DNA from: a virus
DNA length: 34,391 nucleotides
IMG/VR virus record: IMGVR_UViG_3300021586_000024
Location: 1-34,391 of that record
Strand: one strand, 5' to 3'
A model generated the notes under the pieces. The model saw only the letters and a program-made list of their open reading frames with translations. It was not told where the DNA came from and made no database searches. Below are positions 1 to 34,391 of the stretch, one piece after another (within the stretch, counting starts at the first letter, position 1; each line of letters starts with the position of its first letter). The position numbers were made by a program, and so were the translations under genes.

Positions 1-48
1 GCCTAACTTGAATTCGCCCGCAGAAACTGCGGAATAACACAGTAACAG
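1..48 (-). other. attI: attI-like integron recombination site (core at 1-7)
   Basis: Read on the minus strand, the segment ends in GTTAGGC (complement of positions 1-7), a perfect GTTRRRY core. It lies directly upstream of intI, where attI normally sits. Further from the core, the minus strand has TGTTAC and TGTTAT about 8 bases apart (complements of 41-46 and 33-38). These resemble the paired direct repeats of attI1 that bind the integrase. A perfect dyad, CCGCAG-AAA-CTGCGG (18-32), lies between them and the core. By integron convention, cassettes inserted here would extend leftward out of the window on the minus strand. The alternative is that positions 1-7 are the outer core of an attC, but no matching second core is seen. 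Confidence 0.6.
27..42. promoter_or_regulatory. Candidate LexA (SOS) box at intI
   Basis: The segment CTGCGGAATAACACAG fits CTG-N10-CAG, with flanking AA before it and TA after it as in the enterobacterial LexA consensus. It ends 6 bases before the intI start codon. Many integron integrase genes are known to be repressed by LexA through a box overlapping their promoter, so the position makes sense. The left arm is CTGC rather than CTGT. This is one degenerate site, so chance remains possible. Confidence 0.45.
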
Positions 49-1083
49 ATGAGCGCCGACACCCAATCCAGGCCCCGCACAGCCGCCCACCCAGCCGCAG
101 AGCCAACAGCCCGCGGCATGCTGCAAACGCAGTTTCGGGCGGCCATGCGGGTGCGCCACTACAGCCTGCGCACTGAGCGCACGTACTGGCAGTGGATCAG
201 GCGTTTTGTGCTGTGGTCTGGCAAGCGGCACCCGCGCGACATGGGCGCCGCAGAGATCGGCCAGTTCCTGAGCTGGCTGGCCACTGATGGCGAGGTGTCG
301 GCCAGCACTCAGCGCCAGGCGCTGGCGGCCCTGCTGTTCCTGTATCAGCAGGTGCTGGCGATTGAGCTGCCGTACATCGACAGCATCGTGCGGGCCAAGC
401 AGCCAAAGCGGCTGCCAGTTGTGCTGAGCCGCGAAGAGGTGGCCGCCATTTGGCGGCACATCCCCGACGCCTGCCCGCGCGGCCTGGCCCTGCGTTTGAT
501 GTACGGCACCGGCCTTCGCTTGATGGAAGCGCTACGCCTGCGCATGCAGGATGTGGACTTTTCCACAGGCAGCATCACTGTGCGCGGCGGCAAAGGCGAC
601 AAAGACCGCACCGTGATGTTGCCGCGGACGCTGGAGCCGCAACTGCGCGAGTTGATGCGCCAGCGGGAGGCCTGGCACGTGGTGGACATGGCCACCGGGC
701 ATGCGGACGTTGAACTGCCGAACGCCCTGCACCGCAAGTACCCACAGGCGCCGCGGCAGCTTGGCTGGCAATTCATTTTTGCCACTGAGCACTACTGCAC
801 GTGCCCACGCACTGGCGCCGTGCGGCGGCACCACCTGCACGAAGAGGGCATCCAGCGGCTGATGGCCAAGGCGGTGCAACTGGCCCGCATCGGCAAGCGC
901 GCCACCCCGCACACCCTGCGCCACTCGTTTGCCACCCACCTGCTGCAGGCGGGCTATGACATCCGCACCATTCAGACGCTGCTGGGCCACTCGGATGTTG
1001 AAACGACCATGATTTACACCCACGTGCTGCCAGCCAGCCAGGGCGGCCGGGGCGTCATCAGCCCGCTTGATGCCCTGGCGTAA
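49..1083 (+). CDS. intI: Integron integrase IntI (tyrosine recombinase)
   Basis: This 344-residue site-specific recombinase would catalyse attI x attC and attC x attC recombination, inserting and excising gene cassettes. The core-binding region starts near residue 25 and includes the family-typical HYSLRTERTY (37-46) and VSASTQRQALAALL (83-96). All tyrosine-recombinase catalytic residues are visible: R157, K182, H288, R291, H314 and nucleophile Y323. Each sits exactly 11 positions after its counterpart in class 1 IntI1. The insert unique to IntI proteins is present at about 222-262 (LPNALHRKYP through GAVRRHH) and separates this protein from XerC/D and phage integrases. The C-terminus ends in SPLDALA, as is usual for the family. 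The gene looks full length and uninterrupted. The ATG at 49 follows the attI-like site by one base, with no clear Shine-Dalgarno. Cognate cassettes would lie to the left; the attC sites seen here are 33 kb to the right. Confidence 0.93.
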   Translation: MSADTQSRPRTAAHPAAEPTARGMLQTQFRAAMRVRHYSLRTERTYWQWIRRFVLWSGKRHPRDMGAAEIGQFLSWLATDGEVSASTQRQALAALLFLYQQVLAIELPYIDSIVRAKQPKRLPVVLSREEVAAIWRHIPDACPRGLALRLMYGTGLRLMEALRLRMQDVDFSTGSITVRGGKGDKDRTVMLPRTLEPQLRELMRQREAWHVVDMATGHADVELPNALHRKYPQAPRQLGWQFIFATEHYCTCPRTGAVRRHHLHEEGIQRLMAKAVQLARIGKRATPHTLRHSFATHLLQAGYDIRTIQTLLGHSDVETTMIYTHVLPASQGGRGVISPLDALA

Positions 1084-1111
1084 GCCAGCCAGGGCAGTTG
1101 CACTACACTGC

Positions 1112-1178
1112 GCGCCTCGCTAGGGGTGCTGGCTGCGGCCGGCTGAGAAAGTCCCTTTGAACCTGAGGCGCCGTTGTT
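1112..1178 (+). promoter_or_regulatory. TPP riboswitch (THI element), variant or interrupted
   Basis: The plus strand carries the conserved TPP-aptamer blocks in order: GGGGTGC (1123-1129), a short GC-rich P3-like hairpin, CTGAGA (1143-1148), and CCCTTTGAACCTGA (1153-1166). The 3' side departs from consensus. The expected ATAATGCC-type stretch is replaced by GTTGTT in a GGCGCC/GGCGC hairpin, followed by GCGCAGGCA, which still resembles the conserved closing strand. A good P1 closing helix is not obvious. In bacteria this aptamer normally precedes thiamine synthesis or transport genes such as thiC. Here the next gene is a serine recombinase beginning at 1248, so the phage probably integrated between the leader and its gene, or took over the leader. 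Confidence 0.7.
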
Positions 1179-1247
1179 GGCGCAGGCACACCGCGTTTAC
1201 GTGGCGTGCATGAGGTAAGCCCCGCGCAGCCGATCTAAACTCAGGCG

Positions 1248-2855
1248 ATGACGCCACGGGTTTACAGCTACATCCGATTCAGCCACGCGCGCCAGGCCGC
1301 CGGAGCCAGCACCGAACGGCAGGCAGCCTATGCCAAGCGCTGGGCCGACGAGAACGGGCTGCAGCTCGATGCCGAGCTGACGATGCGCGATGAGGGGCTG
1401 AGCGCCTACCACCAGAGGCATGTGAAGGCCGGCGCCTTGGGCGCGTTCCTGCGCGCCGTCTCGGATGGGCTCATCGCCCCAGGCAGCGTGCTGGTGGTGG
1501 AGGCCCTGGACAGGCTCAGCCGCGCCGAACCGCTGCAGGCTCAGGCCCAGCTCGGCAGCATCATCAATGCGGGCATCAGCGTAGTCACGGCCAGCGATGG
1601 GAAGGTGTACAGCCGGGACAGACTCAAGGCCAACCCCATGGATTTGGTCTACAGCCTACTGGTGATGATCCGCGCGCACGAAGAGAGCGACACCAAGAGC
1701 ACCAGAGTACGCGACGCCATCCGGCGCCAGGTGGACGGCTGGAAGGCCGGCACATACCGCGGCCTTGTGAGCTACGGCCCCACCCCGAGCTGGCTACGCC
1801 GCGCAGGCGACCGATGGGAGTTTGTGCCGGAGCGTGCCGAGGCAGTGCGCCTGGCCGCGGCCATGTGCCTGCAAGGCGCTGGCACAGCGCGCATCGCCCA
1901 GGCACTGCATGAGCGTGACCTGCGCACCAGTGATGCCCCACCCACCAGCGGCGCCCTGGTGCGCCTGTTTGCGCAGCCAGCCCTGATGGGCGACAAACAC
2001 CTGCAGCTTGATGGCACAGAGCACGTGCTGCAGGGCTACTACCCGCCGCTGCTGGAGCCAGCCACCTGGCAGGCGCTGCGGGCCGCGGCCGACGCCAAAG
2101 GCCGCAAGGCCGTGCGCGGTGAAATCCCGTCCATCCTGACGGGCTACGGCATCACCACCTGCGGGTATTGCGGCTCAGCGCTCAAGGCGCAGACCATGGC
2201 CAGCAAGCGCAGGGCTGACGGCAGCCTGGCTGACGGCCACCGCCGGCTGCAGTGCGTGCGCGTCAACGCGGGCGACGGCTGCCCGGTGCCCGGCAGTTGC
2301 TCAGCCGCGCCCATCGAACGCGCCATCATTCGCTATTGCTCGGATGTCATCAACCTGCAGAGGCTCTATGACGGAGACAGCGCCGCCGGCCCGCGCGCTG
2401 TAGTGGCCCAGCTCGCCGATGAGGCGCAGCGCATCGAGAGCCAACTGCAGCGGCTGACGGACGCGCTGCTGACGACAGAGAGCCCGCCCGAGGCATTCGT
2501 ACGCAGGGCCAAAGAGCTGGAGCAAGCAAAGGCCCGCTCTGATGACGCCCTGCGCGCGGCAGAGGCTGAGCTGCAGGCCGCAGCAAGAGCCGGCACCGAT
2601 GGCGCACACCTGCGCTGGCGCTCCATTGCTGATGGTGTGGAGGCGCTCGACTATGACGCCAGGATGCGCGCCCGCCAACTCGTGGCCGACACGTTTTCTC
2701 GGCTCACCATCTGGATGCAGGGCACCAGGCCGCACAGCAAGCGCAGCGGGCCCATTGACGTGATGCTGACAGCCCGAGGAGGGCTGACGCGCTGGCTGCG
2801 GGTGCAGCCGTCAGGCGATTGGGTAGCCGGCGAAGAGGCCGACAGCGCCGGGTAG
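1248..2855 (+). CDS. int: Large serine recombinase (phage integrase)
   Basis: This 535-residue recombinase probably integrates and excises the prophage. The N-terminal resolvase domain has the signature YIRFS (8-12), with S12 as the likely nucleophile, the conserved DRLSR motif at 88-92, and Arg/Glu-rich helices near 140-160. A recombinase domain spans roughly 165-290. A zinc-ribbon candidate with C305, C308, C336 and C345 follows, then a coiled-coil-like Gln/Ala/Glu-rich region at about 385-450, as in large serine integrases. Length and domain order are normal and the frame is open. The gene lies at the left edge of the phage block, convergent with the lysis genes and only 5 bases from the end of Rz1. 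attL is expected just upstream, between the riboswitch and 1248. No convincing Shine-Dalgarno precedes the ATG. Confidence 0.88.
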   Translation: MTPRVYSYIRFSHARQAAGASTERQAAYAKRWADENGLQLDAELTMRDEGLSAYHQRHVKAGALGAFLRAVSDGLIAPGSVLVVEALDRLSRAEPLQAQAQLGSIINAGISVVTASDGKVYSRDRLKANPMDLVYSLLVMIRAHEESDTKSTRVRDAIRRQVDGWKAGTYRGLVSYGPTPSWLRRAGDRWEFVPERAEAVRLAAAMCLQGAGTARIAQALHERDLRTSDAPPTSGALVRLFAQPALMGDKHLQLDGTEHVLQGYYPPLLEPATWQALRAAADAKGRKAVRGEIPSILTGYGITTCGYCGSALKAQTMASKRRADGSLADGHRRLQCVRVNAGDGCPVPGSCSAAPIERAIIRYCSDVINLQRLYDGDSAAGPRAVVAQLADEAQRIESQLQRLTDALLTTESPPEAFVRRAKELEQAKARSDDALRAAEAELQAAARAGTDGAHLRWRSIADGVEALDYDARMRARQLVADTFSRLTIWMQGTRPHSKRSGPIDVMLTARGGLTRWLRVQPSGDWVAGEEADSAG

Positions 2856-2860
2856 GCCCA

Positions 2861-3112
2861 TCAGCGCGGCCAGGCTTTGACCAGCGCGGCATGCCGGGCG
2901 CGGCACTCTGCCGCCGCAGACTCGCGCACCGCGACCACCTCCAGCAGCGCACCCAGCGGCACATCACCGGCCGGGTATGCCGGCCCAGCATCGCACAGGG
3001 CGGCCAGCGCAGCCGGCGGCGGCTCAATCGCCTGCGGGCTTGGCACCGGCTGACTGCCGCAGCCTGTCAACAGCACCAGCAGGCACCAGCACGTCAGCAA
3101 GTTGCACCGCAT
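2861..3112 (-). CDS. Rz1: Rz1-like outer-membrane spanin lipoprotein
   Basis: This small o-spanin would fuse inner and outer membranes together with Rz in the last step of lysis. From the ATG at 3112 the protein is 83 residues with a lipoprotein signal: a hydrophobic run ending in LLTGC, lipidated Cys at about residue 18. A Pro/Ala-rich mature part (PVPSPQ, EPPPAAL) follows, as expected for Rz1. It overlaps the 3' part of Rz by 89 bases in another frame, the usual nested or overlapping spanin arrangement. A GTG at 3142 would add ten residues before the signal and is less likely. The C-terminal half contains Cys residues in CDAGPAYP and AECRARH. Confidence 0.75.
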   Translation of the reverse strand: MRCNLLTCWCLLVLLTGCGSQPVPSPQAIEPPPAALAALCDAGPAYPAGDVPLGALLEVVAVRESAAAECRARHAALVKAWPR

Positions 3113-3410
3113 CACCACCCCCCGCCGGGCAGGCCGGCACACTCAACGCATCACGCAGACCCACCCGGGCCTGCTCAAGCTGAGCACGGATTGCAGCCCG
3201 GCCAGCCTCGTATTCAGCGGCGGCGGCCTGCGAATCACGGGCGCGCTGCTGCGCCTGCAGCCGCGCCGCCTCGGCCTGCACTGCATTGGCCTCGGCCCAC
3301 TCCAGCCGAACCGCTGACGCACCAACCGAGCGACCATGCAGCCAGGCACCGCCGGCCAGCACAGCCGCGGCCACCAGCACGCCAACCGCGATCCAGCCAG
3401 AGGGCAGCAT
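3024..3410 (-). CDS. Rz: Rz-like inner-membrane spanin (i-spanin)
   Basis: The i-spanin partner of Rz1 has 128 residues. One N-terminal transmembrane helix (about 6-24) is followed by a long Ala/Gln/Glu/Arg-rich helical, coiled-coil-like periplasmic region (about 35-95), the known spanin architecture. The ATG at 3410 shares one base with the stop of the upstream holin candidate (TGATG), which supports this start over an upstream in-frame one. It sits third in the lysis cassette and its 3' end overlaps Rz1. Confidence 0.75.
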   Translation of the reverse strand: MLPSGWIAVGVLVAAAVLAGGAWLHGRSVGASAVRLEWAEANAVQAEAARLQAQQRARDSQAAAAEYEAGRAAIRAQLEQARVGLRDALSVPACPAGGGDAVQLADVLVPAGAVDRLRQSAGAKPAGD

Positions 3411-3661
3411 CACGCACCACCCGGGCCACGGGCCTGGAGCGCACTGGCCACGGCCTTGATGGCATCCACAGCCGATGTGCCGACATTCCCACCCATGTAG
3501 TACAGCACGGTGGACGTGGCCCACATCACGAGCTGCCCGCCGTCAATCCAGGCGCAGTGCCGCGCCACCATGGCGCACGCCAGGGAGACAACAGCCAGCC
3601 AGAGCTTGCGGCTGCGCCATGCCGCGCGCCCCTTTGCTGGCACACCGCTTTCGGCACTCAT
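3410..3661 (-). CDS. Small membrane protein, holin candidate
   Basis: This 83-residue protein has two hydrophobic segments, LWLAVVSLACAMVA (about 20-35) and a second stretch around MWATSTVLYYMGGNVG (about 47-62). That fits a two-helix membrane protein, and its place between the endolysin and Rz suggests a holin or antiholin. Its start overlaps the endolysin stop in an ATGA. Function rests on topology and context only; no family was recognised with certainty. Of the other transmembrane genes nearby, the 66-residue protein at 4765-4965 could also be the holin. Confidence 0.55.
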   Translation of the reverse strand: MSAESGVPAKGRAAWRSRKLWLAVVSLACAMVARHCAWIDGGQLVMWATSTVLYYMGGNVGTSAVDAIKAVASALQARGPGGA

Positions 3662-4614
3662 GACACAAGCGCCCGGTACTTGGGCAGCTCTTTGAGCATC
3701 ACGTGGCGGGAATGGTCCCGGTTGATGTCGCAGGCGCTGCGCTTGCCGTAGAGTGCGGCGCGGCTCTTGGTGCAGGTGTGCTCGACGTGGCCCCACCAGC
3801 GCTGCGGATCACACCCGGCTTTGACCTGGCAGGCCCGCCTGTCGCTCTGGACGCCGCCCAGGCCGCCGTTGTACGCGGCGTTGGCCATGGTCAAACGCTC
3901 CCACGGGTCAGACACGGCACGCAAGGCCTGCCAGTTGCCACGGGACATCAAGACCACCGCCCGTATCTGCAAATCAGGCCGCTGATAGACGTTTGCCCAA
4001 CTCCATTCACGCAACGCCGGGTGCCTGTCGCGCATGTCGGCCAGGCTGTCAAAGCGCAGCGAACCATCCGGCCGCCATGCCCTCGTGATCTGGCCCAGGC
4101 CGGCGCCTTCCTCGCGCGCCGTCTTGAGCTGGGCCGTAGGGCTCCAGCAACTGCGCAGTGACGGGCAACCGCTTTCATGGGCGATCAGTGCGGCGGTGTA
4201 GTGCGGCCATTGCAACTCTGGCCAGTGCTGCCGAGACTCAGCCAGGATGATGGGCGCAAACTTGGCAGCGCGCGGGTCAGGCGTCTGCGCGTGGGCGCGG
4301 CCGGCAAAGAGGCCGACCACAGCATTGAACACAATGCTCAGCGCAATGAGAGCCAGGCCGGCACCGATTGGGTGCTCACCAGCTTTGGCGAACAGTCGGC
4401 GGGCATCCGCCTCCTTGTAATCGTGCGTGGCCTTGCGGCCCCAGTGGGCCAGCAACAGCGCCACCATGCCAGAGCCAATGCCCAGCAGCCACAGGCCAGT
4501 GCTGGTGCCCTTGTCGGGGTCAGTGACCAGCAGGCCAACGATGGCCGCCAGAGAGCCGCCCACCATGAATTTGTACCGGAAGCGCATGGCCTTCCACCGC
4601 TCAACGATTTGCAT
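3658..4614 (-). CDS. Endolysin with N-terminal membrane domain (transglycosylase-type)
   Basis: From the ATG at 4614 this is a 318-residue protein. The N-terminal about 105 residues hold three hydrophobic segments (about 16-31, 41-57 and 83-104). The last is followed by GRAHAQTPD, resembling a signal-peptide or signal-anchor end. The C-terminal part, from about 115, looks like a lysozyme or soluble lytic-transglycosylase fold: AHESGC with candidate catalytic E147, then GAGLGQITRAW (170-180) and a downstream NAAYNGG motif typical of SLT domains. It would cut peptidoglycan glycan strands. The ATG overlaps the end of the 55-residue gene upstream. A longer frame extends to 4764, but that part codes for the upstream gene in another frame. 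The three-helix N-terminus is unusual for an endolysin and may give holin-like or SAR-like export. Confidence 0.75.
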   Translation of the reverse strand: MQIVERWKAMRFRYKFMVGGSLAAIVGLLVTDPDKGTSTGLWLLGIGSGMVALLLAHWGRKATHDYKEADARRLFAKAGEHPIGAGLALIALSIVFNAVVGLFAGRAHAQTPDPRAAKFAPIILAESRQHWPELQWPHYTAALIAHESGCPSLRSCWSPTAQLKTAREEGAGLGQITRAWRPDGSLRFDSLADMRDRHPALREWSWANVYQRPDLQIRAVVLMSRGNWQALRAVSDPWERLTMANAAYNGGLGGVQSDRRACQVKAGCDPQRWWGHVEHTCTKSRAALYGKRSACDINRDHSRHVMLKELPKYRALVS

Positions 4615-4768
4615 TTGCAACCTCCACTGGTTGACCCTTGAAAACCGGCGACAGCACGCCGCCGAGCTTGATGGAATACGCCAGCGCCAGGCCGTAATCC
4701 GTGAAAAACTCGACCGTGGCGCAGTTGATTTCAACGACCCAGGCAAATGGCTTTGACCTATCAATCAT
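4601..4768 (-). CDS. Small phage protein in the lysis cassette, function unknown
   Basis: A 55-residue open frame begins MIDRSKPFAWVVEINCATVE. Its ATG overlaps the stop of the upstream gene (ATGA) and its end overlaps the endolysin start at 4614. This tight coupling on both sides supports a real gene. The composition is mixed with a mildly hydrophobic middle (DYGLALAYSIKLGGVLSPVF), but there is no clear transmembrane segment or recognised domain. Small proteins at this place between holin and endolysin are common in siphophages of Burkholderiales. Confidence 0.65.
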   Translation of the reverse strand: MIDRSKPFAWVVEINCATVEFFTDYGLALAYSIKLGGVLSPVFKGQPVEVANANR

Positions 4769-4965
4769 GGCGCACCACCACTGCTGTGCGTAAACCAGCC
4801 CTTTGCGGCAGCAAACCCCAACACCGCCACCCCAGCCAGCCAGAATATACGGGTCACCAGGCTTTTGCCGATTTGCCCATATACCTTTTCCAGCGCACGA
4901 TCAGCCGCAGCATTGGCTATGGCCTCCATGTCTTTAGTTGTCAGTGGTCTTGTATCTTCTGGCAT
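4765..4965 (-). CDS. Small single-helix membrane protein, possible holin
   Basis: This 66-residue protein has a charged N-terminal half (TKDMEAIANAAADRALEKVYGQIG), one hydrophobic segment (RIFWLAGVAVLGFAAAKGWF, about 39-58) and a short polar tail. This resembles XhlA/hemolysin-like holin accessory proteins. It is the first gene after the tail-tip gene, at the head of the lysis cassette, and overlaps the next ATG. A holin or pore-accessory role is inferred from topology and position. Confidence 0.55.
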   Translation of the reverse strand: MPEDTRPLTTKDMEAIANAAADRALEKVYGQIGKSLVTRIFWLAGVAVLGFAAAKGWFTHSSGGAP

Positions 4966-4985
4966 GATTTACCCTGAATACTTGC

Positions 4986-7900
4986 TTATCTTTTGATTGC
5001 GGCCCAGCGGAATTGCAACTCTGCCCAAAACACGGACATAACCCACCCTGACTGTTGAGTGGGTTCGGCAAAGACCGTCATAGTCAACGTCTGCCCGGCC
5101 GGCACAGTTGAATTGGCAACAATGGTAGCCGGCATCAACTCAGACACGTTCGGCGAAACCTTTTTGTAATCAATCGCTTCGGAGCCAGTAAGTTGCAGAC
5201 CGAAAAACGACTTGACTGCGCCTCCACCCCCCAAATCCACCTGTGATCTGCGGTGCACAAACGCCAACGTGATTTCCACAACAACCGGCCCCGTGGTTGT
5301 GTTTGTCCAGGCCGTGGTGGCGACTGTGTGGCGGCCAGCCCCCACTGTTGTACTGCTCACCGACCCATCGGCCGGCGTGGAGAAATAAGCGTCAGTCACA
5401 GCGCCTGGCGCTAGTTGTTGCGTGGCAATATCCCGCACCGCAGACATGGGCCCAAACACCACACGGTCTGCCCTGGCGCCAACGTCCAGAAAACTCGAAT
5501 CGAGATACAGCGGCTGAGTAATCACCGCAGCCACCGAACGAAACGCAACACCGTTTTTCAGGTAACGCACCGTGGCGCCGTCATACGTCACCGCCAGGCT
5601 GTCGCCGGCCGCATACGTAGTCAGCGACCCCAGCAAAACTCCACTTTCCGCCACGAACAAAACGCCGACCTCGACATATATTGCATAGTCAAGAGTTTGC
5701 CAACTATCGCTAAATGTCGGGTCAGTGTTTAATCCAACCATAAACCGCAAGTTGGCGGCGACAGGCGCAAAACTCACGAAAGCGCCGCCTGCGTAGCTTT
5801 CACGCGAGTATGCGGCGGCATCCCATGAGCCAGGCGATGACGTCTTTTCGATGCTGTTGCCGGCAATTGCCAGCCCTCCGCTGGCCACCAGCGTGACGTC
5901 CCTCGTTGCATTGTCAGAAGGCCGGCCGGCGCCTGTCACCTGGGGCCAAAGCGCACGCTTTCCGGCCTCGGTCGCCACCGCCCTGAGCAACGCCTCACGC
6001 GCCGCGTAGTAATCGCTCCACTTGGCCTGGTCAACGGCCGGTGTAATGGGCGTGTCTGTTGTCGTGTCAGCCCACCCAGGCGAGAGCGAGCTGAGGTAGC
6101 TGCCCAGCGCACTGTGAGCCGCTGCGTAGGTGTTCCCCAGGGTCGTCAGGCCATACGCCGATGCTTGAGCGACCACACCCGCCACCTCGGCCGCAATTGC
6201 ATTCCATTCCCGAATCACTGCCGGCTTTTCTGCCGCGTCTAGATACCCGTTGCTGCGCATCGTGGCCAGGGCACTCAGCGCACTGGTGGCATTTGCCGAC
6301 GCTGTGTTTGCCGTGCTCAAAGCGTTGGCCGCATTTGCCTCTACGTTCTGCGCCAGTGTGCCGCCCACCAGCGTGCCGGCCGGAGCACCGACCGTGGCTC
6401 CGTCTTGCGGACGGCCAGAGCCAGTGACCGAAGACCATACGGCACGCTTCCCGGCCTCCACCTCAACACCGCGCAGCAAAGCCTCGCGCGCCGAGTAGTA
6501 ATCACTCCACTTGGCTTGGTCAACAGCAGGCGTAATAGGCGTGTCTGATGTGGTATCAGCCCACCCAGGCGAGAGCGCGCTGAGGTAACTACCCAGCGCA
6601 CTGTGAGCCGCTGCGTAGGCGTTCCCCAAGGCCGTCAAACCATACGCCGACGCCTGAGCGACCACGCCAGCCACCTCGGCCGCAATTGCATTCCATTCCC
6701 GAATCACTGCCGGCTTTTCTGCCGCGTCGAGAAAGCCATTGCTGCGCATTGTTTGCAACGTAGACAACGCGCTCGTGGCATTCGTCGCTGCCGTGTTGGC
6801 GGCCTGAGAGGCGGCCTGCGCAGCAGCTTGAGCCGCACGCGCTTCGGTGACATCAACCAGGATCAGGTCTGTGAAGCCCTGCTCTACTGCGCTTGCACCA
6901 GGCCCCGCTGAATACTGCATCCAGTATCCAACCTGCATGTAAGCCACATTGGACGGAATAGGGCGCGATGTTCCAGCGCCAAAATCCGCTCCAACACGCA
7001 CCCATTGGTTTTGCGGCGTGATGGCACCACCGTACACATACCCCGCAAATGTGCCGCCCCAGCCTGTTGCCGCCCCAAACACCTCAACGCCCGCAGCCGT
7101 GAACATGCGCACAAACAAATAACTGTTTCTGGTGTTGCCAGTCTGCGCCCAAGCCAAAGTAGTAAGGTTATAGGTGCGTGCGCCGTCGGCGGGAATCTTG
7201 CGCTTATCTGTGACCACCACATCCTGATTGGAGCCCGTACCCTTTGAGCCCCAGTAGTGCGTGCCGATCATGCCCGCCGCAGCAGATCGGAGCCGATAAC
7301 TCGACGCAGACGCCGCGTTGTGCGAACGATCCCACGCCAGCTCATCTGCAATGCCGGGGTCACTGTTCAGCACGCTGCCGCCAGTGCCCGACCTGGCCGG
7401 CATCCTGGCCACGAGCTGCGGGCTCCACTGGCCGTGAATGCCAAGCGCGTTCACAAAGCGCGCACGGAACAGGTAGTGCACTCCAGCATTGAAGCCCGTC
7501 AACGTGGTTTCTGCAGCGTTGCCTGGCGCTCTGGGCGCAGCGATCCAATCACCCGCTGGCAACGCACTGGCCGCCAGCCAATACTGAATCTCAACGCCAC
7601 CGGAGGAAGACACCGAGCGATCAGCCGGGGCAGACCACTGCACGCGCGCCCGCGTCACCGACGTGCCATCACTCAGCAGATCGGTGCCGGCCGTCACCGC
7701 CAGGGGGCCCATCGCCGGCACATCCCCAGGGTCAGGCAGCGAGGTGTTGGGCGTCACATCCAGCACGGCAAAAGTGCCGTCTGGCTGATAGATGGCTGCC
7801 GCGGTTTCCTTCAGCGTCAGGGTGACACCGCCGGTCATTGAGAACTGCCAGTCAACCAGCTCGAAGGTTTTGGCCACCCAGCCGAACCGCGGCAGGGTCA

Positions 7901-9419
7901 CCGCCACGACGTCGAACAACTCCAGCGCAAAGGCCCGCAGGTTGCACGTCAGCACCACCGTGAGGGCGTTGCGCGCATCGCGCATAAGCACGCCACAGAC
8001 GTGCTGCGCGTGGATGGTGTCGGTGACGCCACCCAGCGTAATCTCACGTGGCAGCTCGCGGCCGTCTGCGGTGATGTAGGTTGCCGCGCGCAGCTCAGGA
8101 GCCTGCACCACCACGTATTTCTGCGCCTTGTCCGATATGTTGGCGCGGTAGACGTTGACGGCCTCATCAGCCGGCGGCTCAGGCACAACCTGCACCGGCT
8201 GGGAGTCAATCACCCAATCCTCGGTGATGGTGGCCACAGGCGCACGGTAAGCGCCAGCCACTACCCGCAGTTGGCCACCGGCCCAGCCAGCTTTGCCGGC
8301 CATGGCTTCCACCATCTCTTGAAAGGAGCCCCAAGGGTCACCGTCATCCAGCTTGCAGACGATGCCGCAGGTGTACAGCGGCAGCGTCTGCGTACCGCCA
8401 GCCGTGGTGAACACTTGCGACACGTCGCAGGCATTGGCTGCAGCGTTGAACGACGCAGCGCCGATATCTGACGCCGATACGCCACCACCGCGGCTGTACA
8501 GCGCCCAGTCTCTGGCAATCAGCGCAGGGTTTTCAGTCCACACCGTGTTGCCGGTCCGGGGATCAAGCACGCGAGCACCGCGCAGCACGGCGCTGATGTC
8601 GGGGATGCCTGTCGGGAACACATCCGGGTTGAACTCAAGGTCAACCACCAGGCACGCGATACCCGCGAACCGATGGGCAGAAGTAATCAGGTCAGGAAAC
8701 AGCGGCTGCAGAACCGTGCTGAGGTTTTGGCCAGGCGCCCCAGTGAAGGTACGCACACGGACATAGCTCTGCGTCGTTGATGCCTGCCAGGAAACCGTGA
8801 CCGACGCGCCAGGCGCCCCACCGCTGGCCGTTACCACAGAGCCGCTTACAGACGTCTGCAAGGCCAGCTCGTCAGCAGAACTGCTGGCCTGCTGGACCAC
8901 TGACACCGATGTGATCGTGGCACCTGCGCCTACGTTGTAGGACAGATTGCCGGCACCATCGAGCACCGCCTGAGCGCTGCTACTCGGCCGATTGGTCTGC
9001 AAATACGGAGCGGTCTGCACCCAACCTTCTGCGTCCAGCGTGACCAGCTCGTCACCAAAGTACACGCCCTCGATGGCGTCTACCTCATGGCCAGCCAGCG
9101 CAATCACGAGGGTGTAAAACTGCTTGTCAGCCCCGCGCGTGGCTTTGAACAAGATTCCGTCTACGTTGCGCACCCGGCCGTAGCAGCGGCTGCGTGGGCC
9201 GCTGACGGTGGCCGTCATCACCAGCCGGTCCTCCAGGCTGGCGTTGTAAGCCTCGATTGCCTTGCGCTTGGCCTTGCGCCGCTGGTAGTTCCCAACGGCA
9301 ATGCTGCCCGCTGCAAACGCCGCATATGTCAGCGCCGTGATCTGCGCGGCCGTCAGAACGCTGGTCGCAGTCAGCGTGGCCGTGGCAATGTATGCCGCTA
9401 CTGCTTGTGGCACGTGCAC
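4986..9419 (-). CDS. Tail-tip / host-specificity protein (J-like)
   Basis: This 1477-residue protein is the largest in the window and is placed like lambda J, after the tape measure and tail-tip assembly genes. A hydrophobic N-terminus (about 1-40) is followed by the phage tail-hub region (about 60-560, including GRVRNVDGILFKATRG). Fibronectin-type III-like Ser/Thr-rich domains follow (about 580-680), then a lectin/jelly-roll-like region (about 690-840), Ala-rich helices, and two near-identical modules (about 889-980 and 1052-1143). A distal domain ends at LQFRWAAIKR. It should form the tail tip that contacts the host receptor, with the C-terminal part deciding host range. The start overlaps the 3' end of the preceding gene by 22 bases. 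No frameshift is visible despite the internal repeats. Confidence 0.85.
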   Translation of the reverse strand: MHVPQAVAAYIATATLTATSVLTAAQITALTYAAFAAGSIAVGNYQRRKAKRKAIEAYNASLEDRLVMTATVSGPRSRCYGRVRNVDGILFKATRGADKQFYTLVIALAGHEVDAIEGVYFGDELVTLDAEGWVQTAPYLQTNRPSSSAQAVLDGAGNLSYNVGAGATITSVSVVQQASSSADELALQTSVSGSVVTASGGAPGASVTVSWQASTTQSYVRVRTFTGAPGQNLSTVLQPLFPDLITSAHRFAGIACLVVDLEFNPDVFPTGIPDISAVLRGARVLDPRTGNTVWTENPALIARDWALYSRGGGVSASDIGAASFNAAANACDVSQVFTTAGGTQTLPLYTCGIVCKLDDGDPWGSFQEMVEAMAGKAGWAGGQLRVVAGAYRAPVATITEDWVIDSQPVQVVPEPPADEAVNVYRANISDKAQKYVVVQAPELRAATYITADGRELPREITLGGVTDTIHAQHVCGVLMRDARNALTVVLTCNLRAFALELFDVVAVTLPRFGWVAKTFELVDWQFSMTGGVTLTLKETAAAIYQPDGTFAVLDVTPNTSLPDPGDVPAMGPLAVTAGTDLLSDGTSVTRARVQWSAPADRSVSSSGGVEIQYWLAASALPAGDWIAAPRAPGNAAETTLTGFNAGVHYLFRARFVNALGIHGQWSPQLVARMPARSGTGGSVLNSDPGIADELAWDRSHNAASASSYRLRSAAAGMIGTHYWGSKGTGSNQDVVVTDKRKIPADGARTYNLTTLAWAQTGNTRNSYLFVRMFTAAGVEVFGAATGWGGTFAGYVYGGAITPQNQWVRVGADFGAGTSRPIPSNVAYMQVGYWMQYSAGPGASAVEQGFTDLILVDVTEARAAQAAAQAASQAANTAATNATSALSTLQTMRSNGFLDAAEKPAVIREWNAIAAEVAGVVAQASAYGLTALGNAYAAAHSALGSYLSALSPGWADTTSDTPITPAVDQAKWSDYYSAREALLRGVEVEAGKRAVWSSVTGSGRPQDGATVGAPAGTLVGGTLAQNVEANAANALSTANTASANATSALSALATMRSNGYLDAAEKPAVIREWNAIAAEVAGVVAQASAYGLTTLGNTYAAAHSALGSYLSSLSPGWADTTTDTPITPAVDQAKWSDYYAAREALLRAVATEAGKRALWPQVTGAGRPSDNATRDVTLVASGGLAIAGNSIEKTSSPGSWDAAAYSRESYAGGAFVSFAPVAANLRFMVGLNTDPTFSDSWQTLDYAIYVEVGVLFVAESGVLLGSLTTYAAGDSLAVTYDGATVRYLKNGVAFRSVAAVITQPLYLDSSFLDVGARADRVVFGPMSAVRDIATQQLAPGAVTDAYFSTPADGSVSSTTVGAGRHTVATTAWTNTTTGPVVVEITLAFVHRRSQVDLGGGGAVKSFFGLQLTGSEAIDYKKVSPNVSELMPATIVANSTVPAGQTLTMTVFAEPTQQSGWVMSVFWAELQFRWAAIKR
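5990..6262 (-). repeat. Internal duplicated module in J, distal copy
   Basis: This is the second copy of a module of about 90 codons; the first is at 6479-6751, offset by 489 bases. Both encode a helix-rich block containing SNG(F/Y)LDAAEKPAVIREW, then an Ala-rich stretch, then ADTT(S/T)DTPITPAVDQ. Most differences between copies are synonymous, so the duplication is fairly recent or kept similar by conversion. Confidence 0.85.
6479..6751 (-). repeat. Internal duplicated module in J, proximal copy
   Basis: This is the first copy of the J module (see 5990-6262), with the same order of motifs in the same frame. The copies are separated by a linker rich in TAxAxATSAL, which itself recurs before each copy. 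Modules with the pattern LDAAEKPAVIREWNAI occur singly or in tandem in many siphophage tail-tip proteins. Confidence 0.85.
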
Positions 9420-9838
9420 CTCCAGGCGCGCAGCACGGCGTCAGGCCGCACTACCGCCAAACCAACCGCCGCCTGTGCCAGCCAGGCATCACCACCCTGC
9501 ACCACCAGCGCAGGGCCCTCGTCACTCACCACCAGGCCGACGTCACCAGCTTGAGCCAAAGCCGGCACGATTTCCTCGCCCAGCGCTTGCTCTGCCAGCG
9601 CCTCGATAGACGTGCCTCGCAGCACGCGGCCAGCCTGCAGAGCCGATGAGTACACGCCACGCAGCGGCGCCGCCGGGTCGTGCCCGGTGACGGCCAGCAC
9701 GGCATCGGCGGCCCACAAACAGCAGTCACGCACACCCCATTCAAACGGCTGTCCCGCCCGGTCATTTACTAGGCCCGCCAGGCGCATTTGCCAATCGGGC
9801 AAGCGCAGCGCAGGCACGCGCAGAACCGCCGGGGTCAC
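9398..9838 (-). CDS. Tail-tip assembly cysteine peptidase-like protein (NlpC/P60-like)
   Basis: The 146-residue protein starts at a GTG that overlaps the previous stop (GTGA). The central FEWGVRDCCLWAADAV has the NlpC/P60-type pattern with a candidate catalytic Cys. The rest resembles the DUF6950-type family that sits just before the J gene in many siphophages, in the role of lambda gpK. It may trim peptidoglycan during DNA injection or act only as a tail-tip assembly factor. The catalytic His is not certain from sight, so peptidase activity is inferred. Confidence 0.7.
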   Translation of the reverse strand: MTPAVLRVPALRLPDWQMRLAGLVNDRAGQPFEWGVRDCCLWAADAVLAVTGHDPAAPLRGVYSSALQAGRVLRGTSIEALAEQALGEEIVPALAQAGDVGLVVSDEGPALVVQGGDAWLAQAAVGLAVVRPDAVLRAWRCTCHKQ

Positions 9839-10389
9839 TTGCGCCCCCACGAGGCCGCCGGCCACACATCGCGGTGCGTGGACTGGCTCACCAAGTACTC
9901 CAGCGCACGGTCACCGGCCGAGATGGTCTGCTGGTCACCGTCGGTGTAGCGCAAAGGCTTTGGGCGGCTGAAGATGCGAGCCATGGGCAACGCGCTGACG
10001 CCGATGGTCGGCCCATTGATCGTGAGCTGGTCCAGCACCAAGTTGCCGATCAACACGGCATCCTCCACGGCATGCGTGACGGCATTGAGGATGGCCAGGC
10101 GAATGGTGCACGCGCGCCCGCGGGCCGTCTGCGAGAGAGCGAGGGACAAGTTTTCGCTGGGCACGCCAGACAGCGTGAACTGCAACGCCTGCGCATCTCC
10201 GCTGGTGTCGCGCACGACATCGAGCGCCCCCAGTGATCCGGCCCCGAGGTATGTGTTGCCGCCCCAGACGATGGACACCGGAGAGCTGGCCAGGCGCAGC
10301 GCTGGGCTGAACGCCATGTCAACCAGCAGGGCCACCGTCACCTGGGGAGCCGAGAGTGCCGCAGCCGCGGCTGTTGTCATCGTGCGCAT
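9835..10389 (-). CDS. Minor tail / tail-tip assembly protein
   Basis: A 184-residue protein with a beta-rich pattern (VTVALLVDMAFSPALRLASS, then IVWGGNTYLGAGSLG). It is the kind of gene found between the distal-tail protein and the NlpC-like protein in Burkholderiales siphophages, and resembles phage tail-hub or baseplate assembly proteins. The start is ATG 10389; a second ATG four codons in is possible. Its stop overlaps the next GTG. Function is assigned by position and general character. Confidence 0.6.
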   Translation of the reverse strand: MRTMTTAAAAALSAPQVTVALLVDMAFSPALRLASSPVSIVWGGNTYLGAGSLGALDVVRDTSGDAQALQFTLSGVPSENLSLALSQTARGRACTIRLAILNAVTHAVEDAVLIGNLVLDQLTINGPTIGVSALPMARIFSRPKPLRYTDGDQQTISAGDRALEYLVSQSTHRDVWPAASWGRK

Positions 10390-10392
10390 GGC

Positions 10393-10989
10393 CTACCAAA
10401 CCTCTTCAAGGTCAAAGGCCGCGCCATCGATCATGCCGGGCGCATGCATCACCGTGGCCAACCAAGATGGCAGCACAAACTCCCCGGCCGGCCTATCCCA
10501 TCGGACCTCCGAACCACTGGCAATTGACGCTCGCACGCGATGCACCACGGGCACAGAGCCCGCGCCTGCGCCGTTCAGTTGGAGGTCTGAGGCGACCATG
10601 AACATTTGACCGCCGCATCCCAGCATGTCACCGGCACGCAGCGTGCTGTTGGCCGTGCCCCCAGTGATGGGCAACGCGGTGGCGCCACGCGACACGCTGG
10701 CCGACAACGTAGGCGACCCGCGCATGGTGCCGATGGGGAATGGACGGCCGAAGTGCCAAGCCCGCACGCGGTGAACGCCGCCGCGGAGTTGGAAAAACAG
10801 CGCCTCGACCCGACCAGCATTGACGCGGCGCGCCTGCGGCAGGGTGACGCTCATCACCCAGCGCTCCCCCACAAAGTCCACCACCTGCAGGTTGCCGTTG
10901 TAGGCGCCTCGGAATTGCTCACCGGAGCCCTGGCTGCCGATGGCGCAGCGCGCTGGCGTTAAGGCCGCCGGCCAGTCAAAGACGGCCAT
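10393..10989 (-). CDS. Minor tail protein (distal-tail position)
   Basis: This 198-residue protein begins MAVFDWPAALTPARCAIGSQ, with a beta-rich body and a SASVSRGATALPITG segment. It directly follows the tape measure with a one-base TGATG overlap, the place of lambda gpM/gpL-type or distal tail (Dit) proteins. It probably helps build the tail tip on which the tube polymerises. No catalytic motif is visible. Confidence 0.6.
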   Translation of the reverse strand: MAVFDWPAALTPARCAIGSQGSGEQFRGAYNGNLQVVDFVGERWVMSVTLPQARRVNAGRVEALFFQLRGGVHRVRAWHFGRPFPIGTMRGSPTLSASVSRGATALPITGGTANSTLRAGDMLGCGGQMFMVASDLQLNGAGAGSVPVVHRVRASIASGSEVRWDRPAGEFVLPSWLATVMHAPGMIDGAAFDLEEVW

Positions 10990-13037
10990 CAGACCACCCC
11001 TTTCTGTCGCAGCATCATCCCCACGCGGCCCTCAATCTGCTGCTGCATGAGCTGCAGGGCCGTCACGAGCTCGTTGCGCGTCACCCCGGCCTGGACGTTG
11101 TAGGTGTTGTAGGTGACCGGCTGCGCGCCGCCAGAAGAAGCAATACCCAGCCGGCCATCCTTGCCACGCTTGAGCGGCATGATGGCCTCAGGGCCAGCCT
11201 CGCCCATGAGGCCCATGGAGCCGCCGCGCATGGGGAAGTACGTCGGCGCACCCACCACAGTGCCGCTGGCAAACGCCTTGACCGGCACGGGGGCGCCATT
11301 GAGAAACGCGCCGCCCTTTGCGAAGCCGAAGAGGCTTGCAATGGTGCCCAGGATGCTGCCGCCCACGCCCTTGCCTTTGGGGAACAAGTACTCCCCAACA
11401 TCCGCCGCGATGGCCTGCGCCGCCATGTCCAGCAGCATGTTGCCCCACAGCTTGCTGATGCTGTCAAAGTCGCCCTTCAGCGTTGCTTTGATGGTGGTTC
11501 CCAGGCTGTCCTGAATGTTGCGCTGGAACTCTTCAAAGAACACCGTCATGCCATCGAGCACCGGCTGCACCTCTTGAGGTATCTCGCCCATGCGCGCCTT
11601 GACAGCTTCGCTGAATTTCTCGATGGCTTCTGTGCTGCCGACCGCACCCAGGCGGCCCTGCTCATAAGCCTCGGCCAGCAATTGCATGTCACTGCGCAGC
11701 GTCTCAAGCTGAGCGCTTGGCGTGGCTTGAATCAAGCTGTTCAAGCGCTCCATCTGCCCGTTGAATTTGCCCATTGCTTCCTCGGTTGGAATGACCCAAC
11801 CGAACTCCGTCAGGCGCTCACGTGACAGTGACTCCTGCAGCTTGCCGGCAAACGCCGATTGGATCGGCTCGCCACGAATTGGCGCTTTGCCTTTCCCCGT
11901 GTCTGGCAGCCTACTAAGTGGCGCGTTTGCTGTGGCAGGCCTGGCTCGCGCATCCCGCGCGTCATACACGCCCGCGGGGAAAACAGCGTCAGCACCTGCT
12001 CGCCGCCCCAGCAACTGCTCGGAGCGCTTATCAATCTCCTGCCGCGCGGCAGCAGCATCACGCACTACGGCCTCTCGAATCTCCTTGAAGCCCGCGAAGT
12101 CGCCACGAGCCAAGGCCGCGCCCTGTGCAGCAATGGCGCCAGCCTCAACAGCAATTTGCTTGAAGACGTACACGACATTGGCGCCCAGCACCGTCAGCGC
12201 TTCAAACGGGACCATGATGCCCGCCATGAAACTGCCGTCTTTGCCGATGGCGTTGACACCACTCAGCCGATCAATCATTTCGTTGAGGGTTGGCAATGCA
12301 GCCAGCGCAATGGATTGGCCAAAGCCTTGCACCGAAGCCGACAGCCGGTCGATGTTGGCGCGGTACTCTTTTGCAGCCTTGATGCCCTCGTCTGACATCA
12401 CCTTGCCCGCACGGGCCGCCTCGTCTCCTAACCTGCGGAACTCCGTGCCGTTGTCCCGCAACAGCGGCAGCAACAACGCAGAATCACTGGCGATGGCCTC
12501 CATGTAGAAGGTCATCTCGTTTTGCGAGATGTTGGCTTTTTGCAGGCTGTTGACGTAAAGCTGCAACGCCTCAGCGCCGCCAAGGTTCCGGAACTGCTTG
12601 GCAGTCACACCGACCCGTGGCGCAATCTTCTCGAAGAAGTCGGCCATGGGGCCCGCGCCCGTCTGCAGGAAATCTCCCACCTTGTCCTGCACATCCTTCA
12701 GGATGCCGGCCAGCTTGTCCTGCTCAATGCCTGCGGTCTTTGCGCCGTAGGCCATGCGCTGGAATGTGTCGCTGCTGGTGCCGCTGAGTTTGGCCAGGCG
12801 CTCAATGCTGACGGCCGCTGTGGCAGTCTGGTCAACAAACGCCGTGATTTGCGACACCACCGCAGTACCACCAAATACGCCCGCCACCGATGCGGTGGTG
12901 GCTTTCAACTTGGCCCAACGCGCCTCCACCTGCGCCGCATGCTTTTCGTGCATGCGCGTGGCCTGGTCCAGGTTCTGCTGGAGCGTGGCAACCTTGGCAA
13001 TCAGGTCAATGGAGAGCGTAGCAAGGGCAGCAGTCAC
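10989..13037 (-). CDS. Tail tape measure protein
   Basis: This 682-residue protein sets tail length and is ejected with the DNA. It is alpha-helical with an N-terminal coiled coil (about 1-60), a region typical of phage-lambda-type tape measures (FLQTGAGPMADFFEKI...), and a C-terminal GGAFLNGAPVPVKAFASG then GEAGPEAIMPLKRG. That last motif is highly characteristic of lambda-H-like tape-measure C-termini. A Gly/Ala-rich hydrophobic segment lies before it. It starts at a GTG overlapping the preceding stop (GTGA). At 682 residues it predicts a fairly short tail, roughly 100 nm by the common 1.5 Å-per-residue rule. Confidence 0.9.
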   Translation of the reverse strand: MTAALATLSIDLIAKVATLQQNLDQATRMHEKHAAQVEARWAKLKATTASVAGVFGGTAVVSQITAFVDQTATAAVSIERLAKLSGTSSDTFQRMAYGAKTAGIEQDKLAGILKDVQDKVGDFLQTGAGPMADFFEKIAPRVGVTAKQFRNLGGAEALQLYVNSLQKANISQNEMTFYMEAIASDSALLLPLLRDNGTEFRRLGDEAARAGKVMSDEGIKAAKEYRANIDRLSASVQGFGQSIALAALPTLNEMIDRLSGVNAIGKDGSFMAGIMVPFEALTVLGANVVYVFKQIAVEAGAIAAQGAALARGDFAGFKEIREAVVRDAAAARQEIDKRSEQLLGRRAGADAVFPAGVYDARDARARPATANAPLSRLPDTGKGKAPIRGEPIQSAFAGKLQESLSRERLTEFGWVIPTEEAMGKFNGQMERLNSLIQATPSAQLETLRSDMQLLAEAYEQGRLGAVGSTEAIEKFSEAVKARMGEIPQEVQPVLDGMTVFFEEFQRNIQDSLGTTIKATLKGDFDSISKLWGNMLLDMAAQAIAADVGEYLFPKGKGVGGSILGTIASLFGFAKGGAFLNGAPVPVKAFASGTVVGAPTYFPMRGGSMGLMGEAGPEAIMPLKRGKDGRLGIASSGGAQPVTYNTYNVQAGVTRNELVTALQLMQQQIEGRVGMMLRQKGVV

Positions 13038-13282
13038 TTGGCTTTTCCTTTGGCGTCTTCCGCGTCGTCATCTTTGGCGTTGAGGTAGCTGCGAACAGCC
13101 TGCAGCCTGGTCATAAGACCGGCCACGTCTTCCACCCCCAGCCAGGCGCAGATGACAGGCAAGCCGGCCCAGTCATATCCACCCATGCCGTTGGCCAACA
13201 GGCCGTGCACCCGCATGGCCACCAGGTCATCGGGCCCGGCGACCGGGGCAGCTTCGCCCTCCCATTGGCAGCCCTCGGCCAC
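13034..13282 (-). CDS. Tail assembly chaperone, -1 frameshift extension (GT-like)
   Basis: This open frame follows the gpG-like gene and is most likely translated as its C-terminal extension after a -1 slip at A_AAA_AAC (minus strand, positions 13306-13300). The GTG at 13282 is simply the first start-like codon; the frame is open back to the slip site. It contains GYDWAGLPVICAWLGVED, typical of small proteins between tube and tape measure in Burkholderiales siphophages. The fusion would carry about 90 residues beyond the slip. GT-type fusions bind the tape measure during tail assembly. Independent translation from the GTG cannot be excluded. Confidence 0.7.
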   Translation of the reverse strand: MAEGCQWEGEAAPVAGPDDLVAMRVHGLLANGMGGYDWAGLPVICAWLGVEDVAGLMTRLQAVRSYLNAKDDDAEDAKGKAK

Positions 13283-13296
13283 CTCCAGGAGGGCTG

Positions 13297-13656
13297 TCAG
13301 TTTTTTGTGGCTGCCGCCGCTTTGCTCAGGTGGTCATCCACCGCCTGAGCGATGCGCACCGCCAGGCGCGACACCAGCGCCGCGTTGTCGGTCAGCCACT
13401 CGCGCAACAGCTTCGAGTCAAACGGCTGCTCTGCGGTCAGGCCACAGCCAGGCAGAACGTCCTCCGGCGTGATGCCGCGCCAGCCGTCCACGTACTGCAG
13501 AACCTGCTCCAGGCCGATGCCGCCGGCCGCAGCCAGCATGTGCATCTCGGTTTCAGGCGGCCGCAGAAAGCTGATGGCCTTGTCTGGCACATCATCCTTG
13601 AGGTACACCCACGAGCGGCGTTGTTCACGCAGCCTGGCAACCAGCTCGATGCTCAT
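13297..13656 (-). CDS. Tail assembly chaperone (G-like)
   Basis: A 119-residue protein between tail tube and tape measure, the invariable place of tail assembly chaperones. It begins MSIELVARLREQRRSWVYL and has a helical C-terminal part. The last codons before the TGA read ACA AAA AAC, which forms the canonical slippery heptamer A_AAA_AAC in the correct frame. Ribosomes should therefore make mostly this short form and some of the -1 extended form ending at 13034. The coding and stop positions match this model exactly. Confidence 0.75.
   Translation of the reverse strand: MSIELVARLREQRRSWVYLKDDVPDKAISFLRPPETEMHMLAAAGGIGLEQVLQYVDGWRGITPEDVLPGCGLTAEQPFDSKLLREWLTDNAALVSRLAVRIAQAVDDHLSKAAAATKN
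13300..13306 (-). other. Slippery sequence A_AAA_AAC for -1 frameshifting
   Basis: On the minus strand the heptamer AAAAAAC is in the X_XXY_YYZ phase of the gpG-like frame and is followed at once by TGA. A -1 slip continues CTG ACA GCC into the frame of the downstream gene. The location, between tube and tape measure, is where such signals are conserved among long-tailed phages. Confidence 0.8.
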
Positions 13657-13665
13657 GCGTCAACC

Positions 13666-14307
13666 TCAGGCAGCAACCACAAAGCCCTTCACGCGCACCG
13701 TCAGGCTGCCCGTGCCCAGCGCGTTGACGCCCAGGCTTTCACCGGGCATGGACGGCTCGCCATAAAACACCCGCTTGGCGCCATCGGCCAGCGTGATGTC
13801 AAACACCAGCGACACGCCAGCTTTGGCAGCGTCGATGATCGCCTGCATGCCAGCAGACGGCGCGGTGTAGCTCTTGACGTTCAGCGTCACGTTTTGGGCC
13901 GCCAGGAGCCCGTTTTCATTGCGCGCAATCACATCCACCAGACACGTGGTGTCCAGCTCGGAAGCCTCGCCACCGCCAACGCTGTACTGGTCCACCTCGC
14001 TCAGCACGTGCCAGGTGCTCACGGGCACAAACTGGCACGAGCCGCTGAAATCGCTGTAGCTGCTGGTGTTCAGGCCGCGCAGCTCAAAGGTGCCCGTGGC
14101 CTGGTTGGCGACGATGGCGGCCTGGCCTTCGAGCTGCACCATGCCGGTGACGTTGGTGAAGTAGCCAACCGCGCCATTGGCCAAGCCGTGTGCAGCACTG
14201 CTGGCCACGCCCGGGTTGGCTTTGGTGACGGCGGTAACTGTCTTGGCGGCTGTCATGACGTTGGCCACGCGCACAGTTACCCCGCGGCCCTTTGCAAAGT
14301 TAGGCAT
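13666..14307 (-). CDS. Major tail tube protein
   Basis: From ATG 14307 (MPNFAKGRGVTVRV) this is 213 residues, the usual length for a siphophage tail tube subunit. It has a beta-rich body with an SAAHGLANGAVGYFTNVTGM insertion-like segment (about 40-70), which resembles ubiquitin-like tail-tube insertions seen in related proteins. Motifs such as DQYSVGG and VFDITLADG follow. The position after connector and completion genes and before the chaperones supports the call. Further upstream in-frame starts lack context. Confidence 0.8.
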   Translation of the reverse strand: MPNFAKGRGVTVRVANVMTAAKTVTAVTKANPGVASSAAHGLANGAVGYFTNVTGMVQLEGQAAIVANQATGTFELRGLNTSSYSDFSGSCQFVPVSTWHVLSEVDQYSVGGGEASELDTTCLVDVIARNENGLLAAQNVTLNVKSYTAPSAGMQAIIDAAKAGVSLVFDITLADGAKRVFYGEPSMPGESLGVNALGTGSLTVRVKGFVVAA

Positions 14308-14363
14308 TTGATGCTCCAGAAGAATAGCCAGCCACAAACAGGCCAGCGGGTAAGAAACTCAAC

Positions 14364-14726
14364 TCAAACGGACCACACAAGCCGCACTGTAGTCACGTGC
14401 AAACCTGTTTCAGCATCCAGGTCTGGCGCCCTGGCAATCAGCCAGCAGGCACTGGCGGCCTCGCTGTGCTCAACAGCCAGCACCAGGGCATCGGCAACAG
14501 CCTCAGCAGCCGCGCTTGTCTCTGCCCAGCATTCGGCGTCGATGGTCCCCAACTCCTCGGCTATGGTGCCGTCCAGAGTGCGCTCCACACTGTGCTGGAC
14601 ACCGTAGACCACCAGCGGCAGATCGGCGCCTTGTGGCGCAGCGCTCAGGGCCACACGTTGGCCCACCAATGCCACCAGGGGCGCATGTGCCACAGCACGC
14701 GCCCGGAAATCAATCTCGATGCTCAT
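14364..14726 (-). CDS. Tail completion / terminator protein (DUF3168-like)
   Basis: A 120-residue protein starting MSIEIDFRARAVAHAPLVALVGQ, with conserved DLPLVVYGVQHSVERTLDG in the centre. It resembles the DUF3168 / lambda gpU-type tail-terminator proteins that cap the tail tube. It overlaps the upstream gp10-like gene by 4 bases and lies directly before the tube protein. Confidence 0.7.
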   Translation of the reverse strand: MSIEIDFRARAVAHAPLVALVGQRVALSAAPQGADLPLVVYGVQHSVERTLDGTIAEELGTIDAECWAETSAAAEAVADALVLAVEHSEAASACWLIARAPDLDAETGLHVTTVRLVWSV

Positions 14727-15289
14727 TGGCTACCCGGCAGGCTGATGCCCTTGCGCGCAGCCAGCCGCTGGATGGCCGGCCCCGCCTTGGCAATGAAAAT
14801 GCGCAAAGCCTGAGGCAGCAGCGCCGCGGCTTTGGTCAGCATGCGGAACCCCGCGATAGCACCGACGGCACGCAGCCTGCGCGTGCGCCGCAGACCGAGG
14901 CGCGGACGCCCAACGCGCGTGGCTGCCGCACGAGCTTGGCGGCCGAACTCGACCCAACGCCAATAGAACGGGTCATTGGGGCTTTTTGCGCCGCGCTGGC
15001 TCTTTGGCGCCGGGCGCACGTTGACGAACACGCCGACATTCCCCAGCTTGCGCTCCCGCTTGCTGCTGCGCACCGTGATGGCATCGCGCAGCGTGCCGGG
15101 CTTCCTGCGTCCTGCGCGCACTGCCGCATCATTGCCATCGAGTACAGGCGTCAAGCGCCTGGCCTCATTGCGGACCACCCGCGCGCCGGCCGCCAACGGT
15201 TGCCGCAGCGCCTGGTTGCGCAGCTTGACCGGGAAGGCCTTCAACTGCGCCCGCAGATCAGGCAGGCCGCTTACCTTGGACTCAATCAC
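14723..15289 (-). CDS. HK97 gp10-like head-tail / tail completion protein
   Basis: This 188-residue, strongly basic protein has the gp10-family pattern: an N-terminal VSGLPDLRAQLKAFP, ALRQPLAAGARVVRNEARRLTPV, then NDPFYWRWVEFGRQ. It helps join head and tail. An Arg-rich patch (about 120-140) is unusually dense. The start overlaps the upstream stop by 4 bases. Confidence 0.8.
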   Translation of the reverse strand: MIESKVSGLPDLRAQLKAFPVKLRNQALRQPLAAGARVVRNEARRLTPVLDGNDAAVRAGRRKPGTLRDAITVRSSKRERKLGNVGVFVNVRPAPKSQRGAKSPNDPFYWRWVEFGRQARAAATRVGRPRLGLRRTRRLRAVGAIAGFRMLTKAAALLPQALRIFIAKAGPAIQRLAARKGISLPGSQ

Positions 15290-15633
15290 CGCTCACCGTC
15301 CCTGGCGCCCGTGCTGGCAAACACGTCAATAGCCATCCGCGCACCTTTGACGTCTTGCGGCGGCCGCACAATGTCGTAGGCCACACCTTGCCACATGATG
15401 CGCTGCGTGATGCTGTCCATCAGCAGATCGGCGCGGTATCGCACGCGCACCTCAATGGTTGCCTCACTGCGCACAGCGCCGGCCTGCATTTGCTCCCGGC
15501 CGCCCGTCGTGAGCACACGAGCCCACACAGTGGCGTGATCCTGCCAACCCTTGGATTCCTGGCCAAGGCTATCCACGGTAGCCACGCGCCGCTGGAAGGT
15601 GACGCGCTGCGTCAGTTCGCCCGCGGGGATCAC
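15286..15633 (-). CDS. Head-tail adaptor / head closure protein (SPP1 gp16-like)
   Basis: The 115-residue protein begins at a GTG overlapping the previous stop (GTGA). It has the family-typical AGELTQRVTFQRR start, ESKGWQDHATVWARV, and RYRADLLMDSITQRIMWQG. It closes the connector channel after packaging. A longer in-frame extension to 15855 is only a shadow of the upstream gene. Confidence 0.8.
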   Translation of the reverse strand: MIPAGELTQRVTFQRRVATVDSLGQESKGWQDHATVWARVLTTGGREQMQAGAVRSEATIEVRVRYRADLLMDSITQRIMWQGVAYDIVRPPQDVKGARMAIDVFASTGARDGER

Positions 15634-16214
15634 AGCCGGTACACCCTCAAGCCATCGAGCAGCGCATCGTGGTAACGATTCGGCAGCTCCGTGACGGTGA
15701 AGCCAGCGGCCATGCTTTCGCGCATGCGGCAAGCTGTGCCGATGTGCATCAGCATCCACTGTCGGGCCTGCGCCGGCACTGCCGTAGCGTCTGCGCCATA
15801 GCCAACGGTGAAACGCACGCGCACGGCATTGGCGCTGGCGGCCGTGGCCGGCCATGCACCCGAGGATGCGGGCAGCACGTAGCCCACACCCAGGGCGTGA
15901 TCCGCGTCCAGCACGTAGGCTTCGGTGGCCAGCGTTTGCTCTGTGCCGGCCTGGCTCAGGTACTTGACACTCACCACCTCTTGCACAGGCGACAAGCCCA
16001 GCTCAATGGCGCCGGCGGGGAATGCGTCATAGATCGCCTCCCAGGTCTGCGTGATCCAGCGGCGGCCGGTTTCATGCTCAGCGGCAAGGGATGCGGATTC
16101 GATGGCGGCCTGCAGCCAAGTGTCTTCGGCGGCATCGTCGATCTTCAGATGCAGCTTGGCCGCGGCCAGCGTGATGGGCTGGGTTGCGGGGGCGGTGATG
16201 AGTCTCAGTGCCAT
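15630..16214 (-). CDS. Head-tail connector protein (gp6 / phiE125 gp8-like)
   Basis: A 194-residue protein begins MALRLITAPATQPITLAAAK and continues with LKIDDAAEDTWLQAAIESAS, the standard opening of HK97 gp6-like connector proteins. A C-terminal helical part with LMHIGTACRMRES and the closing YHDALLDGLRVYRL is also typical. It forms the ring beneath the portal. It begins the connector block after the fiber insertion. Confidence 0.85.
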   Translation of the reverse strand: MALRLITAPATQPITLAAAKLHLKIDDAAEDTWLQAAIESASLAAEHETGRRWITQTWEAIYDAFPAGAIELGLSPVQEVVSVKYLSQAGTEQTLATEAYVLDADHALGVGYVLPASSGAWPATAASANAVRVRFTVGYGADATAVPAQARQWMLMHIGTACRMRESMAAGFTVTELPNRYHDALLDGLRVYRL

Positions 16215-16220
16215 GATGGG

Positions 16221-16409
16221 TTACCGGATGCTGCCGCAGAGGTTGGGCGTTCGCGCGGCCGCCAGGTTTGGCGAACGGGCTGCACTGATGACAGGGCGAG
16301 CGGGCGCCGCCGATGCGCGCATTTGGTTTTCAGGCTCACCGTCAAACTGCAGCGGGTCAGCGTCCAGTGTCAGCGGGTCGTCGTCCAGGGCGAGGGGATC
16401 TAGGCTCAC
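16221..16409 (-). CDS. Small protein with DPLxLD repeats, unknown
   Basis: A 62-residue frame whose ATG overlaps the stop of the upstream papain-like gene and whose end lies 7 bases before the connector gene. The N-terminus is an imperfect tandem repeat, LDPLALDDDPLTLDADPLQF, strongly acidic. The C-terminus is Ala/Arg/Asn-rich (SPNLAAARTPNL). No family recognised. Tight packing suggests it is translated. Confidence 0.5.
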   Translation of the reverse strand: MSLDPLALDDDPLTLDADPLQFDGEPENQMRASAAPARPVISAARSPNLAAARTPNLCGSIR

Positions 16410-16843
16410 TGCAAGCGCTCCGCGTGCTCGCTGGCCATCACAAAGCGCTCAAGCTGCCCCAGGTCGTAGGTCGCTGGGTACGGCAGCATCAGCATCTCTG
16501 CGGCGGCCTCGGAACAGAATTTCTTGCCTGGGTTGTGGCCTACTGGCGGCAGCAGGATACCCAGCAAGCCGCGCCGGTCGTAGCGGGCCTTTTTGTTGCT
16601 CTTGAGCCAGTCGATGGGGTCAATGTGCGGGCCAGTCCATCGGTACACGCGCCATTTATCGGCGCTGCTGATGTCAATCACCTTGCCCCGAACGCCGCCG
16701 TCCAGCCACGATGCGGACACGCACAGGTGCACGCCCTGCACGGGTATCGCCACCTCGCAGTGGGCGCTGTCGCCACCGCGAAGGAGCGTCACCACGCGGG
16801 CAAAGGGCCGGGTGTCGCTGTGGCGGAAGGCGATGAGGATCAC
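16406..16843 (-). CDS. Permuted papain-like (NlpC/P60 superfamily) enzyme candidate
   Basis: From a GTG at 16843, which overlaps the previous stop (GTGA), this is a 145-residue protein. It has a SAHCEVAIPV block (His then Cys-Glu) near residue 36 and KKFCSEAAAEML near 107. This order, His first and nucleophile Cys later, is the hallmark of permuted papain-like enzymes such as YiiX/LRAT-like amidases, where Cys in the FCSE motif would be the nucleophile. It may act on cell wall or lipids during entry, or modify the virion. Its place between a fiber module and connector genes is unusual. Activity is inferred from motif order. Confidence 0.5.
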   Translation of the reverse strand: MILIAFRHSDTRPFARVVTLLRGGDSAHCEVAIPVQGVHLCVSASWLDGGVRGKVIDISSADKWRVYRWTGPHIDPIDWLKSNKKARYDRRGLLGILLPPVGHNPGKKFCSEAAAEMLMLPYPATYDLGQLERFVMASEHAERLQ

Positions 16844-17277
16844 GCATCGCCCTCCGGGGCAAACGAACCGCACAAGCGGAAAAAGTCGTCCACTTGCTCG
16901 GCGGTTTTGCTCAGCGGCGGCCCCATCAACGCGGACACCAACAGCGGGTTGTTGCGCAAATAGTCGCGGCTGGTGAAGAAGTCGGAGCGAGCCACCTCGC
17001 GCGGCAGCTCCGGCATTTGATTGACAAGAGTATTCACCGCAGCATCAATCTGAGGCATCGTCGTGCCCAGCCAGCCCATCTGCATCAACCCACGGTATAG
17101 CTGTCGCTTTGTGACGCTCTGCGGCACCGGCTCGGGCTGCTCTCCCTGCTCTGGCGGCTGCGGAATGTCGTCGCCGTGCATGTACCAGATCACCGATCCA
17201 TCAGTCTGCACCGCACCTCGGATTGCCCCGGCCGGCATTGGCTCACGGATTGATGAGGCTGTGATTGGCATGATCAC
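16840..17277 (-). CDS. Fiber-associated protein, function unknown
   Basis: A 145-residue protein lies directly downstream of the fiber. The N-terminal half ends in a Pro/Gln/Glu-rich stretch (DDIPQPPEQGEQPEPVPQ). The C-terminal half has SVTKRQLYRGLMQMG, SDFFTSRDYLRNNPLL and TAEQVDDFFRLCG. This C-terminal pattern (a short helix, aromatic-rich strand, NPLV/L, then an AQVDxxF helix) recurs in small phage proteins next to tail or head fibers. A chaperone or fiber-accessory role is possible but unproven. Confidence 0.55.
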   Translation of the reverse strand: MIMPITASSIREPMPAGAIRGAVQTDGSVIWYMHGDDIPQPPEQGEQPEPVPQSVTKRQLYRGLMQMGWLGTTMPQIDAAVNTLVNQMPELPREVARSDFFTSRDYLRNNPLLVSALMGPPLSKTAEQVDDFFRLCGSFAPEGDA

Positions 17278-19649
17278 TCCACAAAAATTGCTGCTGCCGA
17301 GAGACTCGCAGTGGATACTGGGCTTGCGCCTTGCTGCACGGACAGGCTGATGTACAGCGCGTTCGTAAGGCTCGGAACCGTCAGCGTTGCCGGTGCGCCG
17401 TTTTGGGTCGTCTGCGCATCGGGGGACACAGACACGGCTGTGATGCCGGCCTCATAGGATTGCAGCGTGGTGTTGTCCAGCACCATAAGCACACGCGGCA
17501 GCACGCCGGCTCGCACAGCACCCGCAAAGTTATTGCTGTACACCACCGTGTCCGATGCAGTGCCAGTAGTCCCAATGCGGATTCGCGGGTTTTTGTTTGC
17601 TGGGTCGGTTCCGCTGAAGACCCACCGGCTTCGCACGCCAAACTCCCGGACACCGACCAGCAGACCAGCAGGCAGCAGCACCGAAGCGAGAATCTGCTCT
17701 GCCGTCGATCCGCCTGACACGCCGTCCACCTGGGTGCGAGAGTGATAAATCATCTGCCTGCCAGCCGGGAGCCACACAGCCCCATCGCTGGCCCAGCGAG
17801 TCCCCAAAACTCCGCCAGCGCAAAGAGCGCCAAGCACGGTGTATGTGCGGCCAGCGGTGACGGTCGTAGCGCCAGGCAAATCAGCAAAGGTGGCGACTTC
17901 GTAGGAGCCGCCACCGCCGCCACCCGTGGCGGTCAGCGTGCCGCCAGACAGCAAGAGCCCCGAGCCAATCGCAATCTCTTCTGCGCCGCCAGCGCCCGCC
18001 GTAGATCGGCCCAGCAGTCGGGCCGTTGACATCGTGAGCCCGCTGGAGCCAATCGCTCCACGGCTGGCAAAGATGGTCCCGAGCGCGGTTTTGATGGTGC
18101 CCCAGGTGATACGTCGCAGCGCATTGGATGCCGTGCTGTCGGCCAGCGGGAAGTTGTCCGCATCCTGTGGTGTCGTGTCCTCGGTGGCCGCTGCGATGCC
18201 GGGGCCAGAGGGTGTGCGAGCGTCTGTGCCTTGTGCTGCGGTTGCGTAATCAGTCGCCGCAGTCGTGGCCGCAGTCCCAAGGCCCAACGCCGTCCGCTGT
18301 GCGGCAGCGTCCGCAGCCGTGAGCACGGCCCGCCCTGCTGCTGTGCTGTCGCCGATGGTTGCGGCAAGCTGCGTGCCGGTGTGCGTAGCCCTGTCGCGCA
18401 GTTGCGCATCCGTCGCGTTAGCTGTCGCACCAGAGGCAATGCCTGCCAACTTTGTGTGCTGCAAAGGCGACATAAGCCCTGCGTTTGTTCCGTCCGCAAG
18501 GGTCAGTGATGCGTCAGCACCGCTGCTGCTGGCAACAACGCCGCCAGTAGGTGACGCGGACCAGCTCAAATCGGTAGAGCCGCCACCGCCACCGCCGCCA
18601 GTGTCATCAGTGCCCCACGCCGCCGTGGTTGTGCCGGTGGCCTTCAGCACCTGCCCGCTGGTGGGCGTATTGGTGACGGTGACGCCACCCAGCGCCTTGG
18701 TAATTGCCTGCCATACCCGCTGCGCCGTCCAGGCCCTGCGGGTCGTCGCAGTGCCGGCTTCGGCTTCGGCTTGATCCACTGTGGCAGCGGTCCACTCGCG
18801 CGAGTCAGTGCCCTGCGCAGCCGTAGCGTATGCCGTTGAATCAGTCGCAGCGGCAGTGCCCAGCGTCGGGCGGCCTGACAGGTCACCGTATGCGCCGCTT
18901 GTGGCTACAGTCGCCAGCGCCGACTCCAGCGCATAGCCCGGGTGCGGATCAGCAGCACCAGCGTGTGCCGCTACAGCCGATGCAGCCGTGCCAGATGCCT
19001 CTTTGCCGTCCAGCGCGGTTTGTAGCCCAGCCACAGTGCTGATGGCCTGCGTGCCAGTGTGCGTGGCCCTGTCGCGCAGTTGCGCGTCAGTGGCGTTGGC
19101 TGTCGCACCCGCGGCCACGCCTGCCAGCTTGGTATGCTGAGCCGGCGCCATCAAGCCCGCATTGGTGCCATCCGCCAGCGGCAGCGCGGCATCCGTGCCC
19201 GTGTCGCTCACCACCGTGCCGCCCGTGGCAGATGGCGTGTAGGTCAGATTCGTGGCCCCACCGCCGCCCTCGCTCACGGTCAAATCACCTGAGCCCAGCA
19301 AGCTGTTGCCGTTGATTGTCTTGATGTTGGTGCCGCTGACCAGCACCGCCTGATACAGGCCGTTCAGCGCGGCCTTGAGGTTCGCCCAGGTCAGCCGCTT
19401 GAGCCCGCCACTGGCTGCGCTGTCGCTGATGGGCAGGGAGTCAGCATCGGCCAGCGTCGTCTTGCTTGTGGCCGCAGCAATGGCCGGGCCGCTCGGTGTC
19501 CGCGCGTCGGTCAGCCGCGAGTCACCACCCGTGACCACCTGGCCAGAGCCCGCGTCACCTGACGTTGGCAGCGGCAATCCGATGTCTCGGCGGATGTCGC
19601 TCTGATCGGTGGAGCTGAGCGGATTACCGGCGCGCTTGAGGGTGGACAT
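17274..19649 (-). CDS. Repetitive phage fiber (probable head fiber)
   Basis: This 791-residue Ala/Gly/Thr/Ser-rich protein has long internal repeats. The block around ADGTNAGLMxPxQHTKLAG and ATANATDAQLRDRATHTGTQ occurs near 138-202 and again near 363-427, and the RTPSGPxIAAAT block occurs near 50-95 and again around 480-530. Poly-Gly hinges lie near 351-357 and before the C-terminal domain. The last about 180 residues are a beta-sandwich-like globular tip (RSRWVFSGTDPANKNPRIRIGTTG). This is a phage fiber: a repetitive shaft with a terminal binding domain. It lies between the capsid gene and the head-tail connectors rather than in the tail module, so a capsid-attached head fiber is likely. Its start is 10 bases from the stop of the small capsid-adjacent gene. 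Confidence 0.75.
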   Translation of the reverse strand: MSTLKRAGNPLSSTDQSDIRRDIGLPLPTSGDAGSGQVVTGGDSRLTDARTPSGPAIAAATSKTTLADADSLPISDSAASGGLKRLTWANLKAALNGLYQAVLVSGTNIKTINGNSLLGSGDLTVSEGGGGATNLTYTPSATGGTVVSDTGTDAALPLADGTNAGLMAPAQHTKLAGVAAGATANATDAQLRDRATHTGTQAISTVAGLQTALDGKEASGTAASAVAAHAGAADPHPGYALESALATVATSGAYGDLSGRPTLGTAAATDSTAYATAAQGTDSREWTAATVDQAEAEAGTATTRRAWTAQRVWQAITKALGGVTVTNTPTSGQVLKATGTTTAAWGTDDTGGGGGGGSTDLSWSASPTGGVVASSSGADASLTLADGTNAGLMSPLQHTKLAGIASGATANATDAQLRDRATHTGTQLAATIGDSTAAGRAVLTAADAAAQRTALGLGTAATTAATDYATAAQGTDARTPSGPGIAAATEDTTPQDADNFPLADSTASNALRRITWGTIKTALGTIFASRGAIGSSGLTMSTARLLGRSTAGAGGAEEIAIGSGLLLSGGTLTATGGGGGGSYEVATFADLPGATTVTAGRTYTVLGALCAGGVLGTRWASDGAVWLPAGRQMIYHSRTQVDGVSGGSTAEQILASVLLPAGLLVGVREFGVRSRWVFSGTDPANKNPRIRIGTTGTASDTVVYSNNFAGAVRAGVLPRVLMVLDNTTLQSYEAGITAVSVSPDAQTTQNGAPATLTVPSLTNALYISLSVQQGASPVSTASLSAAAIFVE

Positions 19650-19658
19650 GAGACTGAC

Positions 19659-19916
19659 CTATGCGGCCTTTGCCGCCGCGTTTTGACGAACAACCTGCCG
19701 CCGCTGCAGAGCCAACGGCTTGAGCGACGCGCTACGCGCCACCGAGGGAGGCTCCGGCCGGCTCACGCACTGTTCAGTGCTGGGCAAAAACTCAGCCACC
19801 ATGGCCTGGCTCACCAAATGCACAGCCAGGCTGGTGTGGACGGTTGCAACGTCACCGGGCGAAAAACTGCCGATGACGGTGCAACAGCCCGAGCGGATGA
19901 ACTTGATTTTTTGCAT
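19659..19916 (-). CDS. Small protein next to major capsid (unknown, possible capsid accessory)
   Basis: From ATG 19916 this is an 85-residue protein: MQKIKFIRSGCCTVIGSFSPGDVATV, then LVSQAMVAEFLPST, then a basic Ala/Arg/Gln-rich tail. A small protein with this opening often follows the HK97-type capsid gene. It could mount the fiber encoded next or be a minor head component. Upstream in-frame starts are less likely. Confidence 0.55.
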   Translation of the reverse strand: MQKIKFIRSGCCTVIGSFSPGDVATVHTSLAVHLVSQAMVAEFLPSTEQCVSRPEPPSVARSASLKPLALQRRQVVRQNAAAKAA

Positions 19917-19972
19917 GGTCAATGTGGCCGGCGCCACTTGCATGTGCCGGCCACTCACGTCACAAGCGACGA

Positions 19973-21139
19973 TCAGGAGGCCGGCGGCGTCAGGTCACCA
20001 CCGCGCAGGGCGGCCGGCACTTCGCTGGCGATCGCCAGGCGGCGCTCGGCGCGCAACGTGATCAGGTTGCGGGTGAAGTTGTCGCTGTCGCTCTCCGACA
20101 TGGCCACGGTGACATCCTCGCGGTTGTAAATCGTGCCGTGCTGGCGGAAATCACCGACCGCGAACGTGTCGGCCGCCATGCCCACAGACTGCACAACACG
20201 CACGCCGAACAACATCGGGTTGCCGGCCATGTCATAAGACACACGCACGGCGTTGCTGGCGGAGGTCAGCAGCTCGATTTCAATCTGAGCCCAGTCGGCT
20301 GCATTCAGCAGGATGGCCGAAGCGGTGTAACCCGCGTTGAACAGGTCGGCGATGACGCGACGAATCAGCACCACGCGGGCCAGCGTAGAGCCCAGGGCAC
20401 CAGACAGGTAGCCGTGGGGCGTGAAGTTGCCGGAGCGCATCAGGCCAGACAGGTTCGGGGCGGTGGCGTTGCCGGAAATCAGTTGGGACTCGACGCGGCG
20501 CTGCACACCGAAACGCATGCGGGTGTCGATGTAGGCAGCCAGGGCAGGCGCATCGCTGGCCAGTTGGCGGCTGATCTTGATCCAGTGGGCAACAGTAGAC
20601 ACCGGCATGTTCACCAGGCTGAACGTGATGTCCGTTTCAGGCTTCACAGCGCCTTCGGCCGTTTCTGCCGCGTTGTTCACAAACGACGCTTCACGAGTGA
20701 ACTCGATGGCGTTGCTGCTCGTCGGCACCGACGCATACAGCGACTCGACGGTCAGAGCCGGGAACGCACCAGGGACAATCGCGGCCTGACGGTCAGGCGC
20801 CACGGTGGCGGCAGCGCCGACCACGGTGTTCTTGATCTCCACCCGGGCACGCATGCCACCGCTTTCAATGGCGCCCTTGTAGAGCGCCGCGCCCACGAAC
20901 TGCTTGCCCCACGAATCGCCCTTGGCCTCGCCACCTTCGGGCATGGCGCCACGGCGCTGCTCAAGTTGCAGCAGGCGGTCGGCCAACTCGCGCTGATCCA
21001 CGCCGAGCTTGTCCAGCGCGGCCTTGGTGTCGGCGCTGACCTTGCCCAGGGTCTTCAGCTCGCCCTCGGCCTTCTCCGATTGCGTTTGGAGGGTCTGCTC
21101 GATGGTTTCGAGACTCTTGAGAATGGTGTCCAGAGACAT
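19973..21139 (-). CDS. Major capsid protein (HK97 gp5 family)
   Basis: A 388-residue major head protein. The N-terminal about 65 residues are a coiled-coil delta domain (IEQTLQTQSEKAEGELKTLG...), expected to scaffold assembly and be cut off by the protease. The HK97-fold body follows, with FVGAALYKGA, REASFVNNAAETAEGA, KISRQLASDAPALAAYID and FAVGDFRQHGTIYNRED, all typical of this family. AAGG-type start context AAGGAACCAATC precedes the ATG. It follows the protease by 33 bases. Confidence 0.9.
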   Translation of the reverse strand: MSLDTILKSLETIEQTLQTQSEKAEGELKTLGKVSADTKAALDKLGVDQRELADRLLQLEQRRGAMPEGGEAKGDSWGKQFVGAALYKGAIESGGMRARVEIKNTVVGAAATVAPDRQAAIVPGAFPALTVESLYASVPTSSNAIEFTREASFVNNAAETAEGAVKPETDITFSLVNMPVSTVAHWIKISRQLASDAPALAAYIDTRMRFGVQRRVESQLISGNATAPNLSGLMRSGNFTPHGYLSGALGSTLARVVLIRRVIADLFNAGYTASAILLNAADWAQIEIELLTSASNAVRVSYDMAGNPMLFGVRVVQSVGMAADTFAVGDFRQHGTIYNREDVTVAMSESDSDNFTRNLITLRAERRLAIASEVPAALRGGDLTPPAS

Positions 21140-21172
21140 GATTGGTTCCTTGAGGATTGATTGACAAACGCT

Positions 21173-21907
21173 TCAGCGCACGAGCTGCTTGAAGCGCGAC
21201 CGGATCACCAGCCCCGCCACACGCTGCTCAATATCGGCATACGCCTTCGCCTCACTGGCCGCTGGCTCGGCATCCCGCCCAACATGCAGCACCTGCTTGG
21301 CGCGGGCCACCAGCGCGGTGGCGGCCCCTTTGCTGAGGCCGCCTGCGTCCCGCAGAAAGCGCTCGAAATCACGCACGGTTTCCAGCTCGGCAATCGCCTC
21401 GCTCACCGCATCACTTTTGACGGCATCCACCCGGGCCGCACGGTCGGCCGGAAACGCCACCGGGCTGATTTCCATCAGGCTCGACCAGCGTCGGATGACG
21501 CGCCCGGTTTCGGTTTCGTCGTAGTCGCCTTTCTTGACCATGCCGCCAACGCTGAGCCCGTCAAGGGTGCCGTGCTTCATCGCGGCGTACACATCGCGCG
21601 ACAGAGACATATCCAGCGTCAGCTCACCCTCGACAAACAGGCCCTTCTCGTCCTCTTTGGCCGTCAGCCACTTGCCAATTGGCAAGCCCGCAGCGCCACT
21701 GGCGTTGAAGTTGAAGACCGAATGCTCCAAAAACATCTTGGGCATGCCGTTCGTGCGCAGGGTGGACTGAAACGCGCCTTTGACGATGGTGTCTCCATAG
21801 CTGTCAACACCCCCAAACACGCTGGCATAACCCGCGAAGCGGCCGGCGCCGCTGTCGTCCAGCTTCAGCTCCACATCACTGAGAGACAGGCTCTTGCGAA
21901 GAAGCAT
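21173..21907 (-). CDS. HK97-family prohead protease
   Basis: The start is ATG 21907, preceded by AGGAGG at good spacing, giving 244 residues. It has the family's catalytic surroundings: KMFLEHS with H62 and DGLSVGG with S119, and the typical FAGYASVFGGVDSYGDTIVKG opening. It would cut the capsid delta domain after assembly. The gene overlaps the end of the portal gene by 32 bases. Arg/Ala/Lys-rich C-terminal helices (about 160-244) may bind the capsid or scaffold. Confidence 0.88.
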   Translation of the reverse strand: MLLRKSLSLSDVELKLDDSGAGRFAGYASVFGGVDSYGDTIVKGAFQSTLRTNGMPKMFLEHSVFNFNASGAAGLPIGKWLTAKEDEKGLFVEGELTLDMSLSRDVYAAMKHGTLDGLSVGGMVKKGDYDETETGRVIRRWSSLMEISPVAFPADRAARVDAVKSDAVSEAIAELETVRDFERFLRDAGGLSKGAATALVARAKQVLHVGRDAEPAASEAKAYADIEQRVAGLVIRSRFKQLVR

Positions 21908-23138
21908 TTGTGCCTCCTGTTGGTTTGATCTTGCCGAGCATGTCAATCGGCACAAGGTTGGTCTGCACGGTCAGTTGATCGGCCATCGGCGATGTGCTGC
22001 GCGGCAGGTTCTCCAACTGGCGGATTTCATTGCGCGTCATGCCGCCGTTCTGGCTGAGCTGGGCGTAAATGCCGGCGCGATCTTTGAGGTTGCCGCGCAG
22101 CAATGCATCCATGCTGAATTCCGCCTGCAAGCGCACCCGCTGGGCTGGCGTCATTACCGCCTTGCGCAGGGCCTGCTCAATGCCGACGATCACGGGCCGA
22201 ATGCTGAGCTTGTGCCAGCCATCCACAATCTGCTCAATGCCAGAGCCCCAGGTGGTCACGTTGCTGTGGTACACCAGCACGGGCGGCACGTCATACCACC
22301 GGCACAGTTCCTCGACACCGAAGTTTCGGGTTTCCAGTAGCTTGAGCTGTTCGGGGGTGAGGCTCAGAACCTCATACTTCATGCTGGCCTCAAGCACATA
22401 CAGCCTGGACATGGGGCCCGCTGACATTTCCCCGAACCGCTCACGGATGCGCTCGCGCTGTTCATTCGTCAGAATCTTGTCCACCATCAGCACGCCAGTG
22501 GGCTTGCCGCCGTTGGCATACAGCCGTGATGCAACGCCCTGCGCCTTGGCCATTTCATCGACGGTGGCACGCATGAATTCGAGCTTCGACAGCCCTATGG
22601 TGCCGTTGCCCAGGTTTTTCAGGTGCAGCACGTTCTCAGCCGCCAGAATCGCCACGTCCGCGTTGATGCGGTACTCGTACAGCACCGAGCCATCCCGCTG
22701 CACCTCCACCCGCACCTGATCCGATGGCATGGGCCACAGCGAAACCGCCTCGCCTGTGCGCTCATCGCGCTCAATACGCACATACGCATTGCCGCGTAGG
22801 TCGTAGTTCATCATCACCGCGCGCCAGAAGTCGAACGGCGTCATACGAGCGTTGGGGCTGCTGTGCAGCAGCTCGTAAAGCCGCGTGCCACGGGCCATGC
22901 TTTTTTGCCCGTCGCCGGCCACCTGATACACGAACAGCGGCAGCGATGCGATGACGTTGGCGCGGCGCTCGATGCAGCTCCAAACGGCGCTGATTTGCAG
23001 CGCTGCGTCTGCGCTGAGCTGCGCAACCTCGGGCACAAGTTGCGCGCCCGGGAGGCCGCGCTGCACGCCCTGCGTTTCCGCCAGGGCGCGGCTGCCACCC
23101 AAACCGAACCAGCCGAGAAATGACTTCAGTGTCGGCAT
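21876..23138 (-). CDS. Phage portal protein (HK97 gp3 family)
   Basis: A 420-residue portal that forms the dodecameric DNA gate of the head. It contains family-typical segments: WSCIERRANVIASLPLFVY, LRGNAYVRIERD, GLSKLEFMRATVDEMAKAQ, and VYHSNVTTWGSGIEQIV. The ATG lies one base after the terminase stop. The 3' end overlaps the protease. Confidence 0.9.
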   Translation of the reverse strand: MPTLKSFLGWFGLGGSRALAETQGVQRGLPGAQLVPEVAQLSADAALQISAVWSCIERRANVIASLPLFVYQVAGDGQKSMARGTRLYELLHSSPNARMTPFDFWRAVMMNYDLRGNAYVRIERDERTGEAVSLWPMPSDQVRVEVQRDGSVLYEYRINADVAILAAENVLHLKNLGNGTIGLSKLEFMRATVDEMAKAQGVASRLYANGGKPTGVLMVDKILTNEQRERIRERFGEMSAGPMSRLYVLEASMKYEVLSLTPEQLKLLETRNFGVEELCRWYDVPPVLVYHSNVTTWGSGIEQIVDGWHKLSIRPVIVGIEQALRKAVMTPAQRVRLQAEFSMDALLRGNLKDRAGIYAQLSQNGGMTRNEIRQLENLPRSTSPMADQLTVQTNLVPIDMLGKIKPTGGTNASSQEPVSQ

Positions 23139-23139
23139 G

Positions 23140-24843
23140 TCAGCCCACCAGCATGCCGTTGATGGCGGCGTCTATAGACTCTTCGGCGTTGCGCAGCGCG
23201 CGGCTCAAGGCCATGATCACCGCCACCGGCCCGTCAATCTTGTTCTCTACCCGCTCTTTGCGCGGGTAAATGTTGTCCTTGGCATCCCGGTGGCAAACCA
23301 CGTTGGACACCATCCAGGCCATGGCCGGGTTGTTGTCGTGTTCGAGCTTGCCCTGCAGCACCAGAGCCTCCAGTGACTTCATCGGTTCGCTGAGGTTCTG
23401 CACGGTCTGGCGCACCTCCACCATGGGCAGCCCCTCAGCCATCAGATGGTTGGCCAGGTGCGTGGCTTGCCACGGGTCGAAGGGGACTTCACGCAGGTCA
23501 GCCAGTTGCGCCGCGTCGGCGCGTAGCTGGTCTTCGATCAGGTCGTAATCCGTCACCTCACCCGGGGTGGCCACCATGTGCCCGCTGCGCACCCAGCCGT
23601 CATACTGGCTGTTGGCGCCGATTTCCACAGCCCGCTCTGGCAGCCAGAAACGGCCTTTTGTGATCAGGTAGTAACGATCATCCTCAGCATCGTGAAACAC
23701 CATCGGCGCCGCAGCAATGTCCACCTTGCTGGCCAGGTCCAGCGGGACCCAGCACGGCAGGTGGCGCACCTTTTCCAGCGTCAACAGGTCGTTGCCGCAG
23801 CGGTCCCATGCGCGCATGTCCATCCATGCGGCATCGGCGTTTACCCACACGTTGAGGTGTTTGGTCAGGAAATTGGCCTGCGCGCTGGGCATAGCCTGGG
23901 CCTTGGTGCAGGCCGCCCGCAGCACATCCTCAAACACGGAAACGCCGTAGTTCGGGTTGGCCTTGGGCCACACGGCTGGGTCTTGCCAGTCGTCGCCCTC
24001 GTCCAGCGTGTAGATGATCCCGAACTGGCGATCATCCTGCGTCACGCCGTCCAGAATCTTGGTGATGTGCGTGCGGCGCTCGTAGCAGATGCCGGCGCGG
24101 TCACTGCCTGCGGTTGTGATGTTCCACAGCAGCGCCTGCTCGCGCGCGCCGCGCGCCGTGTCCAGCACGTCATAAACCGCCCGGGTCTTGTGCGCGTGCA
24201 ACTCGTCGATGCTGGCGAAATGCACATTCAGGCCGTCCAGCGTGGACCCCTCGGCCGCCAGCGGCTGCAGCTTGCTGGCCGTGTGCGGCTGATAGAGCAC
24301 GTGCTGGCTTACCTCAACGCCCAGGTGCATGCGCATGTCAGCGTCGCGCGCCGTCATCGCCCGCGCATCGTCAAACACAATGCGCGCCTGGTCGCGCGTG
24401 GTGGCCGCGGTGTAGACCTCGGCACCGGCTTCACCATCGGCGGCCAGCATGAACAGGCACAGGCCGGCCGTCAGCGTCGATTTGGCGTTCTTGCGGGCCA
24501 CCTCGATGTAAGCCTCAACGAACCGGCGCAGCCGCGTCACGCGATGCACCCAGCCAAAAACGACCGTCACAATGAACACCTGCCAGGGTTCAAGGGTGAT
24601 TTTTCTGCGCTCGCGCGCCCACTTGCCCTTGATGTGGGGCAGCAGCTCCACAAACGCGCAGGGCCTTTCAGCCCTTGCCGCGTCAAACTCCCACGGGTAT
24701 GACGGGTCATTTTTGGCCCGCTCAAGGTCTTGCAGGTGGCGCTCGCACGCGCGGCGCACCCACTTGCACGCCACCACACTGCCCGCAACGACATCCTGGG
24801 CATACCGTAGGCCACTCTCAGCGTAATTGACACTTTGGGCCAT
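23140..24843 (-). CDS. terL: Terminase large subunit
   Basis: A 567-residue packaging motor with N-terminal ATPase and C-terminal nuclease domains. The Walker A-like motif is ARKNAKST (116-123), in the deviant form common to HK97-type terminases, with FASIDELHAH as the Walker B / coupling region further on. The C-terminal half includes VPLDLASKVDIAA, a likely nuclease Asp cluster. It follows the small subunit by 4 bases and precedes the portal. Length is normal for this family. Confidence 0.92.
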   Translation of the reverse strand: MAQSVNYAESGLRYAQDVVAGSVVACKWVRRACERHLQDLERAKNDPSYPWEFDAARAERPCAFVELLPHIKGKWARERRKITLEPWQVFIVTVVFGWVHRVTRLRRFVEAYIEVARKNAKSTLTAGLCLFMLAADGEAGAEVYTAATTRDQARIVFDDARAMTARDADMRMHLGVEVSQHVLYQPHTASKLQPLAAEGSTLDGLNVHFASIDELHAHKTRAVYDVLDTARGAREQALLWNITTAGSDRAGICYERRTHITKILDGVTQDDRQFGIIYTLDEGDDWQDPAVWPKANPNYGVSVFEDVLRAACTKAQAMPSAQANFLTKHLNVWVNADAAWMDMRAWDRCGNDLLTLEKVRHLPCWVPLDLASKVDIAAAPMVFHDAEDDRYYLITKGRFWLPERAVEIGANSQYDGWVRSGHMVATPGEVTDYDLIEDQLRADAAQLADLREVPFDPWQATHLANHLMAEGLPMVEVRQTVQNLSEPMKSLEALVLQGKLEHDNNPAMAWMVSNVVCHRDAKDNIYPRKERVENKIDGPVAVIMALSRALRNAEESIDAAINGMLVG

Positions 24844-24847
24844 GCGC

Positions 24848-25396
24848 TCATGTGCCCTGGCTGAATTGGCCCCAGCCAGGCGCAGATTCGATTCCGGGCA
24901 GCCCCAACTGGCCGCCGTTGCTTGGCGTCACCCGCGAACGGCTGGACGGGTCCATGCCAAACGCCTTCAGGTAGGTGTGCACCTGGGCGCGCAGCGTGTT
25001 CAGCATCTGCACCGCCACCGTCTGCGCTTGATACCCTTTGTCCGTGGTGAAGTAGAACGCCGAGGCCGGGTCGAAAGTCTCGCCACGCTCGGCGGCATAC
25101 GCCGCCCGCGCCGCCATGCTGGCGTTGATTGACTCTTCCATCAGCACCATGTGGCCCCAGGCCTGGCAGTAGAGCGCCAGGGCCGCGCGGTCAATGCGGC
25201 TGATGAGGCCCAGGCCTTGCAGCTCCACCGTGATGCGCTTCCACTCTTTGCGCGCCTCTTTGGTGAGGTGAGCCGGCGCATCTGGCACAACCACCTCGGG
25301 ATTGACGCCATCGGCCAGGTTGATGGGTCTTTTTCCGGGGTTTCCCGAAATGAGCTTGAGCACATTCGGCTTGGGTTGAGGTCCGCGCTGCCCCAT
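24848..25396 (-). CDS. terS: Terminase small subunit (P27 family)
   Basis: This 182-residue protein starts MGQRGPQPKPNVLKLISGNPGKRP, the highly characteristic opening of P27-type small terminase subunits. A helical region (LTKEARKEWKRITVELQGLG) and RIDRAALALYCQAWG follow. It recognises the packaging site and loads TerL. A G-rich stretch on the minus strand lies between it and the HNH gene. Confidence 0.9.
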   Translation of the reverse strand: MGQRGPQPKPNVLKLISGNPGKRPINLADGVNPEVVVPDAPAHLTKEARKEWKRITVELQGLGLISRIDRAALALYCQAWGHMVLMEESINASMAARAAYAAERGETFDPASAFYFTTDKGYQAQTVAVQMLNTLRAQVHTYLKAFGMDPSSRSRVTPSNGGQLGLPGIESAPGWGQFSQGT

Positions 25397-25399
25397 GGC

Positions 25400-25505
25400 T
25401 TAACCCCCCCCTTCCAAAACCTGCGCGCATGAAAATCCGACTGAACGGTCGGTCCCTTGTGCCGCCCCCTGGACTTTCGACCCCCCCTCCCCGGGCGCCC
25501 CCGTG
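25400..25505 (-). other. Candidate cos/packaging region
   Basis: On the minus strand this region between HNH and terS holds several G-runs: one of eight bases at about 25403-25410, others at 25480-25502 followed by GTCGAAAGTCC. The composition differs from neighbouring coding DNA. HK97-type cos phages with an HNH gene next to terS usually have cos here. No cohesive-end sequence can be read off, so this is only a candidate. Confidence 0.3.
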
Positions 25506-25897
25506 CGGGTCTGGCGCAGCCGAGCGAAGTAGGCGGCCTCATCCCAGCGCCCCAGGCGCTCTGCAGCCGTCTTGGCCAAGTGCACCTCGTGGCTGATGGC
25601 CTGCAGGTTGCTGTCGTCATCGGTGCCGCCTGCAGCCTTGCTGACGATGTGGTCCACTGCCGATGCACTGATGAGGTAGCCGTGCCGCAGCGACGGCTGG
25701 CACAGCCCACCATCCCGGCGCATGATGCGCTCACGGATGCGGGACCATGCCGCGCCATACCCGCGCTGGTGCCGCGTGCCGCGCGAGCGATCAGCGAAGG
25801 AGCCAGCCCGCACGATGTGCTCTGGGCAGCGCGCCCCACCGTGCACAAGCACACCGCAGCCAGGTGCGGTACAGGGGCGGGGAGCGGCGGAGGGCAT
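25400..25897 (-). CDS. HNH endonuclease (packaging-associated)
   Basis: From ATG 25897 this is 165 residues. A Cys-rich N-terminus (C9, C14, C24) may bind zinc. The HNH core has VDHIVSKAAGG with H83, then SNLQAISHEVH with N97 and H103. The last 35 residues are a low-complexity tail (GAPGEGGSKVQGAAQG...) that coincides with G-rich DNA and may reflect a packaging site rather than protein constraint. HNH nucleases next to terS are needed for cos cleavage in HK97-like phages. The ATG at 25897 is preferred over a TTG just upstream. Confidence 0.85.
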   Translation of the reverse strand: MPSAAPRPCTAPGCGVLVHGGARCPEHIVRAGSFADRSRGTRHQRGYGAAWSRIRERIMRRDGGLCQPSLRHGYLISASAVDHIVSKAAGGTDDDSNLQAISHEVHLAKTAAERLGRWDEAAYFARLRQTRTGAPGEGGSKVQGAAQGTDRSVGFSCAQVLEGGG

Positions 25898-25941
25898 GGA
25901 AAGCAAAGCCCCGGCATCGTGAGATACAGGGTCTTGGTGTG

Positions 25942-25965
25942 GGCGCTACCGTGTGAGGTAGTGCC
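25942..25965 (-). terminator. Hairpin between the Q-like gene and late genes
   Basis: The sequence GGCGCTACC pairs with GGTAGTGCC across a 6-base loop (one wobble or mismatch). It sits in the short gap between the Q-like gene and the HNH gene, on the path of late transcription. There is no clear T-run, so it may be a pause site, a weak terminator or a target for the late regulator. I see no other gene in this gap. Confidence 0.3.
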
Positions 25966-25979
25966 GAGGTTGCCGAACT

Positions 25980-26387
25980 CTACCCGTGCTGGCGTATGTT
26001 GCAGTTTGACTGCGTTACGGTGTGGTCACTGGCCAGCCTTCCCGCCAGCCACCTGTGCGCCTCTTCCACCCGCTTGCCAATGGTGTCGGGCTGGCACCCA
26101 TCCACCAGCGCTGCAGCCTCGGCCGCCTGACGCTTGAGCACATACACCGCGGTGACCGTGGCCAGCAGCTTCGGCCGCTCCCGGCCCAGCTCAACCAGCG
26201 CCTGGTGCACCACGTGCGTCTGTTTGTTGCCCGGCACACTCTTCAGCGTCGGCGTGAGCCCAGGCGTCGGCGGGCTCCACGATGGGTGCAGCACGCTCTT
26301 GACGGGGTATCCTGACCCATCACCCACCGTCACCGCCAGCGCCCAGCGCTGCAGCATGTCGTCCACCCAGCCAATGCGCGCCATCAC
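25980..26387 (-). CDS. Possible late-gene regulator (antiterminator Q-like)
   Basis: This 135-residue protein lies between the replication helicase and the HNH/terminase block, the usual place of Q-type late regulators. The N-terminal MLQRWALAVTVGDGSGYPVKS resembles the opening of phage Q-like or RinA-like proteins, and the C-terminal AALVDGCQPDTIGKRVEEAHRWL looks like a helix-turn-helix. It may turn on late transcription. It starts at GTG 26387 or ATG 26384, both overlapping the helicase stop. Family membership is uncertain. Confidence 0.45.
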   Translation of the reverse strand: MMARIGWVDDMLQRWALAVTVGDGSGYPVKSVLHPSWSPPTPGLTPTLKSVPGNKQTHVVHQALVELGRERPKLLATVTAVYVLKRQAAEAAALVDGCQPDTIGKRVEEAHRWLAGRLASDHTVTQSNCNIRQHG

Positions 26388-27748
26388 TGCACTCCTTCAT
26401 CGTCTGCCCAATCGCCGATGCGCTGCCGGGCACCGTCGAAACAGAATCTCAGGCTGTCGGTGGCGCCGTTCTTGTGCTTGCACACATGCGCTTCCAGCAG
26501 CGGTTTGTCGGCCTCTTTGCGTGACAGCAGGTACGGCCGGCGCAGCAGCATGATGAGATCGGCCGCGCCCTCGATGTCGCCACTGTCCCGAAGGTCCCCC
26601 ATCTGCGGCGGGCCGGTGCGCTTGTCAGCCTCCCGGTTAAGCTGACTCAGCAGCACCACCCAGGTGTTCAGCTCTTTGGCCATCTGCTTGAGCCCGTTGG
26701 CCAGCGCGCCCAGCGACTGGTTGCGGTTGTCGCCCTCACCCGTCATCAACTGCAGGTAGTCAATGACCACCATCGCACAGTCGCGGTGCTTGCGCTTGAC
26801 GTGCTGCACATGCCGGCGCACATCACCCAGCGTGAGCGAGGGTTGATCGCACATCGACACCTGCAGCGGCTGCAGTAGCTCGATGCCCTCGGTGACGCCT
26901 GACCACATGTTGTCTGGCGCGTGCTTTGGGTTGCGGATGTCGGCCAGGTTGACGCCGCCGGCCGCCGCCACGTGCCGTGCGGTGAGCATCTGCAGGCTGT
27001 CCTCCTGGGTCAGCATCAGCACCCGGTTGCGACGCGCCACGCTGCGGCACAGCGACAGGGAAAACGCGGTCTTGCCGTTCGACGGCCTGGCGCCCACCAC
27101 CCACACCTCACCCCGGCGGCCACCCTCAGCGGTCAGCCTGTCCAGCGCACGCAGCCCCGTGGGCATGGCGTCGGTTTCGCCCGATGCACGGCGCTCCAGG
27201 GCGTCGATGAACGCGAGTGACAGCGGCTGCAGGTCTTGCGGCTCATACCCGCCCTGGCCATCCTGCAGCCTCAGCAGCTCAGTCACCGCGCGGTCAATCA
27301 TCGCGTCGGTGTCCACCTGCCCTTTTCCCCAGGCCTGCGCCGACAGCGCCTCAGCCGCGGCAATCACCCGGCGCCGGCGGGAGCTTTCCAGCACCAGACG
27401 GGCATATTCCGTGGCGTGCGCCGCGTTGGGCACTGACTCCAACAGCGCCTGCAGGTAAGCCCGCGTCTGGCCTGCAGCCTCGGCACTGTCGGCCGGCTCA
27501 TCGACACCGCAGCCGATGGCTTGGCCGCGCTGGCGCAGCACCTCGGCCACCGTCAGCACATCAGCCGGCCGGCCAGCCGTCACCAGGGCAGTGGCCGCGC
27601 CCCACACCGCGCGGTGTTCCCACACGTAGAAGTCAGCGTCATCCATGGGCGGCACCTTGTCCAGCACGCTGTTGTCGCACAGCAGCCCGCCTATCAGCCC
27701 TTGCTCAGCCTGCAGGCTGTGGGGCGGCACTCGCAGCTCGCCCGTCAT
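26384..27748 (-). CDS. dnaB: Replicative DNA helicase (DnaB family)
   Basis: A 454-residue phage DnaB-type helicase that unwinds DNA at the replication fork. The N-terminal DnaB domain (about 8-110) begins VPPHSLQAEQGLIGGLL. A linker precedes the RecA-like C-terminal domain, which has Walker A GARPSNGKTA (219-228), CAMVVIDYLQLM as Walker B, and LSQLNREADKR as the downstream motif. All are intact. The start overlaps the stop of the gene upstream (ATGA), suggesting translational coupling with a loader-like protein. Confidence 0.92.
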   Translation of the reverse strand: MTGELRVPPHSLQAEQGLIGGLLCDNSVLDKVPPMDDADFYVWEHRAVWGAATALVTAGRPADVLTVAEVLRQRGQAIGCGVDEPADSAEAAGQTRAYLQALLESVPNAAHATEYARLVLESSRRRRVIAAAEALSAQAWGKGQVDTDAMIDRAVTELLRLQDGQGGYEPQDLQPLSLAFIDALERRASGETDAMPTGLRALDRLTAEGGRRGEVWVVGARPSNGKTAFSLSLCRSVARRNRVLMLTQEDSLQMLTARHVAAAGGVNLADIRNPKHAPDNMWSGVTEGIELLQPLQVSMCDQPSLTLGDVRRHVQHVKRKHRDCAMVVIDYLQLMTGEGDNRNQSLGALANGLKQMAKELNTWVVLLSQLNREADKRTGPPQMGDLRDSGDIEGAADLIMLLRRPYLLSRKEADKPLLEAHVCKHKNGATDSLRFCFDGARQRIGDWADDEGVQ

Positions 27749-28242
27749 CTGCCGCCCGCCTTGCGGCCTGCCAGTTGCGCAGCCAGGTCACGCAAGCGCT
27801 GACGCGCCGCCGCTGCCGCAGCCGGGTCCACGGCTGGCGCCTCGGCTTCCTGTTGGGCCCGCTGTGCAGCCCTGGCCGCGTCAGCCGCTGCCTGCTCGCG
27901 CAGCCGTTCGCCCAGCTCAGCAAAGCGCTCGATGTGCGCCTCATCGCGCAGGATCAGCTCAAGGCCTGCGTACTCGGTGTCACGGTCATTGGCGCCGCGG
28001 TGCCATGCACTGGCCGCGCAGCCTTCAATGGCCAGCTCCAGGGTTTCAGCGTCGTACAGAGCCAGCGCCTTGCTGATGATCTTGCGCCGATCAGGGCCGA
28101 GTGCACAGCGCTTGGGGTTCTTGCCCAGCATGAAGACCCAGTGAGCGAAGATGCGCTCAACCTCGGGTGTTTCTGTGGCCATCGGTGGCCGTTTGCGCGC
28201 TCGCTGACCATCGAGCATGGATAACTGGAGAACTGGAGACAT
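27745..28242 (-). CDS. Replication accessory protein (possible helicase loader)
   Basis: A 165-residue protein with GTAGGAG Shine-Dalgarno context before ATG 28242. The core, VERIFAHWVFMLGKNPKRCALGPDRR and then ALALYDAETLELAIEGC, is a conserved block found in many phage and prophage replication modules. An Ala/Arg/Gln-rich helical C-terminus (about 110-165) follows. It is directly coupled to the DnaB gene, so a DnaT- or DnaC-like loader or initiator role is plausible but not shown. Confidence 0.6.
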   Translation of the reverse strand: MSPVLQLSMLDGQRARKRPPMATETPEVERIFAHWVFMLGKNPKRCALGPDRRKIISKALALYDAETLELAIEGCAASAWHRGANDRDTEYAGLELILRDEAHIERFAELGERLREQAAADAARAAQRAQQEAEAPAVDPAAAAAARQRLRDLAAQLAGRKAGGR

Positions 28243-28482
28243 TCACTCACTCCTACAAAAACCAGGGAACCACTGGAGGAAACTTGGCTGCTTTCTGGTG
28301 GACGGACCTAGCCCACCCTTGGCGCCAAGTCCTTCACTACTGCTCACCGGAGCCACGTAGACCCGCCAGCCTTGCGACGCAGGGGTGCTGGCTTCGCCGC
28401 CCCTTGCCACTTTTTCAACGTCTTCCCCCGAGTAGTGGCTTCTTCCCTGGCCGCTCGCGGTTTCCCCGCCAGCCAGGTGCAT
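28243..28482 (-). CDS. Possible small ORF in the replication operon
   Basis: A 79-codon open frame begins at ATG 28482 (MHLAGGETASGQGRSHYSG) and ends just before ATG 28242. It fills what would otherwise be about 260 bases without a gene between the winged-helix protein and the replication accessory gene. It has no recognised domain, has a low-complexity Gly/Ser-rich composition and lacks a clear Shine-Dalgarno. It may be noncoding. Confidence 0.25.
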   Translation of the reverse strand: MHLAGGETASGQGRSHYSGEDVEKVARGGEASTPASQGWRVYVAPVSSSEGLGAKGGLGPSTRKQPSFLQWFPGFCRSE

Positions 28483-28499
28483 CAATGACCCGGCCGGCG

Positions 28500-28802
28500 C
28501 TACATCGGGCGCGCCTCGTGTGTTGATGACCCACGCCCCAGCCAGCAGGCCTGCAGGGCATCCAGCGCCTCCATGGCCCCGGTGCTGGTCTGTTCGTGCT
28601 GGGCAGCCGGCCAGACCTTCGCAGGCCGCCCACCGTCCAACACACACACGCCAGCGCTCACCAGCCGGCTGACGCTGTAGCGCGCCACCGCGTACCCCAC
28701 ATTGGCCCGCTGCGCCAGCTCGCGCACCGTGCCCGGCTGTTCATCGGCGGCCTGCAGCAGCGCCTGTGCCACCGGGCCGTACTGCCCACGGATGCGGGCC
28801 AT
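28500..28802 (-). CDS. Winged helix-turn-helix DNA-binding protein
   Basis: This 100-residue protein begins MARIRGQYGPVAQALLQAAD and has a clear winged-helix pattern, PGTVRELAQRANVGYAVARYSVSRL followed by SAGVCVLDGGRPAKVW. It resembles small DNA-binding proteins found between Cro-like genes and replication genes. It may control the leftward early operon or bind the replication origin. Its ATG overlaps the stop of the preceding frame by one base. Confidence 0.65.
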   Translation of the reverse strand: MARIRGQYGPVAQALLQAADEQPGTVRELAQRANVGYAVARYSVSRLVSAGVCVLDGGRPAKVWPAAQHEQTSTGAMEALDALQACWLGRGSSTHEARPM

Positions 28803-29005
28803 CAGCGGCATCCCCCACGCTCGCTGCGCACAAATGCACGGCATTGCGGGCTCTTTTCGGGGAATGCCATCAAGGCCGATTTGCCGATGCCGATGTCATC
28901 GGCATGGCCGCCACCACCCAAAAAGAAGCCCCGACCCACACGGGCCGGGGCAAATCCCGCAAAGCGGGAGGGAGGAGACAACTGAAGAAATGCGGCGGCA
29001 CTCAT
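28802..29005 (-). CDS. Doubtful ORF overlapping a terminator
   Basis: A 67-codon frame starts in an ATGA overlap with the Cro-like gene and ends in a TGATG overlap with the winged-helix gene, which argues for translation. But its middle (GRGFFLGGGG) is encoded by an intrinsic-terminator-like hairpin and T-run, which argues that the region is a leader. No domain recognised. Confidence 0.3.
   Translation of the reverse strand: MSAAAFLQLSPPSRFAGFAPARVGRGFFLGGGGHADDIGIGKSALMAFPEKSPQCRAFVRSERGGCR
28887..28905. promoter_or_regulatory. Perfect 19-bp dyad
   Basis: ATGCCGATG-T-CATCGGCAT has 9-base arms around a single central base, too tight for an RNA hairpin loop, so it is better as a dimeric DNA-binding site. 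It lies between the terminator-like hairpin and the winged-helix gene. It could be that protein's operator. Confidence 0.4.
28917..28951 (-). terminator. Intrinsic terminator downstream of the Cro-like gene
   Basis: On the minus strand GCCCCG...CGGGGC forms a GC stem extended inward by CCC/GGG, followed at once by TTCTTTTT. A second small hairpin (CCCGC-AAA-GCGGG) lies just before it. Position matches lambda tR1: after Cro, before replication genes. It would need antitermination or leak for the operon to be expressed. Confidence 0.6.
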
Positions 29006-29280
29006 GCAGCACCCCGCGAACACATGGTGTTGCACACAACCGCAGCCCCCGCACTCGATGGGCGCGCAGCCGCTGCCGCCCTGCAGCGCATGGCATGCTG
29101 CAGCATTGCGTCCACCGTCACCGCACCGCCTGTGACCTCTGCCACACGCGGGATAAGGCCCAAAGGCACCCCGGATTCGCGCCACAGCGAAACCGCCGCC
29201 TTTGTGCGCGACAACTGATCGGCAAGCCAAGTTGCCTTGCCAGCGTTTTCAGGCATGTCAAGCCACTGATGGAGTTCCAT
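29002..29280 (-). CDS. Cro-like regulator (YdaS family)
   Basis: A 92-residue helix-turn-helix protein divergent from the repressor. The N-terminal MELHQWLDMPENAGKATWLADQ and KAAVSLWRESGVPLGLIPRVAEVTGG are the YdaS-type Cro pattern. The C-terminal tail is Ala/Arg-rich. It should compete with the repressor for the operators and favour lytic growth. It is the first gene of the leftward operon. No Shine-Dalgarno is evident. Confidence 0.8.
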   Translation of the reverse strand: MELHQWLDMPENAGKATWLADQLSRTKAAVSLWRESGVPLGLIPRVAEVTGGAVTVDAMLQHAMRCRAAAAARPSSAGAAVVCNTMCSRGAA

Positions 29281-29286
29281 GGCCGA

Positions 29287-29328
29287 AGTTTAGGCGATCT
29301 TAAACCTACTTGTAAAGCACCCCCTAAA
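29287..29328. promoter_or_regulatory. Leftward promoter and operator pair
   Basis: Two 16-bp dyads of the form TTTAGG-N4-CCTAAA lie at 29289-29304 (TTTAGGCGATCTTAAA) and 29313-29328 (TAAAGCACCCCCTAAA, degenerate left arm), 24 bases apart. On the minus strand TTTACA (29316-29311) and TAAACT (29292-29287), 18 bases apart, could be the -35 and -10 of the promoter for the Cro-like gene. The near dyad covers this -10. The divergent repressor gene lies to the right. Confidence 0.55.
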
Positions 29329-29354
29329 CCAGTGGGTTGTACGCTGTTCGCGCC

Positions 29355-29666
29355 ATGCACTCCCTACGCCGCATCAAACTACAAGCTCTCATAGAAGGCC
29401 GTTTCAACGGCGATAGGGGAGCGTTTTTGGAAGCATCAGGACTCTCGAAAGGCCGGCTCAGCCAATTGCTGAACCCTGAAGAACCTTTCGGCGACACCGC
29501 CGCGCGCAACCTAGAGGATCGGCTGCACCTTGATCCGGGGTTTTTCGACGCAATGGACGCAAGAACCCTTGCGTTTGCACTGAATTTCGACCGACTGCCC
29601 GAGCACCAAAAGCAGCAGTGGGAGAACATCGTGGAGGTGCTGGCCAAACCAGCACCGGGCACCTAG
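29355..29666 (+). CDS. Short CI-like phage repressor
   Basis: A 103-residue protein with an N-terminal HTH domain: HSLRRIKLQALIEGRFNGDRG, then FLEASGLSKGRLSQLLNPEEPFGDTAARNLE, then a LHLDPGFFD motif, common in phage C-type repressors that usually carry an S24 peptidase domain. Here the protein stops after about 35 further residues with no S24 domain. Operator pairs flank the gene on both sides. No Shine-Dalgarno precedes the ATG, so a leaderless message is possible. A TTG further up is less likely. Confidence 0.75.
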   Translation: MHSLRRIKLQALIEGRFNGDRGAFLEASGLSKGRLSQLLNPEEPFGDTAARNLEDRLHLDPGFFDAMDARTLAFALNFDRLPEHQKQQWENIVEVLAKPAPGT

Positions 29667-29692
29667 TGGTTTCCCTTGTCAGACGAAACGGG

Positions 29693-29733
29693 TTTAGGTT
29701 TGACTTGACAGGCGGTTTAGGTTGACCTAAAGT
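29693..29733 (+). promoter_or_regulatory. Rightward early promoter with operator pair
   Basis: A perfect TTGACA (29705-29710) lies 17 bases before TAAAGT (29728-29733), a good sigma70-type promoter. Dyads lie at 29693-29708 (TTTAGGTTTGACTTGA, degenerate right arm) and 29716-29731 (TTTAGGTTGACCTAAA, perfect), 23 bases apart. The perfect one covers the spacer and -10, and the other covers the -35. Binding of the repressor would block this promoter, which drives the rightward operon starting at 29762. Confidence 0.7.
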
Positions 29734-29761
29734 GCGTTCCATCAACCCGATGGAGCGCACG

Positions 29762-29950
29762 ATGCTCAGCCAACCAACCCCGCAAGCACCAGCCACCGCG
29801 CTGCACGCCGCCCTGGCGCGCTACCGCACGGTGCACGACCTGCTGACCGCCGCGCACGACCAGGCGCAGCCCAATCGCTTTGCCGCCCAGCCGGCCGTGC
29901 ACCCCGCACTGGCCGCGCCCACCGTCACCCTGCAGAGTGCCGCGCAATGA
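29762..29950 (+). CDS. First gene of the rightward early operon, unknown
   Basis: A 62-residue Ala/Gln/Pro-rich protein (MLSQPTPQAPATALHAALARY, then RTVHDLLTAAHDQAQ). GGAG lies six bases before ATG 29762. It starts about 25 bases after the predicted transcription start and overlaps the next gene by 4 bases. No family recognised; being the first product of the early operon is its only clue. Confidence 0.6.
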   Translation: MLSQPTPQAPATALHAALARYRTVHDLLTAAHDQAQPNRFAAQPAVHPALAAPTVTLQSAAQ

Positions 29951-30423
29951 GTGCCGCCGCCCTGCTGATGCGCGCCATTGCCGCTGTGGCTTTCTGCGCC
30001 GCCTGCGCGCTGGTGCTGGCGTTTGCCAGCCCCGCCCACGCCAAGCTGGCCACGGATGACTGGCTGGCAGGCGCCCACCTGTTCAGCCGCCACGAAAACG
30101 CCGCGGCCTTCAAAGACGGCAACCGCGGCGCCTACGTGCAGCACCTGCGCACCGGCATCACGGCCGGCATCGTGCGCAACAGCTACGGACGCACCAGCGC
30201 CTACCTCGGGCACACCTGGCACACGGCAGATGGGCGCTTTGCGTTGACGGCCGGCGCCATCACCGGATACCCGGACAGCCCGGTATCACCGCTGCTGATT
30301 CCCAGCATGCGCCTGCCGCTGACGCGCAACCTGGCCGCGCGCCTGAGCTACCTGCCCAAGCCACCGCGGTATGGCGCCAGCAGCGCCGTGCACCTCAGTG
30401 TTGAAACCACGTGGGGCCGCTGA
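29947..30423 (+). CDS. Secreted phage protein with beta-rich fold, unknown
   Basis: A 158-residue protein with an N-terminal signal peptide (hydrophobic about 8-25, ending SPAHA-K). The mature part has WLAGAHLFSRHENA, VRNSYGRTSAYLGHTW and FALTAGAITGYPDSPVSPLL, a beta-strand pattern found in small secreted proteins of Burkholderiales and Pseudomonas phages. It might act in the envelope, for example in exclusion of other phages, but that is inferred only from early expression and export. It overlaps its neighbour by 4 bases. Confidence 0.65.
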   Translation: MSAAALLMRAIAAVAFCAACALVLAFASPAHAKLATDDWLAGAHLFSRHENAAAFKDGNRGAYVQHLRTGITAGIVRNSYGRTSAYLGHTWHTADGRFALTAGAITGYPDSPVSPLLIPSMRLPLTRNLAARLSYLPKPPRYGASSAVHLSVETTWGR

Positions 30424-30424
30424 C

Positions 30425-30568
30425 ATGCGCAGGCCCAACACCGCCACCTGGCCCAGCGCACTGCTGGCCATCTTCACCGGCGCCGGCATTGCCACCGGCA
30501 CCATGTACGGGCACCTCGTGCCCACTGCTGCGCAAGCCGTGTGGCATGCGCTGGGAGGTCTGCTGTGA
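30425..30568 (+). CDS. Small single-helix membrane protein
   Basis: A 47-residue protein with one hydrophobic segment (SALLAIFTGAGIATGTMYGHLV). It starts one base after the previous stop and its stop overlaps the next GTG. It probably sits in the inner membrane. Function unknown. Confidence 0.6.
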   Translation: MRRPNTATWPSALLAIFTGAGIATGTMYGHLVPTAAQAVWHALGGLL

Positions 30569-30867
30569 TTCGAGGTTTTGTGCAACTGCTGCGCGACATC
30601 ATCGCGCTACCCGGGCAACTGGCCGAAGAGGCGCGCGACATGCGCCGCCGCAGCGCCATCCACCGCCAGATTGATGAGCTGGACATGCGCGAGGCTCAGC
30701 TTCAACTGCGCCACGCCTGGCTGATGCGCGCCGTTGACTTCAGCGACGACGAGGCCCGCACGCAGGCCCAGGCCGCGCTGCAGCAAGTCAACCACGATCT
30801 GCTGGAGCTGGCGAAGACCCGCCGCCGCCTGCGCGTCAGCCTGAGCCAACTGCGCCTGGTGCTGTGA
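30565..30867 (+). CDS. Coiled-coil protein of the early operon, unknown
   Basis: A 100-residue protein from GTG 30565, which overlaps the previous stop (GTGA). It is helical and rich in Arg, Gln, Leu and Glu: LPGQLAEEARDMRRRSAIHRQ, then a long helix to the C-terminus RVSLSQLRLVL. A coiled coil is likely. No family recognised. Confidence 0.55.
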   Translation: MIRGFVQLLRDIIALPGQLAEEARDMRRRSAIHRQIDELDMREAQLQLRHAWLMRAVDFSDDEARTQAQAALQQVNHDLLELAKTRRRLRVSLSQLRLVL

Positions 30868-31235
30868 TGCCAACGGCCACCCAACGCGCCCATGCAGCCG
30901 CTGCGCCGCTGGCCATCCGCATCAGCGGCCGGCTGCTGTGCGATGCAGTGGTGCGCTACACCGTGGGCGCAGAGCCCCGGGCGCTGCTGGTGGCCGAGCT
31001 GGACGGCGCGCACGGCCTGCCCATCGTGGCGCAGCAAGACCTTGGCACCAGCCCCACCGCGCACATGGCCGCCCACAGCAAGTGCGCCAGCCTGCGGCAG
31101 CACGCCAGGGTGACGGCCTTTGGCGAAAGCATCAGCCTGTGGGTGCGCAACGGCGCCCCAGCGCTGCGCCTGAACTTCTGCAGCGACCTCATCCCCGAAA
31201 CCTACATCACCCGCCTGACGCGCGGGCAAGACTGA
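30867..31235 (+). CDS. Early operon protein, unknown
   Basis: A 122-residue beta-rich protein (LAIRISGRLLCDAVVRYTVG, then RALLVAELDGAHGLPIVAQQ). The pattern resembles a small beta-barrel, for example an OB-like fold, but no family was recognised. ATG 30867 overlaps the previous stop by one base. Confidence 0.6.
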   Translation: MPTATQRAHAAAAPLAIRISGRLLCDAVVRYTVGAEPRALLVAELDGAHGLPIVAQQDLGTSPTAHMAAHSKCASLRQHARVTAFGESISLWVRNGAPALRLNFCSDLIPETYITRLTRGQD

Positions 31236-31246
31236 AAGAGCACCCC

Positions 31247-31786
31247 ATGGGCAGACCCCAAGACCCCGAGCGCGCGGCATCCATCGCCCGCATGGTGGAC
31301 ATGTGCGACACCGCACCGTGCACCAAATCGCAACTGATGCACGCCTTTGACGCACCCGAATGGATGATCAACCACTGGACGTATGCGGCCAGCAAAGACA
31401 ACCGCATCACGTTCAGCCGGGCCGTCAATGGCTGGATCACGCCGCGCCTGGGCAAAGAGCTGGGCGTGTGCGGCCAGCAGCAGGACACCGCCCGCGTGCC
31501 GTTGCGGCCCGTGTGGGACACCACCACGCCCGTGGTTGAGCACAAAGACGGGGTGATCTACACCACGTGCCCGGCCCCCCGCCACCCGTACCACGCAGAC
31601 CCGTCTGTGTGCGGCCGAGGCGCAATCTCCGGCGATTGGATGGCCAGGCGCCAGGGCGTGGCCGTGCCCAGCCGCGTGCCCGGCCTGACCGGCGGGCCGG
31701 CGGCTGAACTGCCCGTCAACCGCGCGCACCTGCTGGGCCTGGAAAGCCTGCAGCCCATCACCACCACGCACACGGAGGCAGCATGA
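31247..31786 (+). CDS. Early operon protein, possible DNA-binding N-terminus
   Basis: A 179-residue protein. The N-terminal half (AASIARMVDMCDTAPCTKSQ, MHAFDAPEWMINHWTYAASK) has a helix-turn-helix-like rhythm reminiscent of phage regulatory proteins. The C-terminal half is Pro/Gly/Arg-rich. GAAAGAG precedes the ATG. It overlaps the DUF4406-like gene by 4 bases. Confidence 0.55.
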   Translation: MGRPQDPERAASIARMVDMCDTAPCTKSQLMHAFDAPEWMINHWTYAASKDNRITFSRAVNGWITPRLGKELGVCGQQQDTARVPLRPVWDTTTPVVEHKDGVIYTTCPAPRHPYHADPSVCGRGAISGDWMARRQGVAVPSRVPGLTGGPAAELPVNRAHLLGLESLQPITTTHTEAA

Positions 31787-32160
31787 AGCTGTATCTCTCC
31801 GGGCCCATGACCGGCCTGCCTGACGACAATTTCCCCGCCTTCCACAAGGCCGCGGCCGCGCTGCGCGCCATGGGGCACGAGGTGGTCAACCCTGCCGAGC
31901 TGGTGGTGGACACGCCGCGCGAGAGCCCCGAGTTTTGGAGCGCCTGCCTGCGCGCCGACCTGAAGGCCATGCTCGATTGCGACGGCATCGCGCTGCTGCA
32001 AGGCTGGTGGGCCAGCAAAGGCGCCAATCTGGAGCTGCACGTGGCGCACCGCGTCAACATGCAGGTGCTGTTTGTGCCGGAGTTGCTGCAGAAACGGCGC
32101 TACTACGACCAGGTGCAGGCCGCCGCAGCCGAGGGCGTTGCGCAGGGGCAGGCGTCATGA
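31783..32160 (+). CDS. DUF4406 / nucleoside 2-deoxyribosyltransferase-like protein
   Basis: A 125-residue protein begins MKLYLSGPMTGLPDDNFPAFH and continues with RAMGHEVVNPAELV, DLKAMLDCDGIALLQGWWAS and GANLELHVAHRV. These are the standard blocks of DUF4406, a family with the 2-deoxyribosyltransferase fold. Related enzymes move bases between nucleosides or act on NAD+. Whether this one is active is unknown, but the fold's nucleotide-binding residues (SGPMTG, and the Asp-rich CDGIALL) are intact. Its ATG overlaps the previous stop. Confidence 0.8.
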   Translation: MKLYLSGPMTGLPDDNFPAFHKAAAALRAMGHEVVNPAELVVDTPRESPEFWSACLRADLKAMLDCDGIALLQGWWASKGANLELHVAHRVNMQVLFVPELLQKRRYYDQVQAAAAEGVAQGQAS

Positions 32161-32402
32161 TTGGCACGCAACCCACCGGCCGGCTGCCCGGTGTTGTGAT
32201 CAGCGCCGTCGGGCACGAGGGGCTGAGCGTTACCGCCAACGGCAGGCCCGCGCGCCTGGCCGTGGTGGACGAAAACGGCCAGGTGCTGGTGGCCGGGCCC
32301 GAGGTGGCCCAGGAAGCCGAGGCCGTGGCCATCAACATGTACCGCAAGATTTGGCAGCACCAGGGCCATCTGCGTGTGCACAGCAAGCCGCTGGGCGCCT
32401 GA
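32157..32402 (+). CDS. Early operon protein, unknown
   Basis: An 81-residue protein (MIGTQPTGRLPGVVISAVGH, then PARLAVVDENGQVLVAGPEV). The first part is beta-rich and the end helical. ATG overlaps the previous stop (ATGA). No family recognised. Confidence 0.55.
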   Translation: MIGTQPTGRLPGVVISAVGHEGLSVTANGRPARLAVVDENGQVLVAGPEVAQEAEAVAINMYRKIWQHQGHLRVHSKPLGA

Positions 32403-32406
32403 AACC

Positions 32407-32910
32407 ATGGGCCGCACCAGCAAACCCCGCAAGACCTACCGGCCTGGCCGTGTGAACCCGCTGGCCATGCTGGCAGCGTTCCAGGGCTCGGCCCTGCTGA
32501 CGCTGGACGACCGCCTGACCTGGCAAAGCGAGCTGCACGAGGCACTGACCGCCGTCAGCCGCGGCCAGGCCAGAAAAGCCCAATGGGCCGCGCTGTTCGA
32601 TGCCATCAACCTCACCGAGGAACTCTGCCGCATGCGCCTGGCAACCGACGCCGATGGCGTGGTGCCGGCCGCACAGGATGCCGTCTGTGCAGTGCTGGAC
32701 AGGCAGCAGGCCAGCGGTGTGCGCGCGGTGCGGGCCACAGAGCTGCAGGCGCTGCGCGATTTGGTGGCCGCGTTTGCCGACCTGATGGCAGGCATCACGC
32801 ACAAAGACAAGTACGACGCGGAGGCGCGAGTGGCAGAGCGCGTGCGTCGGGTGCTGGCGCAGCCGGCTGAACGGGAAGGCGTGAGGGTGTTCGATGCAGC
32901 ACGATACTGA
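32407..32910 (+). CDS. Early operon protein, unknown
   Basis: A 167-residue helical protein: MGRTSKPRKTYRPGRVNPLA, then a long helical stretch (QSELHEALTAVSRGQARKAQ, AINLTEELCRMRLATD) and AFADLMAGITHKDKYDAEARV. The basic N-terminus could bind nucleic acid. Proteins with this general look are common in early operons of Burkholderiales phages but have no known role. It overlaps the next gene by 17 bases. Confidence 0.6.
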   Translation: MGRTSKPRKTYRPGRVNPLAMLAAFQGSALLTLDDRLTWQSELHEALTAVSRGQARKAQWAALFDAINLTEELCRMRLATDADGVVPAAQDAVCAVLDRQQASGVRAVRATELQALRDLVAAFADLMAGITHKDKYDAEARVAERVRRVLAQPAEREGVRVFDAARY

Positions 32911-33118
32911 ACAGCTAACGCCCTGGTTTGTGGGCGTACAGCCTGCGCGGCCGGGGTGGTATGACGTGACCCTGCGGGCCGGGTGGAACACGGTGCGGCT
33001 GCTGTGGAAGAACGGCAGTTGGTGGGTATCAGGCCATGACGGCATGTTGCACCGGCTTGACTGCCGCATCTACAACACGCTGCGGTGGCGCGGGCTTTTG
33101 AAGGGCACGCAGCAATGA
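32894..33118 (+). CDS. Small Trp-rich early protein, unknown
   Basis: A 74-residue protein with PARPGWYDVTLRAGWNTVRL and LLWKNGSWWVSG, a Trp-rich beta-pattern like several small domains of unknown function in phages. It overlaps both neighbours, the downstream one by 4 bases. Confidence 0.55.
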   Translation: MQHDTEQLTPWFVGVQPARPGWYDVTLRAGWNTVRLLWKNGSWWVSGHDGMLHRLDCRIYNTLRWRGLLKGTQQ

Positions 33119-33393
33119 TGCACGCGCCGCTCAAGCAATACAGCCACGAGCCGGCGCCCGGCGGCTGGGACGTAGTGACCAGCGAAGGCATCTATTCTAG
33201 CGGCCCGTTCCTGAGCGAGCACCTGGCAGCCGCGGAAGCGGTGCGCCTCAATCGCGCAGTGCTGCGAAACGAAGGAAAGCACACGCACGATTACCCGGCA
33301 TGCGCTGTCTTCCGATGCGGGAAATGCACATGTGATGCATGCAACGAGCAACCAAACCACCCGAGCAGCCCAGCCGGAGGCCACACGTCATGA
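33115..33393 (+). CDS. Early protein with Cys cluster, unknown
   Basis: A 92-residue protein with YSHEPAPGGWDVVTSEG and a C-terminal Cys cluster in RCGKCTCDACN (four Cys), which could bind a metal. It starts at ATG 33115, another ATG follows one codon on. The stop overlaps the next ATG (ATGA). Confidence 0.55.
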   Translation: MMHAPLKQYSHEPAPGGWDVVTSEGIYSSGPFLSEHLAAAEAVRLNRAVLRNEGKHTHDYPACAVFRCGKCTCDACNEQPNHPSSPAGGHTS

Positions 33394-33590
33394 GCAACGG
33401 TGACCCGTGGGAAATGCCCGGCGGGCATCGAGCCATTGAGGTGTCTGGAACCACTAGAACCGTGCTGAGGCTGAGCGTGATCGACCCTTCATGGCCATTC
33501 ATGAAGCCGCCAATTGAGGTGGCCAGGGTACTGTGCAAGCGCTTGCCCATGAGGTACTACCACGGGCAGGTGCCGGATGCGCCATTTTGA
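33390..33590 (+). CDS. Small early protein, unknown
   Basis: A 66-residue protein (MSNGDPWEMPGGHRAIEVSG, then PIEVARVLCKRLPMRYYHGQ). ATG overlaps the previous stop. No family recognised. Confidence 0.5.
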   Translation: MSNGDPWEMPGGHRAIEVSGTTRTVLRLSVIDPSWPFMKPPIEVARVLCKRLPMRYYHGQVPDAPF

Positions 33591-33607
33591 GATTGGAGCA
33601 ACAAAGA

Positions 33608-33775
33608 ATGACGAAACGCGAACTGATGGAGCTGGCCGGCATTAGCACGCTGGCTGGTGGCGGCGTGATCGCAGCGCTTGCGCTGCTGGTGCTTTACATC
33701 GCTGCGCTTGGCGCGGCTGCTGGTGCGTTCTTAGGTGCCGCAGTTTGGGTGTTTCGCGCCATCACGGGATCGTGA
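33608..33775 (+). CDS. Small membrane protein next to attC1
   Basis: A 55-residue protein with two hydrophobic stretches (LAGGGVIAALALLVLYIA and LGAAAGAFLGAAVWVF), so probably one or two membrane helices. GGAG lies about 8 bases before ATG 33608. The gene ends 7 bases before attC1, the position of a cassette gene just before its attC. But no upstream core site bounds it on the left, and it continues the phage operon. It may be phage, cassette or both. Confidence 0.6.
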   Translation: MTKRELMELAGISTLAGGGVIAALALLVLYIAALGAAAGAFLGAAVWVFRAITGS

Positions 33776-33782
33776 GAGAGCA

Positions 33783-33882
33783 CCTTAACCCCCCGCTCAG
33801 CCGACAAGGAGGCGAAACCAAATGACCGAAGAGAACCGAAGCACAGACGCCGACGCTGGTCGGCTGGAGCACGGAGTTAGGC
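33783..33882 (+). other. attC: attC site 1
   Basis: The right core is GTTAGGC (33876-33882), a perfect GTTRRRY. The left outer core is CCTTAAC (33783-33789), one base off RYYYAAC. The inner arms pair GCTC-AGCCGAC (33795-33805) with GTCGGCT-G-GAGC (33859-33870), perfect but for one extrahelical base, the structural hallmark of attC. Unpaired central spacers lie on both sides and the loop is 53 bases. The loop contains AAGGAGG and ATG 33822, so the site carries translation signals. The site is about 100 bases and points right. Confidence 0.8.
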
Positions 33883-34160
33883 CGCGTGCGTGGGTGATTT
33901 TTTTGGATGACGGCAATGCACGCATGTGGACCACGTTGCAGCCGCACGTTCAAAAGCTGGCAGACGCCGAAGGCCTAGAGGTGACGCCGCTGTACGACAA
34001 AGCCGCGATTGACGCCGCTCGCATGGCTGGCGTGCATTCAGTGCATGAGCAGACAGCGCTGATTGTGCGCGCTGCGCTCGAACTGCTGGAAGCGGTGGAA
34101 GGCTGCGAAGCATTCCCGCCCGAGAAAATGGCCGCGTTGCGGCGCGTCTTTGGAGCGTAA
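33822..34160 (+). CDS. Cassette gene 1, unknown (phage-like)
   Basis: From ATG 33822 this is 112 residues. AAGGAGG precedes that ATG, but it and the first 18 codons lie inside attC1, before the recombination point. The alternative start GTG 33894 lies just past the core and gives a protein of about 88 residues beginning (M)IFLDDGNARMWTTL. The remaining motifs, EGLEVTPLYDKAAIDAARMA and a helical C-terminus, recall short phage proteins with a 'PLY' motif. If the upstream ATG is used, recombination would swap its N-terminus. Confidence 0.65.
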   Translation: MTEENRSTDADAGRLEHGVRPRAWVIFLDDGNARMWTTLQPHVQKLADAEGLEVTPLYDKAAIDAARMAGVHSVHEQTALIVRAALELLEAVEGCEAFPPEKMAALRRVFGA

Positions 34161-34354
34161 CGATGTTTAATTTTTCAGACCGTGACCTGTACGCATTCCT
34201 CGCCGCCGTTGCCGCCATCCTGGTCGGCTTTGGCGTCTTGCTGGCCTGGCTCGCGCCCGTCGTGTGGCGCTGGGTGAAGCCCTTGCTGCACGCTCTGACG
34301 GCCTAACCCCCAGCTAACGGGCCGAGCCTTGCGAGGTCCGCGTTGAGCGTGGAG
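33877..34354 (+). mobile_element. Integron gene cassette bounded by attC1 and attC2
   Basis: Integrases cut between G and TT of GTTRRRY, so the mobile unit would run from 33877 to 34354, 478 bases. It carries two small genes in the same direction and ends in its own attC, the standard cassette layout. Two ORFs per cassette is less usual than one. Both look like phage products. Confidence 0.75.
34163..34306 (+). CDS. Cassette gene 2: small phage-like membrane protein
   Basis: A 47-residue protein begins MFNFSDRDLYAFLAAVAAIL, then one long hydrophobic helix and VWRWVKPLLHALTA. This opening and ending match my memory of small membrane proteins in phage early or accessory operons. It starts two bases after the previous stop. 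Its TAA lies inside the GCCTAAC core of attC2, a common trait of cassettes. Its presence between attC sites suggests capture of phage genes by an integron, or an integron inside a phage. Confidence 0.65.
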   Translation: MFNFSDRDLYAFLAAVAAILVGFGVLLAWLAPVVWRWVKPLLHALTA

Positions 34355-34360
34355 TTAGGC
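34301..34360 (+). other. attC: attC site 2
   Basis: Outer cores are GCCTAAC (34301-34307) and GTTAGGC (34354-34360), perfectly complementary. The inner arms GCT-AACG-GG-CC and the opposite GGTCCGCGTTGAGC pair with three extrahelical bases. The total is 60 bases, the classic short attC size. It shares GAGCxxGGAGTTAGGC with attC1 and has the same direction. Confidence 0.88.
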
Positions 34361-34384
34361 TGTGGCCAAACAGAAAGGAAGACG

Positions 34385-34391
34385 ATGGATA
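34385..34391 (+). CDS. Start of next cassette gene (cut by window end)
   Basis: An AAAGGAA Shine-Dalgarno-like stretch (34374-34380) is followed by ATG 34385 just past attC2, where the next cassette gene should begin. Only the first codons are visible, so nothing about the product can be said. Confidence 0.35.

Follow-up and report, generated by a model that had tools for sequence, protein, structure and literature searches.

Genes, sites and promoters around a short repressor gene

The window, i.e. the whole IMG/VR virus record IMGVR_UViG_3300021586_000024 of 34,391 nucleotides, codes for integrases, terminase, portal and tail proteins, indicating a prophage-sized contig. Two recombinase genes are adjacent, one with an integrase match (49-1083) and a second one (1248-2855), likewise with an integrase match, which also matches a DNA invertase family. 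A cro-like gene (29002-29280, minus strand, 92 residues) and replication genes (O-like, DnaB-type helicase) are oriented leftward, and the product of the gene next after cro is small and matches winged-helix families (GntR/TrmB) weakly, with no match to YdaT. Following them rightward are a first pair of candidate operators, the gene of a CI analogue (29355-29666, plus strand, 103 residues), a second pair and the left operon, whose first gene (29762-29950, plus strand) codes for a protein of 62 residues.

The structural model of the repressor comprises a helix-turn-helix (HTH) part predicted with confidence (pLDDT blocks 89-95) and two C-terminal helices; a Pfam search of this protein found no HTH family and no S24 domain. 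Among known structures, the HTH part comes closest to Rep of a temperate Salmonella phage (PDB 5d50, 5d4z; Z 10.6 over 67 residues), whose structure was determined in complex with an antirepressor dedicated to it; no such antirepressor was identified in the window. The predicted fold also resembles the N-terminal domain of PaaR2 from prophage CP-933P with a Z of 7.5, a middling value, and the repressor profile matches the same domain with an E-value of 4.5e-4, spanning 37 residues only. The Cro-like protein is 41-44% identical to the cro products of two relatives, and its match to YdaS (PF15943; E 3.3e-4, 20.8 bits) is below the cutoff of 30.

The earlier note had described four 16-bp sites of the form TTTAGG-N4-CCTAAA, one of them perfect, arranged as two pairs of one strong and one weak site. 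All four were found, at 29289 (TTTAGGCGATCTTAAA, one mismatch), 29313 (TAAAGCACCCCCTAAA, three mismatches), 29693 (TTTAGGTTTGACTTGA, three mismatches) and 29716 (TTTAGGTTGACCTAAA, the perfect member, no mismatches), and remeasurement gave the same start-to-start spacings of 24 and 23 bases within the pairs. The position of the motif thus stands, but its extent needs correction: comparison with relatives reveals a conserved unit one base longer at each end, the 18-mer GTTTAG-N6-CTAAAC. Scored against this unit, each pair indeed combines a strong site (11/12) and a weak one (10/12). The cro-side pair, on the minus strand, consists of a candidate OR1-like strong operator, GTTTAAGATCGCCTAAAC (29288-29305), and a candidate OR2-like weak operator, GTTTAGGGGGTGCTTTAC (29312-29329). 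Its plus-strand counterpart consists of a candidate OL2-like weak operator, GTTTAGGTTTGACTTGAC (29692-29709), and a candidate OL1-like strong operator, GTTTAGGTTGACCTAAAG (29715-29732). The two pairs are about 404 bp apart, the left one starting 26 bp past the repressor stop codon. There are two sites at 9/12 or better per region, and no third operator of the lambda type is recognisable in the window.

Each pair had also been proposed to cover a promoter, and promoter-like sequences were found on both, on opposite strands. A PR-like promoter that would drive cro (29287-29316, minus strand, TTTACA-18-TAAACT, 9/12) and a PL-like promoter for the left operon (29705-29733, plus strand, TTGACA-17-TAAAGT, 10/12) are the only two detected in a 1.4-kb scan, for which 0.1 were expected. 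Along its promoter, each pair forms the same module: an outer GTTTAG, a degenerate second half that serves as the -35 region, and a strong palindrome overlying the spacer and -10 box. The -10 sequence TAAACT and a spacer of 17-18 bp are present at the cro promoter in all ten loci that we tabulated (see below). The cro ATG is 6 nt past the -10 box in the window, and the gap is 6-7 nt in nine of the ten loci (the window, L005, L041, L042, L044-L047 and L007) and 9 nt in the other; the cro mRNA is therefore predicted to be leaderless. The repressor mRNA is predicted to be nearly leaderless, as a PRM-like -10 box, TACGCT (29340-29345, plus strand), is located 9 nt before the repressor ATG; a TANNNT motif is found 9-10 nt ahead of this codon in nine of ten loci.

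Conservation and rarity of the paired sites

We gathered relatives by repressor protein similarity alone. Eight are viral contigs with 58-65% identity to the repressor, two of which (L043 and L045) hardly differ from each other. The other two, L007 and L049, are genome relatives that are more distant and carry S24 domains. Most of the relatives are metagenomic contigs, and several duplicate one another closely. We did not retain L009, L050 and L051, order-level matches that lack the GTTTAG word. All ten relatives have kept the cro-side pair, and seven also harbour the left pair; the contigs of L043 and L047 end before its position, and L007 showed none within 200 bases downstream of its repressor gene. 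The window and nine relatives were scored jointly as ten loci, with L043 inspected apart. The strong site is at +10/+11 relative to the -35 box in 10/10 loci, and with one exception, L047, the weak site lies upstream at -13; the background for a score of 9/12 or better is ~8e-4 per position, in a pool that includes some duplicate flanks.

A DNA pattern search yielded further left-type modules, all at 24-bp spacing. This search required the left halves and the -35 box, and its independent information therefore resides in the right half and in the choice between two spacings. A broad pattern, TTTAGG..CTTNAC..TTTAGG, gave 28 matches in viral contigs, of which the majority are in-frame repeats within coding sequences of AT-rich phages. 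Codon effects largely explain the apparent preference for 24 bp among those matches, and we did not count it as evidence.

The spacing within pairs had been read as about two helical turns, with dimers bound on one face. However, 23-24 bp represent about 2.2-2.3 turns, and the one-face reading is loose as it was worded. What remains of it is the importance of phase, as suggested by a single case, that of L047. Its paired sites are 34 bp apart, versus 23-24 bp in the other relatives, and its intergenic region is 85 bp long, versus 73-76 bp in eight of ten loci, indicating that one turn was inserted and the phase kept. L047 thus provides a natural test of helical phasing. In L046, the intergenic region reaches 131 bp and the pair spacing is normal.

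L047 also bears on whether the strong palindromes alone might be operators, with the weak sites as ordinary -35 context and the pairing as incidental, a reading that we consider improbable. The second halves of the weak sites, CTTGAC and CTTTAC, do coincide with the -35 box and match the half-site at 4/6 positions, and selection for the box alone could keep them. Nevertheless, the outer half GTTTAG, for which a -35 box has no need, recurs at a constant position in the loci gathered by protein similarity (GTATAG in one S24-type locus), and in L047 it is 11 bp further from the -35 box, in an upstream site that is clear of the latter and still forms an 11/12 palindrome.

We give even less credence to the idea that the operators are mainly those of Cro, the 103-residue protein being an accessory regulator. 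A cro-like gene adjoins the repressor gene in every tabulated locus, and in CP-933P (PMC8630535) footprints of both PaaR2 and YdaS map to the paaR2-ydaS intergenic region, with its PRM/PR promoters, those of the Cro-type YdaS overlapping those of PaaR2. What argues against this idea is the repressor helix KGRLSQLL, which is invariant in nine sequences, and the fact that the same operator word goes with S24-type CI proteins bearing the related helix KGRVSQ(L/M)L.

One operator word occurs with repressors that have or lack a self-cleaving domain, which suggests an induction signal that is exchangeable on an unchanged DNA side of the switch, L007 and L049 being the loci that point to such an exchange of regulatory domain. 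Both of them, which bear S24 domains, also possess a third site, at -37 near PRM, and the group of the window may thus have lost O3.

According to the earlier note, a motif search of the whole genome should return these four sites only. The 16-mer with up to three mismatches is weakly enriched in the window (5 matches versus 2.3 expected). With the 18-mer at up to two mismatches, the expectation holds in the window, where the four sites are the only matches, but not in the 5.06-Mb genome, where single sites occur at 11 places (37 for a reversed control pattern). The paired module TTTAGG-N6-TTKAC-N(5-7)-TTTARG is present exactly twice in that genome, both times at this locus, and its reversed control is absent. 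Uniqueness in the genome is therefore a property of the pair and not of the single site. Chance similarity within a regulatory region, to which the mild enrichment of the 16-mer could be ascribed, can be dismissed in view of the conservation in relatives and of a module unique to these pairs in 5 Mb. One exact, unpaired copy, GTTTAGCACTTGCTAAAC, is located elsewhere in the genome, at the end of an ORF in contig C118 (6330-6347).

Searches beyond these loci returned little. The phage collection contains no close relative of the window phage, the repressor had no match in phage records and one weak match in a plasmid, and scans of the genome collection gave no match. There are no relatives among 81 genomes of the genus, and no such sites in phages BgVeeders33 and Aval. 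A literature search found no description of this operator group in such phages.

Switch model and comparison with known systems

The pairs flank the repressor gene, as the earlier note recognised in likening them to lambda OL and OR, and the same layout recurs in the protein-fetched relatives. The locus is very probably a temperate phage's immunity region, built as a compact switch after the manner of lambda OR/OL and of the same type as PaaR2/YdaS in CP-933P. In the mechanism that we propose, dimers of the 103-residue repressor would bind GTTTAG-N6-CTAAAC, the strong site of each pair blanketing the spacer and -10 box of an early promoter, and the weak site, 23-24 bp upstream, sharing its second half with the -35 box. 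A filled pair would turn its promoter off by steric exclusion. PR, which serves cro and the replication genes leftward, and PL, which serves the left operon rightward, are thus probably switched off together by the paired sites. The weak OR site adjoins PRM, and high levels of repressor would probably limit its own synthesis. Binding may be cooperative, and looping could connect the pairs across the distance that separates them. Cro probably competes for the same sites, and induction would take a route other than RecA-stimulated self-cleavage.

In lambda, three 17-bp operators are found on each side of cI, with about 2.4 kb between OL and OR and a spacing of 23-24 bp within OR; cI is leaderless, and CI has a self-cleaving C-terminal domain. 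The region studied here would operate in the manner of lambda OR/OL but lacks two of its features. Both systems have operators that flank the repressor gene and overlie PR and PL, a spacing of 23-24 bp, divergent PR and PRM promoters, and a PL co-directional with the repressor gene. Unlike in lambda, there are two operators per region rather than three, with another sequence, and no self-cleaving domain was found in the short repressor of the window. As related phages keep the layout, we regard the region as a compact lambda-like switch and not as a system of a new type.

Among characterised systems, PaaR2/YdaS of CP-933P comes closest. There, the operators are inverted repeats with consensus GTTTAGTAA, some of them with one poor half, and PaaR2 and YdaS both repress a PL with similar operators (PMC8630535). 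PaaR2 forms octamers and is translated from a leaderless mRNA (PMC8630535, Jurenas et al. 2021). The window shares with CP-933P a small CI analogue related to PaaR2, as far as the 37-residue match goes, and with no S24 domain detected, and GTTTAG half-sites in inverted repeats at PR/PRM and PL. Its Cro may also be of the YdaS type, to which its match is below threshold, and its repressor mRNA is likewise predicted to be leaderless or nearly so, from the distance between the -10 box and the ATG. The differences include the numbers of operators: CP-933P is reported to have a 97-bp gap with four inverted repeats of 18 bp, plus three operators at OL, whereas the window has two sites in a 74-bp gap and a two-site left pair. 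The cro mRNA of the window, which looks leaderless, is another difference. Furthermore, CP-933P carries the paaA2-parE2 toxin-antitoxin pair after the repressor gene and a gene for YdaT (CII); the window has no such pair and no recognisable YdaT. We therefore consider the window best filed as a smaller member of the CP-933P kind.

A similar layout is found under another operator word in Variovorax phage VarioGold (OP296522; L098), which has a 76-bp cI-cro gap (33665-33740), paired sites of the form TAGC..GCTA at PR and PL, and a CI of 222 residues. For the little-studied short, S24-less phage repressors, our analysis provides an exact operator word, a spacing rule and a gene layout, and makes it possible to read immunity groups from sequence.

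An inverted repeat at the left promoter

An inverted repeat (29732-29760, plus strand) extends from the PL -10 box into the leader, with arms GTGCGTTCCATC (29732-29743) and GATGGAGCGCAC (29749-29760). Its 3' arm contains the Shine-Dalgarno sequence GGAG (29752-29755), ahead of the ATG of the first left gene at 29762. As the 5' arm starts inside the -10 box, an RNA initiated at PL would keep only the end of that arm. Folding is consistent with this distinction, with a z-score of -3.7 for the read-through RNA versus -1.0 for the PL-length RNA. When PL leaders were folded from a presumed transcription start, no hairpin came up consistently, which led us to the reading of an arm that straddles the promoter.

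It is conceivable, if a little short of probable, that this repeat acts as a second lock at the RNA level, in which the read-through lysogenic RNA would hide the ribosome site of the first gene while the PL-started RNA would be translated. IS10 and IS50 share the logic of such a lock. The same logic has been described for T4 gene e (PMC3014915). A literature search found no description of a straddling arm at a prophage PL. If it exists, this lock would represent a general way for compact prophages to place PL right behind cI without leaky expression.

Similar arm pairings are found in L049, L070, L073/L076, L041/L045 and VarioGold, whose PL likewise has an anti-Shine-Dalgarno arm; several lineages thus have such a pairing, with differing sequences and, in VarioGold, even under another operator word. 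Over 14 lineages, the summed pairing score is 228, versus a maximum of 191 in 1000 shuffles, with about half of the lineages non-significant individually. We treat the pairing as a lead only, because the lineages were partly picked after examples were known and because pyrimidine-rich discriminators favour pairing with Shine-Dalgarno sequences. Further along the left operon, the protein encoded at 29947-30423 has a weak PHROG match (E 6e-5) to a PagP-type lipid A acylation protein.

Follow-up and report, generated by a model that had tools for sequence, protein, structure and literature searches.

Phage genomes that carry intI, attI and attC have been reported before, and attC sites from phages were shown to be recombined by IntI1 (Qi et al. 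2023, PMC9892861). As far as the abstract and results of that study go, the intI-bearing cases belong to class 1 or to Vibrio or Shewanella integrons and are attributed to capture from hosts, and neither reversed cassettes nor a constant location at an early operon's end are described there (PMC9892861). The stretch of 34,391 nucleotides analyzed here (IMG/VR record IMGVR_UViG_3300021586_000024, hereafter the window) likewise holds intI, attI and attC inside a phage genome, but the IntI proteins given by Qi et al. (PMC9892861) lie outside the clade of its integrase. In the host genus, sedentary chromosomal integrons share the intI/attI/attC geometry (15/15 attC sites right-arm) and encode IntI proteins ∼50–54% identical to that of the window; in a stop-codon test, their cassette genes run along attC and away from intI in 8 of 10 cases and towards it in one of 10. 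In lambda, the pL operon is a site where accessory genes collect. Like a lambda-type pL operon, the early operon studied here consists of repressor-controlled small genes, extends up to the phage integrase and is convergent with the tail genes. Unlike it, an integron lies ahead of the integrase, no N-like gene was recognized, and a serine recombinase takes the place of the tyrosine integrase. The virus Rctr41k (KX853513) contains an IntI-like gene, annotated as xerD, within a run of small plus-strand genes. Its product (46% identity) falls into another, small IntI group that includes four viral contigs, and no attC with a score of at least 16 was found in the stretch examined.

Based on gene content and comparison with relatives, the window most likely maps a temperate lambda-like siphophage in circularly permuted form, with the break at attI and with a phage-borne integron as the last part of its early operon. 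Its two ends could not be closed into a circle, so that we infer their join from relatives; no other contig overlaps the right end. In relatives whose maps are cut elsewhere, the repressor is followed by the early operon, the attC array, attI, intI and the phage integrase, in one and the same order. On the single contig L054, the order is DnaB, YdaS, CI, P9, P12, intI, J and tape measure (P numbers refer to the operon genes described below). The G056 prophage shows a CI-like gene, P9, P14, intI, a tyrosine integrase and a tRNA. The contigs of G089 and G092 begin with the serine recombinase and end with intI, which in G089 lies at the inner edge beside DNA that looks host-like by eye. Another record of the same phage, L050, also joins intI to the serine recombinase; its contig starts one base later, and an exact 30-base attI pattern had no match in viral_contigs. 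In relatives and differently cut contigs the operon thus ends at the phage integrase, the window itself being cut.

The initial annotation had placed the early operon under repressor control, which is supported by the region upstream. A CI-like repressor gene with a helix-turn-helix (29337–29666, plus strand; TTG start of the open reading frame, with an ATG possible at 29355) matches phrog_5736, a transcriptional regulator (2.6e-4), and has a 46% identical homologue at the same position in L054. Divergent from it, a Cro/YdaS-like regulator is encoded at 29002–29280 on the minus strand (PF15943 YdaS, 3.3e-4, under the curated cut-off). Between positions 29200 and 34391 we found exactly two promoter-like sites (0.4 in shuffles), and both flank the repressor gene: the putative early operon promoter at 29705–29733 (plus strand, TTGACA-17-TAAAGT, 10/12) and a divergent one on the repressor's other side at 29287–29316 (minus strand, TTTACA-18-TAAACT, 9/12). 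The –10 region of the operon promoter is covered by a perfect palindrome, TTTAGGTTGACCTAAA, at 29716–29731 (none expected), so that a CI-like repressor stands between divergent promoters with an operator, as in lambda-type phages. In L054, no promoter-like site was found besides the CI pair, none near intI, and no plus-strand terminator ahead of intI.

Downstream, 13 coupled small open reading frames (P1–P13, all on the plus strand) span positions 29762–33775. Gaps between them range from –17 to +17 bp, with 4-bp overlaps at 6 of 12 junctions, and their third-position GC is 0.65–0.89. The tight coupling noted initially was thus confirmed, but the count had been given as twelve. P1 (29762–29950, 62 aa) has no assigned role. 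The exported β-rich protein seen in the initial annotation corresponds to P2 (29947–30423, 158 aa), whose start resembles a signal peptide by eye and which matches phrog_3600 weakly (PagP, 6e-5). An identity of P2 as a PagP/PagL-like protein was considered and rejected: it had no relative in viral_contigs and just three weak matches to Salinibacter phages. Structure prediction had also been proposed for each protein; it was run on P2 alone (AlphaFold2) and gave a model of no use (pLDDT 43.7). The two membrane proteins are P3 (30425–30568, 47 aa) and P13 (33608–33775), each with a single span by eye. P4 (30565–30867, 100 aa) is helical, P5 (30867–31235, 122 aa) is 37% identical to a homologue from the L053 early operon, and P6 (31247–31786, 179 aa) is without a family match. 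P7 (31783–32160) is the DUF4406 protein recognized before, nucleoside deoxyribosyltransferase-like (PF14359, 5.6e-26; phrog_355, 3.2e-34). Backbone genes with homologues in relatives are P8 (32157–32402, 81 aa), whose 64% identical counterparts in L058 and L061 lie upstream of intI; P9 (32407–32910, 167 aa), with homologues in the early operons of L046, L052, L054, L059, L060 and L063 and a 68% identical one on contig C92 of its own genome; and P12 (33390–33590, 66 aa), the last backbone gene, whose 50% identical homologues in L054 and L059 directly precede the array. P10 (32894–33118, 74 aa) matches phrog_26541 (5e-4), and P11 (33115–33393, 92 aa), the Cys-cluster protein by eye, matches no family above the cut-off. 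P13, located between P12 and the first attC, could be a backbone gene or a former cassette.

This region had been suggested to hold anti-defense, superinfection exclusion or host-takeover factors. The place is right, being the equivalent of the lambda pL operon, and its genes are at most candidates for such roles. Plain replication accessory genes, named initially as what would speak against this proposal, were not found in the operon; the DnaB and O-like genes lie on the other strand. Protein-family matches of the operon proteins do not suggest an N-like antiterminator, and PADLOC models, which cover defense and not counter-defense, gave no match in 10 proteins (nine operon proteins and P14). 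The end of the operon, however, had been set too early, at 33775: an attC site starts 8 bases further on, and two more plus-strand genes, P14 and P15, come after P13. Likewise, the absence of a recombinase holds within 29762–33775 but not for the operon, which in the uncut maps of relatives reaches intI and then the phage integrase.

The window contains two attC sites, both at its right end and each composed of R and L boxes plus an extrahelical base, compared to 0.2 per 34 kb in shuffles. Site 1 (33783–33882, minus strand) is oriented away from intI, scored 19 and 18 in two structural scans, and contains the ribosome-binding site and ATG of the cassette gene P14 (33822–34160, plus strand), whose 53% identical homologue in the G056 prophage likewise starts within attC. 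A second open reading frame of the cassette, P15 (34163–34306, plus strand), encodes a membrane protein (span by eye) and is followed by site 2 (34301–34360, minus strand, score 16 in both scans). At the left end, an attI-like block (1–48, minus strand) with the R core GCCTAAC at 1–7 is conserved upstream of intI in relatives, and array breakpoints fall there; this comparative evidence marks it as the likely attI next to intI. The gene at 49–1083 (plus strand) encodes an integron integrase (TIGR02249, 431 bits against a cut-off of 265) that matches the solved relative VchIntIA (2A3V, 7e-78) and has all catalytic residues, which are conserved without exception (12/12). It is followed by a large serine recombinase (1248–2855, plus strand; PF00239, PF07508), likely the phage integrase, which is 51–54% identical to those of Burkholderia phages JC1 and Bcep176. 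In one respect the viral loci depart from an integron: most of their cassette genes do not run along attC, and in L054 no promoter-like site that could serve as a Pc was seen at the integrase end.

The IntI of the window, represented in the tree by L120, belongs to a clade of 48 rows, 44 of which are viral contigs (SH-aLRT 98). One row called chromosomal, L038, falls inside this clade, and the viral label requires 10 changes on the tree. The tree contains 60 of the 80 viral rows, after rows with stops, shorter than 300 aa or at least 95% identical were dropped; a first grouping used 58 of 65 full-length rows, leaving out copies (L026, L050, L051, L056 and L068), a broken frame (L060) and one row without a test (L043). 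L069 and L070, both MAG contigs, were labeled viral by closeness rather than by phage genes. An IntI captured from the host should be close to the host's own or to a known mobile class, but the host's own is 50% identical and the window IntI groups with viral contigs. Portal and terminase families were looked for in 37 viral records, namely all but one (L064) of the 18 first loci and 20 of the 80 later ones, and in 17 of these records none of the families tried was found; 19 of the 37 were examined further, and none of these 19 has Terminase_6N.

We examined the best 80 of 255 viral IntI stretches. In this set, all 46 attC sites detected lie upstream of intI in one orientation (none in shuffles); they represent 40 distinct sites, since some of the loci overlap. 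Cassette genes point towards intI in 33 of 40 cases and the opposite way in three. In the stop-codon test, the exclusive direction was towards intI in 13 and away from it in one of the phage cassettes, compared to none and seven in chromosomal integrons (p 7e-5), the chromosomal control being small with 10 judged and eight phage and five chromosomal cassettes skipped for spacing; 15 of 35 phage cassettes also pass in the usual direction. When a ribosome-binding site was required for both directions, the chromosomal control did not tell the direction (3/15 vs 2/15). In some viral cassettes the start codon lies inside attC. The attC sites differ in quality among loci, and 32 of the 55 loci with more than 1.5 kb upstream of intI, among the best 80 of 255, have none at the threshold. 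The scans gave no attC in L058 and L061, relatives whose serine recombinase resembles that of the window (score 16), on the sister prophage contig C92 of the same genome (L047, score 18) or on host contig C79 (score 14).

To judge from its sequence, then, this is most likely a temperate phage whose early operon ends in an integron. The component parts, the gene order of relatives, the attC orientation, the reversed genes, the IntI clade and the array replacement at cores come from sequence and comparison, and on these the following mechanism is built. The early operon would consist of a stable part, P1–P12, and a variable tail of attC array, attI and intI, followed by the phage's serine integrase. 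When CI falls, upon induction or infection, the early promoter would transcribe backbone, cassettes and intI together, and IntI may capture, excise or reorder cassettes between attC and attI during phage DNA replication. The attC array has the orientation seen in bacterial integrons, away from intI, and the sole promoter found would read from the opposite side, so that cassettes with genes pointing towards intI would be kept, several of which appear to use a ribosome-binding site and start codon within attC. On balance, we favor the further-reaching proposal of a dedicated viral integron: a largely viral IntI clade at the end of early operons that would swap accessory early genes, with genes reversed for the phage promoter, attC serving as 5′ leader and start codon, and recombination tied to the lytic switch. 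Fast exchange of accessory early genes at one place is usually ascribed to mosaic recombination; a phage-owned integron, if true, would be a programmed answer, testable by existing attC × attI assays. Phages would then be carriers, and perhaps makers, of integron cassettes, with shuffling linked to the lytic switch, and the list of cassette genes would provide candidates in which to look for counter-defense functions.

The position of the integron parts at both contig ends would also suit a phage integrated into, or assembled beside, a bacterial chromosomal integron, intI and attC then being host DNA. Chromosomal intI genes are common in the host genus, contig C79 carries that of the host itself, and a Vibrio phage excising between two attC sites is among the published cases (Qi et al., PMC9892861, results as cited above). 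A prophage inside a host integron was in fact our first idea, but it was set back by the gene orders of L054, G056, G089 and G092. We regard a host origin as very unlikely, given that the window IntI stands apart from the chromosomal ones of the genus, that phage synteny surrounds intI in both L054 and the G056 prophage and G089 has intI at its inner edge, that a chromosomal array would have the genes next to attC in the opposite direction, and that L050 repeats the junction of intI and serine recombinase. It is less probable still, to the point of being hardly credible, that this is an ordinary phage early operon whose terminal GCCTAAC/GTTAGGC repeats arose by chance or are terminator-like. 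Such an operon would account for the CI-like repressor, the promoter, the operator and small genes without known role; DUF4406 genes occur in many phages, and the hairpin energy of site 2 alone is ordinary (z –0.96). But both repeats have the attC layout, their number exceeds that in shuffles, and like sites recur in relatives solely upstream of intI and in one orientation.

A phage-borne integron that is a relic, its IntI inactive and its arrays changing by ordinary homologous recombination at flanking genes, deserves more weight but is still unlikely. It would agree with L065 and L066, which keep attI and attC with a mere intI remnant, and with the many loci lacking attC and the uneven quality of the sites. 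Against it stand the invariant catalytic residues and the intI frames, most of which are open, and the exchange of arrays: the near-identical phages L054 and L059 carry unrelated arrays, with breakpoints at the attC and attI R cores, outside the flanking genes. For the active phage-borne integron that we prefer, these breakpoints would be an indirect sign of site-specific recombination of cassettes by IntI. An array exchange breakpoint at the attI-like block is also seen in L063 and L052.

The window, a single complete contig (G000:C280, 34,391 bp), has the content of a temperate siphophage, with tail, head and terminase genes, and its DnaB and O-like protein genes point leftward. A Cro/YdaS-like gene (29002-29280) and a gene for a CI-like, lambda-type repressor (29337-29666) are followed by 13 coupled rightward ORFs, P1 to P13, ending at 33775. 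Between the O-like and Cro-like genes lies a Betaproteobacteria-1 small RNA (28361-28479, minus strand; RF02932, 89.1 bits, gathering score 49.4), which was not found in seven related loci. The initial annotation had proposed a rightward operon of small genes under repressor control from 29762 to 33775, and the control is borne out: only two promoter-like sites occur in 29200-34391 (0.4 in shuffles), one on either side of the CI-like gene, and a perfect, operator-like palindrome covers the –10 element of the rightward one. On the basis of this pair and the palindrome, we call the operon repressor-controlled. Few of its proteins belong to a named family: P7 is a DUF4406 protein, P2 shows a weak PagP-type match, P9 and P10 weakly match PHROGs of unknown function, and a PADLOC scan of ten proteins gave no match. 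The run of coupled small genes also stands, but its right end does not, since two attC sites and the ORFs P14 and P15 lie beyond 33775. The operon is real but was drawn too short. What is unexpected is found at this right boundary and past it, where the phage carries an integron whose cassettes are reversed.

Past 33775, the early operon continues into two inverted-repeat sites with the structural layout of attC cassette sites, at 33783-33882 and 34301-34360. Both carry R boxes, L boxes, 5-base spacers and a single extra G in the right arm. At a score of at least 16, the window contains two such sites, compared with 0.2 per 34 kb in dinucleotide shuffles; the hairpin energy of the second site is not unusual on its own (z –0.96). 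P14 and P15 sit between them, and P14 has its ribosome site and start ATG within the first. At the opposite contig end, an attI-like block (1-48) is followed by an integron integrase gene, intI (49-1083; TIGR02249, 431 bits). The closest solved structure to the encoded IntI is VchIntIA 2A3V, and the residues we take to be catalytic are unchanged in 12/12. Downstream of intI lies a gene for a large, Burkholderia-phage-like serine recombinase. Between these two genes, in the expected place of attP, we noted a TPP-riboswitch-like element (1112-1206, plus strand; 29.8 bits, under the gathering score of 54.3), which may be an attachment site mimicking a riboswitch. The host has a genuine TPP element on contig C55, and no TPP-riboswitch-like element was found in the stretches of the related genomes G089 and G092.

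No end overlap closes the window contig, and its right end overlaps no other contig of the genome. Gene order in relatives nevertheless indicates that both ends are part of one phage. In the viral contig L054, homologues follow the order DnaB, YdaS, CI, P9, P12, intI, J and tape measure. A prophage in G056, a genome of the host genus, shows a CI-like gene, P9, P14, intI, excisionase-like and tyrosine integrase-like ORFs (both assigned by eye) and a tRNA. In G089 and G092, a serine recombinase opens the contig and intI closes it, and G089 is flanked on both sides by DNA that is host-like by eye. L050 represents the same phage (100% identity to the window across the genes present in it), and its contig starts at the attI core, one base further in than the window. 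Two records breaking at this core would fit variable cassettes there, which is suggestive at most.

An IntI scan of viral contigs yielded 18 loci, and by an alignment scan 255 of 328 candidate stretches encode IntI relatives. The best 80 of these 255 loci (768,582 bp) contain 46 attC sites, 40 of them distinct (shuffles: 0); all 46 lie upstream of intI and zero elsewhere, and the extra base is always in the right arm, being G in 36 of the 40 distinct sites. The sequence upstream of intI exceeds 1.5 kb in 55 of these best 80 of 255 loci; 23 of the 55 have at least one attC and 32 none at threshold.

Among 10,705 phage genomes, Qi et al. (2023, PMC9892861) found three complete integrons, one cassette-less intI and 17 clusters of attC sites; they describe the Vibrio phage integrons as host-captured and the remaining ones as class 1 or Shewanella-type, and showed that IntI1 recombines phage attC sites. 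In a 58-row tree, 15 viral, prophage and close MAG IntI form one group (94/57) with a 14-row core (98/92). A 96-row quick tree contains a 48-row clade (SH-aLRT 98) of 44 viral, three prophage or MAG and one chromosomal sequence, the latter (L038) on a long branch; IntI of the published P1, Shewanella and Vibrio phage integrons fall outside it. The viral label requires 10 changes over this tree, and other viral IntI therefore have other origins. Portal or terminase genes of the tested families occur in 20 of the 37 records tested and fall into two dissimilar types, HK97-type and lambda gpA-type, which places intI in phages with different heads; the remaining records are phages by the collection's own label. 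Within the literature searched, which covered few subscription papers and no preprints and included PMC8876359 and PMC11014356, we found no description of a viral intI clade, of an intI ending a phage early operon or of systematically reversed cassettes.

Relative to intI, the phage attC sites have the same orientation as those in chromosomal integrons of the host genus (15/15 right-arm), whereas the cassettes themselves, judged from their reading frames, are reversed. In the best 80 of 255 loci, 33 of 40 phage cassettes contain an ATG-initiated ORF that has a ribosome site and runs towards intI, and 3 of 40 contain one in the usual direction. When direction was judged by a stop codon meeting the next attC, phage cassettes of these best 80 of 255 loci scored 27/35 towards intI and 15/35 the usual way (exclusively so in 13 and 1), compared with 1/10 and 8/10 (exclusively 0 and 7) for chromosomal cassettes; for exclusive cassettes the difference has a Fisher p of 7e-5. 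The start codon lies within attC at 10 of 21 sites of the first set. Four of 12 different cassette proteins scanned gave family matches (phrog_5086 twice, phrog_7880 and DUF4326); the other eight had no match in either library or were scanned in one only, L054:9568 being searched in PHROGs and L063:6691 in Pfam.

Traces of array exchange were seen between the viral loci L054 and L059, whose identity is 95.8% on one flank of the array and 96.8% on the other. From the end of P12 to attI (2.3 kb vs 3.4 kb), BLAST found nothing in common. The left breakpoint lies at GCCTAAC/GCCTGAC, which in L054 is the core of the distal attC, and the right one at the attI core, where L063 and L052 likewise diverge. 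In L065 (5369-5512) and L066 (10001-10144), an internally deleted intI remnant is accompanied by attI and two attC-like sites, apparently an array left behind after loss of the integrase.

Parts, order, orientation, conservation and breakpoints of the phage integron are established at the sequence level. We propose that intI and the cassettes would be transcribed from the CI-controlled promoter. The only two promoter-like sites of L054 flank CI, and no plus-strand terminator was found there before intI; the promoter and terminator scan of L053 was less clean. IntI would be active, and the phage would gain by swapping early genes. If both transcription from this promoter and IntI activity hold, recombination would be tied to the lytic switch.

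The host has an intI of its own (G000:C79, L214; 15370-16356), 50% identical to the phage IntI, on a contig in which no attC was found. The same genome contains another phage-like region (G000:C92, L047; 6711-8094), which encodes homologues of P9 (68%) and P12 (37%); no intI was found in it. The published phage Rctr41k (KX853513.1, L106) carries an IntI-like gene annotated xerD (4680-5678); together with four viral contigs, it makes up another, separate small group of viral IntI.
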